From a virus: DNA of 64,000 nucleotides. The DNA lies in IMG/VR virus record IMGVR_UViG_3300046477_000491, positions 1 through 64,000 of that record; one strand, written 5' to 3'. The translations under genes and the position numbers were made by a program. The number at the start of each line of letters is the position of its first letter. Position 1 is the stretch's first letter. Of this stretch, positions 1 to 64,000 are shown one piece after another. Under the pieces are notes generated by a model. That model did not search any database and had not been told where the DNA came from. It worked only from the letters and a program-made list of their open reading frames with translations.

Positions 1-119
1 GTCTGCTGAAGGGCCAGCACCTCGTCCTGGAGGTTGTTGACGTGCGACGCGTCGATGTCCTCCACCAGGTTCTTGTGCACGGTGAAGGACTTGTACTGCT
101 TCGGGTAGACGGCGGCCAT
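1..119 (-). CDS. Tail or fibre-associated structural protein, N-terminal part only
   Basis: The gene is cut by the left edge; 39 codons are visible, starting MAAVYPKQYKSF. Its ATG overlaps the stop of the baseplate J-like gene (ATGA), so it is translationally coupled and belongs to the late virion operon. The stretch HVNNLQDEVLALQQ looks like the short helical lead found at the N-terminus of many phage tail-fibre or collar proteins, but too little is visible to assign a family. Position just after the last baseplate wedge gene makes a fibre, receptor-binding or tail-completion role the best inference. Confidence 0.6.
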   Translation of the reverse strand, partial: MAAVYPKQYKSFTVHKNLVEDIDASHVNNLQDEVLALQQ

Positions 120-1591
120 CAGCCGATCCCTCCGGTCATGGTGATGTTGGCGATGTTGCCGACCGTCGGGATTTCCCAGGCGCGCATGACGATGTCAGCG
201 GTTCCGGTCTGGGCCGCGTCGGCGCGGGCGATGAGGGGGATGCTGACGTAGCGGACGCCGTCCACGTCGAGGAGCGTCTTGTAGAAGTCGGAGAGGGTCA
301 TCCGCATGCCGAAGTCGACGTTCGCGAAGGAGAGCATCGTCTTCAGCGCCTGCTGCACGTCGTAGAGCACGGAGGCCCGGGAGTACCGGGGCCAGCACTC
401 GACGACGACCGGGTTCGAGGCGTTGCCGACGTTCACCTTGACCGTGGTCGGGCCGGACACGGTGACCGTGGTGCCTGCCAGGGCCTTGGACTGGAGGGTG
501 CTCTGAACGTTCTGGAGGGTGGCCGCGCTCGGGGTGCCTCCGTCGGAGCCGATGACGAACACCGAGATCGAGGTATAGGTCGAAGCGATGGAGTTGGCCC
601 GGACGATGCCGGGGGTGGTCAGCGCGAGGTCGGAGAAGTCCGCGAGGGTGACACAGCGGTCCTGGGTGCGGAAGATCCTGGGGGCGTTCGCGCGGATCTG
701 GTCGTTGGTCTCCGGGTCGGCCCCGCCGGTCATGGCGGAGGAGATCGCGTTGCCGCTGGCGTCCTGCGCGAAGGTGACGCCGGGCAGGGCGGAGTCCGCG
801 ATGGCGCTGACGACGCCCGCGTTCACGTTGCCGAGCGTTCCTCCGCCCACGCGGTAGGTGGCGTAGAGGGTCAGGTTCGTGGTCGGGATGGCGCCGTTGA
901 TGTTGTCGCCGAAGCGGACCCAGGTGGCGCCCGCGTCGTCCAGGTAGGTGCTGAAGACACGGTCGCTCGGATCGGCGTCCACGATGTAGTCGATGTACGT
1001 CCACTCGGTGAGGGTGGAGACGTCGTCCACGTACACGCGCACGGTGCCGCCGATGACGGGCACGTCGGGCAGCCGGAACTCCTGCACGGGCAGACCGTTG
1101 GAGGTGCCAATGTTGACCTGCGTGCGGGTGACTCCCTGGGTGACAGCGACAGTCGCGGTGCCACCGTTCTTGGGCACAGTCACGTCGATGTTGGTCTCGT
1201 ACGTGATCGGAGAGTCGATGGTGTCGACGTAGTCCGTGACGACCTGGGTGCCCGCTGGCACGGTGACGGCCGGGCCCGGGTTGGACGTCTGGAAGGTGAC
1301 GGTGCCGCTGGCCGGGACGCCATTGGAGGGCCGGTAGCCGAGCAGGTCGGAGATCTGGAGAAGGGACATCCGCTGCGTCGCGGTCGGCAGGAAGGACTCC
1401 TGCTGGAGCCGGTCGCCGTAGTAGGAGAGGTTGTCCCCGAGGTAGGAGAACAGCTCGACCATGAGCACGCCGAAGTCGCCCTCGGAGGAGGGCACCCACT
1501 GGGGGAACGCGCGGGAGGCAAAGTCCAGGAGGCTGGCCTTGAACCCCTCGTAGTCCCGGGAGGTGTAGTCGATCGCGGGAACGTCAGCCAC
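119..1591 (-). CDS. Baseplate J-like wedge protein (T4 gp6/Mu gp47/P2 J family)
   Basis: 490 residues. The N-terminus (DYTSRDYEGFKASLL, then SEGDFGVLMVELFSYLGDNL and a YYGDR segment) is the classic opening of baseplate J-like proteins; a beta-rich middle and a C-terminal segment with VLYDVQQALKTML follow. The family forms the wedge ring that surrounds the hub and rearranges on contraction. The start overlaps the end of the gp25-like gene by 8 bases and the stop overlaps the next start, which fits a baseplate cluster. Length is normal for the family. Function is inferred from sequence resemblance plus context; confidence is high. Confidence 0.9.
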   Translation of the reverse strand: MADVPAIDYTSRDYEGFKASLLDFASRAFPQWVPSSEGDFGVLMVELFSYLGDNLSYYGDRLQQESFLPTATQRMSLLQISDLLGYRPSNGVPASGTVTFQTSNPGPAVTVPAGTQVVTDYVDTIDSPITYETNIDVTVPKNGGTATVAVTQGVTRTQVNIGTSNGLPVQEFRLPDVPVIGGTVRVYVDDVSTLTEWTYIDYIVDADPSDRVFSTYLDDAGATWVRFGDNINGAIPTTNLTLYATYRVGGGTLGNVNAGVVSAIADSALPGVTFAQDASGNAISSAMTGGADPETNDQIRANAPRIFRTQDRCVTLADFSDLALTTPGIVRANSIASTYTSISVFVIGSDGGTPSAATLQNVQSTLQSKALAGTTVTVSGPTTVKVNVGNASNPVVVECWPRYSRASVLYDVQQALKTMLSFANVDFGMRMTLSDFYKTLLDVDGVRYVSIPLIARADAAQTGTADIVMRAWEIPTVGNIANITMTGGIG

Positions 1592-2003
1592 TGATGACCT
1601 CGCTTACGGTGCCGCCGACCCGGACGACTGCTGTGTTGGACTGGAGAGCCAGGCTGGAGGGGGACGCCCCGTCCTCGCGGCGGATGTAGTCGACCTCGAT
1701 ACGGGCGAGGGACATCTGCGTGGAGTCCGGGATCGGGGTCGCCTTCTGGAGGACCACACCGGGCTCGTACGAATTGAATGCCGTGGTCACGGCACGACTG
1801 ATTTCCTGAGCGACAAAAGGCGCGTCAGGTTCGAAAAGCAGATCGGCCACGGGAACCCCGTAATCGGGGAGCATGACCCGCTCCCCCGGCTGCGTGCCGA
1901 TGAGCGCGTTCACATGCTGGGCGATCTGCCTGTCCGGGCTCGTCTCGACGGCTATGGTCCCGTCGGACGCAAGACGAAACGGAAATGCAATCTCGGTAGG
2001 CAT
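1584..2003 (-). CDS. Baseplate wedge protein, gp25/GpW family
   Basis: 139 residues. The arrangement VNALIGTQPGERVMLPDYG, then a phenylalanine/proline-containing helix and LARIEVDYI, is the gp25-like (lysozyme-like fold) signature found directly before baseplate J genes in contractile phages. It would join the J-like protein in the inner wedge. The ribosome-binding site GGGAG lies in the loop of a 21-bp hairpin whose 3-prime arm is the first seven codons of this gene, so initiation may be structurally controlled (see the hairpin at 1983-2042). It overlaps the J-like gene by 8 bases. Confidence 0.87.
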   Translation of the reverse strand: MPTEIAFPFRLASDGTIAVETSPDRQIAQHVNALIGTQPGERVMLPDYGVPVADLLFEPDAPFVAQEISRAVTTAFNSYEPGVVLQKATPIPDSTQMSLARIEVDYIRREDGASPSSLALQSNTAVVRVGGTVSEVISG

Positions 2004-2042
2004 GCTTGCATTCTCCCAGGAATGCCTACCGAGATTGCATTT
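1983..2042 (-). promoter_or_regulatory. Long start-codon hairpin of the gp25-like gene
   Basis: Positions 1983-2003 and 2022-2042 are perfect inverted repeats of 21 bases (core ATGCCTACCGAGATTGCATT) with an 18-base loop. In the leftward mRNA the 3-prime arm starts exactly at the ATG and covers seven codons, while the SD-like GGGAG is in the loop. This is seen directly. A role in translational control, RNA processing or partial termination is inference. Confidence 0.85.
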
Positions 2043-2053
2043 ACGGTTCTACG

Positions 2054-2356
2054 TCAGATACCGGGGAACGCGGACTGGGAATCCGCGAGGACCTGCTCGT
2101 TCTCCGCCGAGAGGTCGCTGTCGACCGCCTGCCTGGACGTGTTGTAGTCCTGCGCGGCCTGGTTGTATCGCGGGGCGGCGTTGTTCTGGTTCGCGGCCTG
2201 CTCCGTGCTCACCCAGGTGTCACGGATGTAGGTCTTTACCGCCAACTGCACGAGGTCCATGTCCGGAGTGTCCGCGTTGTTGGGGTAACAGGCGTGGAAC
2301 GAGGCAGCGACCCGGGGCCAGTACTCGTCGGGAACGGTGACGGTGACGTCAGCCAT
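2054..2356 (-). CDS. Small baseplate-cluster protein of unknown function
   Basis: 100 residues (MADVTVTVPDEYWPRVAASF...). The N-terminal half looks like a small alpha/beta unit (EYWPRVAASFHACYPNN, then LVQLAVKTYIRDTWVST), and the C-terminal half is a polar Asn/Gln/Ala-rich helix. No family recognised. It lies between the giant spike/fibre gene and gp25-like gene, with only 10 bases to the upstream stop, so it is probably a minor virion component or assembly factor. Confidence 0.75.
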   Translation of the reverse strand: MADVTVTVPDEYWPRVAASFHACYPNNADTPDMDLVQLAVKTYIRDTWVSTEQAANQNNAAPRYNQAAQDYNTSRQAVDSDLSAENEQVLADSQSAFPGI

Positions 2357-2366
2357 TAAGACTTCC

Positions 2367-5300
2367 TCACTTCGTGTAGGTCACTCTAAGTTGCGGAGGG
2401 TGGGAGTCGCCAACACCGTTGAAGATTCCGTAGTAGGTCTTGTCGGTGCTGGATCCCAGGTCTCCACCGAGCGTAATTCCACGATAGGGGGTGGACGCGT
2501 TCCAACTGGAATTCCAGGAGGACGGCAGGGTTACCCACTTACCGGCGCCTACCGGCCAGGAGGAAATGGTGTCGTTGACTCCACCCACGCCCGAGAATCC
2601 GGTTGGCTCGTTGGTTCCTGTGAACACGCCGATGTGCGCCGTACCTCCCCCGTTGTAGTACCAGTGGTTGGCGTACAGGTAGACCTCGACCTTTGAGACC
2701 TTCGCCGTGGAGCCCATGTCCGTGTATGGCTGCGTGCCGAAGTAGACCATCGACTTCTGCGTGCCCCAGGTGCTGGAGTAGTAGCCCTGGTACATCGAGC
2801 CATCGGTGTACCCGGCGCTGCCGAACCGGCGGGACCAGACCGCGTTGTACGTCTTGGTGTACGTCTGAGTGGCCGTGACAACCTGACCGCCCGTGTTGTA
2901 GACACCGCCTTCGTGGACCGCCGGGCCGACGTCCTCGACGTAGAAATCTGAGGACTGTCCCGGGCTGTAGTTGCGCATACCCCAGCCGGTAGCGGCGCCT
3001 GCGTGGATGCGCCCGACCCACAAGACCCGGTGAGTGCCCGGCGCGAGCGCCGTGGTGGCGCCGTACAGTCCGCCCGGGTCGGTGGAGCAGACGAGGATGG
3101 CTTCTACATCAACCGTGAAGTCGCTGCCGACGCCGTCGTAAGAGACCCCGAAGTTGCGGCCGAGCATCGTGTCGTTCACCGTCGGGCTGGCACCGTTCGG
3201 TGTGAGGATGGTGCAACCGTTCAGCGTCGTCGTCGTTCCGGACGCTTGGATAGCGTTCTCCAACTCGGACGGGGTGCCACCGCTACCTCCTCCCGTGAAG
3301 TCGAACTGCGAGCGGGCCCGGATGCGGTACATGCGCCCCTCGACTGCCGTGAAGGACAACTCGATCAGGCCGAAGGAGGCATCCGTGTTGCCGGTACCGC
3401 TCATGTAGTAGGTCGAGGAGGTCGGCTTCTGGGTCCAGCCGCGCTCGTAGGTGACCATGCCCCACGGCATGTTCCACAGCAGCGATCCCAGTTCCTGGCC
3501 CTGGTACCAGATCTGGCCGGTCGGGTCGTCGGAGGATGCCCCCGCCGGGCGCTGCGGGGTGAAGAGCGACTTGAAGGTGCCCACGCCGTTGGGGTCGATG
3601 CTTGCTGCTCCGCCCGCGAAGGTGGCGTAGGCGTTGGACGTGGTCAGTTCCGTGCCGAGTGTTCCGTCTGGCCCGAACAGCCGGATACCGGCGGCCGAGA
3701 TGTCCGTGGCGCCGTAGCCCTCGCGCATGACGAGGACGTCGTCCACGCAGATGTAGGAGAACGACGAGGTGGACAGCCCGTACGAGCCGGGGTTCAACTG
3801 CTGGAAGGTGACCCGGCCCCACAGTGCCCCGGTGGGCGCTGTCATCTCGAAGATGTCTTCGGTGTACGCCGCAGCGTTGTAGGTGACGTCGTTGACCCCA
3901 GCCATCTGGTCGGTCCAGGTGACCTTGTCCGTGCTGGTCTCGAAGGTGACGTGCAGGTGTCCGATGCCGTAGTACCAGTACCGGAACATGTACGTCTCCC
4001 CGGCGACGACTGGGAAGGGGTCGCTGGTCGCGGTTGCGGTGCCGGTGTTGTTGACCCCCAGGGTGGCCTTGCCCTGCCCGGAGCGAGCCGGGTACCCGCC
4101 TTGAGCGATCTCGATCTTGGAAACCGTTGTGGCCAGGGTGTTGTCGCTCTGGGTCAGGGTCCAGCCGACGCGGGAGGCGTCCTCGAAGCCCGGGTTGGTG
4201 ACCATGTTGCCGGTCACGGAGCCCAGGGAGAGGTGCGAGGCGTTGACGTTGCCGAGGTTGATGTTGGCGGAGTTGACCTGGCCGGTCTCGACGACCTCGA
4301 TGGTGAACATGTCCATCTCGGCCGCGCCGGATCCGCCGTTGTAGTTCAGGTACAGGCAGGGGCTGATGTACTTCACGTTCTGGTGCAGCGTGGCCGGGGC
4401 GGTCGGATTGTTGGCCGTGTTGCCGCCCGTGGGGGTGGCGGAGACGCCCTTGATGTAGCCCGTGTAGGTCACCCACGCGCCACCCGTGGTCAGGGGGACT
4501 CCCTTGGCCGCGACGTAGTGCTGGCTGGAGACGGCGTTGGAGCCGCTGGTGTTGACCAGGGTCACACCGTCGGACGCGATGCCGGTGACGCCCGCATAGA
4601 AGCCCTGGTTGACGCCTGGGGTGGAGTTGTCGGAGACCTGGCGGACCCGGCAGGTCACCCGGTAGGTGACGTTCGGGTCGAAGGGTATGAGCAGGTCCGG
4701 ACGGTAAGCGCCTTGGACGTACCCGGCGCAGCGCATGACGTAGCCGCCGGAGGCCGCGTCGGTCTTGGATACCGAAGTGAGGGTGCCACCTGCACCTGCG
4801 GCGTTCAGCCACTTGCTGGCGTTCTGGCCGAAGTCGTAGAACTTCTGGCCCACCAGTCCCTGAAGTCCGGCGGAGAACTTGTCGACGGTCATCGTTCCGG
4901 CCTTGATGCTGTTCGCGTCCAGGTTGGTGACGCTTACCAGGCTCGCGTCGATGGTGCCGGTCTTGATCGAGCCGCCGCTGATCGTGGTCGTGGTCGGGAT
5001 GGTGCCGTTGCTCAGTTGTCCGGCAGGGACGGAGACGCCTGCGCCTATGGAGCCGGTGACCGTGGTCGACGACGAGGCGCTGGTAGCGGACGTGGCGGTC
5101 GTTGCCGAGGTAGCGCTGGCCACCGTGCCGCTCACGTTGCCGCCGGTCACGACCAGGTTGGTCGCGTCGATCTGCGTGGCGGTGATCTTCCCGACGGTGA
5201 TCTTGGACGCGTCGATGCTGGCGATGACACCGCTCTGGGCCGTGATCGTTCCGGCCGCGATCTGGTTGGCCGTGATCGTGTTCGCCGCGATCTGGTTGGC

Positions 5301-6671
5301 GGTGATGGTGTTGGCCGCGAGCCTGTCGCCCGTGATCGAGCCCGCCAGGATCTGGGTAGCCGTCAGCGTCCCGGCGGTGATCTTCGAGGCGTCCAGCGAT
5401 CCGGTCGCGATGCGCGCGGCGTTGAGTGTGCCAACGTTGATCTTGCCCGCGTCGAGGTCGGAGATCTTGGCGTTGTTGATGGCCGCGTCGGCGATCTGCG
5501 CGTTGCCGATGGCGCCGTTGATGATCTTCGCCGAGCCGATCGTGGCGTCCGCGAGCTGGGTGCCGGTCACCGCGTTGTTGGCGATGTTCGTGGTGCCGAC
5601 GGCCAGGGCCGCCAGCTTGCCTGCCTCGACAGCCCCGTTGGCGATGTTCGCAGCCAGGACGGCGTTCGCCGCCAGCTTCGTGTTGTCGATGGCGCCGACC
5701 GCGATCTTCGCCGCCGACAGCGAGCCGTCGAGGATGTCCTGCGCGACGGCCTGCTTGGGGGTGTCCGAGTTCGAGCCGGACGGGGCCGATGCGATGCCGA
5801 CCTTGGAGTAGGCGACCAGCCGGTAGAAGTAGGCGCTGGCGTAGTTCTGGATGGAGTCGTACAGGAAGTCCGGGCCGGGCAGCGTGCCGATCACGACGGG
5901 GTTGGAGAATGCCGAGGTGGTGTCCCGCTGCACCTGCACGTGGGAGAAGATCGCAGGCATTGCCGTGCCGGTGTTGTCCTTGCCGTCCCATGTGACGCGC
6001 AGGCCGCCGAGCACGCCGAGGACCCCCGGCGCGGAGGGCACCGGAGGCGGGGTGGAAGCGGATGCCGTGGTGAGGTTGGCGCTCGCCCACAGGGAGGTGT
6101 TGTTGCTGGTGTCGAAGGCCGCGACCCTCACGTAGAGGGCCACGCCGGTATTAAGCCCGTCGAGGAGGACCAGGTCCTCCGTGGTGACGAAGCCGCCGCT
6201 CCAGTTGCTGTTGTCGTAGGAGGTCTGGAGCAGGTAGTGGGACAGGTCGGTGAGTGCAGTGCCGTCCTGGTTCTCGGTCGGCGGGGTCCAGCTCGCCGTC
6301 ACGCGGGCCCGGGTGGCGCCCTCGTTGGTGACGTACTGCACCGTGGTGAGGGTGAGCGCGGTCGGCTCCTTGGGCGGCAGGGCGTCGAGGGAGCCTCCGC
6401 CCCCGTCGCCGAGCTGGTCGACCTGGTCCTGGACGTCCTTGATCCCCAGCGGGGAGTAGACCGGCTTGGTGATGTCCCCGCCGGAGAACTGGACCCACAG
6501 CGTCTGGCCAACCGGCGGGATGGTGTTGGTCGGGGAAGAGGGGGCGGCCCAGGCGCTTTCGGCGTTTCCGAGTACCTGCGGAATGAGCAGCGTGACACGT
6601 GCTTCGTTCAGCGGGTCCTGGTTATTGGCAACGCTCGCCCGGTACATTCCCAGCACCGGATCAGCCGACAT
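2367..6671 (-). CDS. Large baseplate spike/tail-fibre protein with FN3 and repeat domains
   Basis: 1434 residues. Residues about 1-80 (VTLLIPQVLG...VGQTLWVQFSGGDITKPVYSPLG) resemble the OB-fold of gp5/gpV baseplate spike proteins. Two fibronectin-III-like segments follow (about 100-310, each with an SWTPP or VTWDG strand). Residues about 320-600 are short imperfect repeats with the pattern N-x-I-A-x-x-x-I-T-A, as in fibre shafts. Two jelly-roll-like regions (from VTNPGFEDASRVGW, about residue 824) suggest carbohydrate binding, and a Tyr/Gly/Trp-rich tip ends the protein. It overlaps the hub gene by 11 bases. The product probably combines central spike attachment and receptor contact. It carries one CTTAATACC copy at codons 172-174. 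Confidence 0.85.
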   Translation of the reverse strand: MSADPVLGMYRASVANNQDPLNEARVTLLIPQVLGNAESAWAAPSSPTNTIPPVGQTLWVQFSGGDITKPVYSPLGIKDVQDQVDQLGDGGGGSLDALPPKEPTALTLTTVQYVTNEGATRARVTASWTPPTENQDGTALTDLSHYLLQTSYDNSNWSGGFVTTEDLVLLDGLNTGVALYVRVAAFDTSNNTSLWASANLTTASASTPPPVPSAPGVLGVLGGLRVTWDGKDNTGTAMPAIFSHVQVQRDTTSAFSNPVVIGTLPGPDFLYDSIQNYASAYFYRLVAYSKVGIASAPSGSNSDTPKQAVAQDILDGSLSAAKIAVGAIDNTKLAANAVLAANIANGAVEAGKLAALAVGTTNIANNAVTGTQLADATIGSAKIINGAIGNAQIADAAINNAKISDLDAGKINVGTLNAARIATGSLDASKITAGTLTATQILAGSITGDRLAANTITANQIAANTITANQIAAGTITAQSGVIASIDASKITVGKITATQIDATNLVVTGGNVSGTVASATSATTATSATSASSSTTVTGSIGAGVSVPAGQLSNGTIPTTTTISGGSIKTGTIDASLVSVTNLDANSIKAGTMTVDKFSAGLQGLVGQKFYDFGQNASKWLNAAGAGGTLTSVSKTDAASGGYVMRCAGYVQGAYRPDLLIPFDPNVTYRVTCRVRQVSDNSTPGVNQGFYAGVTGIASDGVTLVNTSGSNAVSSQHYVAAKGVPLTTGGAWVTYTGYIKGVSATPTGGNTANNPTAPATLHQNVKYISPCLYLNYNGGSGAAEMDMFTIEVVETGQVNSANINLGNVNASHLSLGSVTGNMVTNPGFEDASRVGWTLTQSDNTLATTVSKIEIAQGGYPARSGQGKATLGVNNTGTATATSDPFPVVAGETYMFRYWYYGIGHLHVTFETSTDKVTWTDQMAGVNDVTYNAAAYTEDIFEMTAPTGALWGRVTFQQLNPGSYGLSTSSFSYICVDDVLVMREGYGATDISAAGIRLFGPDGTLGTELTTSNAYATFAGGAASIDPNGVGTFKSLFTPQRPAGASSDDPTGQIWYQGQELGSLLWNMPWGMVTYERGWTQKPTSSTYYMSGTGNTDASFGLIELSFTAVEGRMYRIRARSQFDFTGGGSGGTPSELENAIQASGTTTTLNGCTILTPNGASPTVNDTMLGRNFGVSYDGVGSDFTVDVEAILVCSTDPGGLYGATTALAPGTHRVLWVGRIHAGAATGWGMRNYSPGQSSDFYVEDVGPAVHEGGVYNTGGQVVTATQTYTKTYNAVWSRRFGSAGYTDGSMYQGYYSSTWGTQKSMVYFGTQPYTDMGSTAKVSKVEVYLYANHWYYNGGGTAHIGVFTGTNEPTGFSGVGGVNDTISSWPVGAGKWVTLPSSWNSSWNASTPYRGITLGGDLGSSTDKTYYGIFNGVGDSHPPQLRVTYTK

Positions 6672-7812
6672 TGATGTCCTCCAGAAGACTCGATTCCCAG
6701 AACTGCTTGTTCCTCAGCACAGCCGGGACGGTGTCGAACTTGAAACGCTTGTTCGCATCGCTTCGGAATGTTACCGCGTAGGGCTGGTCCCTTTCCGCAT
6801 CCACGGTCGTGGTGAACATCAGGCCCGTGTTGCTCTTGTCGCGGTTGATGACGTGCTTGGTGCCCGTCACCATCCACCGGCCCTTGTTGTCCGACGAAAT
6901 GGAACTGCCGGAGATCCCGATGAGTGTTCCCGGGGCGACTTTCGCCGTGCCATATATCTCGGCCTGCATGGTGATCCAGCCACGGGAAGCGAGAGTGCGT
7001 GCTTCCATAAGCGCCTGCGCGTCGGCGTAGTTGTCGACGGCTCGGGCAGTGGATATGGAATTCAGGAACGTTCCGATTCCGGTGTCGGAAGCGGAGGACG
7101 CCTTGATGACCTTTCCGGTCTTCGCATCCAGGCCGGAAATCACCGAGGTGCTGGCCGCGCCATTGCTGCGCGGAATCATCGTTCCGGTGAGAATGGAAAG
7201 GCTCTGGAGGGTGTCGTAAAGTCCCGGCGTCTGGTTCTTGGAGAACACCGGGATGTCCTGGACCTTCTGCCCGAGCAGGAGAATGCGCGGGTCGAGGAAG
7301 TACAGGGTCGAGCCCTCCACCCAGAAGCGGTAGCCGGTCTCGGACGCGAGGTCGTTGACCAGCTTGAAGTCGCTCTCTCCGGTCTGGGCCCAGTAGGTCA
7401 GGCGCCGGGCGGACGGGGAGATGACGGTGCGCAGGCCGTTCTCCCGGCCCACCTTCCGCACGATCGCGGTCGGGGACACGTTCTTCCACGACCGGGTGCG
7501 CTGGGTGTTCATCGGCAGGGTGGTCCCGATGCAGATGTAGCGCATGGTGACGTTGCGACTGCCGGAGGAGGCCAGCGCGCTGGAGTGGTGCACGTAGCCG
7601 TACCAGCGCACGATGTCGTTCGGGGAGCGTCCGTAGTCGAGCACGACCGGTGTCAGTTCGCCGTACGGGCTCGCGGCGGTGGGCGGCGTGGTCACGTCGA
7701 TGATGGCCATCGAGTGCACGCCGTAGCCCTCGCGGATTTCCACCCGCGAGATGAGGCTGCTGACCTTGTCGGTGCCCATCGACAGACGGGTGACCGGTGC
7801 TTGTTCAGACAC
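6661..7812 (-). CDS. Baseplate hub protein (gpD/gp27-like)
   Basis: 383 residues. The opening (SSLISRVEIREGYGVHSMAI), the WYGYVHH segment and the middle section RSWKNVSPTAIVRKVGREN followed by SDFKLVNDLASETGYRFWVE are typical of late-control D/gp27-like hub proteins that connect the tail tube to the spike. Overlaps on both sides (spike gene and LysM gene) support a tightly coupled hub cluster. No catalytic motif is evident. Hub assignment is from resemblance and order. Confidence 0.82.
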   Translation of the reverse strand: MSEQAPVTRLSMGTDKVSSLISRVEIREGYGVHSMAIIDVTTPPTAASPYGELTPVVLDYGRSPNDIVRWYGYVHHSSALASSGSRNVTMRYICIGTTLPMNTQRTRSWKNVSPTAIVRKVGRENGLRTVISPSARRLTYWAQTGESDFKLVNDLASETGYRFWVEGSTLYFLDPRILLLGQKVQDIPVFSKNQTPGLYDTLQSLSILTGTMIPRSNGAASTSVISGLDAKTGKVIKASSASDTGIGTFLNSISTARAVDNYADAQALMEARTLASRGWITMQAEIYGTAKVAPGTLIGISGSSISSDNKGRWMVTGTKHVINRDKSNTGLMFTTTVDAERDQPYAVTFRSDANKRFKFDTVPAVLRNKQFWESSLLEDINVG

Positions 7813-8077
7813 TGGGGATCCTGATGATCTGGCCGGGCGTGAGTTCGTCCCACGTCATGACCTCGGGGTTGGCGTCGGCGATGTGCCACCACATCCGTGC
7901 GTCGCCGTAGTACTGGGTGGCGAGCAGGTCGACGCGGTCGGAGGAGGTCCACTGGTGGTAGGTGAACTGGAAGGACCATTCGCGCTGCTGGCCCGGTACG
8001 ACGGTGAGGTTGGTGCCACGTCCGGAGGAGACCAGCGCGAGGGTGGAGCCCGCGTAGCGGGAGTTCGAGGAGATCAC
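7805..8077 (-). CDS. LysM-like baseplate/tail protein
   Basis: 90 residues, starting with GTG that overlaps the upstream stop (GTGA). The C-terminal part (SSDRVDLLATQYYGDARMWWHIADANP, then LTPGQIIRIPSV) is a LysM-like module as in tail protein X and gp53-type baseplate proteins. Such proteins sit next to the hub in many contractile phages and may bind the tail end to peptidoglycan. A much longer in-frame reading exists upstream but overlaps the 260-residue gene completely, so the short form is preferred. Confidence 0.8.
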   Translation of the reverse strand: MISSNSRYAGSTLALVSSGRGTNLTVVPGQQREWSFQFTYHQWTSSDRVDLLATQYYGDARMWWHIADANPEVMTWDELTPGQIIRIPSV

Positions 8078-8856
8078 CGGCCTGCCTTTCCGCTGGAGCC
8101 CAACTGCTCCGACGCCGACAGCGGGTCGCCCCAGTTCGCCAGGCGCGGGCCGATGATCGGCGCGTACTTGTTGCCGCCCTGCGGGGAGGGCAGGAGCGTC
8201 ACGCCCACGACGACCACGCAGCGCTGGGGGATCATCTGCTGAGTCCAGTGGGTGTACCGGACCTCCAGCGACGAGATGGTCCCGTAGTAGGACAGCGTCG
8301 AGCCGATGACGACGAACACCGGGGTGTAGATCATCGGGCCGGACGGGCCGGTGGAGAACGAGCCCTTCTTGAAGTTGTCGATGGCGCCCTGGACGTCGGC
8401 CTTGTTGTCGCCGGTCGCGCTCATCGGGGAGGCGATGCCGGTCATCCGGTACAGGGACAGGACGTCGTAGGCGACACCGAACTCGGGCACCCACGTGAGG
8501 GCGTCCCCGTAGAGTTTCGAGGAGTCCCACAGTTCGTAGGTGCGGTCGAATTGCAGCGCGAAGGACAGCGTCTGCTGGAGGGGCAGGATGAACTGCCCCG
8601 CAGTGACGTCGTTCGGCAACTGTGAGTTCGGGTCGGCGAGGACCCCCGTGTCGATGCCGTGGTTGAGGTCGATCTCGCCCGGGTTGTACAGGAAGTTGCA
8701 GCGGTAGCGCACACCGTTGATCGGCTTCTCCATGATGATGAAGCCGCGCGTCAACTTCTTGTTGTTGTCGAAACTGTGCCCGTCGTTCTGGAGGAACGGA
8801 ATGGCAGAGATCCGAGGGTCGAAAGGACCGTTGTCCACGATCTTGCTGGCGGCCAT
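8074..8856 (-). CDS. Baseplate or tail protein of unknown function
   Basis: 260 residues (MAASKIVDNGPFDPRISAIPF...). It contains GFIIMEKPINGVRYRCNFLYNPGEI, followed by segments rich in beta strands; a family of actinophage tail proteins between the tape measure and the LysM protein looks like this, but I cannot name a function. The start ATG overlaps the stop of a 9-residue mini-ORF (TAATG) and the stop overlaps the LysM-like gene start. Probably part of the tail tip. Confidence 0.75.
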   Translation of the reverse strand: MAASKIVDNGPFDPRISAIPFLQNDGHSFDNNKKLTRGFIIMEKPINGVRYRCNFLYNPGEIDLNHGIDTGVLADPNSQLPNDVTAGQFILPLQQTLSFALQFDRTYELWDSSKLYGDALTWVPEFGVAYDVLSLYRMTGIASPMSATGDNKADVQGAIDNFKKGSFSTGPSGPMIYTPVFVVIGSTLSYYGTISSLEVRYTHWTQQMIPQRCVVVVGVTLLPSPQGGNKYAPIIGPRLANWGDPLSASEQLGSSGKAGR

Positions 8857-8885
8857 TACACAGCCACCCAGGTATTAAGCCGCAT
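8856..8885 (-). CDS. Nine-residue mini-ORF MRLNTWVAV carrying the CTTAATACC motif
   Basis: An ATG one base after the tape-measure stop opens MRLNTWVAV and ends in TAATG, where the next gene starts. Codons 3-5 are CTTAATACC. Placement exactly between two genes with coupled ends suggests either a coupling peptide or a motif kept for its DNA or RNA sequence. Translation is not proven. Confidence 0.4.
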   Translation of the reverse strand: MRLNTWVAV

Positions 8886-8886
8886 G

Positions 8887-11800
8887 TCAGTTCCCTGCCG
8901 CGATGAGATTGATTCGGTTGTCCTCGGCGAGCGCCGTCATGAACTTGTTCGCTGCGTCCCGCGCCGAGGTCTGGTCCATGGCACCGGACACCTGCACCGT
9001 GATGGCGCCCGCGTGGAAGTTCAGGGTGGCCTTACCACCCGAGGTATTAAGTCCGCCGAGCCCGCCAGCCAGTGGGGTATTGCTCGACAGCGCCTTTCGG
9101 ATTGCGTCGGCCTGGTGAGCCGGGATAATCATTTCGCCCTTGTGGACGCGAGCCGTCTGGTCGACGTCGATATTCGCCGAGCCGACCGCGTATCCCTTGT
9201 AGGATCCACCGTTCGCCATCGACTTGATACCGGGAACATTCGCCAGGGATCCGTACCGGGAATCCGCGTAGCGGACGCCCGCGATGATGTTGTCGACCGG
9301 GTTCCAGATGTTCTTGTGACCGGCCAGCGAGTACGCCTTGAACGTCGAGTCGATGGTCTGCATGATGCCCTTGGACGGGTGGCCCGCCTTGGCGTTGGAG
9401 TCCCAGTTGTTCTGCGCGTGCGGATTACCGCCGGACTCGTGCATGGCCATCGTGTTGACGTACTTCTCGTTCGACGACGTGTCCTGGTGCAGGATCCCGA
9501 GCGCGGACTTGATCCACCCCTTGAGGTTGCCGGTCGGCATCGAGCCGGGCACGGACCCGTTGTCGGTGCTCTTGCTGCTGCTGCCGCCCTGCCCTGCGCC
9601 CACGCCCGAGCCGACGTTGGCCGCGCCAACCGAGGAGATACCGGCCGCGATGGCGTCGACCTCCTCGACCGAGCCGTACGAGCCGACGTCACCGCCGAAG
9701 CCCATGGAGGACAGGCGGTTGGAGTCAGACCCGGCGGTGTCGGTACCGTCGTCGGCGAGGTCGCCGAGGTTGCCGACCGCACCGAGGATGCGCACCGCGT
9801 TGGTGAACTCGCCGGACTGGTAGGCGCGGATACGAACCGAGGACCCGGTGTGCGGGGCCTCGATGATCTTCCCGTTGCCGATACACATCACGACGTGGTG
9901 CGCGGGGTTGCCGTTGAACAGCAGGTCGCCCGCCCGCTCCTGGCCGAGCTTGACCGACTTACCGGCCTTCTGCTGCTGCGCGGCCGTACGGGGCAGGGAG
10001 ACGCCGATCTGCTTGAACGAGAACTGGATCAGGCCCGAGCAGTCGAAGCCCTTCGGAGAGGCACCGCCCCAGACGTACTTCACGCCCAGGTACTTCATGG
10101 CGACCCTGATGACCGAAGCGGCCGTCTTGCCCGCACCGTTCGTGCCCGTGGCCACCGCGCCGCTCTTCCCCTTGCCGCCGGTCGCGGACGCCGCGCTGCT
10201 GCCGCTGCCCCCGTCACCACCCCAGAGGCTGGACACCAGACCGTAGCCACCACCGATGGCACCACCGATGACGGTTCCCTCGGGACCGAACAGCGTTCCG
10301 ATGGCAGCGCCATACGCTGCGTCGCCGAGCGTGGCCGACGCAACGTTGATGGCCTTCTTGCCCTTTTTGTTCTTGACGTGCTTGGCCGCGTAGTCACCTG
10401 CGGCGTGGATACCCCACCCGGCCAGACCGAGACCACCCGCCTTGGCCAGCGGGGAGCGCAGCAGGGCACCGGCACCGGCCATCATGCCGCCGTCGGCAGC
10501 GGCTGCACCGGCACCGCCCAGGAGGCTGCCTGCACCTTCGGTACCTCCGAGCATGCGTCCGGCCATACCGAGGCCGCGCATCATGCCGTAGTTGCCCATG
10601 GCGGAACCGACAGCGGATCCGACCATGGAACCCATGCCACCGGCATAACCGATCGCGCTGTCCAGATGGGTGTTCTTCAGGAAGTTCTGGATCGCGGTGC
10701 TGAACTCGTTCAGGTACTTCGTCGCGGTCTGGAGGCCGTCGGTGTAGGAGTCGTTGGTGTTGACGGTCTGGTTGCGCAGCGTCCCGGCCCGGTCGGATAG
10801 GGACTGCGCGTTCGTCTTGCCGATGCCCCACGAGTTCATCTTGGCGATGGCCGACTTGTCTCCGTTACCGACCTTGTTCATCGTGGACGCGTACGACTGC
10901 GCCGAGACGCCATGCATCTGCGCGGTGAGCAGTCCCAGCAGCGCGCTGCGGACCTGCTGGAGCGTGGAGGCGTCCATGGTCGCCGACAGCGACTGCATCA
11001 TGGCCGAACCCGGGCTCAGCGTCTCGTCGAGCTGCTCCTTGGTCTTGACGTTCTTCAGCGACGGCCAGCGCTGGAGCACCTGCTGGGCGATCTGCTGGGG
11101 CGTCTGCCGCTGCCCGCCCTTGATCGTCTGAATGCCGATGGCCTGGTTGGCGTAGTAGGACTTGGCCGTCCACGCGCTGGTCATGCCCTGGACGCGCTGC
11201 GCCTCGGAGACTCCGGGCTGGAGGTAGCCGGACGACTTGGCGTAGTTCCAGGCGGTGTTGTAGTTCGCACCGCCCGGGGAGCCCACGGAGGATCCCACGA
11301 GGCGCATCTGGGCCTGGGCGATGTCCTGGGTGCTCTGCGCGGTGAAGTTGTTCTTGTACGCCTGGTCGCGCAGGGTGTGCCAGTTGGAGCCCGACAGTTG
11401 GGCTGCCTGGTAGGAGGTGGTCTGCATGACGACCTGGTCGTCCATCTGCTTGGTCGACCAGGCGTAGAAGTCCTTGAGACCACCCTTGAACGTGTAAGGG
11501 CTCTTGCGCGCACCACTGCCGGAGCCGCTGCCCGAACCGCCGCTGCCGGAGCCACCCTGGCCGCCGTTGTTGGCCGCTCCGCCACCCTGTCCGGTCTGGC
11601 CGGAGAACGTGGCACCGCCACCGTTGGATGAGGTCGTCTGGCGCTGCTGCTGGCCGCCAGCTCGGGGAGCCGTGGAGGGGGCGCTGGCACCGCCGTTGGG
11701 TCGGCCGTGGCCGTAGTTACTGGTGTTGTTCCAGACGTCGTTGGCGAGCATGCCGAAGCCCCGGGCGCCTGATTGCGACCCGGAGCCACCGCTGTGCCAG

Positions 11801-11970
11801 CCCTGCCAGAGCCCCTGGGCTCCTCCGCCGACCGTCTTCATCTTGGCGGCGGCCGTCTCCAGCCCCTTGTTCAGGGCCTCGACGTTCTTCGCCAGTTTCG
11901 AGATCGCATCCTGGGCCTTGTTCCAGCCCAGGAGCGGTCCCTGTCCTGCCACCGTACCTTCGTCAGCCAT
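8887..11970 (-). CDS. Tape measure protein with NlpC/P60 and lytic-transglycosylase-like domains
   Basis: 1027 residues. The N-terminal 150 residues are Gly/Ser/Gln-rich after a short helix; a long helical middle with a glycine-rich hydrophobic region (GYAGGMGSMVGSAVGS, about residues 430-570) is typical of tape measures. Residues about 613-740 form an NlpC/P60 peptidase (Cys near 643 in FDCSGL, His near 692 in HHVVM). Residues about 800-925 look like an SLT-type transglycosylase (Glu near 843 in MHESGGNP, then GIMQT). These domains would locally open the cell wall during DNA entry. It follows the chaperone frameshift region, overlapping its stop. One CTTAATACC copy lies near codon 973. Confidence 0.88.
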   Translation of the reverse strand: MADEGTVAGQGPLLGWNKAQDAISKLAKNVEALNKGLETAAAKMKTVGGGAQGLWQGWHSGGSGSQSGARGFGMLANDVWNNTSNYGHGRPNGGASAPSTAPRAGGQQQRQTTSSNGGGATFSGQTGQGGGAANNGGQGGSGSGGSGSGSGSGARKSPYTFKGGLKDFYAWSTKQMDDQVVMQTTSYQAAQLSGSNWHTLRDQAYKNNFTAQSTQDIAQAQMRLVGSSVGSPGGANYNTAWNYAKSSGYLQPGVSEAQRVQGMTSAWTAKSYYANQAIGIQTIKGGQRQTPQQIAQQVLQRWPSLKNVKTKEQLDETLSPGSAMMQSLSATMDASTLQQVRSALLGLLTAQMHGVSAQSYASTMNKVGNGDKSAIAKMNSWGIGKTNAQSLSDRAGTLRNQTVNTNDSYTDGLQTATKYLNEFSTAIQNFLKNTHLDSAIGYAGGMGSMVGSAVGSAMGNYGMMRGLGMAGRMLGGTEGAGSLLGGAGAAAADGGMMAGAGALLRSPLAKAGGLGLAGWGIHAAGDYAAKHVKNKKGKKAINVASATLGDAAYGAAIGTLFGPEGTVIGGAIGGGYGLVSSLWGGDGGSGSSAASATGGKGKSGAVATGTNGAGKTAASVIRVAMKYLGVKYVWGGASPKGFDCSGLIQFSFKQIGVSLPRTAAQQQKAGKSVKLGQERAGDLLFNGNPAHHVVMCIGNGKIIEAPHTGSSVRIRAYQSGEFTNAVRILGAVGNLGDLADDGTDTAGSDSNRLSSMGFGGDVGSYGSVEEVDAIAAGISSVGAANVGSGVGAGQGGSSSKSTDNGSVPGSMPTGNLKGWIKSALGILHQDTSSNEKYVNTMAMHESGGNPHAQNNWDSNAKAGHPSKGIMQTIDSTFKAYSLAGHKNIWNPVDNIIAGVRYADSRYGSLANVPGIKSMANGGSYKGYAVGSANIDVDQTARVHKGEMIIPAHQADAIRKALSSNTPLAGGLGGLNTSGGKATLNFHAGAITVQVSGAMDQTSARDAANKFMTALAEDNRINLIAAGN

Positions 11971-12147
11971 TGTCCGCCTCAGCCGTTCGCCTATTGCGCT
12001 GCGCCGTAAACCACTTCACCCAGTGCAGGCGCTCCCGCACGGTCAACCGGCGAATTTCGCTGAGGCTCCAAGCCGGGGATAGCTCGACTAGTTGCTCGTA
12101 TTCGAAGTACGTGTCGAAGTAGTTACAGGCCCTGAAACAGATCCCCC
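11963..12147 (-). CDS. Tail assembly chaperone, downstream (T-like) part reached by frameshift
   Basis: After the stop of the 288-residue gene, a second frame stays open and reads RACNYFDTYFEYEQLVEL and then LSEIRRLTVRERLHWVKWF before stopping inside the first codons of the tape measure gene. This frame has no ATG, GTG or TTG between its previous stop and the conserved-looking part. A +1 or -2 shift is therefore needed; the upstream gene offers a run of five G (12143-12147) and a run of five C in the mRNA (12161-12165). Phage Mu is known to use a -2 shift at a G-run in its tail-assembly gene. Position directly before the tape measure is exactly that of T-type chaperone extensions. Confidence 0.65.
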
Positions 12148-12989
12148 GCCGAGATGAAGAGGGGGACCTCCTTTCCGCACGAATCGTGCAGGAACTTCAC
12201 ACCATTGTATTGCGGGCCGGGCTGCTTCTTTTCAATCGTGTCGAGGATCGTCTGGCGGTCCGCGATGCCGAGAGACCGGGCGAACTCCGGATTACCAGAA
12301 ACAGCGTTCTCAGTACCGTCCGCCTCGACCACGGAAATGAGAACCCGGGAGAGCAGGAGGGTGTTCTGCTCGGAGTCGCTGAGGCGGTCCGCGACGGCCA
12401 GGAGGGCTTCCTGGTCACTGCCGACAGGCAGCCGGACGAACGCCTTGCGGTTCTTGCGCAGGGCCACCTCGAAGATGCGGGCGGCAGGGTCCTCCAGGCG
12501 CCGGATGGGGATCTCGTCGAGGGTCACGGACAGGCGGAACTCCTCGCCGCAGAACGGGCAGGAGTAGCGGTCCCAGACGATCTCGTCGCCGTACGTGGCA
12601 CGGCGGATCTCCAGCAGGAGCATGTCGCGGTCGCCGAGCAGGAGGTTGGACAGCAGGGTGGTGCTGGCCTGCTCGCCGCCCACGGAGACGGTGCCCGCCG
12701 AGAGCAGGGTGGCGATGTACTTGCCGAGGCCGCCGGAGCGCGCCTTGGTCATGGCTTCCTCATCGGCGCCGGTCAGTTCGCGGACGTCGGCGTCGTAGCG
12801 GACGGATGCGTAGTCGCCGCCCAGAACATAGCCTCCCGGCAGGCTGAAATTACCGCCTGCCGGGAGGGTGATCTCGGGCTTGGCGACCTGTCCCCCGTTG
12901 TCATTCAGAATCGCCGCGATGGCGGCATTCGATGCGCTCGGGTTGGCGAGGGGGTTGGTGTACCCCTCGGTATTAAGGTCGGTAGCCAC
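12123..12989 (-). CDS. Tail assembly chaperone/T4 gp26-like baseplate assembly protein
   Basis: 288 residues. The central part LLLGDRDMLLLEIRRATYG followed by WDRYSCPFCGEEFRLSVTL matches the pattern of phage proteins called T4-baseplate (gp26-like) or tail assembly chaperone, with a CxxC pair suited to metal binding. The C-terminus ends at the frameshift region and a second reading frame continues it, as in G/GT chaperone pairs. It sits between tube and tape measure, the standard place for chaperones that coat the tape measure. CTTAATACC is at codons 5-7. Confidence 0.72.
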   Translation of the reverse strand: MATDLNTEGYTNPLANPSASNAAIAAILNDNGGQVAKPEITLPAGGNFSLPGGYVLGGDYASVRYDADVRELTGADEEAMTKARSGGLGKYIATLLSAGTVSVGGEQASTTLLSNLLLGDRDMLLLEIRRATYGDEIVWDRYSCPFCGEEFRLSVTLDEIPIRRLEDPAARIFEVALRKNRKAFVRLPVGSDQEALLAVADRLSDSEQNTLLLSRVLISVVEADGTENAVSGNPEFARSLGIADRQTILDTIEKKQPGPQYNGVKFLHDSCGKEVPLFISAGDLFQGL

Positions 12990-13025
12990 TGGTGTTGCTC
13001 CTAGTCGAGTCTCGGGAATCCGCTA

Positions 13026-13577
13026 TTAGAAACTAACGGAAGACGAGCCCGTGCTGTTAGCCAACTTGAACTCGAAGCCCTCGTGGGCGAGGGTCATCTG
13101 CTGGACGACGATCGCATTGGCTCCGGCGTCGAGGTCGGAGAAGGCAACCGCCGTCGGCCACGCGTTGTAGACGCGGAATGCGGCCTTGGCGGGAGTGTTG
13201 CCGGAAGTCACCGGGTGGTCGAGCACCTTGATGTCGACCATGTGCCGGAATTCCTGTCCGGCCTTTCCGTTGCCGGTGCCCTGGATGACGGTGAACAACT
13301 GGCGCATCCAGTCCATCATCTGGCTGTCGCCGACCGCGAGGCCCTTGGACAGCGTGATCGGGGCAAAGTCGGACTGACCGGGCATCTTCTGAGTTGTCGT
13401 GTTCATTCCACCCTCACGGTATGGAATGACCTCAGTCGTGACGTTCAAGCCCGAAAGGGACATGAAGCCCATGCGGGCGAAGCCCTTGATGCCCGGGTGC
13501 TGGATCTGGACCTGGAACTTGAAGTTGCGCAACGGGTCCGTTGCGATGTGCCCCACGGTCGAAGTGGTCGTAGCCAT
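13026..13577 (-). CDS. Tail tube protein (T4 gp19-like)
   Basis: 183 residues. The sequence NFKFQVQIQHPG, then GFMSLSGLNVTTEVIPYREGG and QKMPGQSDFAPITLSKGL, followed by MVDIKVLDHP, is the standard gp19-like tube fold found in contractile phages. It would polymerise inside the sheath. It lies 14 bases after the sheath gene in the direction of transcription, the usual sheath-tube order. Family length is normal. Confidence 0.93.
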   Translation of the reverse strand: MATTTSTVGHIATDPLRNFKFQVQIQHPGIKGFARMGFMSLSGLNVTTEVIPYREGGMNTTTQKMPGQSDFAPITLSKGLAVGDSQMMDWMRQLFTVIQGTGNGKAGQEFRHMVDIKVLDHPVTSGNTPAKAAFRVYNAWPTAVAFSDLDAGANAIVVQQMTLAHEGFEFKLANSTGSSSVSF

Positions 13578-13591
13578 CAGTCAGTTACCTC

Positions 13592-15136
13592 TCAGGAAGT
13601 GGCCGTCGAGTCGGTCGCGGAGGACCCACCCGAGTACTGGCCGATTTCGATGACGATGAATTCGGCCGGTGTCTGGACCGCCACACCGACGGAGATGTTC
13701 ACGACACCGTTGGCCACGGAGGCGGCGGTGTTGTTCGAGGAGTCGCAGGTGACGAAGTACGCCTGCTCCGGCGTGGTACCGGCCAGCACACCCGTCTGCA
13801 TCAGGGTGAGCAGGTACTGCGTGATGACCGCGTTGATCTGGTCCCACAGGATCGAGTCGTTGGGCTCGAAGACGGCGAAGCGGGTCGCGTCGAGGATGCC
13901 CTTCTTGATCAGCATCAGCGACCGGCGGATGGAGACGTACCGGTCCGGCATGCCCGTCGACAGCGTCCGGGCGCCGTAGATGACAAAGCCCGTGCCCGGC
14001 AGCGACTTGATCACGTTGACGCCCGCGACGTTCAGAGCGTCCTGGTCGTCGTTGGAGAACCGGAACTCCGTGTCCAGCACGCCCTTGAGGACGGTGTCGA
14101 TACCGGCCGGAGGCTTCTGCACACCGCGCGAGGCGTCGGTACGCGCGTACTGGCCCAGCACCGCGCCGCCAGGCGGCAGCAGACGGGCCGAACCGGACGC
14201 GGCGGTCGCCGGGTCGTTGACGATCAGCCACGGCCCGTAGACGGCCGCGTACGAGGACGCGCTCAGCGCCGAGCCACCCGTGGACATGTTCTGGAGCGAG
14301 AGCGCGTAGGAGTGAGCGTTGTCGGCCGAGGTCGACTTCACGCCGTCCACGACGACGAACACGCTGCCCTGGTCCTCGGCCCACGCAATGACCGGGTTCA
14401 GGACGGTCGCGTCGGTGACGCCCGGCAGGTTGAGGACGAGGTTCGCATCGACGACCTCCAGCCGCTGCGCAGCGGACGCCAGGTCCACCGCAGCGACACC
14501 GTCCGAACCGCCGGTCAGGGCGACACCGGACTGTATGGCCGGGGCGTGGGTCGGCACCCACGCGGTATTAAGCAGGCTCTGGACCTGGACGAAGGACGAG
14601 CCGGTGACCGGGGAGTTGATCAGCGCCTGGGCGTTGCGGGAGTCGGCCGGGTCCAGGGAGACATCGGTGAACCGCTCCTTGAGGAAGGCCGACGTCTCAC
14701 CGCCCACGTACACGAACAGGTCGAAGCGGCCACCGCCGGACGAGGCCGCCGTGACGTCCACGTACACCTGGTTGCCCCAGGAGCCCGGAGAGATCGCGGT
14801 GATCTTCAGGGTCGGCTCGGGAGTCACCTCAGTGTCGTCGAGGGAGACATGGGCTGCGACCGCGTCGGAGGCAGCAGCGCGCACGACGTAGGCCGCGTTG
14901 CCGCCGTTGTTGAAGTACTGGTAGACGCTGAACGGCAGGTACTCGCTCGTGTCGCCGAACCCGCCGAAGGTGGCCACATACTGCGACCAGGACGACACCA
15001 GCGTGGGGGCCAGCGGGCCGCCCTGCTTGTTCGTGCCGACGAAGGCCGCGACGGACTCGCCCGGCGTGTTTACGGTCTGGCTGAGCGGGGTCAACGTCTC
15101 CGAAATGTAGACGCCAGGCCGCTTGTAGACAGTCAT
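13592..15136 (-). CDS. Tail sheath protein
   Basis: 514 residues. The N-terminus YKRPGVYISETLTPLSQ, followed by VAAFVGTNKQGGPLAPTLVSSW and the C-terminal block FEPNDSILWDQINAVITQYLLTLMQTGVLAGTTP, is diagnostic of contractile sheath proteins. The middle domain is variable, as usual. This gene is the main proof that the phage is a myovirus type. RBS TCTCCTGG is replaced on the coding strand by AGGAGAAACAG before the ATG. CTTAATACC occurs at codons 189-191. Confidence 0.95.
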   Translation of the reverse strand: MTVYKRPGVYISETLTPLSQTVNTPGESVAAFVGTNKQGGPLAPTLVSSWSQYVATFGGFGDTSEYLPFSVYQYFNNGGNAAYVVRAAASDAVAAHVSLDDTEVTPEPTLKITAISPGSWGNQVYVDVTAASSGGGRFDLFVYVGGETSAFLKERFTDVSLDPADSRNAQALINSPVTGSSFVQVQSLLNTAWVPTHAPAIQSGVALTGGSDGVAAVDLASAAQRLEVVDANLVLNLPGVTDATVLNPVIAWAEDQGSVFVVVDGVKSTSADNAHSYALSLQNMSTGGSALSASSYAAVYGPWLIVNDPATAASGSARLLPPGGAVLGQYARTDASRGVQKPPAGIDTVLKGVLDTEFRFSNDDQDALNVAGVNVIKSLPGTGFVIYGARTLSTGMPDRYVSIRRSLMLIKKGILDATRFAVFEPNDSILWDQINAVITQYLLTLMQTGVLAGTTPEQAYFVTCDSSNNTAASVANGVVNISVGVAVQTPAEFIVIEIGQYSGGSSATDSTATS

Positions 15137-15189
15137 CTGTTTCTCCTGGGTAAAGGGGAATTCCTGGGGTTACGAATCCTGGGTCCGGA

Positions 15190-15867
15190 TCATGTGCGGA
15201 TTGCGTGGTCCGTGGAGTACTCGAAGTCCAGCGCCACACTGGTCGCCTTGATGTATGCGTCGGCGACGGACGGAAGCATTTCGCTGGAGACAGAGATGAG
15301 GTATTCGCGACGGAACAGACGCTTACCGTTCTCGTCACGGGTGTCGGCCAGCTCAGGGCCGCCGAGAAGATCCAGGCGCCGTACCGTTCCGTCCTCCGGA
15401 ATTTCCAGGAACCCGAAACGCGCCGGGAGCCGGTCGCGCTGCATCATCGAAGACGCCAGCGCGATGTCGTGCTCCGCGAGACGGGTGAAGACCATGACGC
15501 GGTACCGCAGGTCGAACGGGATCGGGAACTCGACGAGGTACGGGGACTTCGTGACGTCGTAGGAGGTGTCTCCCTCCGCCCACCAGCCGGTCGTCCCCTC
15601 GGGGGCGTAGGGCAGGTAGACGGGGCCACGGTGCTCCCGCTCTTCGGCCTTCTCGATACCCGCGTGCTCGATGACCACCAGGGGGAAGGTCTGCTTGGCC
15701 AGCTCCGTCTCGGGAATTCGGTAACGCACCGGAACGGGTCGGCCGTCCGGTGCATTCGCGTCAGTGACAGAGAGACCCTGGAGTTTCGCCTTAACGGCGC
15801 GGTCCTCGTTGATGAGCCATGGCAAAGCGGGCCTCACGGGTCTCGAATAGCAGAAGTCTTCCGCCAT
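15190..15867 (-). CDS. Head-tail neck/tail completion protein, unknown family
   Basis: 225 residues (MAEDFCYSRPVRPALPWLIN...). Contains FPLVVIEHAGIEKAEEREH and SPYLVEFPIPFDLRYRVMVFTR, a soluble beta-rich composition with no membrane segment. Its position between connector genes and the sheath suggests a neck or tail-terminator-like role. No specific family recognised; structural role is inferred from order only. Confidence 0.7.
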   Translation of the reverse strand: MAEDFCYSRPVRPALPWLINEDRAVKAKLQGLSVTDANAPDGRPVPVRYRIPETELAKQTFPLVVIEHAGIEKAEEREHRGPVYLPYAPEGTTGWWAEGDTSYDVTKSPYLVEFPIPFDLRYRVMVFTRLAEHDIALASSMMQRDRLPARFGFLEIPEDGTVRRLDLLGGPELADTRDENGKRLFRREYLISVSSEMLPSVADAYIKATSVALDFEYSTDHAIRT

Positions 15868-15900
15868 TCAGGATCCCAAGAAAGCCGGGAAAGTTTATAG

Positions 15901-16419
15901 TCAGACGGCCTGGGACCAGTGCGCGAACTGCACATCGTTGACCAGCTCGTCCGGCTTCATCTGCACGCACTCGATACTGACGATGACGTCCCGGTTCTGA
16001 ATCTGCCCCAGAACAGCAATCGACGTGACCCGGAAAACCGAGGAGTCGTAGACGAGACGGTCCACCAGGTATTTGCCGTGGTCGATGTCCTGGTCGGTGA
16101 ACCCCATCTTCCGCAGGCTGTCGAACGAACAGGTGAGGGAGATGTTGTCGACCGTGTACAGACCCTGCGGGGTGTCCTGCGCCGCGCCCTGGCTGTGGAT
16201 GACGTGCAGCGCCGGGATCCGGTACGGGCCGATGAACGTCTTGCCCTGCCCCGTCGCCTCGTCGTACAGGTCCTCCCCGGCCGGATCCGTGTGGGAGTAC
16301 CGGTAGTACTGGACCATCTCGCCGGTCTCGTGCTGGCGCCCCCGCAGCGACGCCATCATCTCGGTGGTCTCGTAGTTGGCGTTGAACCGCCCCGACCGCT
16401 TCCAGTCCAGGCGGCCCAT
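15901..16419 (-). CDS. Head-tail connector/neck protein
   Basis: 172 residues from the ATG that overlaps the upstream stop (ATGA); an in-frame ATG 18 bases earlier is possible but less well placed. The sequence MGRLDWKRSGRFNANYETT and the later LTCSFDSLRKMGFT resemble small neck proteins of unclear family. Together with the two neighbouring genes it probably joins the portal vertex to the tail. Confidence 0.65.
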   Translation of the reverse strand: MGRLDWKRSGRFNANYETTEMMASLRGRQHETGEMVQYYRYSHTDPAGEDLYDEATGQGKTFIGPYRIPALHVIHSQGAAQDTPQGLYTVDNISLTCSFDSLRKMGFTDQDIDHGKYLVDRLVYDSSVFRVTSIAVLGQIQNRDVIVSIECVQMKPDELVNDVQFAHWSQAV

Positions 16420-17228
16420 CAGAAGTACCCGCCCCACGTCTGCGAGGGGATCCCGGAGTCGTCGTCGTTCTGGTGGCCCGGCCCGATCGGCGGGAGGATC
16501 CGCGTGGGCAGGGAGTAGTCGTCGTACTCGCGCTCACGGAAGATCGGCACGAGACGGTTGGTCGTACGGGAGACGCGGCGCAGGTTGGTGACCTCGATCG
16601 CGTACAGGCCCACGCCCATCTTCTCGCACAGCATCTTGTACCGGTCGGTGAGCATTTCGATCTGCTTCTGGATCTGCGCGAAACGCTGGCCCCGGTCGAC
16701 CGAAGTACCGTCGGCGGTCTGGACGTTGATGTCCGTTGCCGCGTCGGTGGCCAGCGCCCACATCGCCTCGGTGCATGCCAGCATGACGATCATGACGTCC
16801 TCCTCCGGCGGGAGGTTCGCGAAGTCGACGGGCTCCTCGGCGTAGCGGATGAAGCCGTTGTCGTCGCGGTACCGGGCGGAGATCGTCCGGCCCCGGTTGT
16901 GCTGGGCGAACGCGTCGTTCAGGTAGACGTCCAGCTCGTCGTCGGCGAACAGGCTGTAGGACTGCCCGGAGGCGAGCAGCAGCGCGTCCAGCGGGAGCGG
17001 GGCGTTCAGGGTGAGGATGCCGTTCAGTGCGTCCAGGACGTAGTCGCTGCTCGTCAGGACGGTCTGTGTGGTGCCGACGACCTGGACGGCCTCCAGGCCC
17101 GTGACGTTGTTCGCGCTCAGTTCGTACTCGGCGACGTCCCCGGTGCCCCGGATGGTGTCGCGGAACGGCGTGAGCCGGTCGCCCAGCTCGCTCCTCACCC
17201 GCGACCGCAGGTCTTCAAGCGTGGCCAT
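16419..17228 (-). CDS. Head-tail connector-like protein
   Basis: 269 residues. The N-terminus MATLEDLRSRVRSELGD and the middle helices FADDELDVYLNDAFAQHN and MIVMLACTEAMWALATD recall adaptor/connector proteins that dock to the portal, with a beta insertion between residues 35 and 85. The C-terminal tail is Pro/Tyr-rich. It is followed by another neck gene with an ATGA overlap. Role inferred from helical pattern and gene order. Confidence 0.65.
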   Translation of the reverse strand: MATLEDLRSRVRSELGDRLTPFRDTIRGTGDVAEYELSANNVTGLEAVQVVGTTQTVLTSSDYVLDALNGILTLNAPLPLDALLLASGQSYSLFADDELDVYLNDAFAQHNRGRTISARYRDDNGFIRYAEEPVDFANLPPEEDVMIVMLACTEAMWALATDAATDINVQTADGTSVDRGQRFAQIQKQIEMLTDRYKMLCEKMGVGLYAIEVTNLRRVSRTTNRLVPIFREREYDDYSLPTRILPPIGPGHQNDDDSGIPSQTWGGYF

Positions 17229-17241
17229 TCCGCGACTCCGA

Positions 17242-17661
17242 TCAGGTATTAAGGGTCAGCGCGCCAGCGGCGATCTGAAGGGACTCGTTCGTCGCCGCCT
17301 GGAGCGGGCTGTCGATCGGCCACGCGTAGATGACGGTGCCGGTCGTGCCGGACGCAGAGGTGACCAGCGCCGCGAAGGAGGCAGCGTCGGTCATGTCGGC
17401 GGTGAACGGGCCGTAGAACAGCAGCGCGTTGTTGGCCGTGGTCATCGGTGCGCCGGACGGCGCGGTCCAGACGACCTGCTGACGGGCGTAGCCGGGCGTG
17501 GAGACCTCCGGCAGCGCGGTCATGCTGTAGGTGCCGTCCTCCTGCGTCGGGTCGTCGATCAGCAGGGCCAGGTAGGTCGTACGCGGCGCGGCCAGAGCGA
17601 TGGCCCGGCCGGTGAGCATGTCCAGGGCGTTACCGGCCCAGACGGGATTGGTACCGGGCAT
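17242..17661 (-). CDS. Virion-associated protein of unknown function
   Basis: 139 residues (MPGTNPVWAGNALDMLTG...). A beta-rich protein with TTYLALLIDDPTQEDGTYSMTAL and a C-terminal strand; similar short proteins occur among actinophage head genes, but no function is clear. The last three codons before the stop are CTTAATACC, so the motif ends the protein (ALTLNT). Start overlaps the upstream stop. Confidence 0.7.
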   Translation of the reverse strand: MPGTNPVWAGNALDMLTGRAIALAAPRTTYLALLIDDPTQEDGTYSMTALPEVSTPGYARQQVVWTAPSGAPMTTANNALLFYGPFTADMTDAASFAALVTSASGTTGTVIYAWPIDSPLQAATNESLQIAAGALTLNT

Positions 17662-17957
17662 CAGGCATCCGCCTTCTTGAACAGCCGCACGAAGTCGGAC
17701 AGGTGGATGGAGAAGTGCCGGACCGCCTTGCCGGGCGCGTGGCCGCCGTCGTCGGTGATGACGTGGGTGTCGTAGTCGTGCGCGAGCAGGACCGAGTCCT
17801 CGCCAGCGTGGCCGACACCAGCGGTGCCAGCCGGGTGCACGTCGACCACCACGACCTCGGAGCCGGTGGGAAGGTGTCCCAGCCCGGCTCCGTGGCCTTC
17901 GGCGTTCTCCAGCACGTACGCCTCACCCGGGGCCGGGGAGGGAGTGGGAGTAGTCAT
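17661..17957 (-). CDS. Small acidic head-region protein
   Basis: 98 residues (MTTPTPSPAPGEAYVLENAEG...). Pro-rich start, then LPTGSEVVVVDVHPAGTAGVGHAGEDSVLLAHDY, which suggests a small beta barrel of SH3 or decoration type, and a C-terminal amphipathic helix. Stop overlaps the following gene start. No family assigned; likely a minor capsid or neck protein. Confidence 0.6.
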   Translation of the reverse strand: MTTPTPSPAPGEAYVLENAEGHGAGLGHLPTGSEVVVVDVHPAGTAGVGHAGEDSVLLAHDYDTHVITDDGGHAPGKAVRHFSIHLSDFVRLFKKADA

Positions 17958-17979
17958 GTGAGGGGGTCTCCTTGGACCG

Positions 17980-18354
17980 TCAGTGCCAGACGTAGCCGAG
18001 GCCGTCGAGGTGGTCGTACAGATCCTTCGGCGCCTTGTAGCGCTGGCCCTCGACGAAGTCGTAGTGCTGGCCGTGGCCGTAGGTCATGTTCTCGATGGAT
18101 GTGTTCACCCGGAACTCGCGGTGCGGGATCTCCACCTGGACGGCCTCGGCGACCTCGATGACGGTCTCGACGACCGGCTCCGGGGTCTTCGGCTTGGCCT
18201 CGACGACGGTGTCCGACTTCTCGGCAGCCGCCGCCTCGTTGATGAGCGAGATCTCCCGCTCGCGGGCCGCCAGTTCGTCGGCGTGCTCCTTGGTGAGGGC
18301 GGCCTTGTTACGGCCGGTCAGGTCACCGGGACGGGCAACATTACGTGCAGGCAT
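17980..18354 (-). CDS. Hypothetical head-region protein
   Basis: 124 residues. A basic N-terminus (MPARNVARPGDLTGRNKAAL), an acidic Ala/Glu/Val-rich coiled segment about 20-75, and a C-terminal unit RVNTSIENMTYGHGQHYDFVEGQRYK followed by LYDHLDGLGYV, which resembles small capsid-associated proteins that follow the major capsid gene. A hairpin terminator separates it from the capsid gene, so its level can differ. Confidence 0.65.
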   Translation of the reverse strand: MPARNVARPGDLTGRNKAALTKEHADELAAREREISLINEAAAAEKSDTVVEAKPKTPEPVVETVIEVAEAVQVEIPHREFRVNTSIENMTYGHGQHYDFVEGQRYKAPKDLYDHLDGLGYVWH

Positions 18355-18409
18355 TTGTTTCTCCGGGTTCGGGACTCAGGTGTGTGAGGCGGTACTACTT
18401 TAACGAGGA

Positions 18410-18447
18410 AGGGGAGCGGTCCTGGTAATCCCAGAATCCGCTCCCCT
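18410..18447 (-). terminator. Hairpin terminator after the capsid gene
   Basis: AGGGGAGCGG (18410-18419) pairs with CCGCTCCCCT (18438-18447) around an 18-base loop that can itself pair in part. In the leftward direction it is followed by TTCCTCGTT. It would reduce read-through from the capsid gene into the connector genes. Confidence 0.75.
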
Positions 18448-18504
18448 AACCATCAGGATCGCGTGGCCGCGAATACCAACTAAGCCATCAGACAGGCTGA
18501 GAAA

Positions 18505-19491
18505 TTAGTTGGTTTCCGCGACGAGAACGGCCTGGTCCGTGATCAAGCCGAGGCCCCAGATGGCGTACCAGGCGAGCGCGTGCTCTCGTCCGAAGTCGAG
18601 GATGCCGCCGTCGCGCAATTCGACCGGGAGGGAGATCGCGTGGCCGAACGCATTGTCGCCCAGGAAGATGGACTGGTAGACCGTCTTCCCACTCGCATTC
18701 GTGATCTGCTTGACCTGCGTGGTCTCGATGAACACGGTGTCTGCGATGCGGCCGATCTCACCCAGGAGGAAATTCCCCGGGGCGGCGTACTTGGTGACCT
18801 CGATGAATTCGGGATCATCGCGCAACTTACGCGACTGGTGCGGGTGGATGAAGCACACGTAGGTCTCGCCGAGACGCGGGACATTCTTCGTGGCCAACGT
18901 CTCGACGGCGTCCTTGACGAGCGCCGTGGTGAAGTCGAAGGTGCCGTCGAGGCCGTCCGTGGAAGTCGCGGCGGTGCCGTGGGTGTACACGCCGAGATTC
19001 GTCATCGGAGTGGTCGCGGCGTACTTGTTGTAACCCCAGATCTTCGAGGTCGCCTGAAGCAGGGTGTCCCTCGCGGACTGGTCGAGGTAGAGAGCCATGT
19101 TGCGTCCGAGCAGGCGCGATGCACTCGCCATGACGTCGTCGAACGAGGCGTTCAACAGCAACTCGGAAACCGCGACGGCGTAGCCGTGCTCAGCCACGGT
19201 AATGCTGAACTGAGAGGCCGAGAGGGCGTTGGTCTGCATGCGCACACCTTCGACCAACTGCGATGCAGCGCCGAGGTTGTTGTAACGCATGAAGTTGATC
19301 GTCAGACCGGGCTGAACGCCGAGTTCGGTCTTCTTGACGGCGAACTGCTCGAAACGCAGAATCGGCATGGACTGGAACAAGATTTCCTTGCTCCAGATGG
19401 TCTGGATGGCCGCACCGAGAGTGCTGTTGGCGCCCGAGTAGTTCGTCGGCGAACCCGACAGATTCGGGGTACCAGTGATCGCGCTAGGCAT
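18505..19491 (-). CDS. Major capsid protein, N4-gp56 family
   Basis: 328 residues. The sequence TIWSKEILFQSMPILRFEQFAV, then GLTINFMRYNNLG, LVEGVRM and SQFSITVAEHGYAVAVSELLL is the N4-gp56 type of HK97-fold capsid. The C-terminal block LGDNAFGHAISLPVELRDGG is also typical. Capsid protein is the building block of the head shell. It is preceded by the scaffold gene and a short hairpin (19514-19536) just before its SD AAGGA, and is followed by a terminator, as expected for the most abundant virion protein. Confidence 0.93.
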   Translation of the reverse strand: MPSAITGTPNLSGSPTNYSGANSTLGAAIQTIWSKEILFQSMPILRFEQFAVKKTELGVQPGLTINFMRYNNLGAASQLVEGVRMQTNALSASQFSITVAEHGYAVAVSELLLNASFDDVMASASRLLGRNMALYLDQSARDTLLQATSKIWGYNKYAATTPMTNLGVYTHGTAATSTDGLDGTFDFTTALVKDAVETLATKNVPRLGETYVCFIHPHQSRKLRDDPEFIEVTKYAAPGNFLLGEIGRIADTVFIETTQVKQITNASGKTVYQSIFLGDNAFGHAISLPVELRDGGILDFGREHALAWYAIWGLGLITDQAVLVAETN

Positions 19492-19513
19492 ACTTGGATT
19501 TCCTTAGTTACGG

Positions 19514-19536
19514 GTACTCGACCGAATTACGAGTAC
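19514..19536 (-). promoter_or_regulatory. Small hairpin between scaffold and capsid genes
   Basis: GTACTCG (19514-19520) and CGAGTAC (19530-19536) form a 7-bp hairpin that spans the scaffold stop codon. It lies just ahead of the capsid SD and could protect or separate the capsid message. Confidence 0.5.
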
Positions 19537-20387
19537 AGTCCACGCTGGTTCTGGGCTGCCTGTCCGACGCCCAACTGGCCCCGAATCTTGGCGTACTCCG
19601 ACATCGGCATGTCACGGAGGTCAGAAAGGGAGTACGACTTAGTGCCCGGATCGGTGTCCATCGGTCCCGTGGTGGAATAGCCCGTGGGGCTCACACCACG
19701 CATGGAAGCACGCTGCTGAATTGCTGCCTGCTGAACCGATTCCAGAATAGCCTGGGTCTTCGCCTTGACTGTAGCGATGGAAGCCTCGACCTCTTCCGGC
19801 GAATTACCGCCGACGAAGTCGAGAAGTTCGGGAGCGATCTCGTTGGTCTCTTCACCGACGCGACGCTGAATGTAGGTCTGGAGGTTGTTGAACTCCTGCT
19901 CCTTGGCGAACAGGGTGCGCTCCTGCTCACGCTCGCGCTCGATCTGCTCGAAGCGGGTGTTCCACTCCTGCTCCTTGACCGACAGGAGGTCCTTGACGGA
20001 CAGTTCCTCCTCCGCCTGGCGCTTCGCCTGGGCCTGAGCCTCCTGGCGCTTGCGCTCCTCCTCGGCCTGGGCCTCCTCGCGCGCCTTGCGCTGGGACTCG
20101 ATCTCGTCCAGGAACTTCTTGTTCTGCTCCTCGACGGTCTGAAGGCGCTTGTACAACTTGTCCTTCTCCTCAGACCGCGCCCGCTGGATGTCCTCGGCGG
20201 TGAACCGCGCCTCGGCCGGAGGGGTGGCAGGGGTCTCGACGACAGCGGCCGGGACGACGACAACGGGGTCGCCACCCTCGCCGGGCTGCGGAGCGCCACC
20301 TGCGATGGCGTGGATCGGACGGCCGTCCTTGCGGTACCCGAGAATCACGTCGGCGGGCACCGAGATGCCCGAGGTATTAAGCGTCAT
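19527..20387 (-). CDS. Capsid scaffolding protein
   Basis: 286 residues. After a Pro/Val-rich lead, residues about 70-200 are a highly charged coiled coil (ARSEEKDKLYKRLQTVEEQN and long Glu/Arg/Gln/Ala runs), then a C-terminal part with YIQRRVGEETNEIAPELLD. Coiled-coil, charged proteins between portal and capsid genes are scaffolds that guide shell assembly and leave the head. Codons 3-5 are CTTAATACC. RBS GGAG lies 9 bases before the ATG. Confidence 0.85.
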   Translation of the reverse strand: MTLNTSGISVPADVILGYRKDGRPIHAIAGGAPQPGEGGDPVVVVPAAVVETPATPPAEARFTAEDIQRARSEEKDKLYKRLQTVEEQNKKFLDEIESQRKAREEAQAEEERKRQEAQAQAKRQAEEELSVKDLLSVKEQEWNTRFEQIEREREQERTLFAKEQEFNNLQTYIQRRVGEETNEIAPELLDFVGGNSPEEVEASIATVKAKTQAILESVQQAAIQQRASMRGVSPTGYSTTGPMDTDPGTKSYSLSDLRDMPMSEYAKIRGQLGVGQAAQNQRGLYS

Positions 20388-20399
20388 GGGGACGAACTC

Positions 20400-22121
20400 C
20401 TAGTCGGTACTTTTGTCCGGGTCGCGGCGAAGCCCAGCACGCGGGCCGTACGCCTGTGTCACGATTTCGTTAGTCATCTTCTGAATCTCAGGCGCAGTGA
20501 TGTTGCCGAGTTCGACACCACCGGGAAGCGTCACCGGATTCGGACCACCAGGCTGCGGGCCGACGGGGTTTCCATCTGCATCAGTCTGGGGTGCAGGCGC
20601 CTCCGCCCCTTCAGGCGGCATTCCCGTCAACTGGAGAATACTCGAATCGATCTGCGCCTTTAGCATTCGCAGAGCGCCCTGCTGCTTGGCGTCCTCGATC
20701 TGCTCCTCGAATATCTCGCGGACCTTCTCGTCCGGGAACTCCTCGCCCAAATCGTGGAGGGCTCCGCGCATGGACTCAAGGCCCATCGACATCTTCGCCT
20801 GGATCTCGTTCAACTTGATGAGGGTGTCGACCGGGAGAGGGGCAGGCCATTCACACTCGGTGAAGTAGGCCATCGGGTCGAGAACATCCACCATCGGCGG
20901 CTGATCGTCCTTCATGATTCCCTCGGTGGAGGGGTCGTACAGCCGGGATTCCGGCTCGAAGGTGAACAGCGTCTTGAGGATGAGTTCGTTGACCTTCTGG
21001 AGGCCGACGGAGTACTGCATCTTCTTCTGGTCGTAGCGGGACATCATCGGCCGGTACATGATCGCGAGGGCGACACCGGACGTATTCGACGCGGGCTGCA
21101 TTTGACCGAGCGCCGTTTCCGGAACGCCCGTGATCTCATGCATGGAACGCTTGATCATCTCAAGGTACTGAAGCGGCCCGGCGAGATCCACGCCATTCTC
21201 CAGGTTATACACTTGGGCTTCCTTGGGAAGTCCGCCCCACACCTTGCGTGGGCCCTTCTCAAGGTTGCTCGCTTTCGCGCCGCTGATGATCGTTACGGGG
21301 GCTGCGTGGTAATTGATGATGTCGCTGATATCCGTCGCCTTCTCGTTGTACTCACGGTTCAGCGAGATGATGTCGGCGATGTCCGACAGACCCCACGGAG
21401 AACCAGAGACCTGAGCATTGGCGATGTGCACGACCGGAATGGTCCCGAGAGGGTTCGGCCGGGAGTCGATCAACTCGTCATTCAGGTACTCCTCGATCGA
21501 GTCGTCCGTCAGGACCTCGACATAGGTGTACACCGAACGCGTCCCGTCTTCACCCGTCGCCCAGAAGCGGTACTTCAGTTTGAATCGGATCAGACGGTCC
21601 CGGTCGTGGGGGTGCCACTCCGGGAAGCAGAAGGAAGCGTTCAGGGGAAGGATGCGTACGCGGCCTGGGTGTAGTTGTCCCGTGCTGTCTTCGAATGCAG
21701 GCTCATACGCGACCTTGACGAAGGAGTCCCCGGAGATGCCGCCCTGCTGGCCCATCTCCCACAGCAACTGCTCCTTGCGGTTGTCGACCTCCCAGGCCCT
21801 CTTCAAAAGGCCCGGGATGATGTGCTCGTACTGCTTGACGCTCTTGAAGTGAACGCCCCTGCCGAATGTGAAATTGTTAATGTAGTCGGCGAACGCCTTC
21901 ACGTAGTTGAACGTGATCTGAGCCTCGCCCGCTTCTCTCCGGTAACCCCAGTGATGACCCAGGTAGTATGCAAAGTTCTGGCTATACCGGTTCAAGCGAG
22001 GCCCGTGCACCTCAAACTCCTCATCGGCCAGTTCGACAAGGCCGAGAGGAGAGATCGACACCGTAAGGTCCGACCCCGAAGCCCGCATGCTGGGGCTCGC
22101 GAATGAGATTGCACCGCTCAT
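20400..22121 (-). CDS. Portal protein
   Basis: 573 residues. The N-terminal stretch FAYYLGHHWGYRREAGEAQ followed by ITFNYVKAFADYINNFTFG, the central DIADIISLNREYNEKATDI, and the GVPETALGQMQPASNTSGVAL segment are standard portal features. The portal forms the 12-mer ring for packaging and tail joining. Gene order terminase-portal-scaffold-capsid is canonical. The C-terminus is Gly/Pro-rich and polar. RBS GGAG is 11 bases before the ATG. Confidence 0.93.
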   Translation of the reverse strand: MSGAISFASPSMRASGSDLTVSISPLGLVELADEEFEVHGPRLNRYSQNFAYYLGHHWGYRREAGEAQITFNYVKAFADYINNFTFGRGVHFKSVKQYEHIIPGLLKRAWEVDNRKEQLLWEMGQQGGISGDSFVKVAYEPAFEDSTGQLHPGRVRILPLNASFCFPEWHPHDRDRLIRFKLKYRFWATGEDGTRSVYTYVEVLTDDSIEEYLNDELIDSRPNPLGTIPVVHIANAQVSGSPWGLSDIADIISLNREYNEKATDISDIINYHAAPVTIISGAKASNLEKGPRKVWGGLPKEAQVYNLENGVDLAGPLQYLEMIKRSMHEITGVPETALGQMQPASNTSGVALAIMYRPMMSRYDQKKMQYSVGLQKVNELILKTLFTFEPESRLYDPSTEGIMKDDQPPMVDVLDPMAYFTECEWPAPLPVDTLIKLNEIQAKMSMGLESMRGALHDLGEEFPDEKVREIFEEQIEDAKQQGALRMLKAQIDSSILQLTGMPPEGAEAPAPQTDADGNPVGPQPGGPNPVTLPGGVELGNITAPEIQKMTNEIVTQAYGPRAGLRRDPDKSTD

Positions 22122-22139
22122 GGGTAAACGACTCCGACT

Positions 22140-22433
22140 TTAGATCTCGACGACGCGCGTGGGCGCGAGGGAACGTGCAGACTTCTTCGCTGCACGGCGG
22201 CTCTCGAAAGGCTCCTCACCGCGCTGCACGACATTGCCGTTCGGCAGAACCTCGTGCAGGAAGTACTGGCGGCTCTTGGAGCCGTCCTCGGTCTCTACGG
22301 GAATGCCCCGCACCAGATAGCGTTCGTCGATCAGGTGCTTCCCAACCGTGTCCCCCTTTGACAGGGGCAGCTTGGGAAGCACCTCATCGACGGACGCCTT
22401 CGGTGCCCTGCGGCGGTCATGGAACGCAACCAT
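22140..22433 (-). CDS. Hypothetical protein between portal and terminase
   Basis: 97 residues, basic (MVAFHDRRRAPKASVDEVL...). Contains RYLVRGIPVETEDGSKSRQYF and a C-terminal RRAAKKSARSLAP stretch suited to nucleic-acid or shell contact. No family recognised. It directly follows the 133-residue gene with a 3-base gap and probably belongs to the packaging/head operon. Confidence 0.65.
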   Translation of the reverse strand: MVAFHDRRRAPKASVDEVLPKLPLSKGDTVGKHLIDERYLVRGIPVETEDGSKSRQYFLHEVLPNGNVVQRGEEPFESRRAAKKSARSLAPTRVVEI

Positions 22434-22436
22434 GGA

Positions 22437-22838
22437 TCAGTCGTCCACTACCGCCGGGGAAAGCCGCTCGTAGCGGCTGCCGTTACGCACGACCTCCTCG
22501 TAGGAGACGGCCGCGTAGTCGGAGAACGAACCGTGCGAGAACTCCCCGAGATACGTCGGGGCCTCGACCCACGCGGCAGAGCCGACGTGAACCCGCTCCG
22601 CCATGGTCTCCTCGGGGAACTTCTCGTAGACGTTCGCGTTGTGATTCGGCCGACCAGGCGCCGTGAGGTAGCCCTGCATGACGCCCTTGGTGAATTCATT
22701 CGGGACGTCCGTGTCAGTGGCCACGCCCTCCTCAAATCGAAGAGGACCGCGCCGGGCGCCGTTGTTGGCGACCTTGCGCTCGTAGACCGTGCCGACGCGC
22801 TCCTGGAACTGCGGGTCGGGTGCGAGATTTCCTGCCAT
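22437..22838 (-). CDS. Hypothetical head-region protein with a structured leader
   Basis: 133 residues (MAGNLAPDPQFQERVGTVYE...). Polar, no membrane segment, with TMAERVHVGSAAWVEAPTYLGEF near the C-terminus. No family recognised; a minor virion protein is likely from position. The region just before the ATG contains the 3-prime arm of an 11-bp hairpin (22840-22892) that covers its SD sequence. Confidence 0.65.
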   Translation of the reverse strand: MAGNLAPDPQFQERVGTVYERKVANNGARRGPLRFEEGVATDTDVPNEFTKGVMQGYLTAPGRPNHNANVYEKFPEETMAERVHVGSAAWVEAPTYLGEFSHGSFSDYAAVSYEEVVRNGSRYERLSPAVVDD

Positions 22839-22839
22839 T

Positions 22840-22892
22840 CCGTAATCCTCTTCCGATAGCGAAGGAACGCTTCAAGCGTAGGAGGATTACGG
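22840..22892 (-). promoter_or_regulatory. Leader hairpin covering the SD of the 133-residue gene
   Basis: CCGTAATCCTC (22840-22850) is the exact inverse of GAGGATTACGG (22882-22892). In the leftward mRNA the arm next to the gene contains GAGG and ends 2 bases before the ATG, so pairing would hide the SD. Confidence 0.65.
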
Positions 22893-22910
22893 ACGGCATT
22901 GTTAATACCG

Positions 22911-24290
22911 CTAAGAGAGACCGGCCCAGACAGTTCCGTTCGCCACGTTGGTAATGCTGCCCAGTGTGACCGCCCCGGGAAGTGAGGAAAGGCTGGAGCC
23001 GTAAGCGCCGAATCGGTAGGCGGAAGCCGTCAGGTTCACGTTGGCCATACCGAGAATCGCGTTGGTTCCTCGGGCCACCGTCGGCATGGTCGTCCCGGCC
23101 GACACCAGGAAGGCCACCCAGTACCAGCCTGGGGCTAGGGAATGGGAGATCCCCATCGCGGCCGACTTCACGCCGGTCGACGTCATCGCCGTGGACTGGT
23201 CCGGGCTCTGGTCGATGAGCACGCCGGAGGAGTTGTACAGGCCCACGTAGGTGCCGGACAGTCCTGCACCGACGTTGGTGACCGCGTACCAGAAGGTGCT
23301 GACCGACTTCGTGGTGCGGATGAACACCTTGGACAGCGCGAGGGCGCCAGAGGACAGGGCCACGCCGGACGGGTTGGCCGTGGCCGGGTCGTGCGTCCAG
23401 GTGACGAGGCCGTGGTCGGCGGGCACCGCGAAGTTGGCGTTGGTGAGGTCGAGCGCGGAGACATCGGCAGCGTTCAGCGTGATGCTCGTGCCGCTCTTGC
23501 CGTTGACCGTGGTCGGCGTTCCCTGCGCACCGGTATCTCCCTTGGGCCCTTGAGGGCCGGGCACGGTGGAGTCAGCACCGGCCGGACCGGTGGCGCCCTG
23601 CGGCCCCTGTGGACCCGCGCCGCCCTGCACACCCTGGGGGCCGGTGGCACCTGTGTCGCCCTTCGGGCCCTGCGGACCGGCCGGGCCGGGCACGGTGGAG
23701 TCGGCGCCAGCAGGACCAGCGGGACCAGGCACGGTGGAGTCAGCACCGGCAGGACCCTGTGGACCAGCAGGACCAGCAGGACCAGCAGGACCGGGGTCAC
23801 CCTGGTCGCCCTTGGGGCCTGCTGCGGCCTGGGGGATGTTGATGGTGCCCATGGATGAGGGCACCTCGACGAGGGCGGCCAGGGACACCGAAGGCACGGC
23901 GTACGGCAGCGCGACGCTGTAGGGCCGCACGGTCTGCCCGGCCACGACACCAGAGACCTTGTAGGTGAAGTTCTTCGGGGACAGCGCCGCGTTGTCGGTG
24001 GCAATCAGAGGCACGGAGACCTGGCCGTTGACCAACTCGAACGTCTGGCGGCGCAGCCGGATCGTCGTACCCGAGACGGGGTCGACGAGGCTGTCTATGG
24101 AGGGGTCGAAGATGAACCGGCCCGTGGCGGGCTTACCTCGGTCGTCAAGGAAGGTTCCGGTGACGGTGACCGTCAGGACGGAGGACGGAAGCGTGGGCAC
24201 AGACGGGTCCGTGCTGCTGGTCACGGTGGAGGGCTGCTGGGATGTCCAGCCCGGGGAATTCCACTCGTCGCCGTAGTAATCGTCGGCCAT
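22911..24290 (-). CDS. Collagen-like head or tail fibre protein
   Basis: 459 residues from the ATG preceded by AAGGA; a longer in-frame reading begins inside the terminase gene and has no better RBS. Residues about 1-150 are a beta-rich head; about 150-275 are uninterrupted Gly-X-Y repeats ([19 protein letters not shown] type) including three copies of an ADSTVPGP unit; the C-terminal 180 residues form a jelly-roll-like domain. Collagen-like repeats form trimeric rods in phage fibres. Location between terminase and portal rather than in the tail suggests a head fibre or decoration. Confidence 0.85.
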
Positions 24291-24298
24291 GCTATTCC

Positions 24299-25876
24299 TT
24301 AGCGCTGGAAGGGAGAATTGGAAACTTCGACCTCGGGCATCGTGTAGTCCTTGGTGAGGACACAAGCGAGTGCCAGGGAGTCCGCGTAGTCGTCGTGTGC
24401 GTCAGCCGCGCGCGGGGCTTCTGCCAGGACGTACGGGCCTTCGAATTTCTTCTCCAAGTCTTCCATCTGCTGACGGAAACGCTTGTAACTCTTGAGGCGC
24501 CGGGTGTAAGCGTGAGCGGGCCAGGAGATGTGTCCCCGGTCCATCAGTTCCATGAGGTGCTTCCAGCGCTTGGACTGCTCGGGGCGCTGGGAATTCAAGG
24601 GGACGATGTCGATGTGTGGCAGGAGGACCTTGAGCCGGGATATGACGACGTCACCGACTCCGCCCTCGTCGACCCCGATCGCCATCACGTTGTAGTTCGA
24701 GACGAATTCCACGATCCGGTAGTACTGGGCCTCCCAGTCCATGCCTGCGAGGTCGAGCCAGTTCAGGATCCGGTGCTCGAAGTAGCCGTACTCGTCGGGC
24801 TGCTCCCAGCGGACCCAGACGGCCGTGACGATCGTGCTGTCCTGCTTGCGGGCTGGGTCGATGCCGATGACGATCGGGCTGGCATGGTAGGCCGGGACGA
24901 TCTGCATGGAGGTGTCGCCGAGGTCGTCCAGCCGCTCGGAGGTCGTGAACATGCCCTTGTCGAGCAGCCAGATGAGGCGGTAGGACAACTTGAATTCGTC
25001 GGAGTCCTCACCGATGCGCAGGAGTTCCTTCTTGACGAATTTCCGGTAGTAGTCGGACCACTTCGAGACCTCTTTCCAGTCGGCGTCGAAATGGTTCTGC
25101 CGGGCTCCCCTGCGAGTGGCGGTCCTCCGGTTGATCTGAATCTGGTTGTAAAACACCCCCTTCTCATAGGTGGGTGTGCCGGTGAATACCATCGTGGCAT
25201 TCGTCGAGGCGCCCATCGGGCCGATCGACTTGTTGACCATCTTGGCGTCGGCGCCCTGGCACTCGTCGATAAGGATCAGGTGGTAGGTGCGGCCTTCGAT
25301 GGTGGCGCGGGGGTGACAGGTCTGCTTTCGCACGAGACTGCCGGAGCGCTTGAGGGTAATGGAGCGGCCCTTGCCCTGCACGGTCTCGTCGATTTCCGGG
25401 TCCGCCATGATTTCCAGGGCATGTTCACTGGTGAGGCGGGCCACGATACGGCCGTACAAGTTATCCGCCTGCTCTTCGACAGGCGCAAAAGCGCCGACCC
25501 AGAGCCCTTCCTTGAACTTGCCCAGGAGGTCGGGGAAGATCTTCGCCAGCCGGGGCAGCATGATCATGCAGGCGGCGACGCAGTTGGCCACGGTCTCGCT
25601 CTTGCCGGACTGGCGGGAGAACAGCGCGGTGATGGTGGCGCCGTCGTCGATGATCAGCGACTCGATCAGACGGGCCGCGAAGGGGCGCTGGTAGGGGCGC
25701 AGCGGGTGGCCGGAGACCTCATCGACGATGACGAGGAGTTTGGCGACCAGTTCGTCCACGAACTGCTGGCTGGTCTGGTCGAGGACCACCTCGGTGTCGA
25801 GCCGGGCCTGGTGTTCCGCCTCGGTCTCGTCACTGATCGCGTCCTCGGACTCGATTTCCTCCGTAACAGCAGACAC
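24299..25876 (-). CDS. terL: Terminase large subunit
   Basis: 525 residues from a GTG that has GGGG 7 bases upstream; a TTG 12 bases earlier is an alternative. Walker A is SRQSGKSE (about residues 87-94), Walker B is LILIDECQ (about 200-207), and motif III-like VFTGTPTY follows. The nuclease part begins at [15 protein letters not shown] with a further acidic [10 protein letters not shown]. This enzyme cuts and pumps DNA into the head. No small terminase is recognisable upstream within the window. Its start sits in a two-part hairpin (25875-25920). Confidence 0.93.
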
Positions 25877-25920
25877 GCCTAACCCCAATCCGTTTACATT
25901 ACGGATTCGAGATTAGGCGT
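25875..25920 (-). promoter_or_regulatory. Two-part hairpin at the terminase start
   Basis: ACGCCTAA (25875-25882) pairs with TTAGGCGT (25913-25920), and inside it AATCCGT (25887-25893) pairs with ACGGATT (25901-25907). In the mRNA the distal arm runs into the GTG start codon, so folding would mask initiation. Seen directly; control role is inference. Confidence 0.65.
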
Positions 25921-25927
25921 TTCTGTC

Positions 25928-25950
25928 TACGGCTTTGTAATTATGGCTTG
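25928..25950 (-). promoter_or_regulatory. Tandem AAGCCGTA-type half-sites upstream of terminase
   Basis: Read leftward the sequence has CTTGTCAAGCCATAAT followed by AAAGCCGTAGA: two direct half-sites of the AAGCCGTAAT family next to a TTGTCA -35-like hexamer. This is the probable promoter of the late virion operon and the only family member adjoining virion genes. Confidence 0.5.
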
Positions 25951-25959
25951 ACAAGAGGT

Positions 25960-26223
25960 TCAGGGGTTCTTGCGGATGTCCCGCTTGCTCACGATCTGCT
26001 GGGCCCGCTGCCGGGTGAACCCGAACATCTCGCCGAGGCGGTCGAAGGTGTAGCGGCCCTTGTAGTAGACGGCCTCGACGAGGGCGTCACGCCCCTCCGT
26101 GGACACCGCCGGGTAGTCGTTGTAGCAGCGCTCGTCGCAGTACACCGCCGCATCCTTCTTGCCGACGCCGACCGTCCTGCGGCAGCCCCGGCAGCGGATC
26201 GCGACCAGTTCGGGATCAGTCAT
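25960..26223 (-). CDS. Small Zn-ribbon/helix-turn-helix protein
   Basis: 87 residues from the ATG that has GGAGGG 8 bases upstream (a GTG three codons earlier is possible). The first half has CRGC and YCDERC, a four-cysteine zinc site; the second half TFDRLGEMFGFTRQRAQQIV is a helix-turn-helix of sigma-70 region 4 or terminase-small-subunit type. A DNA-binding role is likely. Because it lies directly upstream of the large terminase, a small-terminase-like or late-gene activator role is possible, but not shown. Confidence 0.7.
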   Translation of the reverse strand: MTDPELVAIRCRGCRRTVGVGKKDAAVYCDERCYNDYPAVSTEGRDALVEAVYYKGRYTFDRLGEMFGFTRQRAQQIVSKRDIRKNP

Positions 26224-26500
26224 CGTCGCCACCCTCCGCCCGCTCGAACTCCATCGACTGGTCCTGGTCGAGTCCCGGCTCGTAGCCGAGGTCCTGATAG
26301 GCGTCGTCCAGGCCCGCCATGATCTCGGGGAAGTGCTCCTGGGGGAAGGTCACACCACGGCCGTACGCGTCGAGGGAGGGGATGAACTCGCGGACGTCCA
26401 CAAACGTGCCGTCCCCCGGGGTGTCCACGGTGGAGACGTGCAACTCCTTGTCGAACACAAGCGGCACACGCTTGAACACCTTCCGGGCTTCGTCAGCCAT
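26216..26500 (-). CDS. PC4-like ssDNA-binding/transcription cofactor candidate
   Basis: 94 residues. The block TFVDVREFIPSLDAYGRGVT followed by FPQEHFPEIMAGLDDAYQDL resembles the PC4/Sub1 fold (a beta sheet with D-V/I-R-x-Y/F, then G-x-T/S and a helix), with an acidic C-terminal tail. PC4-like proteins bind single-stranded DNA; bacterial and phage versions exist. The match is by eye and moderate. Stop overlaps the start of the Zn-ribbon/HTH gene. Confidence 0.6.
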   Translation of the reverse strand: MADEARKVFKRVPLVFDKELHVSTVDTPGDGTFVDVREFIPSLDAYGRGVTFPQEHFPEIMAGLDDAYQDLGYEPGLDQDQSMEFERAEGGDDD

Positions 26501-26559
26501 GACCGCACTCCTGTCGATAGTCCATCCTGACCTTCGAGGCTACACCTCTGCAAGCAGTC

Positions 26560-26589
26560 TCGACAAGTCGCTTGACGAGCGAGTAGAGT
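26560..26589 (+). promoter_or_regulatory. Rightward promoter for the small 26.6-kb operon
   Basis: TCGACA (26560-26565), an 18-base spacer and TAGAGT (26584-26589). TAGAGT fits the TAGRRT form common in Streptomyces. The first gene starts 29 bases downstream with AGGAG before its ATG. Confidence 0.6.
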
Positions 26590-26617
26590 GAAGACCCACG
26601 ACAGTAGGAGACACACC

Positions 26618-26836
26618 ATGGGCATGTACCCGATGCGCGACCCGGAGAAGTGCCCGAAGTGCGGCCGGAACCTTAAAGAGGACCCCAAGCCCGTACGCCC
26701 CTCTGTGCCCGGATTTCCGGACGATGTAGCGTTCGGCGAAGATCCGGCCTGTGGGGGGCGCTGGCACGTGTGGGACAGGACCTCTCCGCTGCGGAGCCAA
26801 GCACAACCGTATGTGGATGGAGCGACCCATGTCTGA
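26618..26836 (+). CDS. Small Zn-ribbon protein
   Basis: 72 residues from the ATG with AGGAG 7 bases upstream. Near the N-terminus is CPKCGRNL, one half of a zinc ribbon; a second Cys occurs in DPACGGRWHVWDR, which may complete the site with His. No enzyme motif. It is the first gene of a two-gene rightward operon between the terminase region and the integrases; its stop overlaps the next start. Confidence 0.65.
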   Translation: MGMYPMRDPEKCPKCGRNLKEDPKPVRPSVPGFPDDVAFGEDPACGGRWHVWDRTSPLRSQAQPYVDGATHV

Positions 26837-27110
26837 TGAGCAATTCCGCTACAACAGCATCAACCACCAGGTCGGCAACGCCCTCAACCCGAACCCGCCC
26901 GAGGGCTACGACCCGACGATGGACGCCATGCAGCACCAGTTGATGCGTGAGCAGCACGACTTCTACATGCAGCAGCAGCAGTACGCGAACCACCAGCCCC
27001 AGGGAGACAGCCAGCCTGACTTCCTCGACCGGATATTCGGTCTCTGCATGCTGATCTTCGTCCTCGGGTTCGTCGTCTACGCAGCGGTCGGCGCCGCTTT
27101 CGGCAACTAA
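26829..27110 (+). CDS. Small single-pass membrane protein
   Basis: 93 residues. The first 65 residues are polar and rich in Gln, Asn and His; residues about 68-88 (FGLCMLIFVLGFVVYAAVGA) form one transmembrane helix. The RBS GGAG is 6 bases before the ATG. Single-span phage proteins with a long N-terminal soluble part can be pinholins, exclusion factors or membrane anchors; nothing here decides. A bidirectional terminator follows. Confidence 0.65.
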   Translation: MSDEQFRYNSINHQVGNALNPNPPEGYDPTMDAMQHQLMREQHDFYMQQQQYANHQPQGDSQPDFLDRIFGLCMLIFVLGFVVYAAVGAAFGN

Positions 27111-27130
27111 CCTGCGAGACTCCGCACAGA

Positions 27131-27169
27131 GAAGCCCCCGACTGATTTTGGGGATCAGTCGGGGGCTTC
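27131..27169. terminator. Bidirectional terminator between convergent genes
   Basis: GAAGCCCCCGACTGAT (27131-27146) and ATCAGTCGGGGGCTTC (27154-27169) are a perfect 16-bp inverted repeat with a 7-base loop. It separates the membrane protein gene (plus) from the tyrosine integrase (minus). Confidence 0.9.
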
Positions 27170-27175
27170 GTCGTA

Positions 27176-28249
27176 TCACCGTGCCTGGCGCAGCGGCACG
27201 ACGTTGTGCTGGGAGACCATCGAGGTCAGGAACGGCTGGCCCTTCATCGTCTCGTCCCGACGCCTGCGCTCCGAGGACAGGCCCAGGTACCGCTCCGTGG
27301 TCGCCATGGACGAGTGATGCAGCAGCGCCGAGACCGTACGGAGCGCGGCGTCGTAGCCGGACTCCTCCGACAGCTTGTCGAAGTACGCACGCGCCACGGC
27401 CCGGCGCACCGTGTGCGTCCCCTCATAGCGGGTCGGCAGGCCCAGCTTCTCCAAGGCCCCCTTCACGATCTTCTCCGTCCGCTCGACCGGCCGGTCCGGG
27501 TGCCACACGTACGGGGTCCGCTCGTACACCCGCCGCCCCAGGTCCTCGTCGAAGTAGTGCGTCTTGATCTGGTTGCCCGACCGCGAGGGGAAGAGGTAGT
27601 CGTCCGGCCGCAGCGGACGCCCGAGCAGTGCCGCGTACTCCTCGAACCAGATGCGCAGCTCCCGCTCCAGGTCGGCGGTCAGCGGCATCTCGTCCTCCTC
27701 CTTCGTCTTGATCACGGTCACGAAGACCTCACTCTGCGCGAAGTCGACGTCCCCGACCTTCAGGGCTTGCAGCTCGCTCGCGCGGCACGCGGTGTTCACG
27801 GCCGCCGCCAGGTACGCCCGGTGCATCGCGCACTCGGCCTGGTCCAGGAGCTGGAGGAGGATCCCCGGGGCGGGCTGCATCCGCTTGCGCAGCGGCTCGG
27901 GCAGCGGCTCGACCAGGGAGAGGTAGTTGTCCAGCGGGGCGTGTCCGTTGGCGCGGGCGTAGGCGAAGAACACCTTCAGGCGCTTGCGGTAGTGGTTGTG
28001 TGTCGTCGGTCCGACGGCCGCGCGCAGGGCCTGGCCCTTGATGCGGGTGACGTGGATGTCCATGAGCCCGCCGTCGCCGTAGAAGAAGTCCCGGACGAGC
28101 TGCGGGGTGAGGTCGTCGAAGCTGGGGTTGCCGAGGTGGTCGGCGAAACGGGGCAGCAGGCTCTCGTCCGTACGCATGGTGTTGTCGGCCTTGGCCACGC
28201 GCCGGTTGTCCAGGTACTCGTCGATCGCGCTGCGCAGTGCGGTGGTCAC
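27176..28249 (-). CDS. int: Tyrosine recombinase (phage integrase family)
   Basis: 357 residues from a GTG with AGGAGG upstream. The N-terminal 110 residues resemble a SAM-like core-binding domain (ALRSAIDEYLDNRRVAKADN). Catalytic positions are visible: Arg in NTACRASELQAL (about 154), His and Arg in GTHTVRRAVARAYF (about 279-282), His in LLHHSSM (about 310) and Tyr in TTERYLGLS (about 321). It could act as an integrase, excisionase partner or dimer-resolution enzyme. The presence of a second integrase nearby leaves the division of labour open. Confidence 0.9.
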   Translation of the reverse strand: MTTALRSAIDEYLDNRRVAKADNTMRTDESLLPRFADHLGNPSFDDLTPQLVRDFFYGDGGLMDIHVTRIKGQALRAAVGPTTHNHYRKRLKVFFAYARANGHAPLDNYLSLVEPLPEPLRKRMQPAPGILLQLLDQAECAMHRAYLAAAVNTACRASELQALKVGDVDFAQSEVFVTVIKTKEEDEMPLTADLERELRIWFEEYAALLGRPLRPDDYLFPSRSGNQIKTHYFDEDLGRRVYERTPYVWHPDRPVERTEKIVKGALEKLGLPTRYEGTHTVRRAVARAYFDKLSEESGYDAALRTVSALLHHSSMATTERYLGLSSERRRRDETMKGQPFLTSMVSQHNVVPLRQAR

Positions 28250-28335
28250 GCTGCCTCCTGTTGCGGGGTGTCGCTGCGGACCTCAGCGTATCGACGTCAA
28301 GCGACCTTGGCAATCCCCTTCACAAGGTTCGAAGG

Positions 28336-28364
28336 TAGACGTAATCCGGAAGCCGTAGTAGCGT
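28336..28364 (+). promoter_or_regulatory. Rightward promoter with embedded AAGCCGTA half-site
   Basis: TAGACG (28336-28341), 17-base spacer containing GGAAGCCGTAG, and TAGCGT (28359-28364). The expected start point, about 7 bases after the -10 box, coincides with the ATG at 28372, so the message would be leaderless or nearly so. Confidence 0.55.
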
Positions 28365-28371
28365 TCCTGGC

Positions 28372-28524
28372 ATGACGAACCTGACAACGCTTAATACCTC
28401 GGGCTCCAACGAGCCCCAGGTCACCGTGACCCTCACCAACAACCGGATGGAAGACAGCCGCTGGAACCGGCTCCTCACCATCCTCTTCACCCCGCAGGAC
28501 GAAGACGCGCCCGCAGCGAGCTAG
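28372..28524 (+). CDS. Fifty-residue protein of unknown function, possibly leaderless
   Basis: MTNLTTLNTSGSNEPQ, then VTVTLTNNRMEDSRWNRLLTI and an acidic end. There is no SD sequence before the ATG, but a promoter is positioned so that transcription would begin at or next to the start codon; leaderless mRNAs are common in actinobacteria. Codons 7-9 are CTTAATACC, the only copy on the plus strand, and the gene is itself on the plus strand. Position between the two integrases hints at a role in integration or excision control (small excisionase-size protein), but no helix-turn-helix is clear. Confidence 0.6.
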   Translation: MTNLTTLNTSGSNEPQVTVTLTNNRMEDSRWNRLLTILFTPQDEDAPAAS

Positions 28525-28566
28525 CACAACTCCCCCACACAAACGGGCCGTTCCCCATATACTGCG

Positions 28567-28627
28567 CTGATCAACAAGACGGGCCTGCCCACCGCGAGTC
28601 TAGGCGCGGGGACAGGCCCTTGATCAG
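28567..28627. other. Long imperfect inverted repeat before the serine integrase (attP or terminator)
   Basis: Outer arms CTGATCAA (28567-28574) and TTGATCAG (28620-28627) enclose inner arms GGGCCTGCCC and GGGGACAGGCCC. The element ends 21 bases before the serine integrase start. Serine-integrase attP sites are imperfect inverted repeats next to the integrase gene, so this is a candidate; it could equally be a terminator for the upstream 50-residue gene. Confidence 0.5.
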
Positions 28628-28647
28628 TCTGTAAAGGAGACTGAGCC

Positions 28648-30744
28648 ATGGCCAGCATAGCGGCTGAACGCGCCCGCGCACGGGCTGACAAGGTCAACAG
28701 CGCCCGCCCCGGAACCCCCAACAGCTTCAAGTCCGCCACCGCGCTCGCACGCATCGTCAAGCGAGTCGGCGCCTACCTCCGGGTGTCCACCAAGGACCAG
28801 GTCATCGGCTACGGCCTCGACGTCCAGCTCAAGGGCATCCAGGACCACGTCGATGGCAAGAACGCCATCGAGCAGCGCAACGGCACCAACATCGTCTGGG
28901 AACTCGCCGAGATCTACGAGGACGCAGGCGAGTCCGGCGCCAAGCAGGACCGCCCCCAGATGATGCGCCTGGAGCGCGACGTCCGCGACAAGAAGATCGA
29001 CGTCGTCGCCGTCCACAAGTTCGACCGCATCGGCCGCACCGGCCGCGCCTTCTGGCACTGGGTCTGGGCCCTCGAAGACGCCGGAACCTCGATCATCTCC
29101 ACCACCCAGGAGATCGACACCACCACCACCCACGGCGTCACCGCCCTCCAGCAGCTCGCCTCCTTCTCCGAGATGGAATGGCGCACCATCCTGGAGCGCA
29201 CCCAGAACGGCCTCAACATGAAGGCCGCAGCCGGAGGCTGGACCGGAGGCCCCCCGCCGTACGGCTACCGCATCGAGAACCAGGGCAAGCGCGACTCCAA
29301 GCTGGCCCTGGACCCCCAGGAGAGCCGCACCCTCGAACTCGCCGCCCAGCTCATCGTCGAAGGCGGCTACACCGTCGACCGTGCCGCCCACATGCTCAAC
29401 CTCATCGGCCGCCTCACCCGCAAGGGCGTGGCATGGACCGGCTCCAACCTGCGGCACAAATTCCGTAACACCGCCCTGGACGGATTCGTCGTCTACCGCA
29501 ACACCGACGAGGTCGTCAACAAGCGCCGCAAGCGCGCCACCAAGATGAACCCCGACGGCTCCCCCAAGCACGGACCGATGATGATCATCGACACCCCGAT
29601 GGTCTTCGACATCGACCGGCTCATGTCCATCCGTCACGCGCTCCGGCGAAACGGCGGCTGGACCCACTCCGGCAACTACAAGTACCACCCGCTCAGCACC
29701 CGCGTTATCGGCGAATGCGGCGCCCACTACACCGGGGTCCACGTAAAGATCGAGGACCGCCGCACCTACCGCTGCTCCGGCAAGAAGTGCGGCGACTCCG
29801 TTATCGACGCCGTCGCGCTGGAAGAGATCGTCTGGGACAGCCTGAAGAAGTTCCTCGGCGACAAGTCCAAGCTGCGGGAGATCGCCAAGGACTGGGTCAC
29901 CACCGCGCCCGATCACCGGGAGATGTATGTCGCCCGTATCGACGAACTCGAAAAGGAGGTCGCGGGCCTTCTCGAACTCACCACGACGACGCTGGTGAAT
30001 CTCGCAACGGCAGGAGTCGACGCGCGGGCGATCAATTCAGCCGTCGCGAAGATCAACCAGGACATCAGCCTCAAGCAGACGATGCTCGATGACGCCCGGG
30101 ACATGCTGTCGAAGTCCGAGGAGGCTGCACAGCGCGCGGAGGATTTCCAGCGGCTGGTCGAGATCGCCAGCTTCAACCTGGAGAACATCAACGACCGGCA
30201 GAAGTCCGAGATCATGGACCTGCTGGAGATCCAGGTGACGCTTATAGGGCCGGTTCCGCTGGAGCGTCGCTTTGGGCCGGGGTCAGAAATCGAAGCGTGG
30301 CACGTCGAGCGTGGGCGTATGCCGAAGGAACTCACGGACGAGCTGTGGGAGCAGATCAAGCCCAACATCCCGTTCCGGGTCACCAAGCGGAGCCTGGACC
30401 TTCGACTGCTCGTGGAGGGGCTGATCCACAAGGCGCGTACGGGCTGCCCCTGGGATGAGATGCCTGAGCGGTTCCCCGACAAGAACGCTCTGCGCTCCCG
30501 CTGGAGGGCCTGGAGGGGCGGGACGTGGGAGAGCTTCATGGAGCCGCTTCTGGAGGCCGTACCGGTCCGTCCACTGCGTCAGGCGCCGCTTCCGCCCATG
30601 CGGGTGACGGGGAACATCGACCCCCGTCTGGTCGAGTTCACGAACGGCAAGCTGACGAGCCAGGTTCCTCACTCTGGCGCACCGACATCCAGGGGATCGT
30701 TCACGTACATCATCAACGTGGCTGATCTGCGATTGGCCGTCTGA
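28648..30744 (+). CDS. int: Large serine integrase with a C-terminal IS5-transposase-like domain
   Basis: 698 residues. The resolvase domain begins at VGAYLRVSTKDQ with nucleophile Ser47; IYEDAGESGAKQDRP, VHKFDRIGR and FSEMEWRTILERTQNGL complete it. The recombinase domain follows (GGPPPYGYRIEN...), then a zinc ribbon (GECGAHYTG near 355 and YRCSGKKCG near 376) and a coiled coil about 425-500. Residues about 558-630 (ELTDELWEQIKPNIPF, RTGCPWDEMPERFP, RAWRGGTWESF) closely resemble DUF4096, the N-terminal DNA-binding part of IS5-type transposases; a 60-residue tail ends the protein. AAAGGAGACTGAGCC precedes the ATG. It would integrate the phage at attB. Confidence 0.92.
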   Translation: MASIAAERARARADKVNSARPGTPNSFKSATALARIVKRVGAYLRVSTKDQVIGYGLDVQLKGIQDHVDGKNAIEQRNGTNIVWELAEIYEDAGESGAKQDRPQMMRLERDVRDKKIDVVAVHKFDRIGRTGRAFWHWVWALEDAGTSIISTTQEIDTTTTHGVTALQQLASFSEMEWRTILERTQNGLNMKAAAGGWTGGPPPYGYRIENQGKRDSKLALDPQESRTLELAAQLIVEGGYTVDRAAHMLNLIGRLTRKGVAWTGSNLRHKFRNTALDGFVVYRNTDEVVNKRRKRATKMNPDGSPKHGPMMIIDTPMVFDIDRLMSIRHALRRNGGWTHSGNYKYHPLSTRVIGECGAHYTGVHVKIEDRRTYRCSGKKCGDSVIDAVALEEIVWDSLKKFLGDKSKLREIAKDWVTTAPDHREMYVARIDELEKEVAGLLELTTTTLVNLATAGVDARAINSAVAKINQDISLKQTMLDDARDMLSKSEEAAQRAEDFQRLVEIASFNLENINDRQKSEIMDLLEIQVTLIGPVPLERRFGPGSEIEAWHVERGRMPKELTDELWEQIKPNIPFRVTKRSLDLRLLVEGLIHKARTGCPWDEMPERFPDKNALRSRWRAWRGGTWESFMEPLLEAVPVRPLRQAPLPPMRVTGNIDPRLVEFTNGKLTSQVPHSGAPTSRGSFTYIINVADLRLAV

Positions 30745-30759
30745 CCTGCGGAAACGCTG

Positions 30760-30790
30760 AAGGCCCCTACCCGATCAGGGTGGGGGCCTT
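30760..30790. terminator. Terminator after the serine integrase
   Basis: AAGGCCCCTACCC and GGGTGGGGGCCTT form a 13-bp stem with a 5-base loop between convergent genes, followed on the plus strand by CTTCAT. Confidence 0.85.
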
Positions 30791-30792
30791 CT

Positions 30793-31065
30793 TCATGCCT
30801 CCCGACGGGAGAGGACATCCAGCACGCCGAGCAGACTCTGGGCCCCTCGGCGGGCCTCCAGCAGACTCTCCGGCGTGGACTGCTTGCGGTAGTCGTCGAG
30901 CGCCTTCGCCAGGCCCGAGCCGACGCTGTCTGCCCAGTCCAGCACGTCGCCCGTGGGGAGCCGGTCCAGACGCTTGGCGACCTTCCCCCGGACCGGGTCG
31001 ACCATCTCCTCCGAGGCGCCGTCAGCGCCCTGCCACAGTCCCTTCAGAACAGCCCAAGCGCGCAC
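30793..31065 (-). CDS. Small helical protein of unknown function
   Basis: 90 residues from a GTG. Mostly helical and charged (EMVDPVRGKVAKRLDRLPTG, then LAKALDDYRKQSTPESLLEARR). It overlaps the end of the 39-residue gene by 22 bases in another frame. No family recognised. It is the last gene of a leftward accessory operon that runs into the integrase terminator. Confidence 0.55.
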   Translation of the reverse strand: MRAWAVLKGLWQGADGASEEMVDPVRGKVAKRLDRLPTGDVLDWADSVGSGLAKALDDYRKQSTPESLLEARRGAQSLLGVLDVLSRREA

Positions 31066-31163
31066 AGTGCCTCATACTCCTCGTCGGTGTCGTCCGTCTT
31101 CTGGGCCACGACCCTGCGGGCCGCCGCCTTCTCTTCCTCGGTGTTCTCAGGTGAGGAGGGCAT
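31044..31163 (-). CDS. Thirty-nine-residue acidic protein
   Basis: MPSSPENTEEEKAAARRVVA and then QKTDDTDEEYEALCALGLF. Its ATG overlaps the stop of the preceding gene by 17 bases, and GGAGG is absent but a purine-rich GATG context exists. Very acidic and helical. Function unknown; the tight overlap on both sides is the main support. Confidence 0.45.
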   Translation of the reverse strand: MPSSPENTEEEKAAARRVVAQKTDDTDEEYEALCALGLF

Positions 31164-31452
31164 CGTCGACCTCCGCGTCGAATCTGTGGGCGTGGTCGCG
31201 GATGTCGTCGGTCGACAGTGCGTTTCCGTATCCCTGGAGAGCGGTATAGAGAGCGTCGCTTTCCGAGCGCCAGGTGTGGCGCCAGCGGCCGAGGACGATT
31301 CCCTTGCCCGGCCATATCTTCAGGATCACGGAATTGGAGCGCCGATAGGGCGGCTCTATCTCGTCCGTGGGAGCGCGGTGGATAAGTGGCGTATGGGGGC
31401 GCAGGTTCACCGCGTGAACGAAGAAGGGCCCCACCCCATGTGTATTCGGCAT
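31147..31452 (-). CDS. Hypothetical protein
   Basis: 101 residues. The middle NSVILKIWPGKGIVLGRWRH suggests one or two beta strands, and the C-terminal half is helical (SESDALYTALQGYGNALSTD). No SD is clear before the first ATG, so the true start may be a downstream GTG in VGPFFV. No family recognised. Confidence 0.5.
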   Translation of the reverse strand: MPNTHGVGPFFVHAVNLRPHTPLIHRAPTDEIEPPYRRSNSVILKIWPGKGIVLGRWRHTWRSESDALYTALQGYGNALSTDDIRDHAHRFDAEVDDALLT

Positions 31453-31491
31453 GGGAAGGAGCCTATTCTCCGGGCCGCCGGAAATGGTAAA

Positions 31492-31935
31492 TCAGTGATC
31501 GCCAGTGGGTTCGTCGAGATCGTGTTCCGGTGCGTAGGCGAAGTTGTTCAGCGTCCGGTTGATTGCGCGGCCGGGGCTCTTTACGCGCTTGAAGTTCCGC
31601 CAGACATTTGGCGGGACGTTGTAGTAGCCGTAGACCTGGCCATTCCTGAACCGTACCCGTAGCGTCTGAGAATCCTTGTCGTATCCAGCGGCAAGAGTTC
31701 TCGGGCGCGGCGGATTGATCGAGGGGGTCGGCTGGTATGGGAGGAGGTCCCCGTCGTCGCCGTCTTTCGCCAGTTGGATTGCGTCGGCGAGTTCCTGCGA
31801 CATTATCCGGCGGGATCCCGGAGGGGCGCTGGGGGTTGTTCGGGGCGGTTCTGGGGTGGTCGGCATGGAGAACAGGCTGAGCTGTTCGAAGTCGCTGCCG
31901 CGCTTGTTCGGGCCGCGCGGTCCTCTGCGTGCCAC
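31492..31935 (-). CDS. KTSC domain protein
   Basis: 147 residues from a GTG with AAGGAG upstream. Residues about 70-130 (INPPRPRTLAAGYDKDSQTL, RVRFRNGQVYGYYNVPPNVW, then FKRVKSPGRAINRTLNNF) match the KTSC fold, a small domain named after its conserved K-T-S-C residues and often fused to or near RNA-modifying proteins. The N-terminal half is Pro/Ser-rich and disordered, with an AD-rich helix. Role in the phage unknown. Confidence 0.7.
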   Translation of the reverse strand: MARRGPRGPNKRGSDFEQLSLFSMPTTPEPPRTTPSAPPGSRRIMSQELADAIQLAKDGDDGDLLPYQPTPSINPPRPRTLAAGYDKDSQTLRVRFRNGQVYGYYNVPPNVWRNFKRVKSPGRAINRTLNNFAYAPEHDLDEPTGDH

Positions 31936-31956
31936 TGTGTCTCCTTAAACGCAGCC

Positions 31957-31986
31957 GCCCCTGCCCCGGTGAAGGGAAGCAGGGGC
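31957..31986 (-). terminator. Hairpin between the 136-residue gene and the KTSC gene
   Basis: GCCCCTGC (31957-31964) pairs with GCAGGGGC (31979-31986), extended outward by CAGCC/GGCTG after a gap. It is immediately upstream of the KTSC gene SD, so it may attenuate rather than end transcription. Confidence 0.65.
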
Positions 31987-32003
31987 GTGTGAGGCTGCTT
32001 GGG

Positions 32004-32414
32004 TCAGGCCGGGACGTTGTCGACCGTGGAGGCCACCGCTGGGGCGTTCTCGGCACCGGGAGCGGTCGCGGTGCCCGCGTTGCGGGTGCCCTCGTAGACA
32101 CCGGTACCGGCGAGGCGGTCGTCGCCCTCCGGGCCACCCGGGTGCTTCGCAGCCTCCTCCGGGCTCAGCACGACGAGACCGGCGTTGTGAGTGGCCGGGT
32201 CGACGCCGATGGCGCGCTGGGCGGCCGGGTCGGGCAACTGGGCCGGGACGAAGACCTGGCCGGGGATGGCGTCCACGTTCTCGTACTTGGTGCCGTGCTG
32301 AACGGTCCAGCCGAGGTTGGGGTGGTCCCAGTCCGAGGAGCGGCCGGGGACGACCGCCGGGATCGCGGCCGGGGTCTCGCCGACGGGGGCCTCGGTGTTC
32401 TTTGGAGAAGGCAC
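32004..32414 (-). CDS. Acidic Ala/Pro-rich protein of unknown function
   Basis: 136 residues (MPSPKNTEAPVGETPAAIPA...). A central segment WDHPNLGWTVQHGTKYENVD followed by IPGQVFVPAQLP may be a small folded unit; both ends look disordered. The 43-residue protein encoded just upstream ends with PGWTVQ, echoing LGWTVQ here. No family recognised. Confidence 0.6.
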   Translation of the reverse strand: MPSPKNTEAPVGETPAAIPAVVPGRSSDWDHPNLGWTVQHGTKYENVDAIPGQVFVPAQLPDPAAQRAIGVDPATHNAGLVVLSPEEAAKHPGGPEGDDRLAGTGVYEGTRNAGTATAPGAENAPAVASTVDNVPA

Positions 32415-32434
32415 TGTTTTCCTCTTTCGCAGGT

Positions 32435-32566
32435 TTACCGGTTCTGCTGGACGGTCCAGCCCGGTTCCTGCACCGGACCCTCTTCGTCCTCTTCAAGATT
32501 ATGAGGGCAGTCAGTCCCTGAATAGACATGCTGGCCGTCTACGAATACGCAGCGGGATGTGTACAT
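32435..32566 (-). CDS. Forty-three-residue protein
   Basis: MYTSRCVFVDGQHVYSGTDC, then PHNLEEDEEGPVQEPGWTVQ and QNR. GGAG lies 6 bases before the ATG. Two cysteines and a His could bind metal. The GWTVQ end resembles part of the downstream 136-residue protein, suggesting a shared ligand or duplication. Confidence 0.55.
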   Translation of the reverse strand: MYTSRCVFVDGQHVYSGTDCPHNLEEDEEGPVQEPGWTVQQNR

Positions 32567-32575
32567 GTGGGTCTC

Positions 32576-32764
32576 CTACAGGGAACTGCCTGCCTCGGTA
32601 TTTGAGCCTAGCGGCATTCCGGCCGGAGTTTCCCATGGCTGCATTCCGGCGAACTGGTCGGCGGAGAGTAGGGACTGCCGGAGGGGGCTGCCGCCCACGG
32701 TGAAGGCGTAGCCGCCTGCATAGGCATCACCGGTGGCGGGGATGGGTTCAGGCGCCTTGCGCAT
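32576..32764 (-). CDS. Small Gly/Pro-rich hypothetical protein
   Basis: 62 residues (MRKAPEPIPATGDAYAGGYA...). Low complexity start, then LLSADQFAGMQPWETPAGMP. Its ATG overlaps the end of the 67-residue gene. Some mini-proteins in actinophage structural regions look like this, but no function is assigned. Confidence 0.5.
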   Translation of the reverse strand: MRKAPEPIPATGDAYAGGYAFTVGGSPLRQSLLSADQFAGMQPWETPAGMPLGSNTEAGSSL

Positions 32765-32951
32765 GGTTCTCCTCCCGGGCCTGGGCGAAGCCGGTGCGCA
32801 GCCGTACGAGGCGCACCCTGGTGGTGCGCAGTCGGCTCATGTGCTCAGGGGTCGAGCCGACGACCTTGACCACTTCGTCTATGCAGCGGTCTACGAGGTC
32901 TTCGAGGTCGGCGATGTCATCGCGTCTCGTCTGGGGCAGCAGGGGCATCAC
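32748..32951 (-). CDS. Small helical protein
   Basis: 67 residues, one long charged helix (RRDDIADLEDLVDRCIDEVV, then STPEHMSRLRTTRVRLVRLR). Overlaps both neighbours by a few bases, so it is coupled to the holin-like gene upstream. Function unknown. Confidence 0.55.
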   Translation of the reverse strand: MMPLLPQTRRDDIADLEDLVDRCIDEVVKVVGSTPEHMSRLRTTRVRLVRLRTGFAQAREENHAQGA

Positions 32952-33289
32952 GGCCTCCTCCGGCGGGGCCGGGGGCCTCCGTCGCTCTGAAACAGGTCCA
33001 GTACGTCTTCCAGGACGTCGGTGACGGTGGCCTGGGTGGCTACGCTGTCCCGGGTGGCCTGGACGAGGTCCTTGGCTGCGGAGACCATCTGCTCGGCGAG
33101 GGGCACGACCTTCTCGGTGAGGGCGCGGAGTCGCTTGTTCTCTTCGACTTCACGTCGGTATGCCTTGCCGGAGACGACGACTTCGGTGACGAACACGGCG
33201 AATATGAAGGCCGCGATCGGGCCGAGGACCAAGGGGTTGTCGACGGACAGTCCGCCCCCTCCTGGTCCCGAAGCGAGCAAAAGAAACAT
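32948..33289 (-). CDS. Single-span membrane protein with coiled coil, holin-like candidate
   Basis: 113 residues. Residues about 18-40 (NPLVLGPIAAFIFAVFVTEV) form one transmembrane helix, followed by a charged coiled coil (YRREVEENKRLRALTEKVVP...LAEQMVSAAKDLVQATRD) and a basic Arg-rich end. Small one-span proteins with a coiled coil occur next to lysis genes in actinophages, but the endolysin here is 8 kb away, so holin is only a possibility. The start codon lies in one arm of a perfect 13-bp inverted repeat. Confidence 0.6.
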   Translation of the reverse strand: MFLLLASGPGGGGLSVDNPLVLGPIAAFIFAVFVTEVVVSGKAYRREVEENKRLRALTEKVVPLAEQMVSAAKDLVQATRDSVATQATVTDVLEDVLDLFQSDGGPRPRRRRP

Positions 33290-33343
33290 CCCGGGTACCG
33301 TCCGTCGCTATTGGGGCTTGCGACTTTAATGGTACCCGGGATG
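33287..33343 (-). promoter_or_regulatory. Inverted repeat that includes the start codon of the membrane protein gene
   Basis: CATCCCGGGTACC (33287-33299) and GGTACCCGGGATG (33331-33343) are perfect inverse copies with 31 bases between. In the leftward mRNA the gene-proximal arm ends in the ATG, so the start codon is paired. The next gene upstream stops 19 bases away. Confidence 0.7.
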
Positions 33344-33361
33344 ATTCTTGGCGTATTAGGG

Positions 33362-33649
33362 CTAGAGATTAAGTCCCTTCTTCTGGAGTCGGTTCTTCAG
33401 CTTCACGAAAGCCACGCTGACCGGGGTAAGGCCGCAGATCTCGGGAATCTGCTTCTCTCGGTCTTCATCCGTCCAGTCCTTCCGTGGCTTGTCGAGGGGC
33501 GGTGGGGTCCACTTGAGGTGGTTGCCTCCGGTGACTTCGATCGTCCAGCCCTGCTTCCGGGCCGTCTTGGCCAGGGCCTCGGTCTCCTTGTTCGTGCCGA
33601 GCTTTCCACGTCCGCCGCTTCCAGCAACTGCCTTGCCCTTGGGGGGCAT
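33362..33649 (-). CDS. HicA-like small RNA-binding protein
   Basis: 95 residues. KTARKQGWTIEVTGGNHLKW followed by a Pro pair has the beta-beta pattern and the G-x-H motif of HicA toxins (small dsRNA-binding-like mRNA interferases), after a Gly/Lys-rich lead. The C-terminal RLQKKGLNL is extra. No HicB antitoxin gene is visible beside it, so it may be a stand-alone phage version rather than a toxin. RBS AGGAGGTCCCA precedes the ATG. Confidence 0.6.
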   Translation of the reverse strand: MPPKGKAVAGSGGRGKLGTNKETEALAKTARKQGWTIEVTGGNHLKWTPPPLDKPRKDWTDEDREKQIPEICGLTPVSVAFVKLKNRLQKKGLNL

Positions 33650-33895
33650 TGGGACCTCCTAGGTCGAGTAGTACTTGGTGACGTAGTAACTGTATGGGTG
33701 ACCAATACGGCTTCGCAAGCAACTTCACGAAACCGGTTGACGTGACCTAGGCCACAAACCGACAAGTAAGTATTGACGATCGGCACATGTAAGGTCCACC
33801 TAACTACCGATCGTTCGGGTACAGAGAGTGAAGAGTCCCAGGACAGCACAAAACCCCGCCTGCCAGTGTGGCAAACGGGGCTGAGTGCGGCCAGG
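33650..33895. other. Intergenic control region at 33.7 kb
   Basis: No gene seen. It holds an AAGCCGTA-type half-site (33704-33716, leftward GCGAAGCCGTATT), a pair of inverse arms ACGATCGG (33776-33783) and CCGATCGT (33807-33814) that may be an operator, and the terminator at 33854-33880. It probably contains the promoter of the leftward operon from the HicA-like gene on. Confidence 0.5.
33854..33880 (-). terminator. Terminator after the AcrVA2-like gene
   Basis: CCCCGCCTGCCA pairs with TGGCAAACGGGG across a 3-base loop, 16 bases after the AcrVA2-like stop codon. Confidence 0.8.
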
Positions 33896-35041
33896 TTAAC
33901 GGCCGATCGTGTTGCGGCGCCGCAGCGGGTCTCCTCGCTGGGCATCCACGGGAACGATCTGCGTGGGTGGATCCACGTCCTCGGGAAGGTCCTCCAGCTT
34001 GGTCCAGTAGGGCTCGATCCACTTGGTGTCGGACTGGGTGCGCTCCCCGGCCTTACCGGGACCGAACCAGACCGTCTTGAAATGCCCGGCCCGGTGCTGG
34101 GGCCCGTACTCGATGCCAGAAGGGATGGAGATGTCGGAGCGAGGGGCGTGGTTGGCGCGCTTGCGGGCGTCGTGCAGCTTGGGACCGATGTACCAGCCGA
34201 CGCGGACCCAGAACGGCTCACGCTCCTTGCGCTGGCGGCCCTTTCCGGTCTTCCGCTTCCGCTGAGCCGTCAGCCACTCCGGGGGCTCCTCGACGTCCCG
34301 GTTGTCACAGCACAGGTAGGTGATCACCGAGAAGGTCTTTTCGAGCAGCGGCCGGAAGGACTTCATCGCCCGGCGCAGCTCCGCGTCGTCGACCACGGCG
34401 CCCTGCCACTGCTCCACGTGCTTGATCGCGTCCTGGGCCGAGAACTTCTCCATGCTGGTGGGCAGCGGCATGAAGTCCCGTGCTCCGCCAGCGATGATCT
34501 CGCCAGTGTCCTCGTCGACCACGTCGTAGAGGTACAGGACGCCAAGGCCCTCGCGCTGCGGGTCGTTGGTGTTGCACAGGGCCCGCCCCACCCATCCGAA
34601 GATCATGAAGGCGCGGACCCAGCCGCCTTCCTTGGTGCCCCGGCCCGGTCCGGCTGGCCAGGGGTCCGGCAGGACCACCATCGGGTTGATGTGCGGGAGC
34701 TGGTCGAAGATGCGACCGGGAACCGTGCCCATCCGGGAGCGGGCCAGCGCGTCGGACAGCTCTTCGTGGAGGTCGTAGACGACGCGGCCGTTGCGCTTCC
34801 ACAGCTCGCACACGCCGATCTCACCCATGAGGTCGCCGACCTGCTCCAGTGTCTGCTTGCTGAACTGGGTCTGGTCGTGAATGTCCCAGTGGAGGGGGAT
34901 TCCCCGGATCAGCCCGTCCAGCCGCCTGGCGATCTTGGGTTCGGCCCGCAGCTCCGTGCTGGCCTCCGTGAGCATGGCGATGTGCTTCATCGCGCGCTCG
35001 TGCGCCTCGCTACCCCTGCGGGTCCTGTCCTGGTGTGCCAT
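33896..35041 (-). CDS. AcrVA2-like protein
   Basis: 381 residues from the ATG with GGGAGGG 4 bases upstream. Order of features matches my recollection of AcrVA2 (Cas12a inhibitor from Moraxella): a segment IFDQLPHINPMVVLP (near residue 110), a beta-rich middle, the helix LLEKTFSVITYLCCDNRDVE (about 240-260), then PFWVRVGWYIGPKLHDARKR and the C-terminal block RAGHFKTVWFGPGKAGERTQ followed by KWIEPYWTK. AcrVA2 lowers Cas12a by acting on its translation; homologs occur on many mobile elements. It stands alone, with its own promoter and terminator, like a moron. The match is by eye and the target in this host is unknown. Confidence 0.72.
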   Translation of the reverse strand: MAHQDRTRRGSEAHERAMKHIAMLTEASTELRAEPKIARRLDGLIRGIPLHWDIHDQTQFSKQTLEQVGDLMGEIGVCELWKRNGRVVYDLHEELSDALARSRMGTVPGRIFDQLPHINPMVVLPDPWPAGPGRGTKEGGWVRAFMIFGWVGRALCNTNDPQREGLGVLYLYDVVDEDTGEIIAGGARDFMPLPTSMEKFSAQDAIKHVEQWQGAVVDDAELRRAMKSFRPLLEKTFSVITYLCCDNRDVEEPPEWLTAQRKRKTGKGRQRKEREPFWVRVGWYIGPKLHDARKRANHAPRSDISIPSGIEYGPQHRAGHFKTVWFGPGKAGERTQSDTKWIEPYWTKLEDLPEDVDPPTQIVPVDAQRGDPLRRRNTIGR

Positions 35042-35076
35042 CGGTCCCTCCCTGACGTGCAAATTCTACGGGCAGG

Positions 35077-35105
35077 AACTTACTCCGGACGTTACGTGTT
35101 GTCAA
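35077..35105 (-). promoter_or_regulatory. Leftward promoter of the AcrVA2-like gene
   Basis: Read leftward: TTGACA, 17-base spacer, TAAGTT, then about 36 bases to the ATG. An A/T-rich stretch (TTAATTAAAAAG) lies upstream of the -35 box. Confidence 0.65.
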
Positions 35106-35143
35106 GCAGTCTTTTTAATTAACTTGACGCCATCGGGCAATAC

Positions 35144-35190
35144 GAAGCCCCGGCCACTGCCTCGGGGGAGGAGCAGTGAGCCGGGGCTTC
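35144..35190 (-). terminator. Strong terminator after the DUF7848-like gene
   Basis: GAAGCCCCGGC (35144-35154) pairs with GCCGGGGCTTC (35180-35190); the loop contains a second CACTGC/GCAGTG pairing. Confidence 0.85.
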
Positions 35191-35240
35191 CATCCGACCG
35201 CCGAGGGGATGATCCACAGCGGCCGGGGGGACCTGCCCTG

Positions 35241-35501
35241 TCAGGGGACCGACAGGGCAGGGGCTTCAGGCGGGCCGTCGTCGTGCCGCACGACTCGGTG
35301 GTAGTTCGTCGTGGTCTGCCGGTAGCCGAAGTGCGCGGTGCGGCCCGCGTGCTTGAGCGCCCACTCCTGGCACTGCTCGTACGGCAGGCACCCGGAGGTC
35401 TCATCGCAGGAGGTGCACGCCATCTCCTCCATGTCCTTCTCGGCGGCGGGCTCCGGGCCGATGGAGTGGTTCACGAAGCGGTACAGGGACTTCGTCGTCA
35501 C
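35241..35501 (-). CDS. Streptomyces-type small Cys-containing protein (DUF7848-like)
   Basis: 86 residues from a GTG overlapping the upstream stop (GTGA). The pattern YRFVNHSIG...MACTSCDETSGCL...CQEWALKHAGRTAHFGYRQ has a CxxC pair and a conserved H-x-G-R-T-x-H-F/G stretch, which is like a family often encoded beside XRE/DUF397 pairs in Streptomyces chromosomes. A regulatory partner role is likely but unproven. Last gene of a three-gene leftward operon divergent from the XRE regulator. Confidence 0.6.
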   Translation of the reverse strand: MTTKSLYRFVNHSIGPEPAAEKDMEEMACTSCDETSGCLPYEQCQEWALKHAGRTAHFGYRQTTTNYHRVVRHDDGPPEAPALSVP

Positions 35502-35725
35502 AACTCCCCCCGGCTGCGGGCGTTGGCCAGCGCGACCCCGGCACTCAGCAGCTCGGACGCGGTGGGCTGGCGCAGGTCGGCCTTCGACGTCCACCACTCC
35601 GTCCCGCCGGTCCGCTTACGCATGGCGCACCGCTCGGGGCCGACCTCCATGACCTCGGCCACCAGGTTCTTGGTTGCGTCGTAGGCCAGGGAGTGCGGTT
35701 CGGGCTCGTACCACTGCTCAGGCAT
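35498..35725 (-). CDS. Small Streptomyces-type protein of the regulator cassette
   Basis: 75 residues (MPEQWYEPEPHSLAYDATKN...). The order VAEVMEVG, then RKRTGGTEWWTSKADLRQPT, matches small proteins that accompany DUF397 genes in Streptomyces (a short beta barrel with G-G-x-E-W). Overlaps neighbours on both sides. Function unknown, probably a component of the same regulatory set. Confidence 0.6.
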   Translation of the reverse strand: MPEQWYEPEPHSLAYDATKNLVAEVMEVGPERCAMRKRTGGTEWWTSKADLRQPTASELLSAGVALANARSRGEL

Positions 35726-35993
35726 GGCTGCTTGCCTCCTCGGTTGCCGCGACCTTCTCCCGCAGCTCGACCAGCTCGACGAGGAGGGCCGCCAGGTCCT
35801 GGGCGACGTCGGGGCGGCACCGGCCGAGTTCGACGAGCGGGCTGGACATCGCGCTGTACTCCCGGTCGAGGGAGGGGAACGTGACACCCACCGCCGCCAG
35901 CGCGGCCTTGAGGGACTGGACCGCGTCGGTCGTCTCCTTGGTGGACCACGTGGTGGGGGGTTGCCCCTGCCTCTTCGCTCTCGTCCCCGCCAT
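35718..35993 (-). CDS. Helical protein of the regulator cassette
   Basis: 91 residues from the ATG with GGAG 6 bases upstream; a longer ATG reading lacks an SD. Contains TTDAVQSLKAALAAVGVTFP and QDLAALLVELVELREKVAAT, two helices that could form a coiled coil, of a kind common in Streptomyces genes next to XRE regulators. First gene of the operon divergent from the XRE regulator. Confidence 0.6.
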   Translation of the reverse strand: MAGTRAKRQGQPPTTWSTKETTDAVQSLKAALAAVGVTFPSLDREYSAMSSPLVELGRCRPDVAQDLAALLVELVELREKVAATEEASSHA

Positions 35994-36102
35994 CTGCGTC
36001 TCCTTCGCCGAGCCCAACGAACGTGCATCGAACAGCAGTTGGAAGAGTGAGTGACGACGCCACCACCCTCCGCGAGTAGCATCCTCCCCATCCGTCTGTC
36101 AT

Positions 36103-36128
36103 GCAAGTGCATGAGCTGAGCAAGTGCA
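36103..36128. promoter_or_regulatory. Direct repeat GCAAGTGCA, probable regulator operator
   Basis: GCAAGTGCA occurs at 36103-36111 and 36120-36128, 17 bases apart, in the divergent region between the small-protein operon and the XRE regulator. Such spacing (about 1.6 turns) and location fit autoregulation by the XRE protein. Confidence 0.55.
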
Positions 36129-36204
36129 CGTAAGGATGAAGGCTGTTCCGTGCTAAGAGGGGGTGGCAGACTGTGAGGCAGTACCCGCAACCAGGGAGGT
36201 CCCG

Positions 36205-37071
36205 TTGGCAGCCAATCCGACCGTGCTGAAGCGACGGCTCGGTAGAGAGCTGCGCAACTTGCGCCAGACCAAGAACCTGACGGCCGCGCAGGTCGCCAAG
36301 TCGCTCAACTGGTCCGAGTCCAAGGTCAGCAGGATCGAGGGCGGTAAGTCGCCGCTCTCAGACAAGGATGCCAGAGCGCTACTGGGCCTGTACGGAGTTG
36401 ATAAGTCTGAGGAGATCCAGCAGTTCGTCGGACTCGTCCGCCGAAGCCGCCAGGAGGGGTGGTGGCACAGCTACGGCGACGCGCTCCCGGACTGGTTCAA
36501 GGCGTTCGTGGGCTTCGAGGCCGATGCGTCCGAGATCCGGATCTACCAGAACGAGCTGATCCCGGGACTTCTCCAGACCAAGGCGTACGCCTTCGAGGTC
36601 ATCCGCGCGATGAACCCGGAGGAGACGACCGAGCAGGTGGAGAACCGGGCGTCTCTCCGCTTCGAGCGGCAGGAGATCCTGGGCCGCAAGGAGCCTGCCC
36701 CGCCGAGGATTTGGACGATCCTCAACGAATCAGCCCTGCGTCGTTCCGTCGGGTCTGGAATGGTGATGGCCGAACAGCTCAATCACGTGGCCAACCTGGT
36801 CGACGAGCACCCGGGTGTCACTGTTCAGATTCTCCCGTTCGACGCCGGGGCCCACGCAAGCATGGGGTACAACTTTTCGATCTTGTCGTTCAGCGACGTT
36901 CCAGGCAGCATCGCCTACACCGAGGCGCTGACGTCCGCGACGTACATCGACAAGGAGTTGGACCTCGGCCGCCATGACCAGATCTTCCAGCGGCTCATGG
37001 CGGCATCCGTAAGGCCAGAGAAATCCGTTTCCTGGCTCAGAGAAACAGCAAGGGACTACGACCGTGCATAA
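36205..37071 (+). CDS. XRE-family regulator with DUF5753 (WhiJ-like)
   Basis: 289 residues from a TTG with GGGAGG 5 bases upstream; the longer GTG reading lacks the typical start. Residues about 5-65 form a helix-turn-helix (TAAQVAKSLNWSESKVSRIE), and about 90-275 a DUF5753 ligand/partner domain (EIRIYQNELIPGLLQTKAYA, MAEQLNHVANLVDEHPGVTV, VQILPFDAGAHASMGYNFSI). This is the large Streptomyces regulator class that works with a DUF397 protein, which is encoded next door with an 8-base overlap. It may act as a phage immunity regulator or alter host development; both are inference. Confidence 0.9.
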   Translation: MAANPTVLKRRLGRELRNLRQTKNLTAAQVAKSLNWSESKVSRIEGGKSPLSDKDARALLGLYGVDKSEEIQQFVGLVRRSRQEGWWHSYGDALPDWFKAFVGFEADASEIRIYQNELIPGLLQTKAYAFEVIRAMNPEETTEQVENRASLRFERQEILGRKEPAPPRIWTILNESALRRSVGSGMVMAEQLNHVANLVDEHPGVTVQILPFDAGAHASMGYNFSILSFSDVPGSIAYTEALTSATYIDKELDLGRHDQIFQRLMAASVRPEKSVSWLRETARDYDRA

Positions 37072-37264
37072 CGACCAGCCGCTGATCTTCGTCAAGAGCA
37101 GCTACAGCAACGGACAGGGCGACTGCGTCGAGGTCGCCAAGACGGCCGACGGCGGCCGTGCCGTCCGCGACTCCAAGAACCCCATGGGCGGTACCCACTT
37201 CCACACACCGGCCGGGTGGGCCGCGTTCCTCGACGGCGTGAAGGCCGGGGACTTCGACGCCTGA
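37064..37264 (+). CDS. DUF397 protein
   Basis: 66 residues with the standard order FVKSSYSNGQGDCVEVAKTA, VRDSKNPMGG, then FHTPAGWAAFLDGVKAGDF. DUF397 proteins are small partners of XRE/DUF5753 regulators in Streptomyces. It overlaps the regulator by 8 bases, so the two are co-translated. Confidence 0.93.
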   Translation: MHNDQPLIFVKSSYSNGQGDCVEVAKTADGGRAVRDSKNPMGGTHFHTPAGWAAFLDGVKAGDFDA

Positions 37265-37271
37265 TACGACA

Positions 37272-37312
37272 GAAGCCCCCGTCTCCCACCGGAATGGGTA
37301 GACGGGGGCTTC
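37272..37312. terminator. Bidirectional terminator after DUF397
   Basis: GAAGCCCCCGTCT (37272-37284) and AGACGGGGGCTTC (37300-37312) form a 13-bp stem between the plus-strand regulator pair and the minus-strand MazG-like gene. Confidence 0.88.
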
Positions 37313-37320
37313 CGCATGTC

Positions 37321-37824
37321 CTACACCCACTCTCCAGTGAGTGCACCGTGGACGTCGGCCTCGCGGTAGGTGTCGGGCTTGAGGATCTTGCCGTCCTCGC
37401 GGCGGATCACCTGGCCGTTGGGGCCGACCTTGCTCATGTTCGAGCGGTGGACCTCGGCGAAGATCGCTTCGAGCGGGATCTCCAGGAGGTCGGCAGTGCC
37501 GTAGACGACGTACAGGACGTCGGCCAACTCCTTGGCCAGGGCCTCGTACCAGTGCGGGGCCTCGACGACGTGCTTCCGGCTGAGGAGCATGTCCTGGTTG
37601 GCCTCGAAGTGGTCGTCCATGATCTGGGCCTTGCGGTAGTTCAGAAGGGCCTCCAGGGCCTCCTGGACCTCCTCGGCGATGAGGGTGGACCGCAGGGCGA
37701 TCAGGTCGTCCCGTCCGGCGTCCTCGCGCTCGATGAACCGCTTCTCCCCCACTGCCTGGTGCCACTGTCTCAACGACGCCATCGGCCGGTGGGGGCGGGT
37801 ATTAAGCCAGGTCTTCGCTGTCAC
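37321..37824 (-). CDS. MazG-like nucleotide pyrophosphohydrolase
   Basis: 167 residues. Metal-binding signature EEVQEALEALL (about 51-61) and KELADVLYVVYGTA (about 97-110) match the all-alpha NTP pyrophosphohydrolase superfamily (MazG/PRA-PH), and the end NMSKVGPNGQVIRREDGKIL is frequent in phage versions. It would cleave NTPs or alarmone-linked nucleotides, sanitising or redirecting pools. CTTAATACC occurs at codons 7-9. Head of a downstream group? No: it is the last gene before the terminator in its operon. Confidence 0.87.
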   Translation of the reverse strand: MTAKTWLNTRPHRPMASLRQWHQAVGEKRFIEREDAGRDDLIALRSTLIAEEVQEALEALLNYRKAQIMDDHFEANQDMLLSRKHVVEAPHWYEALAKELADVLYVVYGTADLLEIPLEAIFAEVHRSNMSKVGPNGQVIRREDGKILKPDTYREADVHGALTGEWV

Positions 37825-37857
37825 TGTCTGGTGCTCCTCGCGTATGGGGTGGGGTGG

Positions 37858-38352
37858 TCAGAGAACGTCGGCGATGTCGCCCGGGTCGACCGCCAGCGGG
37901 AGGCGGCCGTCGTCGAAGAGATGGATGCCGTTGCGGCTGTAGGCGAGGTCGCACAACTGGGCGCACTGGAGCCGGTCCTGGCGTGCGATGCGCTGCGCGA
38001 TCCGGTCCGACCAGAAGCCGAAGAACCGGAGCCCGAGCGCGAGGTCGTCGAGCCAGCCGTAGCCGATGCCCTTGCCGCCGTTGGCCTGGGCGAAGCCGAG
38101 GGCGGTCTCCCAGATCTTCTCCCGGGTCTCGTCTGGGATGACGGTGTGGGTGTTGTACTTCGCCTTCGGGTACATCGAGATGTGGCCGATGCGGGCGCCG
38201 CCGGGCTGGGCCTCGACGAGGAGTCCGGCCGGGCCGACGATGAAGGCGTGGTTGTAGCGGGAGAACGTCAGCAGCCGGATGCCCCAGCCGATGATCCCTC
38301 CGGTCGCGGTGACGCCGATCGAGCCGACCGGGGGCGGGGTGCCGTCAGCCAC
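37858..38352 (-). CDS. Permuted papain-like amidase (YiiX/NlpC-like)
   Basis: 164 residues. The His motif comes first (FSRYNHAFIVGPAGLLVEAQ, about 31-50) and the Cys motif later (LQCAQLCDLAY, about 128-138), the permuted order of the YaeF/YiiX C92 class rather than classical NlpC/P60. Such enzymes cut amide bonds in peptides or lipids. No signal peptide, so it acts in the cytoplasm or in the virion. Stop at 37858 and start overlaps the 64-residue gene end. Confidence 0.72.
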   Translation of the reverse strand: MADGTPPPVGSIGVTATGGIIGWGIRLLTFSRYNHAFIVGPAGLLVEAQPGGARIGHISMYPKAKYNTHTVIPDETREKIWETALGFAQANGGKGIGYGWLDDLALGLRFFGFWSDRIAQRIARQDRLQCAQLCDLAYSRNGIHLFDDGRLPLAVDPGDIADVL

Positions 38353-38539
38353 TGTCTTCCTCCAGGGTGTACTTGCCGATGAAGTCGATCTGGAACAGGT
38401 GCGGTGCCCGCTCGGCCTTCTCCCGCCAGTCCGTGACGTGGAACTGGCGGGAGTAGAAGAACGTCTTGGGCTTCCAGCCCGATGGGACCTTCAGCAGGAC
38501 CCGCACCTTCCAGACCGCGTTGTCGCGGGCTGTCTTCAC
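38345..38539 (-). CDS. Small basic protein of unknown function
   Basis: 64 residues (MKTARDNAVWKVRVLLKVPS...). Contains KTFFYSRQFHVTDWREKAER, strand-strand-helix style. Overlaps both neighbours by 4-8 bases, so it is coupled between the 109-residue gene and the amidase. No family recognised. Confidence 0.6.
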   Translation of the reverse strand: MKTARDNAVWKVRVLLKVPSGWKPKTFFYSRQFHVTDWREKAERAPHLFQIDFIGKYTLEEDSG

Positions 38540-38865
38540 TCAGCGCCCCCGGAGGGGGAGGTATTAAGCAGGCTGAGGATGGTCGCGGTCTCGGTGGGGA
38601 CCTGCATGAACGGTTCGGCCAACTGCACGGCGACCTGGGTGAAGGCGTCGCCGATCTGCTCGTAGATGCCGCCCATGCCCTCCAACTTCTCGGAGAACTC
38701 CAGCAGGGAGCCGACGACGTCCTTGATGGACACGTACGTCTCGCCGTCGTCCTCGCCGACGATGTAGTGGTAGGCGGCCTCGTGGTCGGAGGCGATCTCG
38801 GTGACGATGCTCAACGGGTTCTCCAGGGTCGTGGTGGCGGTCTCAGAGCCAGATGCGGTGTTCAC
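38536..38865 (-). CDS. Acidic hypothetical protein
   Basis: 109 residues from a GTG inside the end of the metallophosphoesterase gene, with AGGGA 10 bases upstream; longer readings lie wholly inside that gene. Helical (DHEAAYHYIVGEDDGETYVS, IKDVVGSLLEFSEKLEGMGG). The C-terminus contains CTTAATACC as Leu-Asn-Thr at about codons 100-102. No family recognised. Confidence 0.6.
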   Translation of the reverse strand: MNTASGSETATTTLENPLSIVTEIASDHEAAYHYIVGEDDGETYVSIKDVVGSLLEFSEKLEGMGGIYEQIGDAFTQVAVQLAEPFMQVPTETATILSLLNTSPSGGAE

Positions 38866-40084
38866 TGGTGACGCGTCCCTTCTCGGGGTGGACGAAATGG
38901 AGTCGCTGGGAGGGGTCTCCCGTGGCCGCGACGAACTCGTGGGCGTACACATTGTCCGATTCGGGGCTTCCGGTCATGTAGACGGAGCCGCCGTTGGCCA
39001 ACTGCAACTGCATCGACTGGTGGTAGTGGCCGATGTACAGGTCCCGGAACGTCGGGAGGACGCCGGAGGCCCACTGGTTGGCCTTGCGCAGGATGCCGTA
39101 GGCGGGGATGTTGCCGCCGAAGGACTTGATCTCGTCGCCGTGGATGGCCATCGCCTTGTAGTTGCCGATGGAGAAGTTCTGGTACCAGTCCCCGGAGGTC
39201 TGGAACTTCGTCAGCCGTCCCTCGTGGGCCAGGCGCTCGCGGACGATGTTGTAGACCATGCGGTCGACGTTGTCGGACGCCTTGATGCCGTCGGACTTCT
39301 TGCCCAGGCGGCCGTGGTTGCCGTACTCGGCGACGACCTCGACCTCGTCGTAGACCTGGAGGGCCTTCTTGATCGTCCACATCATCAGGTCGGAGACGTC
39401 GAACATCTGCTCGTAGAGCGTGCCGTCCAACTCCCAGACCTGGCCGGGGAAGATCGAGACGCCTTCGACCATGTCCCCGGTGAAGAGGAGGACAGCCTTG
39501 CGCACGGGGTGGTCGGCGCGCTGGATCTCGGTGATCTCGGTGGCCTTCTCGACGTAGCGCATCACCCGGGTCCGCATGATGGTGCGGTCGTAGGTGATCG
39601 TCTTCTTGCCGCCCTGCCAGTCGGTGAGGTGCCACAGGGCGACCTCGGCGGCCTTGGTGCGCTTGTCGGCCTTCGGCGGGGTGACCGGGGTCGCTCCGAC
39701 GAACTGGGCGGCGTCCCGGGCGGCCTTGTAGACGGCCTCGATGTACTCGTCGCCGCGCGTCTTGGCCTTGGTGAACTGCTGGAACAGGCGGCGGTTGTCG
39801 GAGGTCAGGGACTCGATGCGCTCCCTCAGCACCTCCTCGTTCTCGGCCACTGCCTCGGCCGTGCCCTCCTCGGGCAGGGTATTAAGACGCTTCGGTTCCT
39901 TGCCCGGCTCGACGAGGATGGCGCGCTTGTAGCCGTTGGCCTTGCGCCAGCGCCGGACGGCCGTCTCAGACGTCTCGATGCCGTTGAAGACGAGGTCCGC
40001 AGCGGCGGCCTCGTGTCCGACGGTGGGGTCCATCAGGATCTCGCGGACCCACTCGACGTCAGTGGAATCGGTAAGGGCGCTCAA
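38843..40084 (-). CDS. Metallophosphoesterase with N-terminal helix-turn-helix
   Basis: 413 residues from a TTG with GAGAGGAACCACC upstream. Residues about 1-60 resemble a helix-turn-helix (GIETSETAVRRWRKANGYKR). The catalytic domain has WHLTDWQGG, LLFTGDMVEG, EYGNHGR, AIHGDE and YIGHYHQ, the ordered metal-ligand motifs of calcineurin-like phosphoesterases (SbcD/Mre11 style). It may process DNA ends or nucleotides in replication. It has a strong promoter (40143-40170) and one CTTAATACC copy at codons 67-69. Confidence 0.88.
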   Translation of the reverse strand: MSALTDSTDVEWVREILMDPTVGHEAAAADLVFNGIETSETAVRRWRKANGYKRAILVEPGKEPKRLNTLPEEGTAEAVAENEEVLRERIESLTSDNRRLFQQFTKAKTRGDEYIEAVYKAARDAAQFVGATPVTPPKADKRTKAAEVALWHLTDWQGGKKTITYDRTIMRTRVMRYVEKATEITEIQRADHPVRKAVLLFTGDMVEGVSIFPGQVWELDGTLYEQMFDVSDLMMWTIKKALQVYDEVEVVAEYGNHGRLGKKSDGIKASDNVDRMVYNIVRERLAHEGRLTKFQTSGDWYQNFSIGNYKAMAIHGDEIKSFGGNIPAYGILRKANQWASGVLPTFRDLYIGHYHQSMQLQLANGGSVYMTGSPESDNVYAHEFVAATGDPSQRLHFVHPEKGRVTSEHRIWL

Positions 40085-40142
40085 GGTGGTTCCTCTCGCA
40101 GAGGGTTGGTGGTGCCGGACCTCCCGGCCCGACAGGGATTAC

Positions 40143-40170
40143 GTTATAGCGATTACGGCTTCCATGTCAA
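40143..40170 (-). promoter_or_regulatory. Strong leftward promoter with AAGCCGTAAT in the spacer
   Basis: Read leftward: TTGACA, a 16-base spacer containing GGAAGCCGTAATC, then TATAAC. The best consensus promoter of the AAGCCGTAAT class; it serves the metallophosphoesterase operon. Confidence 0.75.
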
Positions 40171-40173
40171 CAC

Positions 40174-40188
40174 TCACTCCTGGAGTGA
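40174..40188. promoter_or_regulatory. Palindrome TCACTCC-T-GGAGTGA
   Basis: A perfect 7+1+7 palindrome between the divergent promoters, immediately upstream of the leftward -35 box. Operator-like. Confidence 0.5.
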
Positions 40189-40252
40189 ACCGTCCTCACT
40201 CTGGGGTCAACCGGCCCACTCGGACCTGTGACCTGCGCAGACTATCCTGATA

Positions 40253-40269
40253 ACTGGTTCAGAACCAGT
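40253..40269. promoter_or_regulatory. Palindrome ACTGGTTC-A-GAACCAGT before the 141-residue gene
   Basis: A perfect 8+1+8 inverted repeat, 18 bases before the ATG at 40288 and near a possible -10 box (TAACTG). Good candidate for a repressor site or mRNA leader hairpin. Confidence 0.6.
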
Positions 40270-40287
40270 AATGAGGAGACCTCTTTA

Positions 40288-40713
40288 ATGAGCGGTATCG
40301 GTGGCAGCACCTTCATCCTGACCAACAACGACCTGTCCGTGGCCCAGCCGGTCCCGTTCGGCGCCGAACTGGTCGCTATCTACGCGAACCTGGGCACGCT
40401 GGGCTCGACGCAGTCCACGTTCCAGGTCAACAAGAACGGCTCCGCCGTATCCGGGGCGGTCGCCGCCGTCGCGGCCAGCGCGACCAAGGGCAACAAGGTC
40501 ATCAGCAACCCGTACATCGGCGTGAACGCGGGCAACCAGGCGGGCTGGACCGACCAGCAGGCCGCGACCGTCCCGTTCACCGCGAGCCAGGGTGGCGTGA
40601 ACAACGTCTCCGCGCTGGCGACCTTCGCGGCCGGTGACACGGTCTCGCTGACCAACACCCTCGGCACCTCGGCTGCCAACCCGGGCGTGGTGCTGGTCTT
40701 CAAGACCCTGTAA
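40288..40713 (+). CDS. Ser/Thr/Ala-rich beta protein, possibly secreted or virion decoration
   Basis: 141 residues from the ATG with AGGAG 9 bases upstream. The sequence (FILTNNDLSVAQPVPFGAEL, TQSTFQVNKNGSAVSGAVAA, ATFAAGDTVSLTNTLGTSAA) is low in charge and rich in beta strands, with an end like GVVLVFKTL. It looks like a small capsid-decoration or Ig-like protein. Its own promoter, operator and terminator on the plus strand set it apart from the virion operon, so it may be expressed at another time, for example in the lysogen. Confidence 0.65.
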   Translation: MSGIGGSTFILTNNDLSVAQPVPFGAELVAIYANLGTLGSTQSTFQVNKNGSAVSGAVAAVAASATKGNKVISNPYIGVNAGNQAGWTDQQAATVPFTASQGGVNNVSALATFAAGDTVSLTNTLGTSAANPGVVLVFKTL

Positions 40714-40724
40714 GACCCCCAACC

Positions 40725-40768
40725 ACGAACCCCCGGGCCACTGTTCAGACGGAGGTCCGGGGGTTCGT
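40725..40768 (+). terminator. Terminator after the 141-residue gene
   Basis: ACGAACCCCCGG (40725-40736) and CCGGGGGTTCGT (40757-40768) form a 12-bp stem, followed by TGTATCC. Confidence 0.85.
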
Positions 40769-40789
40769 TGTATCCAAGGAAGGAAGCCC

Positions 40790-41068
40790 ATGTTCTGGTA
40801 CTGCGATGACTGCAACGGCTGGGGCGTGTCCGGGACGGAGGTCGACATGGCGGTCGACAAGCAGCGGCACCTGGACGCCCACCAGGCCCCCGACACTCCC
40901 CCACCGTCCGAGGAAGAGCCGGATGAGGTCACTGTCTGGACTCTGAAGAACGCGGCGTGGGGTATAACGGCCGTCCTCGGGCTACTGTCCGCCCACTACA
41001 CGTCCCTGTTGGGGGTATCTGCGGTTGCGGCCCTGCTCACGTTCGTGGTGACCGGCATCGGAGAATGA
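40790..41068 (+). CDS. Small membrane protein with Cys pair, holin candidate
   Basis: 92 residues with GGAAGG before the ATG. The N-terminus has CDDCNGW; the C-terminal half has two transmembrane segments (LKNAAWGITAVLGLLSAHYT and LLGVSAVAALLTFVVTGIGE). Two-span small membrane proteins near an endolysin gene are often holins; the endolysin is 290 bases away on the other strand beyond two tRNAs. Cys pair at the start is unusual for a holin. Confidence 0.55.
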   Translation: MFWYCDDCNGWGVSGTEVDMAVDKQRHLDAHQAPDTPPPSEEEPDEVTVWTLKNAAWGITAVLGLLSAHYTSLLGVSAVAALLTFVVTGIGE

Positions 41069-41110
41069 CCGAGCCCCGGCAACCTGATGGGTTACCGGGG
41101 CTTACGGGGG

Positions 41111-41183
41111 CTCCCCCACCTGGACTCGAACCAGGAACCCTGCGATTAACAGTCGCATGCTCTGCCAATTGAGCTATGGAGGA
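41111..41183 (-). tRNA. tRNA-Asn (GTT)
   Basis: Cloverleaf: acceptor TCCTCCA/TGGGGGA, D-stem GCTC/GAGC, anticodon arm TGCGA-CTGTTAA-TCGCA (anticodon GTT), T-arm CCTGG-TTCGAGT-CCAGG. No encoded CCA. AAC/AAT codons are served. Confidence 0.93.
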
Positions 41184-41188
41184 TTGCG

Positions 41189-41269
41189 TACCCAAGGTGG
41201 GACTTGAACCCACACGCCTTTCGGCGCCGCTTTTGAGGCGGCTGACTGTGCCAATTCGTCTACTCGGGC
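41189..41269 (-). tRNA. tRNA-Leu (CAA)
   Basis: Anticodon arm GCCGC-CTCAAAA-GCGGC gives anticodon CAA (TTG codons). A long variable arm (GCCGAAAGGC) marks a class II tRNA; T-arm GTGGG-TTCAAGT-CCCAC. Acceptor GCCCGAG pairs with CTTGGGT. TTG is a minor Leu codon in such G+C-rich genomes. Confidence 0.9.
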
Positions 41270-41357
41270 GAGCGTGCTCCGCACTGTTGTATCCGGTTTA
41301 GCACGGGCACTCCAGTCCAGGTGTCTTACCGGTCCCGGACTTTCTTACAGGTGAATC

Positions 41358-41987
41358 CTACTTCACCGTGTAGCGCCCGTAGTAAACGGACTTCGACCAC
41401 GGCGAGTAGTAGTTCACGCCCTTACCGGGGCGCTCCGCTTCCAGCCACTTCGTCGAGGAGACGTAGATCGCCACGTGGTAGACGTGGCCGCTGGAGTCGT
41501 GAACGAAGACCAGGTCGCCCTTCTGGGGCTTCGAGACCTTCGCGCTGGCGTGGTACTGGTCGCTCGCGACGCGGGGAATCGACTTCCCCAGCTTCTGGAA
41601 CGAGTAGTGGGTCAGGCCGGAGCAGTCGAAGCCCGCCGACGGCGAGGATCCGCCCCAGACGTACCGCGTGCCGATGTACTTGGCGGCCTGGTTGACGATC
41701 TTCGTGCCCGACGAGGTCGAGCTGGTCGTCGAAGCGGGCTTGGCAGGTGCCGGGGTGGCCGATGCGGCCAGGAGGATCCGCTCTCCCGGGTAGATCCGGT
41801 TGGGGTTGGATATGTGGTTGATGGACGCGAGGTGCTGATACGTCGTCTTGTGGGATTTCGCAATCCCGCTCAGTGTGTCTCCGCTTTTCACGGTCACGTA
41901 ACTGGCGGCTGCTTCGGCGACCGAAGTCGCTATCGGCGATACGGCCAGTGCTCCCGCGAGAGCGATTCCAGCGATCCTCTTATTCAT
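41358..41987 (-). CDS. Secreted endolysin or cell-wall hydrolase, LysM + NlpC/P60
   Basis: 209 residues. Residues 1-27 are a Sec signal peptide ([20 protein letters not shown], cut likely after AEA). A LysM domain (29-73, [20 protein letters not shown]) binds peptidoglycan; after a Ser/Thr/Pro linker, an NlpC/P60 peptidase has Cys122 ([10 protein letters not shown]) and His171 (HVYHVAIYV). Phage endolysins usually lack a Sec signal, so this is either a secreted endolysin or a host-like wall enzyme acting in the lysogen. It lies between two tRNA pairs. Confidence 0.9.
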
Positions 41988-42154
41988 GATGCACTCCGCA
42001 CGCCTGCGAAATTAGGTGACGGGCTCGGGTAAGTGCTGTTCCCTACCACAAATGTTTCTGCGGATTCGCCCCAGTACTGCGTTTCGGTCTCCCGCCCCTG
42101 TTCAGGGTTGATTGCAGTTTTTGTCCAGGAACAGGGCTCGGCGTCTGGACAAAG

Positions 42155-42227
42155 TGGCCCCCCTTGGAATCGCACCAAGATCTCCCGCTTTTCAGGCGGG
42201 CGCATTAACTGTCTCTGCCAAAGGGCC
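42155..42227 (-). tRNA. tRNA-Phe (GAA), with variant T-loop
   Basis: Anticodon arm CCCGC-CTGAAAA-GCGGG (anticodon GAA). Acceptor GGCCCTT/GGGGGCC with two G-T pairs. The T-loop reads TGCGATT instead of the usual TTCGANT, and the D-stem is weak, so it may be a variant or a decaying gene. Confidence 0.8.
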
Positions 42228-42233
42228 GTGAAG

Positions 42234-42307
42234 TCTGGACGGCAGGATTCGAACCTGCGACCCCCTGCATCCAAAGCAGGCGCGCTACCGGGCTGCGCTA
42301 CGTCCAG
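42234..42307 (-). tRNA. tRNA-Pro (TGG)
   Basis: Anticodon arm CCTGC-TTTGGAT-GCAGG (anticodon TGG). Acceptor CTGGACG/CGTCCAG, D-stem GCGC/GCGC, T-arm GCAGG-TTCGAAT-CCTGC. Six bases separate it from tRNA-Phe. Confidence 0.93.
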
Positions 42308-42386
42308 AAGTTGATGGCTACACATTACGGTATCAAGATTGGTCCTTGTCAACCCCATTGAGCAACTAGCTTGCCATGGAGAGACA

Positions 42387-42455
42387 GTTCCCCGCCGGGT
42401 CTTACGCCTCGCTTGGGGTAGCGAGCCGAGGAGGCTGCCCTAGCGGGCGGGGAAC
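42387..42455 (-). other. Structured RNA element after a 40-codon ORF
   Basis: GTTCCCCGCC (42387-42396) pairs with GGCGGGGAAC (42446-42455); inside it CTCGCT and AGCGAG form a second hairpin (42408-42425). It includes the end of the 40-codon ORF. It may be a large terminator or a small structured RNA. Confidence 0.5.
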
Positions 42456-42562
42456 GGGAAGCGGCCGAGGCAGAACGCCGTCAAGGCCGGGATGAGCGCG
42501 GGCATGCTGGCGGAGGGGAGGTTGCTCCCCTGGCCCGGCCGTCGCTCGCTCATCGTGTTCAT
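42440..42562 (-). CDS. Possible 40-residue protein
   Basis: MNTMSERRPGQGSNLPSASM, then PALIPALTAFCLGRFPFPAR. AAGGAT lies just before the first ATG, and a weak promoter with an AAcCCGTAA half-site lies upstream (42584-42604). The end lies in a strong hairpin. Reading-frame length alone is weak evidence in G+C-rich DNA. Confidence 0.35.
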   Translation of the reverse strand: MNTMSERRPGQGSNLPSASMPALIPALTAFCLGRFPFPAR

Positions 42563-42662
42563 GCATCCTTTTTACAGGATCACGGTTACGGGTTTGTAAT
42601 CAGGCCACTGCCCCGTTTCCCTCGCGCGAGGCGGGGGGTAGGGCACTGTCCAGAGCAGCAAA

Positions 42663-42698
42663 AAGGGCCGGGGGGACGCCGTTGTCCCTCCGACCCTT
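42663..42698 (-). terminator. Terminator after the Lsr2-like gene
   Basis: AAGGGCCGGGGGGAC pairs with GTCCCTCCGACCCTT (two mismatches), 20 bases after the Lsr2-like stop. Confidence 0.75.
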
Positions 42699-42717
42699 GC
42701 CAGGGCGTATGTCAGCT

Positions 42718-43092
42718 CTACTTGTGCGCGGCCTCGAACTCGCGGATGAGGTCCGTGGGGATCCGGCCGGTGTGGGCGATCTCCCGGCCCTGCTCCTTCA
42801 GCCACTGGCGCACGTCCGCAGCCGTGAAGGTCTGGCCGCCCCGACCCTTGATGGCCTTCAGCACCTGCGTGCCGACGCGCTTCTCGGTGTTGTGGGCGAT
42901 GGAGGTGAAGGGCTCCAGGGCACCGACCATGAGCTGCTGATGGTCCCGGCATAGATCCATGAAGTATCTCGTCGTCCCGACCGTGATGGCCGTGGCCTCG
43001 TTACCGGGGACGTCCTGGCCGCAGGTTTCGGTCTTGCGGCCGTGCTTCACCTTGAAATCGCAGAACTTGTCAACACTGACGCGCTCACCCAT
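42718..43092 (-). CDS. Lsr2-like DNA-binding protein
   Basis: 124 residues. The C-terminal 40 residues (FTAADVRQWLKEQGREIAHT, GRIPTDLIREFEAAHK) match the Lsr2 DNA-binding domain, including the R-G-R-like A/T-minor-groove hook (here T-G-R-I-P). The N-terminal part has CDFKVKHGRKTETC and a C-x2-H style end (LCRDH), a zinc-binding region in place of the Lsr2 dimerisation domain. Lsr2 silences A/T-rich foreign DNA in actinobacteria; a phage version could silence its own genes or counter host silencing. Confidence 0.8.
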   Translation of the reverse strand: MGERVSVDKFCDFKVKHGRKTETCGQDVPGNEATAITVGTTRYFMDLCRDHQQLMVGALEPFTSIAHNTEKRVGTQVLKAIKGRGGQTFTAADVRQWLKEQGREIAHTGRIPTDLIREFEAAHK

Positions 43093-43147
43093 GAATGATC
43101 ACTCCTTAACGGCCCCCGCTGCTGGTCGAACGTCGGGCACGTTGGCA

Positions 43148-43176
43148 ATATTGCCTCTCAGGCAGGGCCTTGTCAA
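43148..43176 (-). promoter_or_regulatory. Leftward promoter of the Lsr2-like gene
   Basis: Read leftward: TTGACA, 17-base spacer, CAATAT. The -35 box lies in the inverted repeat 43166-43180/43191-43205 (GGCCTTGTCAAGCGT against its inverse with one mismatch), which may be an operator or the terminator of the upstream gene. Confidence 0.6.
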
Positions 43177-43218
43177 GCGTCTTGCGTCACACGCTCGACA
43201 AGGCCGTATCAATAAGAC

Positions 43219-44073
43219 CTATTTGAGCAGCGACTCCGCCTGCCCCAGGATACTCGTCACTACGGTCTCGACCGGGGTGTCGATCCTCGGCCTGGACGGC
43301 GGGGACAGGGCGGGAAGGTGCTTCAGGGGCGTCTGGTCGGCCCGATTGGGGGTCTTCGATTCCGTCTTCCCGGAAGTCTTCACGCGCGCCCCGTCGCGGT
43401 GCTTCGTGGGAACCCTCCGGTGCTTTCCGGCGGGCGCTTTGGGCTTGTCGGCCGTCGTGGTGGCGGTCTTCTCGGGGGACTGGGCGGCCATCTGGTAGCT
43501 GGAGCCGGTGGGCCGGTAGGTGTTGACCACAGCGGTGCGGGCACTCGTGGCGACGGCCGTCTTGGAGGGCTCAGGGACGGGCACGTCGTTGCCTGCCATG
43601 TCGGGGCGGTCCATGGGGTGTGTTCCCTGGGCGTGAAGGTCCATGGCGGCCTCGGCGGTCATGCCGATGAAGAACGGGGCGATGGTGGCGGCCACGGTGA
43701 GCATGATCCGGCGCTGCCAGGAGGAGCGGGCTACCGGCTTCTTGGCCCGGTGGGAGCGCAGCTTCGGAGCAGGTTCAGGCTGCTCCGCCAGTTTGGGCTC
43801 CTCGGGCAGCCAGTAGATGATCTCCTGAGTGTCGCTGTCCCAGCCCATGCACAGCTCTCCAGCATCCACCAGGGCGGAGAGTTCTTCGTCGACCTCGTCC
43901 TCGTAGCTGAGCCCGTAAAAGTCCGGGATCGAGCCCTCGTGCGGCACGTCTTCCTTGTCGCGCAGGTGCGGCTCGTTCAGGGGCATGGGCGCAGTTTCTG
44001 CGTGTTGTTGGCGCAGCTCGCGGACGTCCTGTTCCCCCGTGTCGTTCGCATCGTCACGCCAGATCATGTTCAT
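43219..44073 (-). CDS. Single-pass membrane protein with cytoplasmic N-terminus
   Basis: 284 residues. Residues 1-115 are acidic and soluble, with YEDEVDEELSALVDAGELCM (winged-helix-like) and a basic stop-transfer RSHRAKKPVARSSWQRR. One transmembrane helix (RIMLTVAATIAPFFIGMTAE, about 120-140) follows, then an external Pro/Thr/Lys-rich low-complexity tail. This topology resembles anti-sigma factor-like or sensor proteins of Streptomyces plasmids, but no family is certain. Confidence 0.65.
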   Translation of the reverse strand: MNMIWRDDANDTGEQDVRELRQQHAETAPMPLNEPHLRDKEDVPHEGSIPDFYGLSYEDEVDEELSALVDAGELCMGWDSDTQEIIYWLPEEPKLAEQPEPAPKLRSHRAKKPVARSSWQRRIMLTVAATIAPFFIGMTAEAAMDLHAQGTHPMDRPDMAGNDVPVPEPSKTAVATSARTAVVNTYRPTGSSYQMAAQSPEKTATTTADKPKAPAGKHRRVPTKHRDGARVKTSGKTESKTPNRADQTPLKHLPALSPPSRPRIDTPVETVVTSILGQAESLLK

Positions 44074-44504
44074 GAGCGGGATGTACCCCTCCTACCAGAC
44101 GCACGCGGGATCTGACGGTTTCGTGTGCGTAATCAGCTCGTGGACCTGGAGAGACCCTGGATCATGGGGAGGCGGGCGGCTGCTGCACGGCACACCGCGT
44201 GGGGATGATCTTTGCCCTTGCGATCACTGGCTTACCAGGGAGCAAACCGTAGCACCGGGAGGTCAACCGGAACAGGCGGCTCCGTGACTTGCGCAACCTT
44301 GTTGCTTTACTTTTCAAGCGGGTTGCTTGACCAGCTCTTTACTAAATATGCTACAACCCGTGCAGTTACCCCGGGTTACATGTACCTGGAACCTACGGTT
44401 GCGTAGCTGTGGAGGTTCTGTATGGTGACCCAGCTCACATTGGTAAATTCGATCAGCCGACAGATATGCGTCGACAATTTGTCAAGCTACCACGAGATAT
44501 GACT
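44074..44504. other. 430-base stretch without a convincing gene
   Basis: It contains a leftward TTGACA (44480-44485, reverse strand) that may begin the promoter of the membrane protein gene, A/T-rich patches (TTTACTAAATATG near 44338), and short plus-strand frames that lack ribosome-binding sites. RBS GGAGGGG for the membrane protein gene is at its left end. Confidence 0.5.
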
Positions 44505-44536
44505 TGACCCCGCTACGGGATGCCGTAACGGGGTCA
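44505..44536 (-). terminator. Terminator of the RNA-repair operon
   Basis: TGACCCCGCTACGG and CCGTAACGGGGTCA form a 14-bp stem with one mismatch, 39 bases after the kinase/phosphatase stop. Confidence 0.8.
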
Positions 44537-44574
44537 GGAGTCAATCGGTGTTATTTCAGATAGTGAAACCTCAT

Positions 44575-45495
44575 CTAGAAGGCCCCGGGGGCCACTTGGA
44601 GGGTCCGCAGGCCGAGAAGGCGCCACATCTCGACCACCTGGTCACGGTCGTCGAGGACCATCCACACGTTGTAGCGGCCCAGGATCTCCTGCCGGTAGAT
44701 CTCCTCCTTCACGATCGAGTCCTTGCGCATGTCGTACTCGGCGCGCATCAGCAGCGGCGACAGCGAGGTCCACTCCCCCACGTGCTGCACCAGCCAGGCC
44801 CGGGTCCGCTTGTAGGCCCGAGCGTCGCGGCCGGACACGAAGATGATCTCGGCGCCCGCGTCCCGCAGCGTGTTCACGAGGTCGATGACGTCCTGGTGCG
44901 CCGTGTCCTCGTCCACCCGGTCCCAGTCGAAGGGACTGCGGTCGGCCATCTTGGCCAGCGTGCCGTCCAGGTCCACCAGCACGGCGTGCGGGCGGTCAGG
45001 GAGCAACGCAGGGGGGTCGGCAGGCTTGGGGGCCAGGTACTTCTCGTACATGTCCTTGATGACCTTCTCGCCGACGCTCTTCTCCCGCTTCAGGTCGCGG
45101 CGGACGCAGGTATTAAGTGCCACGTCGGTGAAGTCCTTGACGAAGAACCGGGCTCCCCGGCTTTCCGCCAGCCGCTCCAGGCGCTCCTCGTGGTACGGGT
45201 TGAGGTTGGTGTCGGCGACGATCACGCTGACGCCCTGGAGCAGGAACATCTCCACGAGCGCGTCGCGGGCCTTGACGACCTGCCGCTCGTTCTTGCCGTG
45301 CCAGCGGTCGGCGTGCAGCATCGCCCGCAGGTCGTCCTTGCACACGATCACGACGGAGCCGGGGATGGCCTTGAGGACCTGCTCGCGGGCCCACGTCGTC
45401 TTGCCGGAGCCCGGCAGGCCCTTGGTCATGGTCAGCGTCGTCACGGGCTTCTCCTTCGTCTTCTTCGGTCCGCAGCACAGGCATTTCACGGGCAT
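44575..45495 (-). CDS. Polynucleotide kinase/3-prime phosphatase (T4 PseT-like)
   Basis: 306 residues from the ATG at 45495 (longer readings fall inside the upstream gene). The kinase domain has the P-loop GLPGSGKTTW (about 26-35) and a DTNLNPYHEERL acceptor-side motif; the HAD phosphatase domain has VLVDLDGTLAKM (about 170), IIFVSGRD and VWMVLDDRDQVV. The kinase-then-phosphatase order is that of T4 Pnkp, which heals tRNAs cut by host anticodon nucleases. Near the N-terminus is a CLCCGPKK cysteine cluster. A ligase gene lies 295 bases upstream in the same operon. One CTTAATACC at codons 127-129. Confidence 0.9.
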   Translation of the reverse strand: MPVKCLCCGPKKTKEKPVTTLTMTKGLPGSGKTTWAREQVLKAIPGSVVIVCKDDLRAMLHADRWHGKNERQVVKARDALVEMFLLQGVSVIVADTNLNPYHEERLERLAESRGARFFVKDFTDVALNTCVRRDLKREKSVGEKVIKDMYEKYLAPKPADPPALLPDRPHAVLVDLDGTLAKMADRSPFDWDRVDEDTAHQDVIDLVNTLRDAGAEIIFVSGRDARAYKRTRAWLVQHVGEWTSLSPLLMRAEYDMRKDSIVKEEIYRQEILGRYNVWMVLDDRDQVVEMWRLLGLRTLQVAPGAF

Positions 45496-45791
45496 CGGCA
45501 GCACCCGTCGCAGCCGTGCAGGCCCTCGTAGGGGTTGTAGTCCTCGCCCTGCATCATTCGCTTGTAGGCGAGGTCGTCCGGGTCGGGGTGTCCGACGCCG
45601 TGGGAGCACATCCGCTCCATCAGGGCGCGGTCCATGCGGAAGTGCTGGGGCCAGTCGGCCATGTGGTGGTCGGAGGGGTTGTGTACGCAGCAGTGGCGGC
45701 CGATGCAGTCCTTGCGGGGGTGGGCGAGGAGTCGTTCCCCGCCCACCAGTTCCGCCGCCTCGAACCAGCCGCCGAGGTCGTCGGGCTCCAT
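45486..45791 (-). CDS. Cys/His-rich small protein in the RNA-repair operon
   Basis: 101 residues from the ATG overlapping the ligase stop (ATGA). It has many potential metal ligands: KDCIGRHCCVHNPSDHHMAD, HFRMDRALMERMCSHGVGH and a CDGCCRCP end. It looks like part of a family of phage proteins seen beside RNA ligases, but I cannot name it. The end overlaps the kinase gene by 10 bases. Confidence 0.65.
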   Translation of the reverse strand: MEPDDLGGWFEAAELVGGERLLAHPRKDCIGRHCCVHNPSDHHMADWPQHFRMDRALMERMCSHGVGHPDPDDLAYKRMMQGEDYNPYEGLHGCDGCCRCP

Positions 45792-46897
45792 CAGGCCGCG
45801 TCCTCCGAGAGCGTCTGGAACGGCTTCTCGTACGTCGGCCGGACCCGCTTCCAGACGTCGGCCGTGATGTCCTTGCCGCCGTAGATACGGAACAGCAGAC
45901 CCGGGTACGGCGTCTCCTGGGCGAGCAGCGCGAACTCCTTGCGGCGCTTCTGTGCGTCCGTCTCCGGCCGCCGCAGGCGCTTGATGATCCAGGCGTAGTC
46001 GTCCATGATCTGGGCCTTCTCGCGGGCGAAGTCGCCCTCCAGGCGGTACACCTGCTGGTGGACCCAGGTGTAGAACTCGTCCGGGACGCGGTCGATCCAG
46101 GAGTCGATGCCCTGCCCGTTGGCCAGCGCGTCCCACACGGAGAGGGTGGAGACGTTCGTCAGGATGCGGTGCAGGCGGACGTACTCGTCGTACTTGAACT
46201 TCACCCGGGTGTCGCTCCAGGGGAAGCGGACGACGAAGCCCTCCAGGTTGGACTCCTGCACGTTGCGCATGTAGTCCAGGACGTCGGGCATCGTCTTGAA
46301 GCCGACCGGCTCGTTGACCGGGCCCGGCCAGTCGTAGGTGCCGAAGGGGAGCGTCTTGCCGGTCGCGGTGTCGATGACGGCGAGGAGGACCAGTTCGTCC
46401 AGGCCCTGGTAGTCCACCACGATGCGGTTGGCCGCGTAGACGATCTCGAAGAGATACGTCAGGCCGAGGATGGGCTCGAACTTCGGGTACCGGCTCTGAA
46501 CGGCTTCCGTGGCGTGCAGCGCCTGGGGGCTGGTGAAGGAGCCCCGCGTGGCGATGCGGAACTCCCCGGTATTAAGCGTGTAGCCGACGCCCAGAGAGCC
46601 GTCCCACTTCACGTACCCCTCGACCGGCTGCGTCAGGAGCGTGGAGTGCAGTTCGGGGACCTGGTCCCAGTTGAAGAACTTCTCGAACGGGCGGGAGACG
46701 ACCTCGTTGGTGACACTGTCGACGATCAGGCCGCGCGTCTTCTTCGTGACGTCGTTCCACATGCCCTCGTACTGGGCCTTGTTCGTGTAGTTGAGGATGG
46801 CCAGCGGAGCGTCGGGGTGGTTCTGCCTGCGGACGTAGCCCTTTTCGAGCATGTCCTTGAGCAGGCTCTGGGACATGATGCTCATGAGGTTGGTCAT
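45791..46897 (-). CDS. RNA ligase, T4 Rnl1-like
   Basis: 368 residues from the ATG with GGAGG just upstream. The nucleotidyl-transfer motif I is KWDGS with Lys97; motif IIIa-like TYLFEIVY, motif IV EGFVVRF and motif V VKFKYDEYVRLH follow in order, and a helical C-terminal domain of about 120 residues matches Rnl1. It would join RNA ends healed by the neighbouring kinase/phosphatase, most likely cut tRNA anticodon loops. One CTTAATACC occurs at codons 108-110. Confidence 0.9.
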   Translation of the reverse strand: MTNLMSIMSQSLLKDMLEKGYVRRQNHPDAPLAILNYTNKAQYEGMWNDVTKKTRGLIVDSVTNEVVSRPFEKFFNWDQVPELHSTLLTQPVEGYVKWDGSLGVGYTLNTGEFRIATRGSFTSPQALHATEAVQSRYPKFEPILGLTYLFEIVYAANRIVVDYQGLDELVLLAVIDTATGKTLPFGTYDWPGPVNEPVGFKTMPDVLDYMRNVQESNLEGFVVRFPWSDTRVKFKYDEYVRLHRILTNVSTLSVWDALANGQGIDSWIDRVPDEFYTWVHQQVYRLEGDFAREKAQIMDDYAWIIKRLRRPETDAQKRRKEFALLAQETPYPGLLFRIYGGKDITADVWKRVRPTYEKPFQTLSEDAA

Positions 46898-46919
46898 GGA
46901 TCCTCCGAGGTGTGGTGGG

Positions 46920-47147
46920 TCAGAGACGCTGGTCGAGTGCCGTGACCACGCGCTTGGCGAAGGTCTCGTAGAACTCGTCGGGGAGGTGGTCGATGGCGAA
47001 CCACTTCCGGGCCTCAAGGGCGACGATCTCTACGGCCTCGGCGCGCTTCTTGCCCTGCCGCTCCAGCCAGTCCCTCGCGGCGCTGACGTTGGGGATGGCC
47101 AGGTGTCCGAGGTTCAGGGTGGGGCGGTCGTCCTTCGTGGCGGTCAT
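46920..47147 (-). CDS. Small helical protein
   Basis: 75 residues (MTATKDDRPTLNLGHLAIPN...). Helical with AARDWLERQGKKRAEAVEIV and LPDEFYETFAKRVVTALDQR. It is the second gene of the RNA-repair operon, 22 bases before the ligase. No family recognised. LPDEFY also occurs in the ligase (VPDEFYTWV), perhaps by chance. Confidence 0.6.
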   Translation of the reverse strand: MTATKDDRPTLNLGHLAIPNVSAARDWLERQGKKRAEAVEIVALEARKWFAIDHLPDEFYETFAKRVVTALDQRL

Positions 47148-47149
47148 GT

Positions 47150-47563
47150 TCAGCCCTTCTTCGCGGCCTTCTTGTTCTTGCGCTTGTTCTTGGTCTTCTT
47201 CGCGGCCCGGCGGTCACGCTTGTCGAGGTCGGTCTCGACGTCGCTCAGGGCCTCGTCCAGCTTTTCGATGAAGAGGTAGATGGCGCCCTTGAGGCGGTCG
47301 GCCTTCGCGCGGGCGTTCTCCAGGTCCTTGCGGAGCTGGGCGCGGTCTTCCTCGGTGCCGGTCTGGCCGTAGACGCCGAAGTCGAGGGTCACGCTGCGGG
47401 AGCAGTCCTGGATCTGGAGGGTGGCGCCGAAGTCGAGGTAGTCGTCGCTGCTGTCACCGTCGTTGATCTCCGCGAGCACCGCACCGAGGCCATGGTGTCC
47501 CTGGTTGTTCAGGAACTCGCGGATGTAGAGGCGGCGCTGCTCGTCGGTGGCGGTGGTGCTCAT
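47150..47563 (-). CDS. Acidic protein with a lysine-rich tail
   Basis: 137 residues from the ATG with GAGGAG 6 bases upstream. The N-terminal 65 residues may form a small beta unit (DYLDFGATLQIQDCSRSVTL), followed by a coiled coil (RAQLRKDLENARAKADRLKG) and a C-terminal run of Lys/Arg (about 22 residues) suited to nucleic-acid binding. First gene of the RNA-repair operon. Function unknown. Confidence 0.6.
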   Translation of the reverse strand: MSTTATDEQRRLYIREFLNNQGHHGLGAVLAEINDGDSSDDYLDFGATLQIQDCSRSVTLDFGVYGQTGTEEDRAQLRKDLENARAKADRLKGAIYLFIEKLDEALSDVETDLDKRDRRAAKKTKNKRKNKKAAKKG

Positions 47564-47637
47564 GCGGTGCTCCTCGGTTCTGCGGTTCTGTGGTGCCGGG
47601 GTGACCCCGACATCGAGAAACCTATAACGAAGAAGAC

Positions 47638-47658
47638 GTAATCTCAAGCCCGTAATCG
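47638..47658 (-). promoter_or_regulatory. Promoter region with ATTACGGGCTT before the RNA-repair operon
   Basis: Read leftward: GATTACGGGCTTGAGATTAC with a second ATTACGTCTTC nearby, then TTATAGGTT. TTGAGA and TAGGTT are 17 bases apart and fit a promoter. Confidence 0.5.
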
Positions 47659-47723
47659 TGAATCTGTTCAACGTAACCCGTATGACGTGGGTCACACCTC
47701 AAGGGGGTTGCGCACACGTGCAA

Positions 47724-47749
47724 AAGACCCCCGCCGTAGCAGGGGTCTT
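47724..47749 (-). terminator. Terminator after the 36-residue membrane peptide
   Basis: AAGACCCC (47724-47731) pairs with GGGGTCTT (47742-47749), 17 bases after the preceding stop. Confidence 0.75.
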
Positions 47750-47765
47750 CGCAGGTCAGGACAGG

Positions 47766-47876
47766 TCAGTTACCGGACGCCACCAGCAGCGCGTGCCCGA
47801 CGTAGACGGCCGCAGCCGCGTCCAGCAGGAGCGCCACGATCCACACGGCCTCCGGAACATCACGGAACCACTTCAT
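47766..47876 (-). CDS. Thirty-six-residue membrane peptide
   Basis: MKWFRDVPEAVWIVALLLDA, then AAAVYVGHALLVASGN: a single transmembrane helix of about 25 residues. The ATG overlaps the stop of the nucleotidyltransferase gene (TGAATG). Such tiny membrane peptides can be toxins, exclusion factors or membrane-protein regulators. Confidence 0.6.
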   Translation of the reverse strand: MKWFRDVPEAVWIVALLLDAAAAVYVGHALLVASGN

Positions 47877-48527
47877 TCAGATCTTCCTCACGTAGTTGAT
47901 GAAGTCCTGGAGCCGGTCCGTACGCGGCTGCGCCGGAAGGATGCCGACCCGGTCGTTGAAGACGTCGAACGCCTTCCAGAACTCGGCCTCGATCTGCTCG
48001 CCCGACATCTCGTCGAACGCCCAGTAGAAGTCCGGGTCCGGCACACGGACGGTCAGCGTCCCGAACTCCAGCAGTTGCTGGCCCTGCCGCAGCAGCCGGA
48101 AGCAGTGCCGGGCGTGCTTGGCCACACGCTTCTGCCTGGCCTCGTTGGCCAGCTCCTGCTTGATCCGCTTGATCTGCCCCATGGCGTACCCGCCGTACGC
48201 GGAGCGCACGTAGCCCTCGGACAGGAAGTCCTCGCGGATGTCGACCAGCCACTCCCCCTCCCAGGACTGCTCCTCGTACTCCTCCAGGTACATCAGGTCC
48301 ATGATCGTCGGGTTGCACTTCAGCGCGAGGTTCACGTACTTGCCGACCTCGTGCAGGGTGACGTCCGGAGCCGTGGTCACCAGCGAGTCCTGATGCTGGG
48401 AACCGATACGGAAGAACTCCGGAGTGGGACGGATGAAGATGCCGAGCCGGTCGGTGTCCGAGCCGGGCCGGGCGAGGCCGAAGGCAGTGCTGCCCACGAC
48501 CCCGCTCAGCAGGATGTTGGTCCCCAT
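47877..48527 (-). CDS. RlaP-like nucleotidyltransferase (RNA-repair associated)
   Basis: 216 residues from the ATG overlapping the upstream stop. The start GVVGSTAFGLARPGSDTDRL carries the polymerase-beta motif G-S...D-x-D (Asp24, Asp26), followed by GIFIRPTPEFF and the helical part KYVNLALKCNPTIMDLMYLE and SAYGGYAMGQIKRIKQELAN. This is the pattern of the RlaP/YcgL family, which is found with RNA ligases in bacterial and phage RNA-repair loci. It may add nucleotides to RNA ends. Same side of the genome as the ligase and kinase operon, 300 bases away. Confidence 0.8.
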   Translation of the reverse strand: MGTNILLSGVVGSTAFGLARPGSDTDRLGIFIRPTPEFFRIGSQHQDSLVTTAPDVTLHEVGKYVNLALKCNPTIMDLMYLEEYEEQSWEGEWLVDIREDFLSEGYVRSAYGGYAMGQIKRIKQELANEARQKRVAKHARHCFRLLRQGQQLLEFGTLTVRVPDPDFYWAFDEMSGEQIEAEFWKAFDVFNDRVGILPAQPRTDRLQDFINYVRKI

Positions 48528-48982
48528 CAGAACCAGTAGTCCTCGGACGGGTCGTTGTCGCGGCCGTCCTCCTCGTAGCGCTCGGCCGCCTCCTCGTACG
48601 TCGCCAGGGCCTCCTCGACAGACCGGCCCCACGTCATACCGGCGTCCTGCTCGGACTGCACGATCTCCAGCAGCGCCCGCGTCTCGTTGTCGGCCTTGAC
48701 GAACTCCGTGTCGATCAGCGTCCCCGCCGAGGCGTACACGTTCTTGTCCTGGGCGAACATGTCGTCGTACGTGACGCCCTTATAGGCCAGCACCTGGCCG
48801 ACGATGCACGACGGCGCCTTCGTGGCCGGGTCGAAGTACGCACACAGCGCTGCATCGTCGATGGTGAGCATCCTGTACACGTGGTCGGCGCCCCGCTCCT
48901 CGACCGCGCGGGCCAGCAGCGTCTTCGCCTCGTCCAAGGTGATCTCGACGGCCTCGTGGGAGGCCGGGGTATTAAGCGTCAT
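48527..48982 (-). CDS. Acidic hypothetical protein with N-terminal CTTAATACC
   Basis: 151 residues (MTLNTPASHEAVEITLDEAK...). Codons 3-5 are CTTAATACC, the same position as in the scaffold gene. The middle CAYFDPATKAPSCIVGQVLA resembles small phage proteins of unknown role seen in actinophages (with a conserved C-I-V-G-x-V). Coupled to the nucleotidyltransferase by ATGA overlap. Confidence 0.65.
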   Translation of the reverse strand: MTLNTPASHEAVEITLDEAKTLLARAVEERGADHVYRMLTIDDAALCAYFDPATKAPSCIVGQVLAYKGVTYDDMFAQDKNVYASAGTLIDTEFVKADNETRALLEIVQSEQDAGMTWGRSVEEALATYEEAAERYEEDGRDNDPSEDYWF

Positions 48983-48994
48983 GGTGGTGCCCTT

Positions 48995-49123
48995 TCAGGA
49001 GCAGTCGAACTCGAAGCCCTCGTCGGGCTCGGTGGTGATGGTCTCGTCCAGCAGGACGCCGTTGACGAAGATGACGTCCCCGACGTCGATACCGACGTGT
49101 TCCAGGAGGGAGCGGATGCTCAC
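48995..49123 (-). CDS. Forty-two-residue acidic protein
   Basis: GTG start inside the upstream stop (GTGA): MSIRSLLEHVGIDVGDVIFV, then NGVLLDETITTEPDEGFEFD. A small beta unit with a C-terminal CS. Coupled to the 78-residue gene. Function unknown. Confidence 0.55.
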   Translation of the reverse strand: MSIRSLLEHVGIDVGDVIFVNGVLLDETITTEPDEGFEFDCS

Positions 49124-49356
49124 AGTCCCAGTACCTCCTTCAGGCGCGTTGCGAACTCGTTGACGGTCTCCTCGCGGAGCCGGTCCTCGTGCATGCGGTA
49201 GTCGCTCTCGTCGTCGCCCTTGCGCTCCAGGAGCACGACGTCGCCGATCGAGATGGTGCAGGTGAACTCGCGGTAGCCGGTCCATCCGGCGCTCTTCCAG
49301 GTCTCCGTGGTGACGACCTGTATCAGCGGAATCGGTATCTCGATGGAGTCGGACAC
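49120..49356 (-). CDS. Small hypothetical protein
   Basis: 78 residues (MSDSIEIPIPLIQVVTTETW...). Beta-rich first half (GYREFTCTISIGDVVLLER), helical second half. No family recognised. Precedes the 42-residue gene with overlap; GGAGG lies 6 bases before the ATG. Confidence 0.6.
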   Translation of the reverse strand: MSDSIEIPIPLIQVVTTETWKSAGWTGYREFTCTISIGDVVLLERKGDDESDYRMHEDRLREETVNEFATRLKEVLGL

Positions 49357-49405
49357 AGGTCCTCCAGGGTGAGGCGGGGCCCGGCGGACCAGGCCCCGCG
49401 AGCGG

Positions 49406-50140
49406 TCACACAGAAGCGGGGTCGAACAGGTTGCGTCCCTCGCCGTCCTTCGAGACAGGGGTGAGCTTGCCCCGGTCGACCCACGTGCTGATCGTGCTGG
49501 GCTTCACCTCCAGCAGCTCGGCCAACTGCCTGGCCGTGACCAGGGTGACCTCACTGCTGTCTCGCCGCTGTCTCAGCACCCCGGCCAGCCGGTGGAACGT
49601 CAGCGCGGCCAGGTGCGTACCCAGCGCGATGCAGATCGTCGGAGCGGCCGAGGCCAGGATCACGTGCCCCCACGTCGTCTTCGCGGACTGCCCGGTGACG
49701 TGCGCGTACGCAGAGCCGTGGGCGACGTTGAGAACGAGTGAGACAGCGGTGAGACCGACCACCGTGCCGATCGCCCACCGGTATCCCGGGGAGCCGACCA
49801 GCGCCAGCGAGGCGACCACACCCAGACCGTCCAGCCCGTCGATGACCAGGGGGTAGTACTCCCTGACCTCGTGCAGGCCGATGCCGTCTGCGGTGTCTCG
49901 AAGGGGAACCCAGCTCACCCGCATACCGACCAGCGCCACGAACGCCAGCGCCACCAGGATCAGAGTGAACCCGATGACCAGACCGGTCGCATGCAGGCCG
50001 TTGAACGGCTGAGACGGGGGCGAGACAGGGTCTGTCTCAGTCTTGCTCGCGCGACTCTCGCGCCAGCTCTGGATAGGCTTGGTCAGTCCCATGGAGAGTG
50101 CACACCTCTCGTTGGTGGGACAGGCGTCCGGTGGACTCAT
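49406..50140 (-). CDS. DUF2637-type membrane protein with C-terminal helix-turn-helix
   Basis: 244 residues from the first ATG; a second ATG at 50092 is possible. Four transmembrane segments lie between residues about 52 and 185 (GLVIGFTLILVALAFVALVG; YYPLVIDGLDGLGVVASLAL; AIGTVVGLTAVSLVLNVAHG; HVILASAAPTICIALGTHLA), the pattern of DUF2637/Spd-type proteins from Streptomyces plasmids. The C-terminal 50 residues form an excisionase-like helix-turn-helix (TARQLAELLEVKPSTISTWV). This links a membrane sensor with DNA binding. Upstream is the mini-ORF with CTTAATACC. Confidence 0.78.
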   Translation of the reverse strand: MSPPDACPTNERCALSMGLTKPIQSWRESRASKTETDPVSPPSQPFNGLHATGLVIGFTLILVALAFVALVGMRVSWVPLRDTADGIGLHEVREYYPLVIDGLDGLGVVASLALVGSPGYRWAIGTVVGLTAVSLVLNVAHGSAYAHVTGQSAKTTWGHVILASAAPTICIALGTHLAALTFHRLAGVLRQRRDSSEVTLVTARQLAELLEVKPSTISTWVDRGKLTPVSKDGEGRNLFDPASV

Positions 50141-50166
50141 CCTCCGCCGGGCGCCCGAATACCCAT

Positions 50167-50187
50167 CTAGGTATTAAGCCGGACCAC
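50167..50187 (-). CDS. Six-codon mini-ORF MVRLNT carrying CTTAATACC
   Basis: A GTG with GGGAGGAG 7 bases upstream opens MVRLNT followed by TAG. The last three sense codons are CTTAATACC. It sits 27 bases before the DUF2637 gene and may act as a leader peptide or simply hold the motif. Confidence 0.4.
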   Translation of the reverse strand: MVRLNT

Positions 50188-50263
50188 CGTCTTCTCCTCC
50201 CTGTCTCAGGCCGGGACAGCTCCCGGTAGCGGTTGAGTATGCGTCGCTCGAAGTCGTTCAGGC

Positions 50264-50626
50264 TCAGCGGCCGACGACCTCCGCCCGTATCGCGTTGCCG
50301 GACGACGGGTGGATCGCGACGCTGCTGCTGGCGTGGACCTCCAGGCGCCGGTCCTCCTCCAGGCGCACCAGGAAGTAGGACCAGAACTTCTCGCCCGGCG
50401 CCTTCCAGCGGAACTCGACGGTCGGGTTGCCGTGCAGGTGCCGACGGTTCGCGCTGTAGGGGTCGATGCGGACCGTGGCGTCCTCGGGCCCCTCGTTCAG
50501 CAGCTCGCGGGCCGTAGCCAGCTCCTGCTCCAGGCGCGCAATCTTCTCGTCCTTCGCGCGGACGCGGTCCTTGACCCACTTCGGCAGGCGCTCGAACCTC
50601 GGGTCCTCCGTCATCGGTGTGTTCAC
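50264..50626 (-). CDS. Hypothetical protein with N-terminal coiled coil
   Basis: 120 residues from a GTG overlapping the lipoprotein stop. A charged helix (VRAKDEKIARLEQELATARE) is followed by a beta-rich part (VEFRWKAPGEKFWSYFLVRL, EDRRLEVHASSSVAIHPS). No family recognised. Coupled to the lipoprotein gene upstream. Confidence 0.6.
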   Translation of the reverse strand: MNTPMTEDPRFERLPKWVKDRVRAKDEKIARLEQELATARELLNEGPEDATVRIDPYSANRRHLHGNPTVEFRWKAPGEKFWSYFLVRLEEDRRLEVHASSSVAIHPSSGNAIRAEVVGR

Positions 50627-50952
50627 CAGGTACCACCCTTCTTGGCCTTCTCCCAGGCCGACTTGGACACGCACACGTGCCCGGTCTTCTTGCCGTCGCG
50701 GAGGTCGAGGCGCCAGCACTCCGGGTCCGTCTGCGAGATGGGGATGTACATCGAGATCGTCGAGTAGCAGACCCTCGACGAGCCGGATCCCGAGCACTGC
50801 GTCGTGTAGATCGGCTGCATGTACGTGTAGGTGTCTTCCGGTACGTACCGCTTGCCGGTGATCGTGCCGTGGTCGAGATCCGACCCACAGCCGGTGAGGA
50901 CGAGCGCCCCCACGAGCGCGGCCGAAGCCGCGTAGGTATTAAGCCGCTTCAC
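50623..50952 (-). CDS. Lipoprotein, superinfection-exclusion candidate
   Basis: 109 residues from a GTG with AAGGGG 6 bases upstream. MKRLNTYAASAALVGALVLT then GC at residues 21-22 forms a lipobox (LTGC, Cys22). The mature part has two further Cys (TQCSG and RVCYS) and a third pair (ECWRL, GHVCVS), suited to disulphides outside the cell. Codons 4-6 are CTTAATACC, within the signal peptide. Phage lipoproteins often block entry of related phages; this is inference. Confidence 0.8.
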   Translation of the reverse strand: MKRLNTYAASAALVGALVLTGCGSDLDHGTITGKRYVPEDTYTYMQPIYTTQCSGSGSSRVCYSTISMYIPISQTDPECWRLDLRDGKKTGHVCVSKSAWEKAKKGGTW

Positions 50953-50965
50953 GAGTTCCCCTTCT

Positions 50966-50993
50966 TCATTACGGCTTTGGAAGCCGTAATCTA
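50966..50993 (-). promoter_or_regulatory. Perfect operator palindrome within the lipoprotein promoter
   Basis: ATTACGGCTT, 3 bases, AAGCCGTAAT (50968-50990) is a perfect palindrome. Read leftward, TAGATT and TAATGA (16-base spacer) flank and overlap it, so a bound protein would block RNA polymerase. Confidence 0.75.
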
Positions 50994-51005
50994 CCGGATC
51001 CGGCC

Positions 51006-51037
51006 CGGCCCGTCGACCCCTATCAGCCGACGGACCG
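51006..51037 (-). terminator. Hairpin after the 175-residue gene
   Basis: CGGCCCGTCG (51006-51015) and CGACGGACCG (51028-51037) pair with one mismatch. Confidence 0.6.
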
Positions 51038-51051
51038 GACCGAAGATGCAG

Positions 51052-51579
51052 CTAGCTCCGCGCGGGCCAGCGGTAGGCCGACAGGAGGTTGTCGGAGCCG
51101 ACGCTCCAGTGCTCGTCCTCGTCGTAGCCGGGCAGCTTGCTGATCGCCCTCCGGCGCAGCGCGTCCACGAAGTTGAACGCCTCGGACTGCTCCCACTCGG
51201 GGTGCTCGCACGCCTGGTAGGTGAAGCCGTCGAGAGCCTTGAGCACCGACACCGGGTTCGGGACGCCGGGCAGGACCTTGAAGAGGTAGGGCTGCTCCCA
51301 CTCCTCCTCGGCGTACCGGTGGTCGACCGACCGGCGGTTCTCCGCGAGGAGCATGGCCCCCACGTAGCCCGCGTTCTCCCGGGTCAGGTGTCGCACGATC
51401 TTGCCGTACATCTCGTGCGCCTCCGGCCCCCAGGGCTGGCCCGCCGAGTACACCCGGCCCTTCTCCTCGGCCGTCAACTCACGCACCTGCCAGCGCAGCT
51501 TGCTGCCGAACGACACGTAGGACAGGCCCGCGTTGACCAGAAGGTGGATGTGCTCGTCGTCGACCATGTTCGCGCTCAC
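51052..51579 (-). CDS. Hypothetical protein
   Basis: 175 residues from the GTG with GAGGGG upstream. Contains MVDDEHIHLLVNAGLSYVSF and WGPEAHEMYGKIVRHLTREN; the end LLSAYRWPARS is basic. Similar length proteins of unknown role occur in actinophages near early genes. Promoter with two AAGCCGTA half-sites lies just upstream (51598-51633). Confidence 0.65.
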   Translation of the reverse strand: MSANMVDDEHIHLLVNAGLSYVSFGSKLRWQVRELTAEEKGRVYSAGQPWGPEAHEMYGKIVRHLTRENAGYVGAMLLAENRRSVDHRYAEEEWEQPYLFKVLPGVPNPVSVLKALDGFTYQACEHPEWEQSEAFNFVDALRRRAISKLPGYDEDEHWSVGSDNLLSAYRWPARS

Positions 51580-51597
51580 ATGACCCCTCACGCTTTC

Positions 51598-51633
51598 TTT
51601 ACGGCTTCGTACTTACGGCTTCCGAAGCAGTAA
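51598..51633 (-). promoter_or_regulatory. Tandem AAGCCGTA operator region
   Basis: Read leftward: TTACTGCTTCGGAAGCCGTA, then CGAAGCCGTAAAG 13 bases on: one palindromic site and one half-site between the terminator at 51.7 kb and the 175-residue gene. Confidence 0.6.
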
Positions 51634-51700
51634 TGAGAATCTATCGGAGCTACTACGCCTCGTCAACCCGTTTAGCCAAACAGCTTTCCAAGCATGAAGA

Positions 51701-51732
51701 AGGCCCCCACCCGGTCACCCAGGCAGGGGCCT
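51701..51732 (-). terminator. Terminator at 51.7 kb
   Basis: AGGCCCC (51701-51707) and GGGGCCT (51726-51732), extended inward by CCAC/GCAG-type mismatched pairs. Confidence 0.75.
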
Positions 51733-51746
51733 ACAACAGCCGTACG

Positions 51747-52253
51747 TCAGGAATCGAGGTCGTGCGCCCGTTCCTGCTTGAGGCCCGCCACGGTCTCCTC
51801 GTAGTGGAACACCGCGACCGTCTCGAAGCAGCCCGTCCACAGCGCCAGCATGGTCTCGGGAAGGTGCGGGCCCTCCCCCTTGGAAGCCCACACAGCCCAC
51901 CGCTTGGTAGGTGCGTTGAAGTCGCCGTCCAGGGAGTTCCACTCGATCTCGTGCTCGGCCAGCGCGGCCGTGAACACCCCGACGTTCTTCGCCAGCAACC
52001 GGGCCAGCAGCTCGGAGTCGTTCTGCGGTCCCGGGAAACCGGCCCACATGCCCGTCAGCGTCTGGATGTCGAAGACCAGGTCACAGGGCTTCGGGCTGAA
52101 CGTCACCGTCTTGTACGTGGCGAAGTGCTCGTCGACACCGTGGTCGAGCGGCGACCCGCCCCCGTAGTCGAAGATGTACCGCTTGAAGATGTCCCGCACC
52201 AGGAACGGGTCGCTCGGGACGTCCCCATCGTAGTAGCTGGGCCCCTCACCCAT
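51747..52253 (-). CDS. Hypothetical protein
   Basis: 168 residues from the ATG that overlaps the upstream lipoprotein stop. Contains RDIFKRYIFDYGGGSPLDHG, SPKPCDLVFDIQTLTGMWAG and MLALWTGCFETVAVFHYEET. Mixed alpha/beta, soluble. No family recognised. Last gene of a leftward operon beginning at 54.5 kb. Confidence 0.65.
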   Translation of the reverse strand: MGEGPSYYDGDVPSDPFLVRDIFKRYIFDYGGGSPLDHGVDEHFATYKTVTFSPKPCDLVFDIQTLTGMWAGFPGPQNDSELLARLLAKNVGVFTAALAEHEIEWNSLDGDFNAPTKRWAVWASKGEGPHLPETMLALWTGCFETVAVFHYEETVAGLKQERAHDLDS

Positions 52254-52623
52254 ACGCCTGCACACACTCCAGTTTGATCGACGGGGCGTACGCGGCCACC
52301 GCGTCAGTCCCCGTGTCGTACGCACCCTTCGCCAGGTCCGTAACCCCCATGTCCGAGTACGTCTTGTAGATGTCCCACATCGGCGTGCCCTGGGCCTTGA
52401 CGCCGAACTCGGCGAACTGCGACTCGTTCTCCGACCCGGACGGCTCCCCCTGTGCCACCCTCAGCGTCAGGTCCACCGCCTTGATCACCTCGACGAAGCA
52501 GGTCTTCGACTCCTCGCTGTCCCCCTGCTTGGACGCGCTCGGCTTCGCAGACCCCTCCGAGCCCCCACCGCACCCGGCGACCGCGAACAGCACAACCACA
52601 GCCGCCAGGACTCTCTTGCTCAT
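52246..52623 (-). CDS. Second lipoprotein
   Basis: 125 residues from the ATG with GGGGGG 4 bases upstream. MSKRVLAAVVVLFAVAGC places the lipid-bearing Cys at 18 in AVAGC; a Ser/Gly/Lys-rich linker follows, then a helical domain with Cys in SKTCFVEVIKAVDLTLRVAQ and near the C-terminus (KLECVQAYG). A host-surface or exclusion role is likely. Confidence 0.8.
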   Translation of the reverse strand: MSKRVLAAVVVLFAVAGCGGGSEGSAKPSASKQGDSEESKTCFVEVIKAVDLTLRVAQGEPSGSENESQFAEFGVKAQGTPMWDIYKTYSDMGVTDLAKGAYDTGTDAVAAYAPSIKLECVQAYG

Positions 52624-52699
52624 AACGCCCCCCATGTCTGTTAACCCCATCCCACTAGTGCCTGCACCGCCTTGTTCAGCGCTCTCTACGCGTACGACG

Positions 52700-53035
52700 T
52701 CAGGCAGGGATGCGCGTGATCATGATCTGCGGAGTGTCGTTGAGGCCGACCTCCAGCTCCGCCGTGTACCCCATGCTGAGCAGCACCTCGTGGATCGCGG
52801 TCATGTTCGCGATGCGCATCGCGGCGTCGTCGAGGGGCCTGGACCCCGCCTCCCCGGCGTTCTCACCGTCGTCCGGCTCCGACCACAACACGCCCGCGTA
52901 GCCCAGGCCGTTATAGAGGAAGACCTTCCAGCCGGGCGCGGCAGGTTTGTCCTCGTTCGTATGGGGCGCCCGCGCCCAGCCGTGCGGCGCCAGATCGAGC
53001 GCGAGCCGCTCCTCTAGGTCCTTCTGCTCTATCAC
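52700..53035 (-). CDS. Hypothetical protein
   Basis: 111 residues from the GTG with GGGGGAG 7 bases upstream. Strand-rich middle (PGWKVFLYNGLGYAGVLWSE) and a C-terminal IHEVLLSMGYTAELEVGLND. Soluble, no family recognised. Follows the 145-residue gene with 1 base between. Confidence 0.6.
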   Translation of the reverse strand: MIEQKDLEERLALDLAPHGWARAPHTNEDKPAAPGWKVFLYNGLGYAGVLWSEPDDGENAGEAGSRPLDDAAMRIANMTAIHEVLLSMGYTAELEVGLNDTPQIMITRIPA

Positions 53036-53036
53036 G

Positions 53037-53474
53037 TCAGTTCTCCCCCACCAGCTTCTGCACAGCCTTGTCCAGCGCCCGCTGCGCCGCACGCTTACCG
53101 CCCTCGACGTTCGCGACGTCCACGTCCGTCTTGCCGAACGGACCGAGGTGCACGGAGTAGTGGCAACGCCCCCCGTGCTCGGCGCTGTGGTGCACTACGG
53201 AGGCCGCCAGCTCGCCGCCGACCGTACCCTCCCAGCGCTCACCCCTCGCGTACGAGCGGTCCTGCCACCACTCCAGGCGCTGCGCCTTGACCGGCGGGGT
53301 GGGGTCCGGCTCGTAGTCCTCCGAGGTGATGTCCACGCGCACCACCCCGACGCGGCTGGACATCAGGTTGCGGACGGCCTGCGCCCCCTCCTCCGGGCTG
53401 TGCGCGTCGGTGTCGTACCAGGGCAGCTTCCGCTGGCCCGGCTTCTTGGGCTCGTAGACCCGCAAATTCCACAC
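53037..53474 (-). CDS. Hypothetical protein
   Basis: 145 residues from a GTG with AAGGAG upstream. MWNLRVYEPKKPGQRKLPWY, a central TSEDYEPDPTPPVKAQRLEW and a C-terminal GKRAAQRALDKAVQKLVGEN. Its HSAEHGGRCHYSVHLGPFGK section suggests a small beta sheet with a Cys. No family recognised; 1 base separates it from both neighbours. Confidence 0.6.
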   Translation of the reverse strand: MWNLRVYEPKKPGQRKLPWYDTDAHSPEEGAQAVRNLMSSRVGVVRVDITSEDYEPDPTPPVKAQRLEWWQDRSYARGERWEGTVGGELAASVVHHSAEHGGRCHYSVHLGPFGKTDVDVANVEGGKRAAQRALDKAVQKLVGEN

Positions 53475-53475
53475 G

Positions 53476-54111
53476 TCAGTGCTCCTTCGTCGCCAGCTCG
53501 GCCGCGCGCTTGTCGAGCTGCTTCTCCAACTCGTCAGCGGCCACCCCCAGCGTCATCCACATCAGGTCCTTGTCGAGGCGCAACTCGGTGGTCTCTTCCG
53601 CCACCCTGCGCGCCGCATCGGATCCCGCCCGCAACTGCCGGATCGCCCACTCCGTGCCGTCCAGGTTCTCCCGCATCAGAAGCACACGGAGCGCGGAGTC
53701 GAACTGCGACCGCTGCACACTGACCTCCTTGACCGGCGCGGCCGGGGCCGGTGGAGCCTGCACAGCCTCGGCCGCCTGCGTACGGCCGCTCAGGCGCCGG
53801 GGGATCTCCTTCTCCAGAAGGGCTACCACCCAGCCGGGCCCCTCGAAGTCCTTGTCCAGCGGGCCCGAGTACATACGCTCGGCCCAGCGCCCGCCGACCG
53901 CGTTGTCCTTCCGGTACAGACGCCCCTTCACAACGACCGTGCCGACCTCCCACTGTCCGTCCTCCGGGAGGACACTGACCCACACTTGGAGGGGGTTAAT
54001 CGTCTGTGAGGAATTGACCTCCAGGCGCTCGCCCTCCTCCGGCTCCAGGGGCAACCACATGGTGATCGTGCCCTCGACCGTGAACTCGCCGTCTTCCTTC
54101 AGCTTGGCCAT
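53476..54111 (-). CDS. Hypothetical protein
   Basis: 211 residues. A beta-rich N-terminal half (TVEGTITMWLPLEPEEGERL; VGTVVVKGRLYRKDNAVGG), a Pro/Ala linker near 120, and a helical C-terminal half (SALRVLLMRENLDGTEWAIR; LGVAADELEKQLDKRAAELA). No family recognised; second gene in its operon. Confidence 0.6.
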   Translation of the reverse strand: MAKLKEDGEFTVEGTITMWLPLEPEEGERLEVNSSQTINPLQVWVSVLPEDGQWEVGTVVVKGRLYRKDNAVGGRWAERMYSGPLDKDFEGPGWVVALLEKEIPRRLSGRTQAAEAVQAPPAPAAPVKEVSVQRSQFDSALRVLLMRENLDGTEWAIRQLRAGSDAARRVAEETTELRLDKDLMWMTLGVAADELEKQLDKRAAELATKEH

Positions 54112-54162
54112 GTTCCAAACCCTCCCCGCGCTTTTTAAATGATCGAAATTGGGCCGGTAAGC

Positions 54163-54450
54163 CTACTCGGCGCTCTGCGCCTGCCCGGCATTTTCCAGCA
54201 CCTTCACCTTGTCGATGTAGTGCCCGCTCTTGTTCCAGCGGCCGGTGCTCTTGGACACGTAGTGGAGTTGCAGGCGCTCGGTCCAGCCGATGTACTCGTC
54301 GCGCCGCCAGTCGAACTCCGAGGCCGCCCACTCCTCCTTCTTCTCTGCCGTCCGCTTGAGCAGTTCCAGGTCCGTGCTCACGGCCTCCGGCCCCACGCTC
54401 ATGGCCAGGACGTACACCTCGGCGCTCCGCGCCTCCGCCGAACTGCTCAT
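54163..54450 (-). CDS. Small Ser/Glu-rich protein, first gene of a leftward operon
   Basis: 95 residues from the ATG with GAGAGGGAG 6 bases upstream. Contains STDLELLKRTAEKKEEWAAS and RRDEYIGWTERLQLHYVSKS. No family recognised. It directly follows the TTGACA-17-TAGAGT promoter, so it is expected to be well expressed. Confidence 0.65.
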   Translation of the reverse strand: MSSSAEARSAEVYVLAMSVGPEAVSTDLELLKRTAEKKEEWAASEFDWRRDEYIGWTERLQLHYVSKSTGRWNKSGHYIDKVKVLENAGQAQSAE

Positions 54451-54487
54451 CGTCAACTCCCTCTCCGCCGTTCTCAATTACGGGTTA

Positions 54488-54516
54488 ACTCTATGGGCCA
54501 CACTCCGCCCTGTCAA
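54488..54516 (-). promoter_or_regulatory. Consensus leftward promoter at 54.5 kb
   Basis: Read leftward: TTGACA, 17-base spacer, TAGAGT, followed by AACCCGTAAT, a variant of the AAGCCGTAAT motif placed at the expected start point. It drives the operon 54450 to 51747. Confidence 0.75.
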
Positions 54517-54539
54517 GCTGTTTCGTCAACCCAGTTGCG

Positions 54540-54568
54540 TTGCCGGAATCTCTAAGTCCGTTTAGCTT
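54540..54568 (+). promoter_or_regulatory. Rightward promoter giving a leaderless message
   Basis: TTGCCG (54540-54545), 17 bases, TAGCTT (54563-54568). The ATG of the next gene starts 7 bases after the -10 box, the expected transcription start. Confidence 0.55.
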
Positions 54569-54574
54569 GAATAC

Positions 54575-54763
54575 ATGCGAAACCTGCGTGATGCACTCAT
54601 GTGGCGCGGTACCCGAGCCGCTGCACTCGACGAGGCCAAGAAGCTGACGATCACCGCCCGCCGCATGGGCTACGACGCCGTGGTGCACGGCACCCTCCGC
54701 AGGTACGGCAACGCTACCTACGAGGAGCGTCCTTACGGCGTCTTCCTCGAACCCCGCCCATAA
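54575..54763 (+). CDS. Small basic protein, probably leaderless
   Basis: 62 residues (MRNLRDALMWRGTRAAALDE...), with KKLTITARRMGYDAVVHGTL and a C-terminal EERPYGVFLEPRP. No SD is present, but the promoter position predicts a leaderless mRNA. A strong terminator follows directly. No family recognised. Confidence 0.65.
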   Translation: MRNLRDALMWRGTRAAALDEAKKLTITARRMGYDAVVHGTLRRYGNATYEERPYGVFLEPRP

Positions 54764-54765
54764 CG

Positions 54766-54824
54766 ACAACAAGCCCCGCAGTCATCCGGCGGGCTGGCCG
54801 GACTGCATGACTGTGGGGCTTGTT
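54766..54824. terminator. Strong terminator at 54.8 kb
   Basis: CAACAAGCCCC (54766-54776) and GGGGCTTGTTG (54814-54824), with CAGTCAT/ATGACTG inside and an inner CCGG pair; followed on the plus strand by CTTTCC. Confidence 0.9.
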
Positions 54825-55494
54825 GCTTTCCGCGCGCTCGTTCCCTAACCAAGGACGAACACAGCGGAGTAACCGTAGCGCCCCGGTTGCCGCTGCCGCA
54901 AATCCCCCCATCCCCCCAATTCCCCGAATCCCCCTGGCACTGTGACACTGTTCGCGACCCGCAATCGTTGCGCTACGCGGCTGTCTAGGCCCTTTGCTTC
55001 TGCGAATTTGCATTTAAGGGTAGGGGGGTCGAATATTTATTCATTGACATACACACTTGACAGCCGCTTGTCAACCCCTGGAGCCGGGCAATATCAAGCC
55101 TCGCGCTTCCTTCCAGTATCTGCACCCTTGCTTTTGGTGTGACCTACGCCACGCGCTGCGCCCATACACAGCCCCTGGGCCCTGTCAACCCCTGGGAGCG
55201 ACGCATATTATGCATGGCAATTCACCGATATTCACGAGGCCACTACCCCAAAACGCTGATTTGCGTTGCTGCAAATATGCCCCGAGATATGGTGGGGTGG
55301 CGTTCGCTGTAGCAACTCAGCAACCAGGGAGCCAGGGAGTTACGGCGTATTGGCTGTGAGCCTGGCGACCGCGTGGCCGTGCATGCCGTGGTGCTGTGTC
55401 TCTCTGTGGTGTGAGCAGTGGGGAGCCTTCCCCTGGCCCGCGATTTGGCGACCCCTTGACCCGCAGCGATGCCAGGCAGGCGCACCCTTGACGT
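54825..55494. other. 670-base non-coding region with A/T-rich patches and repeats
   Basis: No convincing gene on either strand. It has an A/T-rich block (GAATATTTATTCATTGACAT, 55031-55050), a leftward TTGACA-17-TATGTC (55046-55074), and the direct repeat GTCAACCCCTGG at 55070 and about 55176. Composition differs from the surrounding coding DNA. It could be a replication origin, a long control region, or a remnant of lost genes. Confidence 0.5.
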
Positions 55495-55800
55495 ATGAGA
55501 GTCGGTATGCAATGGGGTGCGCTGGGGCATGGCCAGGCATGGGGAGAGTTCGACAGCGTGAGCGCTGCGGCCTCGGCTCTGTGGCGCTCCGTGGTGGCTA
55601 CATGCCGTCGTGCGGGCTCGTCGTCCACCTGCGCAGCACTCCGGCATGCCGGGACCGTCCTAGGCGCGGAAATGGCCACTCAGGGCCGTGCAGCGTTGGC
55701 CCGTGGCCGGACGTGGCATGCGCGCTATGGGACTGCCTGGGTGGCGCTGTATCCCCGTGGGAGGGCCAAACACGAGAAAGCCCCCCACCGGCCCGAGTAA
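55495..55800 (+). CDS. Possible small protein ending in a terminator
   Basis: 101 residues (MRVGMQWGALGHGQAWGEFD...). The stretch AWGEFDSVSAAASALWRSVV resembles small Streptomyces proteins, and the last codons (EKAPHRPE) lie in the terminator hairpin, as often seen in this genome. No SD is evident before the ATG, so the gene is uncertain. Confidence 0.5.
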   Translation: MRVGMQWGALGHGQAWGEFDSVSAAASALWRSVVATCRRAGSSSTCAALRHAGTVLGAEMATQGRAALARGRTWHARYGTAWVALYPRGRAKHEKAPHRPE

Positions 55801-55813
55801 GGGCGGTGAGGGG
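55781..55813. terminator. Terminator at 55.8 kb
   Basis: CCCCCCACCG (55781-55790) pairs with CGGTGAGGGG (55804-55813), one mismatch. It lies between convergent genes. Confidence 0.75.
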
Positions 55814-55834
55814 CGTACGTAGGGCCGTGGCGGG

Positions 55835-56176
55835 CTAGTCGCGGGCGGCGGTGCCGTCCTCGCGACCCTTGGCCAGGGAGTCGGCCAGTTCGGGGCGCCA
55901 TGCCAGGACGCGGCGCAGGTCGGCCAGGAACGGCGTACGGTCGAAGGCTTCCCCGTCGGTGTAGGCGTCCACGGCGCCGAGCATGTACGCGACGGCCTGG
56001 CGTCCTTCGTTGCGCGCGGAATCCCACGTGAGCTGTCGCGCCAGCGGGGAGGCGGAGACGGTGACGCGGTACCCGTGACCGTCGCGGCCGGTGCCGACCT
56101 GGACGGACACGCGCTCATGGGTGAGGGCGCCGAGGTGGGCGGCGACCATGGCGGCGGTGGTGTGCGTGATGCGCAT
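55835..56176 (-). CDS. Hypothetical protein
   Basis: 113 residues with GGAGG 8 bases before the ATG. Contains MVAAHLGALTHERVSVQVGT, then LTWDSARNEGRQAVAYMLGA and a C-terminal helical part. No family recognised. Last gene of the leftward operon starting near 57.5 kb. Confidence 0.6.
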   Translation of the reverse strand: MRITHTTAAMVAAHLGALTHERVSVQVGTGRDGHGYRVTVSASPLARQLTWDSARNEGRQAVAYMLGAVDAYTDGEAFDRTPFLADLRRVLAWRPELADSLAKGREDGTAARD

Positions 56177-56212
56177 GGGGGTTGTCCTCCTGATGTGGGG
56201 CGGGTTGGTTGG

Positions 56213-56644
56213 TCAGTGCTGGGGGCGGCGGATCATGGTTTCCTGCGTGCCGTAGTCGCGGGCGCGTCCCTTGTTGGGCGCGAACCCAAACCGGCGGTAA
56301 AAGGCGGTGAGGCGCCGGACGCTCCCGCCAAAGTCGGGGCTAGGGGTGGTGGCCAGGGGCAGGCCGTGCGCGTCGGCGTAGGCGGTCAGTTCGCCCATGA
56401 CGGCCGAGCCGGAGCCGTTGTTGCGCTCCCCCTTGGGGACGATCAGAACGGACAGGATCACGAACCCTGCACCGTTCGTTTCCAGGGAGACGCGGACGCC
56501 GGGGAACCGGGCGGTCAGGTCCTGCGCGAGGGTGGCGGGGACGGGCTCCAGACCGTCACAGGAGACGCGGCCGAAGCGGGCGGCCGTCCAGTCGTGGGCG
56601 GGGTGGGGCGTGGTGGTCGGGCAGCCGTAGACGGTGCGGAGCAT
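56213..56644 (-). CDS. GNAT-like acetyltransferase
   Basis: 143 residues. Residues about 60-125 follow the GNAT order: strand VILSVLIVPKGERNNGSGSA (acyl-CoA loop R-N-N-G-S-G), helix VMGELTAYADAHGLPLA, strand, and RRLTAFYRRFGFAPNKGRAR, the usual end Y-x-x-F-G-F. The substrate is unknown. In a phage it might modify a host protein or small molecule. Confidence 0.75.
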   Translation of the reverse strand: MLRTVYGCPTTTPHPAHDWTAARFGRVSCDGLEPVPATLAQDLTARFPGVRVSLETNGAGFVILSVLIVPKGERNNGSGSAVMGELTAYADAHGLPLATTPSPDFGGSVRRLTAFYRRFGFAPNKGRARDYGTQETMIRRPQH

Positions 56645-56671
56645 GGGGGGGCCTCCCTGGGGTGAGTGGGA

Positions 56672-56698
56672 GGGGGCCGGAGCGTTTCCCCGGCCCCC
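56672..56698 (-). terminator. Terminator between the GNAT-like gene and the next gene upstream
   Basis: GGGGGCCGG (56672-56680) pairs with CCGGCCCCC (56690-56698), 18 bases after the 247-residue gene stop. Confidence 0.85.
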
Positions 56699-56715
56699 GT
56701 GGTGTGGGGCGGGTG

Positions 56716-57459
56716 CTACTCGGCGAGGCCCTGCGCGGCGTGCATCTTCTGCGCCTGCTTGAACGTGGCGCGGTACTCCGCGAGCGAGGCCGGGCGGACC
56801 GCCTCGAACTGGCGGGCCCAGTGCGGCATTACGGCGACCTTCTGCGTCTGGAAGACGCCCCCGGCGGCGATCATCGCGTGATTCTGCGCGCGGGTCTCCG
56901 TGGCCAGCGCCTTGCGGGCGAGGGGGGAGAACATCAGGGAGTGCTTACGGAACGCGGCCTCCTCGCCGTGGCGGTCGACGCCGCGCCCGGTGCCGCAGTG
57001 GCCGAACACGTCGTGCACAGCGCGGAACATGTCGTTCGTGTCGTTGTCGAAGAAGAAGTGCCCGCCCGTGGCCTCCGTCGACAGGATGCGCATGCGGCCA
57101 GCCTTGACGTCCTCGAAGAACGCGCGGGTGCCCTTGTTGGTCACGTCGTACGGGTCGGCGTCCTCGACGCTCACGGCGATGCCCAGGCCGCCGCGCGACG
57201 GGGCGGCCGTCATGAACTCAAACTGCCGCTTGACCCCCTCGGCCATGGCGCGCCAGGCGGCCGGGGCGGCGTTGTCGATGAACGGGAGTTCGGCGTACGC
57301 GGCGGCGATCTTCTCGACGGCCGAGGGGGCGACGATCACGCGGGAGTAGTCCCAGTGGTCGCGGGTGGACAGTCCGGCCTTGGCGCAGAAGGTGCGCGAG
57401 CCCTCGACGATGGCGCGGATCGGCGAGACGGACAGGGCGGGGATGTTGGCGGTACGCAT
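56716..57459 (-). CDS. Conserved phage protein with HDVFGH motif, unknown function
   Basis: 247 residues with AGGAGG before the ATG. The block FFFDNDTNDMFRAVHDVFGH followed by GRGVDRHGEEAAFRKHSLMF and LARKALATETRAQN contains many conserved-looking His, Glu and Asp residues (H-D-x-F-G-H, R-H-x-E-E, E-T-R-x-Q-N) as expected of a metal enzyme. I recall similar proteins in diverse phages, but no reaction is known to me. Promoter with an AAGCCGTAAT site upstream. Confidence 0.7.
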   Translation of the reverse strand: MRTANIPALSVSPIRAIVEGSRTFCAKAGLSTRDHWDYSRVIVAPSAVEKIAAAYAELPFIDNAAPAAWRAMAEGVKRQFEFMTAAPSRGGLGIAVSVEDADPYDVTNKGTRAFFEDVKAGRMRILSTEATGGHFFFDNDTNDMFRAVHDVFGHCGTGRGVDRHGEEAAFRKHSLMFSPLARKALATETRAQNHAMIAAGGVFQTQKVAVMPHWARQFEAVRPASLAEYRATFKQAQKMHAAQGLAE

Positions 57460-57512
57460 TGCGGGGGCCTCCTGTTGCGGGGCGGTTGGTGTGTGGTTGG
57501 TGGTGCGTTGCC

Positions 57513-57540
57513 AACCTAGCCCCGATTACGGCTTGTAAAG
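57513..57540 (-). promoter_or_regulatory. Leftward promoter with AAGCCGTAAT palindrome
   Basis: Read leftward: CTTTAC, 16-base spacer, TAGGTT. The spacer and -35 region contain TTACAAGCCGTAATC; together with AAACTGGCTT upstream it forms an imperfect palindrome (57525-57547). Confidence 0.6.
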
Positions 57541-57583
57541 CCAGTTTCGGGGATTGGTGGACAAGTCTTTATAGAGCTGTGAC

Positions 57584-58693
57584 CTAGGCGGTGGGGCCGT
57601 CCAGTTCGGCCAGGTCCAGGGCCAGCCGCTCCGCGTCCGTGAGCGGGCCCAGCAGGGACAGCAGCTCACCAGTGGTCACGATGGGCAGGGGAAGGCCGGA
57701 GACGGGCGCGGGGGTGGCTTCCTGGGGCGCTTCCTGGCGCGCGTCCCGCATGGCGGCCTCAACGACGGCCAGGTCCTCCGCCTCTTCGCGCCGCTCCTGC
57801 TCGCGGCGGCTCAGCTCCTCCGCGCGGGCGAGCGCTTCCGGGCCGTCCATGCGAATGGTCGTCCACGTGATCGACTCGCGGTCGAAGATGCCCCAGTCGT
57901 CCGCCTGGCGGCCGGGCAGCACGCGGGCGACGTAGCGGCCGGTGTAGGCGTGGGCGCAGAAGCCGCAGAGGTACGCGCCGAACGGCGAGAACCGGGCGGG
58001 GTACTCCGGGTCGTCGTCCGCGTCGCCGACGGTGTCGCACATGGCGCACAGGCGGGCCAGGTTCTCGGACGCCGCCAGGATCAACCAGTCGTCACCGTCG
58101 CGCCGGTCGGGGCTGTAGCCGATCACGTACGTGCCATCGGCCCAGATGTTGCGGCTGGTCACCGTGCCGTGGCCCATGGGGACGCCGATGCGGGCGCCCA
58201 CCTGGGCCCACTTCGCGGGGTCGGCCAGCGCGGTACGGGCGGCCCACGGGTTCACGTCGGCGCGGGTCTTGATCTCCTCCGGGATCGGGCCGCTGTACAG
58301 CCACGTCCCACCGACGTACAGGTAAAGGGTGTCGCCCTCGATGGACACCGTCACGCGCTTGCCCTCGATGTACAGCGGGCGAGCGTCGCGCAGGGTGCGG
58401 GCGCCGGGCTCGTTGGGCTCGTAGTGGCCGGTCAGGTCGACCGCCTCCGGGCGCGGGTTCGTGATGGACAGGAAGCGGGCGCTGTTCTCCGCGTCGTAAC
58501 CCTGGTAGTCGCCGTGCGTGTCGACGTAGCGGGAGCAGCGGGAGCAGAAGCCGCCCGGCATGTTGGCCGCGTCGCCGAAGCTGACGTAGGTGGTGACCGG
58601 GCGCCCGCAGACGGTTTCGTCGTTGCCGGTGCTGTAGTGCGCGGTCTTGCCCTTGCCGACCTGCGCCAGCTTGTAACCGGAGATCGTGTCCAT
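57584..58693 (-). CDS. Multi-zinc-site protein of unknown function
   Basis: 369 residues from the ATG with AAGGAG 7 bases upstream. Cys pairs occur in FCSRCSRYVD (about 48), LCAMCDTVGD (about 225) and LCGFCAHAYT (about 250), suggesting zinc ribbons. A beta-rich middle has RPLYIEGKRVTVSIEGDTLY. The C-terminal 90 residues are charged helix, then disordered. No family recognised. Near 58.75 kb upstream is a TTGACA-type promoter. Confidence 0.65.
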   Translation of the reverse strand: MDTISGYKLAQVGKGKTAHYSTGNDETVCGRPVTTYVSFGDAANMPGGFCSRCSRYVDTHGDYQGYDAENSARFLSITNPRPEAVDLTGHYEPNEPGARTLRDARPLYIEGKRVTVSIEGDTLYLYVGGTWLYSGPIPEEIKTRADVNPWAARTALADPAKWAQVGARIGVPMGHGTVTSRNIWADGTYVIGYSPDRRDGDDWLILAASENLARLCAMCDTVGDADDDPEYPARFSPFGAYLCGFCAHAYTGRYVARVLPGRQADDWGIFDRESITWTTIRMDGPEALARAEELSRREQERREEAEDLAVVEAAMRDARQEAPQEATPAPVSGLPLPIVTTGELLSLLGPLTDAERLALDLAELDGPTA

Positions 58694-58850
58694 GGTGTCG
58701 CTCCTTCGTACGTGTGTGGTGGGAGCGCTGACTTTTCCGTAGGGGGAACCCCTTGTCAAGCCCTTTGAGCACATGGATTTACAAGACGTTATGAAGCTGT
58801 GACCAGCGCCCCCGGCGCGGGTGTGTTCTCCTGGGGGCCGGACACAACAG

Positions 58851-58884
58851 GGCCCCCACCGGCCAGCGGGACGCGGTGGGGGCC
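58851..58884. terminator. Terminator after the 555-residue gene
   Basis: GGCCCCCACCG (58851-58861) and CGGTGGGGGCC (58874-58884). Almost identical to the hairpin at 60679-60716, so copied or maintained by recombination. Confidence 0.85.
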
Positions 58885-58900
58885 TTTTGCATGCCCGGGG

Positions 58901-60568
58901 TCAGACGGTGGGGGCCTCGGCGTAGCCACCGACGGCCACCAGCAGGCCGTCCCAGTTGGCGGCGTCGATACCGACCCCGTCGACCCACTCGGCACCAGCG
59001 GAGTACGCCTGGCCCATCAGGTCGAGAGCATCCGCCATGGACATCAGCTCGACGTCCTCACCGAGCCGGACCCACATGTGCCGGGAATCCAGCCGGGCCC
59101 GGAACTTGGATTCCTCCTCGGCGTTCTCGGCGATCGAGCGGGCGAATCCGTCCGCGCCGCCCTCGTAGTACGCCAGGCGATTCTGGTCCTGCTCCGGGGC
59201 GGTGTCCGCGACAGAATCCGACTGGGAAACCGGCGCGGTCTCCTCGGCGATTTCCGGCGCGATCTCCTCGACGACGGGCGCGGGGGCCGGGGTCTCCTCG
59301 ACGGGAGCCGCAGCGGCCTTCTTGCGCGGGGTGCGGGCCTTCTTGACCGCGTCGATCTCGTACGGCTTCGGCTCGGTGACGTTGTCCTCGACGAGAGTGC
59401 AGCGGGTGAGGACGGTGGCCTTGTTGCCCTTGTACTCGTCGTGCTCCTTGACGGTGCCCCGGAGGGTGACGCGGACGCCCGTGTCCTCGCCCAGCGCGTT
59501 GTTGGAGGCGAACCACTTCACGACGACGCCGGAGTCCTCGGCGCGCACCTGGTAGAGGGTGGTCGAGCCGTACAGGCCGTCGATGTAGCGGATGGCTTCC
59601 ACGATGCCGGTGAAGGTGATACGCGAGCCCTTGACCCCGGCGGCCTTGTCGGGCGCGGTGCCGATCCACTCGGACGGCTTGCCCTCGCGCTGCTTGCGGA
59701 TGAGGGTCTGCTCGTTGAAGCGGGCCCACGCCTGCGGGGCGGAGACGAGGATGCCGAAGTTGCGCGAGGAGACCATCTTGGCGCCCGCGATGGCCTTCAG
59801 GTTGGTCACGTACTCCGAGGTGCCGGAGAAGTCGTCGGAGAGGATGAACGCGCGGATCTCGGCGGCCTTGCCCTTGGCCTCACCGGCCAGCGGCGCCATC
59901 TTCTCGGCGAACTCCTTGTCACGGCGGGCGCGGGAGGGGCTGATGGCGTTGCGCACGAGCTGCACGGTGGGGGTGGCGTGGTAGTCCTGGCTGCGGACGA
60001 AGCCGAACGCCTTGACGCAGGCCCAGGCGTAGGCGAGGACGGTCTCGGTGGACACGTCGCGGTCCCCGCCGCCCATGCCGTAGAACTCCTTCTCCTCGTC
60101 GTCGTCGGCGGGGGTGGTGGGCCAGGCGACGGTGGTTTCCCAGCCGAGGAAGTCCTTGATGCAGGAGCGGCCGATCTGCTTCTCCTCGCCGGTCTCCTCG
60201 TTCTTGACGAGGAAGGTCTCGCGGCGGGTGCGGATCTTCTTGCAGTGGTCGCAGACGCCCTCGCGGACGGCCTCGCGGTCGACGGAGTGGACGCCGGGCG
60301 CGGTGCGCACGATGAGACCGGCGTTCTCGTCCCAGTCCAGGGTGGCGAGGAAGGTCCAGCCGTTGTGCTTGGGCGCCTCGCCCGTGAAGAAGACGTCGTA
60401 CAGGATCTCGACGACCTCGAAGCCCAGGTCATCCTTGGTCTTCACCTCGACCTCGGTGACGTCCAGCTCCAGGCGGCCGGACAGGCCCCGCTTGGCCGCG
60501 CGCTCGTTGATCTTCTCGATCTTCGCGAGGGTGGTGGCGAGCTGGTAGCTGTCGATTCGCGCGGACAT
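58901..60568 (-). CDS. Large conserved phage/plasmid protein with Zn site, unknown function
   Basis: 555 residues. Near residue 105 is VCDHCKKIRTRRETFLVKN followed by KQIGRSCIKDFLG, a four-Cys zinc motif seen in proteins of large actinobacterial mobile elements. Residues about 330-400 have an OB-fold-like order (SRITFTGIVEAIRYIDG; VRVTLRGTVKEHDEYKGN; KATVLTRCTLVE). A Pro/Ala/Glu-rich linker (about 410-450) leads to a C-terminal helical part. A nucleic-acid role is plausible. RBS GGAGG; promoter TAGACA-17-TAATGT upstream. Confidence 0.7.
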   Translation of the reverse strand: MSARIDSYQLATTLAKIEKINERAAKRGLSGRLELDVTEVEVKTKDDLGFEVVEILYDVFFTGEAPKHNGWTFLATLDWDENAGLIVRTAPGVHSVDREAVREGVCDHCKKIRTRRETFLVKNEETGEEKQIGRSCIKDFLGWETTVAWPTTPADDDEEKEFYGMGGGDRDVSTETVLAYAWACVKAFGFVRSQDYHATPTVQLVRNAISPSRARRDKEFAEKMAPLAGEAKGKAAEIRAFILSDDFSGTSEYVTNLKAIAGAKMVSSRNFGILVSAPQAWARFNEQTLIRKQREGKPSEWIGTAPDKAAGVKGSRITFTGIVEAIRYIDGLYGSTTLYQVRAEDSGVVVKWFASNNALGEDTGVRVTLRGTVKEHDEYKGNKATVLTRCTLVEDNVTEPKPYEIDAVKKARTPRKKAAAAPVEETPAPAPVVEEIAPEIAEETAPVSQSDSVADTAPEQDQNRLAYYEGGADGFARSIAENAEEESKFRARLDSRHMWVRLGEDVELMSMADALDLMGQAYSAGAEWVDGVGIDAANWDGLLVAVGGYAEAPTV

Positions 60569-60607
60569 GCGGGCCTCCTGATGCGGGGCGGGTTGTTGAC
60601 GTGCACG

Positions 60608-60636
60608 ACATTACGGCTTCTGGAAGCTGTTGTCTA
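60608..60636 (-). promoter_or_regulatory. Leftward promoter overlapping an AAGCCGTAAT palindrome
   Basis: Read leftward: TAGACA, 17-base spacer, TAATGT. The spacer holds ACAGCTTCCAGAAGCCG, so the palindrome ends in the -10 box. Same layout as the promoter at 50966-50993. Confidence 0.7.
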
Positions 60637-60678
60637 CCCGTTTGCCTCAGCGGCTTGCGCGTGTTCTCATGGACGCCG

Positions 60679-60716
60679 AAGGCCCCCACCGGCCAGCTCG
60701 ATTCGGTGGGGGCCTT
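60679..60716. terminator. Terminator at 60.7 kb
   Basis: AAGGCCCCCACCG (60679-60691) and CGGTGGGGGCCTT (60704-60716), 16 bases after the 153-residue gene stop. Confidence 0.88.
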
Positions 60717-60731
60717 CGTCATGTCCCGGGC

Positions 60732-61193
60732 CTACTCGGCCGGGCGGAGCGCTCCGGTGATGTTGCGCCGCAGCAGCCGGTACAGGTGGGCCCAGCCGGT
60801 CTTCTTGTCCTGCGGGGCGGCCATCCCGTGGTCCTTCTCCCAGGAGTGCTGGACCCTGCGCAGCAGCGCCGACCACTGGTTGGTGTCGATCAGTGAGGCG
60901 CAGATACCGCAGGCCATCCAGTCGCCCTCGTAGCCCTGCATCTTGCCGCTGACCGGGTGCCGTCCTGCCACGAAATCCGCCACCGGCAGGAGGAACTTTT
61001 CCGCTCCCAGATCCTGGTTGCAGAAGTCGCAGCGGCCGTGGACTTTTCCGTCCTCGGGTGCCATGGGAATTGGCTTGTGCCCGGAGAGGGAATCCTGCTC
61101 GTGGTGCTGCCAGGATTCCTCCCCCGTCCCCTTCTCGATGTGGCGCTCCAGGGGGCGCCTACAGGTCTTGCAGACCATGGGGGGTGTACTCAC
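60732..61193 (-). CDS. Zn-ribbon protein
   Basis: 153 residues from a GTG overlapping the upstream stop; GGAG is 8 bases before. Three Cys pairs (CKTCRRPLERH, CDFCNQDLG, CGICASLID) and a His-rich SWQHHEQDSLSGH imply two zinc ribbons. The C-terminal 60 residues are basic and helical (LLRRVQHSWEKDHGM, LYRLLRRNITGAL). Nucleic-acid or protein binding likely. Confidence 0.65.
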   Translation of the reverse strand: MSTPPMVCKTCRRPLERHIEKGTGEESWQHHEQDSLSGHKPIPMAPEDGKVHGRCDFCNQDLGAEKFLLPVADFVAGRHPVSGKMQGYEGDWMACGICASLIDTNQWSALLRRVQHSWEKDHGMAAPQDKKTGWAHLYRLLRRNITGALRPAE

Positions 61194-61612
61194 TGGGTGA
61201 TCTCCTGGCCGGGCTTGAGGATGCGGAACATTGTGCCGTCCTCGGCGCCCAGCTCGTGACCGTTCTCCATGTCGGCGATGTGCGCGGCCAGCTCGCCGTA
61301 GCGCAGGCCCCGGCGCTGCATCTCGTTGGTCAGTTCGCCCCAGGCGGCGTCGTGGCCGTCCTTCTCGGAGGATCCGACCGTGTACCACCCGGCGCCCTCG
61401 TGGCGGCCCTTGACCTGCGCCCAGTACGCGGGGGCCGTGTCGGTCTTGTTCTCCAGGTACCAGTCCTTCAGCTCGGCGAAGAACTTGACCGTGGAGTCCG
61501 AGCTGTCCAGGCCGGGGAAGTGGACGGCGTTGCCGTCGATGAGGAGGGCGGTGACCTGTGCGCGGGTGAGCTGGGCGGTGAACGTCGGCTCGGGGGTGGT
61601 GGCCTCGACCAT
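61190..61612 (-). CDS. Hypothetical protein
   Basis: 140 residues. STVKFFAELKDWYLENKTDT and DAAWGELTNEMQRRGLRYGE are helical; the end GTMFRILKPGQEITQ is strand-like. No family recognised. It directly follows the promoter at 61654-61683. Confidence 0.6.
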   Translation of the reverse strand: MVEATTPEPTFTAQLTRAQVTALLIDGNAVHFPGLDSSDSTVKFFAELKDWYLENKTDTAPAYWAQVKGRHEGAGWYTVGSSEKDGHDAAWGELTNEMQRRGLRYGELAAHIADMENGHELGAEDGTMFRILKPGQEITQ

Positions 61613-61653
61613 GGTTCGCTCCTTGTTCGGGCGGGGTGGTTGGTGACAGGACG

Positions 61654-61683
61654 AAGCTAGTCGTCGTCATTATGTCTTGTCAA
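61654..61683 (-). promoter_or_regulatory. Leftward promoter at 61.7 kb
   Basis: Read leftward: TTGACA, 18-base spacer, TAGCTT. The same -10 form as the 54.56-kb promoter. Confidence 0.6.
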
Positions 61684-61697
61684 GTAGTCTCAGGAAT

Positions 61698-61916
61698 TTA
61701 CTTGACTGCGGTGTGCCTGCGCTGGACGATGCGCCCCTTGGGTCGCTCCTCGCCCTCGAACGTCCAGTTGGGCGGGAAGACAGGGACGACCGAGACGTTG
61801 GTCATGGTCCCCCGCAACTCCCCGGCCCGGCGGTCGGCGCTGGTCTTGTCGTAGCTCACGACGGACACATGCGCGTGGCCATTCGAGTCGGTCCACAGGA
61901 CCTTGAAGTTCTCCAC
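61698..61916 (-). CDS. Small hypothetical protein
   Basis: 72 residues from the GTG with GGAG 7 bases upstream. MENFKVLWTDSNGHAHVSVV and SYDKTSADRRAGELRG form a strand-strand-helix unit, with WTFEGEERPKGRIVQ after it. Function unknown. Confidence 0.6.
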   Translation of the reverse strand: MENFKVLWTDSNGHAHVSVVSYDKTSADRRAGELRGTMTNVSVVPVFPPNWTFEGEERPKGRIVQRRHTAVK

Positions 61917-61930
61917 GATGCTGCTCCTGC

Positions 61931-62173
61931 TCAGGCTCGGGTGGTGGCGTTGTCGACGCGGGGGCATCCCTGGGCAATGTAGTCCTGCCAACTGACAAGG
62001 CTGTTGCGCGTGGCCTGGATGCGGGTCAGTAGGATGCGCTGACGGGCCGCCCGGGACTCCTTGCGCCAGCGGCTCTCCAGGACTTTCAGCGATTTCTCGC
62101 GCTGCCTGATCAGCTCGTCGGCGGCCTCCTGGCGCTCGGCCAGCAGGACCGATCGGAACGGGCTGCCTGCCAT
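61931..62173 (-). CDS. Basic coiled-coil protein
   Basis: 80 residues, mainly one charged helix (ERQEAADELIRQREKSLKVL; RKESRAARQRILLTRIQATR). GGAGGAG is 5 bases before the ATG. It may bind nucleic acid. Function unknown. Confidence 0.6.
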   Translation of the reverse strand: MAGSPFRSVLLAERQEAADELIRQREKSLKVLESRWRKESRAARQRILLTRIQATRNSLVSWQDYIAQGCPRVDNATTRA

Positions 62174-62214
62174 CTGCTCCTCCTGGTGTGGGGTGCGTTG
62201 TCAGACAACAGTTA

Positions 62215-62248
62215 AGGGGACCGCTCGACAGTTGTCAAGCGATCCCCT
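62215..62248 (-). terminator. Hairpin combining terminator and -35 box
   Basis: AGGGGACCGCTCGACA (62215-62230) pairs with TGTCAAGCGATCCCCT (62233-62248), two mismatches. The right arm contains the leftward TTGACA, so end of one operon and start of the next share the same sequence. Confidence 0.65.
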
Positions 62249-62262
62249 CAACCTGCTTGCGA

Positions 62263-62505
62263 TCAGTAATCCTCGTCCCAGCGCTCGCCCGCGTACGTCG
62301 GGTCGAAGCCGGTCGGCGGGACGTCGGAGAACGGCGCGTACTTGCGGACGATCTCCTCCTGCTTCTCCAGCCGTGCCGACCAGTGGACGGCGCAGCGCGG
62401 GAAGGACTTGCCCGTGCCAGACAGCGGGTCACGGAACTCCACGGGACCGCTGCACGCGCCCGTGTGGTCCTCCAGGCACTTCAGCTCTTCGTGCTGCTCG
62501 GTCAT
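62263..62505 (-). CDS. Small Cys-containing protein
   Basis: 80 residues with GAGGAG 6 bases before the ATG. KCLEDHTGACSGPVEFRDPL and FPRCAVHWSARLEKQEEIVR have three Cys and two His, a possible zinc site typical of actinophage proteins of unknown function. The end is acidic. Confidence 0.65.
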   Translation of the reverse strand: MTEQHEELKCLEDHTGACSGPVEFRDPLSGTGKSFPRCAVHWSARLEKQEEIVRKYAPFSDVPPTGFDPTYAGERWDEDY

Positions 62506-62522
62506 GACGTGCTCCTCGTGGG

Positions 62523-62873
62523 TCAGGCGCTGATTTCCAGGGAGGCGGGCGAGGTGGGCGCGGGCTCCTTCGGGCGGAAGTGCTCGACGACGTCCCTCGC
62601 CCACTGCGGGATGTCGTCGTTCTCCAGGCTGTAGGAGGTCAGGTGCTCGACCTGTCCGGGGGTGCCGTCCTGCTTCAGCAGGACCCCGATGACCGGCAGG
62701 GACGCGGCCGTCCACTCGCCGTTGCTCGGCCAGTAGGTGAGGTGGAACCGGATGACCTTCATCTCCTTGTCCTTGGCCCGGCCCGAGTAGGCTCCGGTGG
62801 GGATGACCGGGCCGTCCTCGACGGGGACGAAGACCTCGCGGCGGGTGCTCCAGTTGGTGGGGATGATCTTCAT
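62523..62873 (-). CDS. Hypothetical protein
   Basis: 116 residues. Beta-rich start (TNWSTRREVFVPVEDGPVIP; MKVIRFHLTYWPSNGEWTAA) and a C-terminal part DDIPQWARDVVEHFRP. No family recognised; GGAGG precedes the ATG. Confidence 0.6.
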   Translation of the reverse strand: MKIIPTNWSTRREVFVPVEDGPVIPTGAYSGRAKDKEMKVIRFHLTYWPSNGEWTAASLPVIGVLLKQDGTPGQVEHLTSYSLENDDIPQWARDVVEHFRPKEPAPTSPASLEISA

Positions 62874-62903
62874 GGTGGTGTCCTCCTGTTGCGGGGTGGT
62901 TGT

Positions 62904-63065
62904 TCAGCGGGTCATGCTGCGGACGTACTCCTCGTGGCCGCCGTCAGGCTCCGTCGAGTCGTCCTTGGGGGCCCAGTAGTGGCCGGTGTAGACGTGCGCC
63001 GGGTAACCGTCCTGCTGGACCTTCTTGAGGTGCCCCTGGTAGGTGGTGGCACGGCACTTGCACAC
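62904..63065 (-). CDS. Fifty-three-residue protein
   Basis: From a GTG with GGAGG 7 bases upstream: MCKCRATTYQGHLKKVQQDG, YPAHVYTGHYWAPKDDSTEP, then a polar end. A CxC start and several His could bind metal. The upstream stop is 2 bases away. Function unknown. Confidence 0.6.
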   Translation of the reverse strand: MCKCRATTYQGHLKKVQQDGYPAHVYTGHYWAPKDDSTEPDGGHEEYVRSMTR

Positions 63066-63067
63066 GG

Positions 63068-63457
63068 TCAGTCCTCCTCGATGTGGTCGACGAAGTAGGT
63101 GTCGGACAGGATGCGCTTGTCGGCCTCGCGCACGTGGTGCTGGTGGACGGCGTACAGGCCGCTCTGCTGGGTCGTGGCCTGGAGCAGCAGACGCATGAGG
63201 CTCTGACGCTCGTCCTGCATGCGGTCCAGGACCTTGTCGTCGTCGAAGGGGCTGTTGCCCTCGGCGTCCAGGCTCAGGGTCTCCTGGTAGAAGGCCGACT
63301 TCGCGCGCAGCTCCATGAACTTCTCGAAGTCCTGGACGGCGTCCACCGTGTTCGGGTTGTCCAGCTTGGCCTTCAGCGTCTTGGCGAAGCCGACGTAGGC
63401 GGTGTAGGCGGTCTTGGCGTAGGTGCGGACGCCCTGGGATGCGGTGGCCTTGTCCAT
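63068..63457 (-). CDS. Helical hypothetical protein
   Basis: 129 residues, nearly all helix (YTAYVGFAKTLKAKLDNPNT; FEKFMELRAKSAFYQETLSL; RQSLMRLLLQATTQQSGLYA). No family recognised. A small basic gene lies just before it. Confidence 0.6.
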   Translation of the reverse strand: MDKATASQGVRTYAKTAYTAYVGFAKTLKAKLDNPNTVDAVQDFEKFMELRAKSAFYQETLSLDAEGNSPFDDDKVLDRMQDERQSLMRLLLQATTQQSGLYAVHQHHVREADKRILSDTYFVDHIEED

Positions 63458-63462
63458 GCTGG

Positions 63463-63609
63463 CTACTCCTGGTCTCGTATCGCTGCGTGCTTGGCAGTCT
63501 TGCGGGTTCGCTGCTTGCGGGGGCGGGAATCGTGCCCTCCGGCCGCTCCGCTGCGCCGACGCTCCTGGACGGCGCGGACGTGCTCGGGGGTCTGCTGCTG
63601 GTCGTTCAC
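63463..63609 (-). CDS. Forty-eight-residue basic protein
   Basis: From a GTG with GGAGG 5 bases upstream: MNDQQQTPEHVRAVQERRRS, then GAAGGHDSRPRKQRTRKTAK and HAAIRDQE. Highly basic and polar; likely to bind nucleic acid. Follows tandem AAGCCGTA half-sites. Confidence 0.6.
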   Translation of the reverse strand: MNDQQQTPEHVRAVQERRRSGAAGGHDSRPRKQRTRKTAKHAAIRDQE

Positions 63610-63657
63610 GGGTGCCTCCGGGGCCGTAGGGAAGATTCCAGGTTATGGGTTCTCCCC

Positions 63658-63680
63658 TACGGCTTCCGAGTTACGGCTTC
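63658..63680 (-). promoter_or_regulatory. Tandem AAGCCGTA half-sites at 63.66 kb
   Basis: Read leftward: GAAGCCGTAACTCGGAAGCC followed by GTAG: two direct half-sites 15 bases apart, between the last partial gene and the 48-residue gene. Confidence 0.55.
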
Positions 63681-64000
63681 ACTTGACGCGGTTCGGGTTG
63701 CGCGTGTCCTTCGCCCACTCGCGCTCGATCTTGCGCTGCTTCGCCTGGGCCTTCTTCTCGTGGGTCTCGAAGACCTCCTGGAAGGTCAGGCCCTTCTTGT
63801 TGGCGATGGCCCGGAGCAGGTACCAGGCGTGGCGGGTGTTCTCCATCTGCCGCTGGGCGTAGGACCTGTGCTCGAAGTAGTGGGCCCACTCCGGGTCGTT
63901 CTCGCGCGCCTGGTCCAGCAGGACCTCCAGCAGGGCGTCGGTCGCGGCGACCTCGGCGGTACGAAGGGTCTTGCAGACGTCCCAGGAGTCGTGGTCCTTG
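63679..64000 (-). CDS. Hypothetical protein, C-terminal part only
   Basis: The gene is cut by the right edge; 106 codons are visible. It contains TLRTAEVAATDALLEVLLDQ, PEWAHYFEHRSYAQRQMENT and a basic end (EKKAQAKQRKIEREWAKDTR). Helical. No family recognised. Confidence 0.65.
   Translation of the reverse strand, partial: KDHDSWDVCKTLRTAEVAATDALLEVLLDQARENDPEWAHYFEHRSYAQRQMENTRHAWYLLRAIANKKGLTFQEVFETHEKKAQAKQRKIEREWAKDTRNPNRVK

Follow-up and report, generated by a model that had tools for sequence, protein, structure and literature searches.

The DNA analysed here is a stretch of 64,000 nucleotides (the window) from a virus record with a total length of 76,753 bases. Genes for sheath, baseplate, tape measure, capsid, portal and terminase show it to be DNA of a contractile-tail phage. 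Also encoded are MazG, two integrases, a regulator of the DUF5753 repressor type accompanied by a small partner gene, and a set of RNA-repair enzymes. The terminase shares 63-65% identity with those of the Streptomyces phages Alone3, LuckySocke, pSt2308, GiJojo and BRock, and because of this kinship the host is most likely Streptomyces. In Alone3, MazG and then the terminase follow within about 1.6 kb, and the annotation of that interval contains no integrase, no repressor and no AcrVA2-like gene of the kind described below; the window phage resembles a temperate relative of the Alone3-type isolates with an added lysogeny segment. When the AcrVA2-like protein was compared with the proteins of all phage records, nothing matched it, in these isolates or in any other. 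Several other parts of the window are worth recording in their own right. At 27176-30744, a tyrosine integrase (minus strand) and a large serine recombinase (plus strand), enzymes of different types, adjoin one another, and a close match to the serine recombinase is missing in several related phages. Inside a cluster of four tRNAs lies a c-di-AMP (ydaO) riboswitch (41987-42126, minus strand, E 6e-10), immediately 5' of the gene for a LysM-NlpC/P60 cell-wall hydrolase (41358-41987), so that a lysis-type gene of the phage is apparently under second-messenger control. The RNA-repair set at 44575-48632, composed of a Pnkp-like kinase/phosphatase, a T4-type RNA ligase and a RlaP nucleotidyltransferase, has phage tRNAs nearby and is a possible defence against anticodon nucleases.

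The locus under study is a single gene on the minus strand, lying between two hairpins, with the following features:

33852..33882, minus strand: downstream hairpin with a TTTT end, the terminator of the gene (dG -34 for 33842-33892, z -5.5), with an equivalent in the gene-less related contig L072
33896..35041, minus strand: AcrVA2/FinQ-superfamily protein of 381 aa (coding signature; phrog_6160, E 3.6e-12; hhalign probability 98-99.5%, controls clean; Z 17.1 between model and 7ci2)
34004..34102, minus strand: C-terminal signature, residues 314-346 (PQHRAGHFKTVWFG...KWIEPYW), from alignments and column conservation; superfamily form PHxRRxHxHxYWxGP....KWxxPxxVN
35077..35105, minus strand: promoter TTGACA-N17-TAAGTT, with the -35 box identical and the -10 box TARGTT in 8/8 relatives, while the spacer sequence diverges
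35101..35128, minus strand: inverted repeat GTCAAG-N16-CTTGAC over the -35 box, a putative operator with three exact copies in the window
35144..35190, minus strand: upstream hairpin, an insulator or the terminator of the preceding gene (dG -38.4 for 35135-35196, z -4.65), with an equivalent in L072

The open reading frame at 33896-35041 has a strong coding bias (GC 0.67/0.46/0.89 at the three codon positions) and begins at a conserved ATG at 35041, before which the relatives carry the Shine-Dalgarno-like GGGAGGGACC; an alternative TTG start, giving 388 rather than 381 aa, is less likely. An initial annotation of this DNA, made from its letters alone, had compared the product with the anti-CRISPR AcrVA2 on the strength of two features. 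The first, a C-terminal G-H-F/W-x-x-x-W-x-G and K-W-x-x-x-x-W pattern, is found as GHFKTVWFG at residues 319-327 and KWIEPYW at residues 340-346. The second, an internal L-x-x-x-Y-L-C motif, reads S-V-I-T-Y-L-C (residues 238-244), so that its Y-L-C part stands and its leading L does not. The superfamily signature PHxRRxHxH..W.G....W..P occurs in the window protein as PQHRAGHFKTVWFG...KWIEP, and the columns kept in all phyla are W81, Y89, P108, P116, Y242-C244, G282 and G286, followed at the C-terminus by R317, H320, G327, W341 and P344. Since the motifs first noticed are among the most conserved columns of the superfamily, they are not there by chance.

The window protein is a genuine member of the AcrVA2 superfamily. 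Its sole PHROG match is phrog_6160, which also matches the AcrVA2 of Shewanella phage Y11 (1.1e-58), and the Y11 protein in turn matches the crystallised AcrVA2, PDB 7ci1, at 1.5e-72. In profile-profile comparison (hhalign), the close actinobacterial relatives reach the AcrVA2 and FinQ profile at 98.4% (E 4.5e-15), and in a broader set the actinobacterial profile reaches the non-actinobacterial relatives at 99.5% (E 1.2e-22), with reversed or column-shuffled targets scoring at most 0.7%. Sequence identity to AcrVA2 and FinQ is 13-20%. Searches of Pfam, NCBIfam and PADLOC gave no usable match to the window protein, and neither did Pfam and NCBIfam for AcrVA2 and FinQ themselves. A single-sequence search of the PDB found nothing, and a profile of nine close relatives reaches 7ci1 at an E value of 0.7 only. 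A 26-sequence profile that matches 7ci1 at 1.5e-68 was discarded as evidence, being circular because AcrVA2 relatives are inside it. Direct PDB searches being weak or empty, the homology rests on the PHROG match, the controlled profile-profile comparison and the comparison of folds, all three of which bear out the likeness proposed at the outset.

For the fold, two structure models were compared with known structures. Model 1 was built from an alignment of 22 actinobacterial-family sequences that contained no AcrVA2 sequence (pLDDT 69.9), and against the PDB it found AcrVA2 alone (E 4e-5, Z 12.9). Model 2 was built from a 60-sequence alignment including AcrVA2 relatives (pLDDT 82.6, pTM 0.79), and it matches the AcrVA2 crystal structure 7ci2 with a Foldseek E of 5.8e-8 and a Z of 17.1 over 276 residues at 4.4 A, with the next unrelated chain at Z 2.6. 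Weak matches to carbonic-anhydrase folds (Z about 2.5) were dismissed as background. The window protein is thus predicted to have the AcrVA2 fold, and because the superposition spans residues 12-348, the likeness is not confined to low-complexity segments.

The superfamily extends well beyond anti-CRISPRs. When plasmids were searched with the Y11 AcrVA2, 601 records matched, more than 300 of them from E. coli, and the main group was FinQ of IncI-type plasmids, matched at about 1e-14 over 96% of the query in hundreds of records. AcrVA2 and FinQ share KRPHIRRGHWHxYWxG, and FinQ carries KRPHIRRGHWHTYWTG, with KRPHIRRGHWHGYWQG as its AcrVA2 counterpart; the homology to FinQ covers AcrVA2 along its whole length. 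The window family profile reaches FinQ alone at 95.3% (E 2e-8). The FinQ gene at 2465-3553 of plasmid record L022 is annotated as about 260 aa, its homologous frame has 363 aa, and judging by this comparison the annotation seems to place the start about 100 codons downstream of the true one. Within the literature searched, FinQ and anti-CRISPRs are nowhere mentioned together; the link may have been noticed earlier elsewhere.

Relatives closer to the window protein are proteins of Streptomyces plasmids (36-39% identity over nearly the full length), Streptomyces genome contigs and 26 viral contigs; the nearest lie on large Streptomyces plasmids and prophage-like contigs. In a tree of 83 sequences, the window protein falls in an actinobacterial clade (0.988) with the large Streptomyces plasmid proteins, AcrVA2 proper forms a distant clade (1.0), and FinQ is placed elsewhere. 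Filing the protein as AcrVA2 itself is therefore not supported: with its separate place in the tree, it is not an AcrVA2 ortholog. Elsewhere in the superfamily, relatives in phages of Moraxella, Pasteurella and Lactobacillus are found next to an integrase or an attachment site, and homologs are present in large Erwinia and Dickeya phages. Divergence was also computed between the window allele and phage alleles 57-67% identical to it. The most divergent segments are residues 4-75, 133-200 and 201-250 (46-69% identity) and the least divergent is residues 301-330 (67-93%), a pattern consistent with a divergent body that reads the target and a common C-terminus that serves as effector or faces the ribosome. 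Natural alleles of this one phage gene, 56-94% identical, offer material for mapping the target-reading against the message-destroying parts.

The gene is a moron, as the initial annotation had it, and is inserted between two terminators. Of the 24 related contigs that are informative, 23 have it, in most cases at an unchanged position close to the repressor and the integrase, and the exception, L072 (IMGVR_UViG_2799112265_000002), provides a natural empty site: the flanking genes and both hairpins are kept, the AcrVA2-like gene is absent, and the distance between the hairpins is 33 nt against about 1.26 kb where the gene is present. The terminator that had been placed after the single gene is the stable hairpin at 33852-33882. 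In related contig L033, DNA identity falls to 71-79% across the gene, with most neighbouring segments at 88-100% and a second dip over the repressor; in L004 it is the gene that stays close (88-94%) and the upstream neighbours that drop to 68-71%. From these two patterns, the allele is exchanged independently of its neighbours. Other genes of about 170-210 aa lie beside the AcrVA2-like gene in three related contigs (L036 4699-5280, L040 2813-3439 and L031 7151-7669), which makes the spot an accessory-gene site. The extra genes at this spot had no match in PADLOC, and the site may host further anti-defence genes.

The proposal that the gene has its own promoter holds in one respect and needs qualifying in another. 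The promoter TTGACA-N17-TAAGTT, conserved in the relatives, occurs once in the window with none expected, and a strict sigma-70/consensus scan of the window called neither this promoter nor the terminator. However, the inverted repeat over its -35 box, GTCAAG-N16-CTTGAC, has exact copies at 35101-35128, 44481-44508 and 61679-61706, where 0.04 would be expected in the window, and stands at the equivalent position in most relatives with the 16-base spacing kept. The three copies are probably operators of a phage regulon; since the repeat is common to this promoter and two other phage sites, the promoter may be under the control of a phage regulator.

What, then, might the protein do? AcrVA2 reads the N-terminal peptide of Cas12a and lowers Cas12a mRNA in a translation-dependent manner (PMC13131331), and FinQ stops transcription at several points in the F tra operon, an effect described as transcription termination and not mRNA decay (PMC8744291). 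As both characterised relatives lower the mRNA of their target, the family appears to be a general weapon with which mobile DNA silences genes, and the distribution of the superfamily over phages and conjugative plasmids favours a rival-element or host defence gene as the target. Our leading interpretation, to which we give about even credence, is that a temperate Streptomyces myophage carries, as a moron, the gene for an AcrVA2/FinQ-superfamily silencer of a competitor's gene or a host defence gene, and not of Cas12a. The gene would probably be expressed from the prophage; its product, by analogy with AcrVA2, would recognise a peptide of one particular protein during the synthesis of that protein; the shared C-terminal module would couple this recognition to loss of the mRNA; and the outcome would be the silencing of one gene or operon, presumably belonging either to a competitor, as FinQ silences the transfer operon of a rival plasmid, or to the defences of the host. 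Members of the superfamily would then be target-specific silencers, directed at transcripts of competitors or of the host's defences and built from a variable body joined to a C-terminal module that is conserved. Against this interpretation, target-binding or effector function can change at 13-20% identity, FinQ is described as a transcription terminator, and the effector step of AcrVA2 is itself hypothetical. Moreover, nearly every sampled member of the phage group has the gene, which may thus be a regulator for the phage itself and no weapon in an arms race, and the shared operator suggests that it is integrated into the phage programme.

A narrower possibility, which we regard as somewhat unlikely though worth serious consideration, is that only rival mobile elements (other prophages, linear plasmids) are silenced and not host defences, in a form of superinfection or fertility control like that of FinQ. 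The homology to FinQ, the many plasmid-borne relatives, and the location of the nearest ones, which lie on prophage-like contigs and large Streptomyces plasmids, all speak for it; yet homologs are also found in the large phages of Erwinia and Dickeya, for which anti-defence or host takeover is equally likely, and the copies on Streptomyces plasmids have DNA methylases nearby, as is typical of anti-restriction regions. It is improbable, in our judgement, that the AcrVA2 fold has been reused as a plain peptide-binding protein acting without any effect on mRNA: what structures show of AcrVA2 is that it binds a peptide (7ci2; PMC13131331), but the C-terminal basic and aromatic motif is the part most conserved across phyla, and an mRNA-level effect is common to two distant members. 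Less probable again is regulation, through the same nascent-chain mechanism, of one of the phage's own genes, for instance in lysogeny maintenance. In its favour are the occurrence of the gene in 23 of the 24 relatives, usually in one place close to repressor and integrase, and the operator that it has in common with two other phage sites; on the other side, one relative does without the gene, its allele exchanges independently of the neighbours, and the superfamily spans unrelated phages and plasmids.

The initial annotation suspected a target other than Cas12a, and the genome counts fit this suspicion. A search for Cas12a found it in 0/7 genomes carrying relatives, in 0/70 genomes of the genus of one Streptomyces carrier, and in 1/396 genomes of Actinomycetota, the single match indicating that the search works. 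That match, in L171, contains several in-frame TGA codons, a sign of sequencing errors or of a contaminant contig with recoded stops. The natural target is probably not Cas12a, and a Cas12a inhibitor like Moraxella AcrVA2, shielding the phage in those Streptomyces or Actinomycetota that might have type V-A CRISPR, is very improbable: the AcrVA2 fold and signature and the one Actinomycetota match speak for it, but the protein belongs to a separate clade, the carriers and the carrier's genus gave no Cas12a, and the pocket residues for the docked Cas12a peptide (PMC10846135) are not conserved, in a region where the alignment is uncertain.

AcrVA2 is the first reported case of mRNA loss triggered by a nascent peptide in bacteria, and it has been regarded as an anti-CRISPR. 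The homology of FinQ and the Streptomyces phage protein to it suggests that the mechanism may be general and retargetable, and would tie a decades-old conjugation-inhibition phenotype to a mechanism of the AcrVA2 type. More tentatively than for the window gene itself, we propose that AcrVA2, FinQ and the actinophage clade belong to a single, widespread family of mRNA silencers guided by nascent peptides, which phages and plasmids would use against each other and against host defences. If so, what AcrVA2 does to Cas12a would be just one specialised instance, and the "transcription termination" by FinQ at several tra sites would be co-translational destruction of mRNA. The AcrVA2 target motif LSKT (with S/T and K/R variants) was sought in the F tra proteins and did not occur near any N-terminus except as LTKS at position 3 of TrbB, and we therefore claim no FinQ target.

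Three known systems invite comparison. AcrVA2, from Moraxella phages (7ci1/7ci2) and Shewanella phage Y11, is like the window protein in its fold over residues 12-348, its carriage by phages, its C-terminal PHIRRGHWH..W.G signature and its WLC/YLC helix; the window protein, known here from sequence and model, differs in its low identity (13-20%), its separate clade and potential hosts that are nearly without Cas12a. FinQ, the fertility inhibition protein of IncI plasmids, is homologous to the window protein over most of its length, has the same C-terminal signature and is likewise the product of an accessory gene of a mobile element, but it is plasmid-borne and acts on the tra operon of the F plasmid, whereas the window protein is phage-borne. 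The hypothetical proteins encoded on large plasmids of Streptomyces (e.g. NZ_CP108678, NZ_CP134606) are 36-39% identical to the window protein and in one clade with it; unlike the phage gene, they lack the phage operator and stand beside methylases, DprA, DNA ligase or a metallopeptidase.
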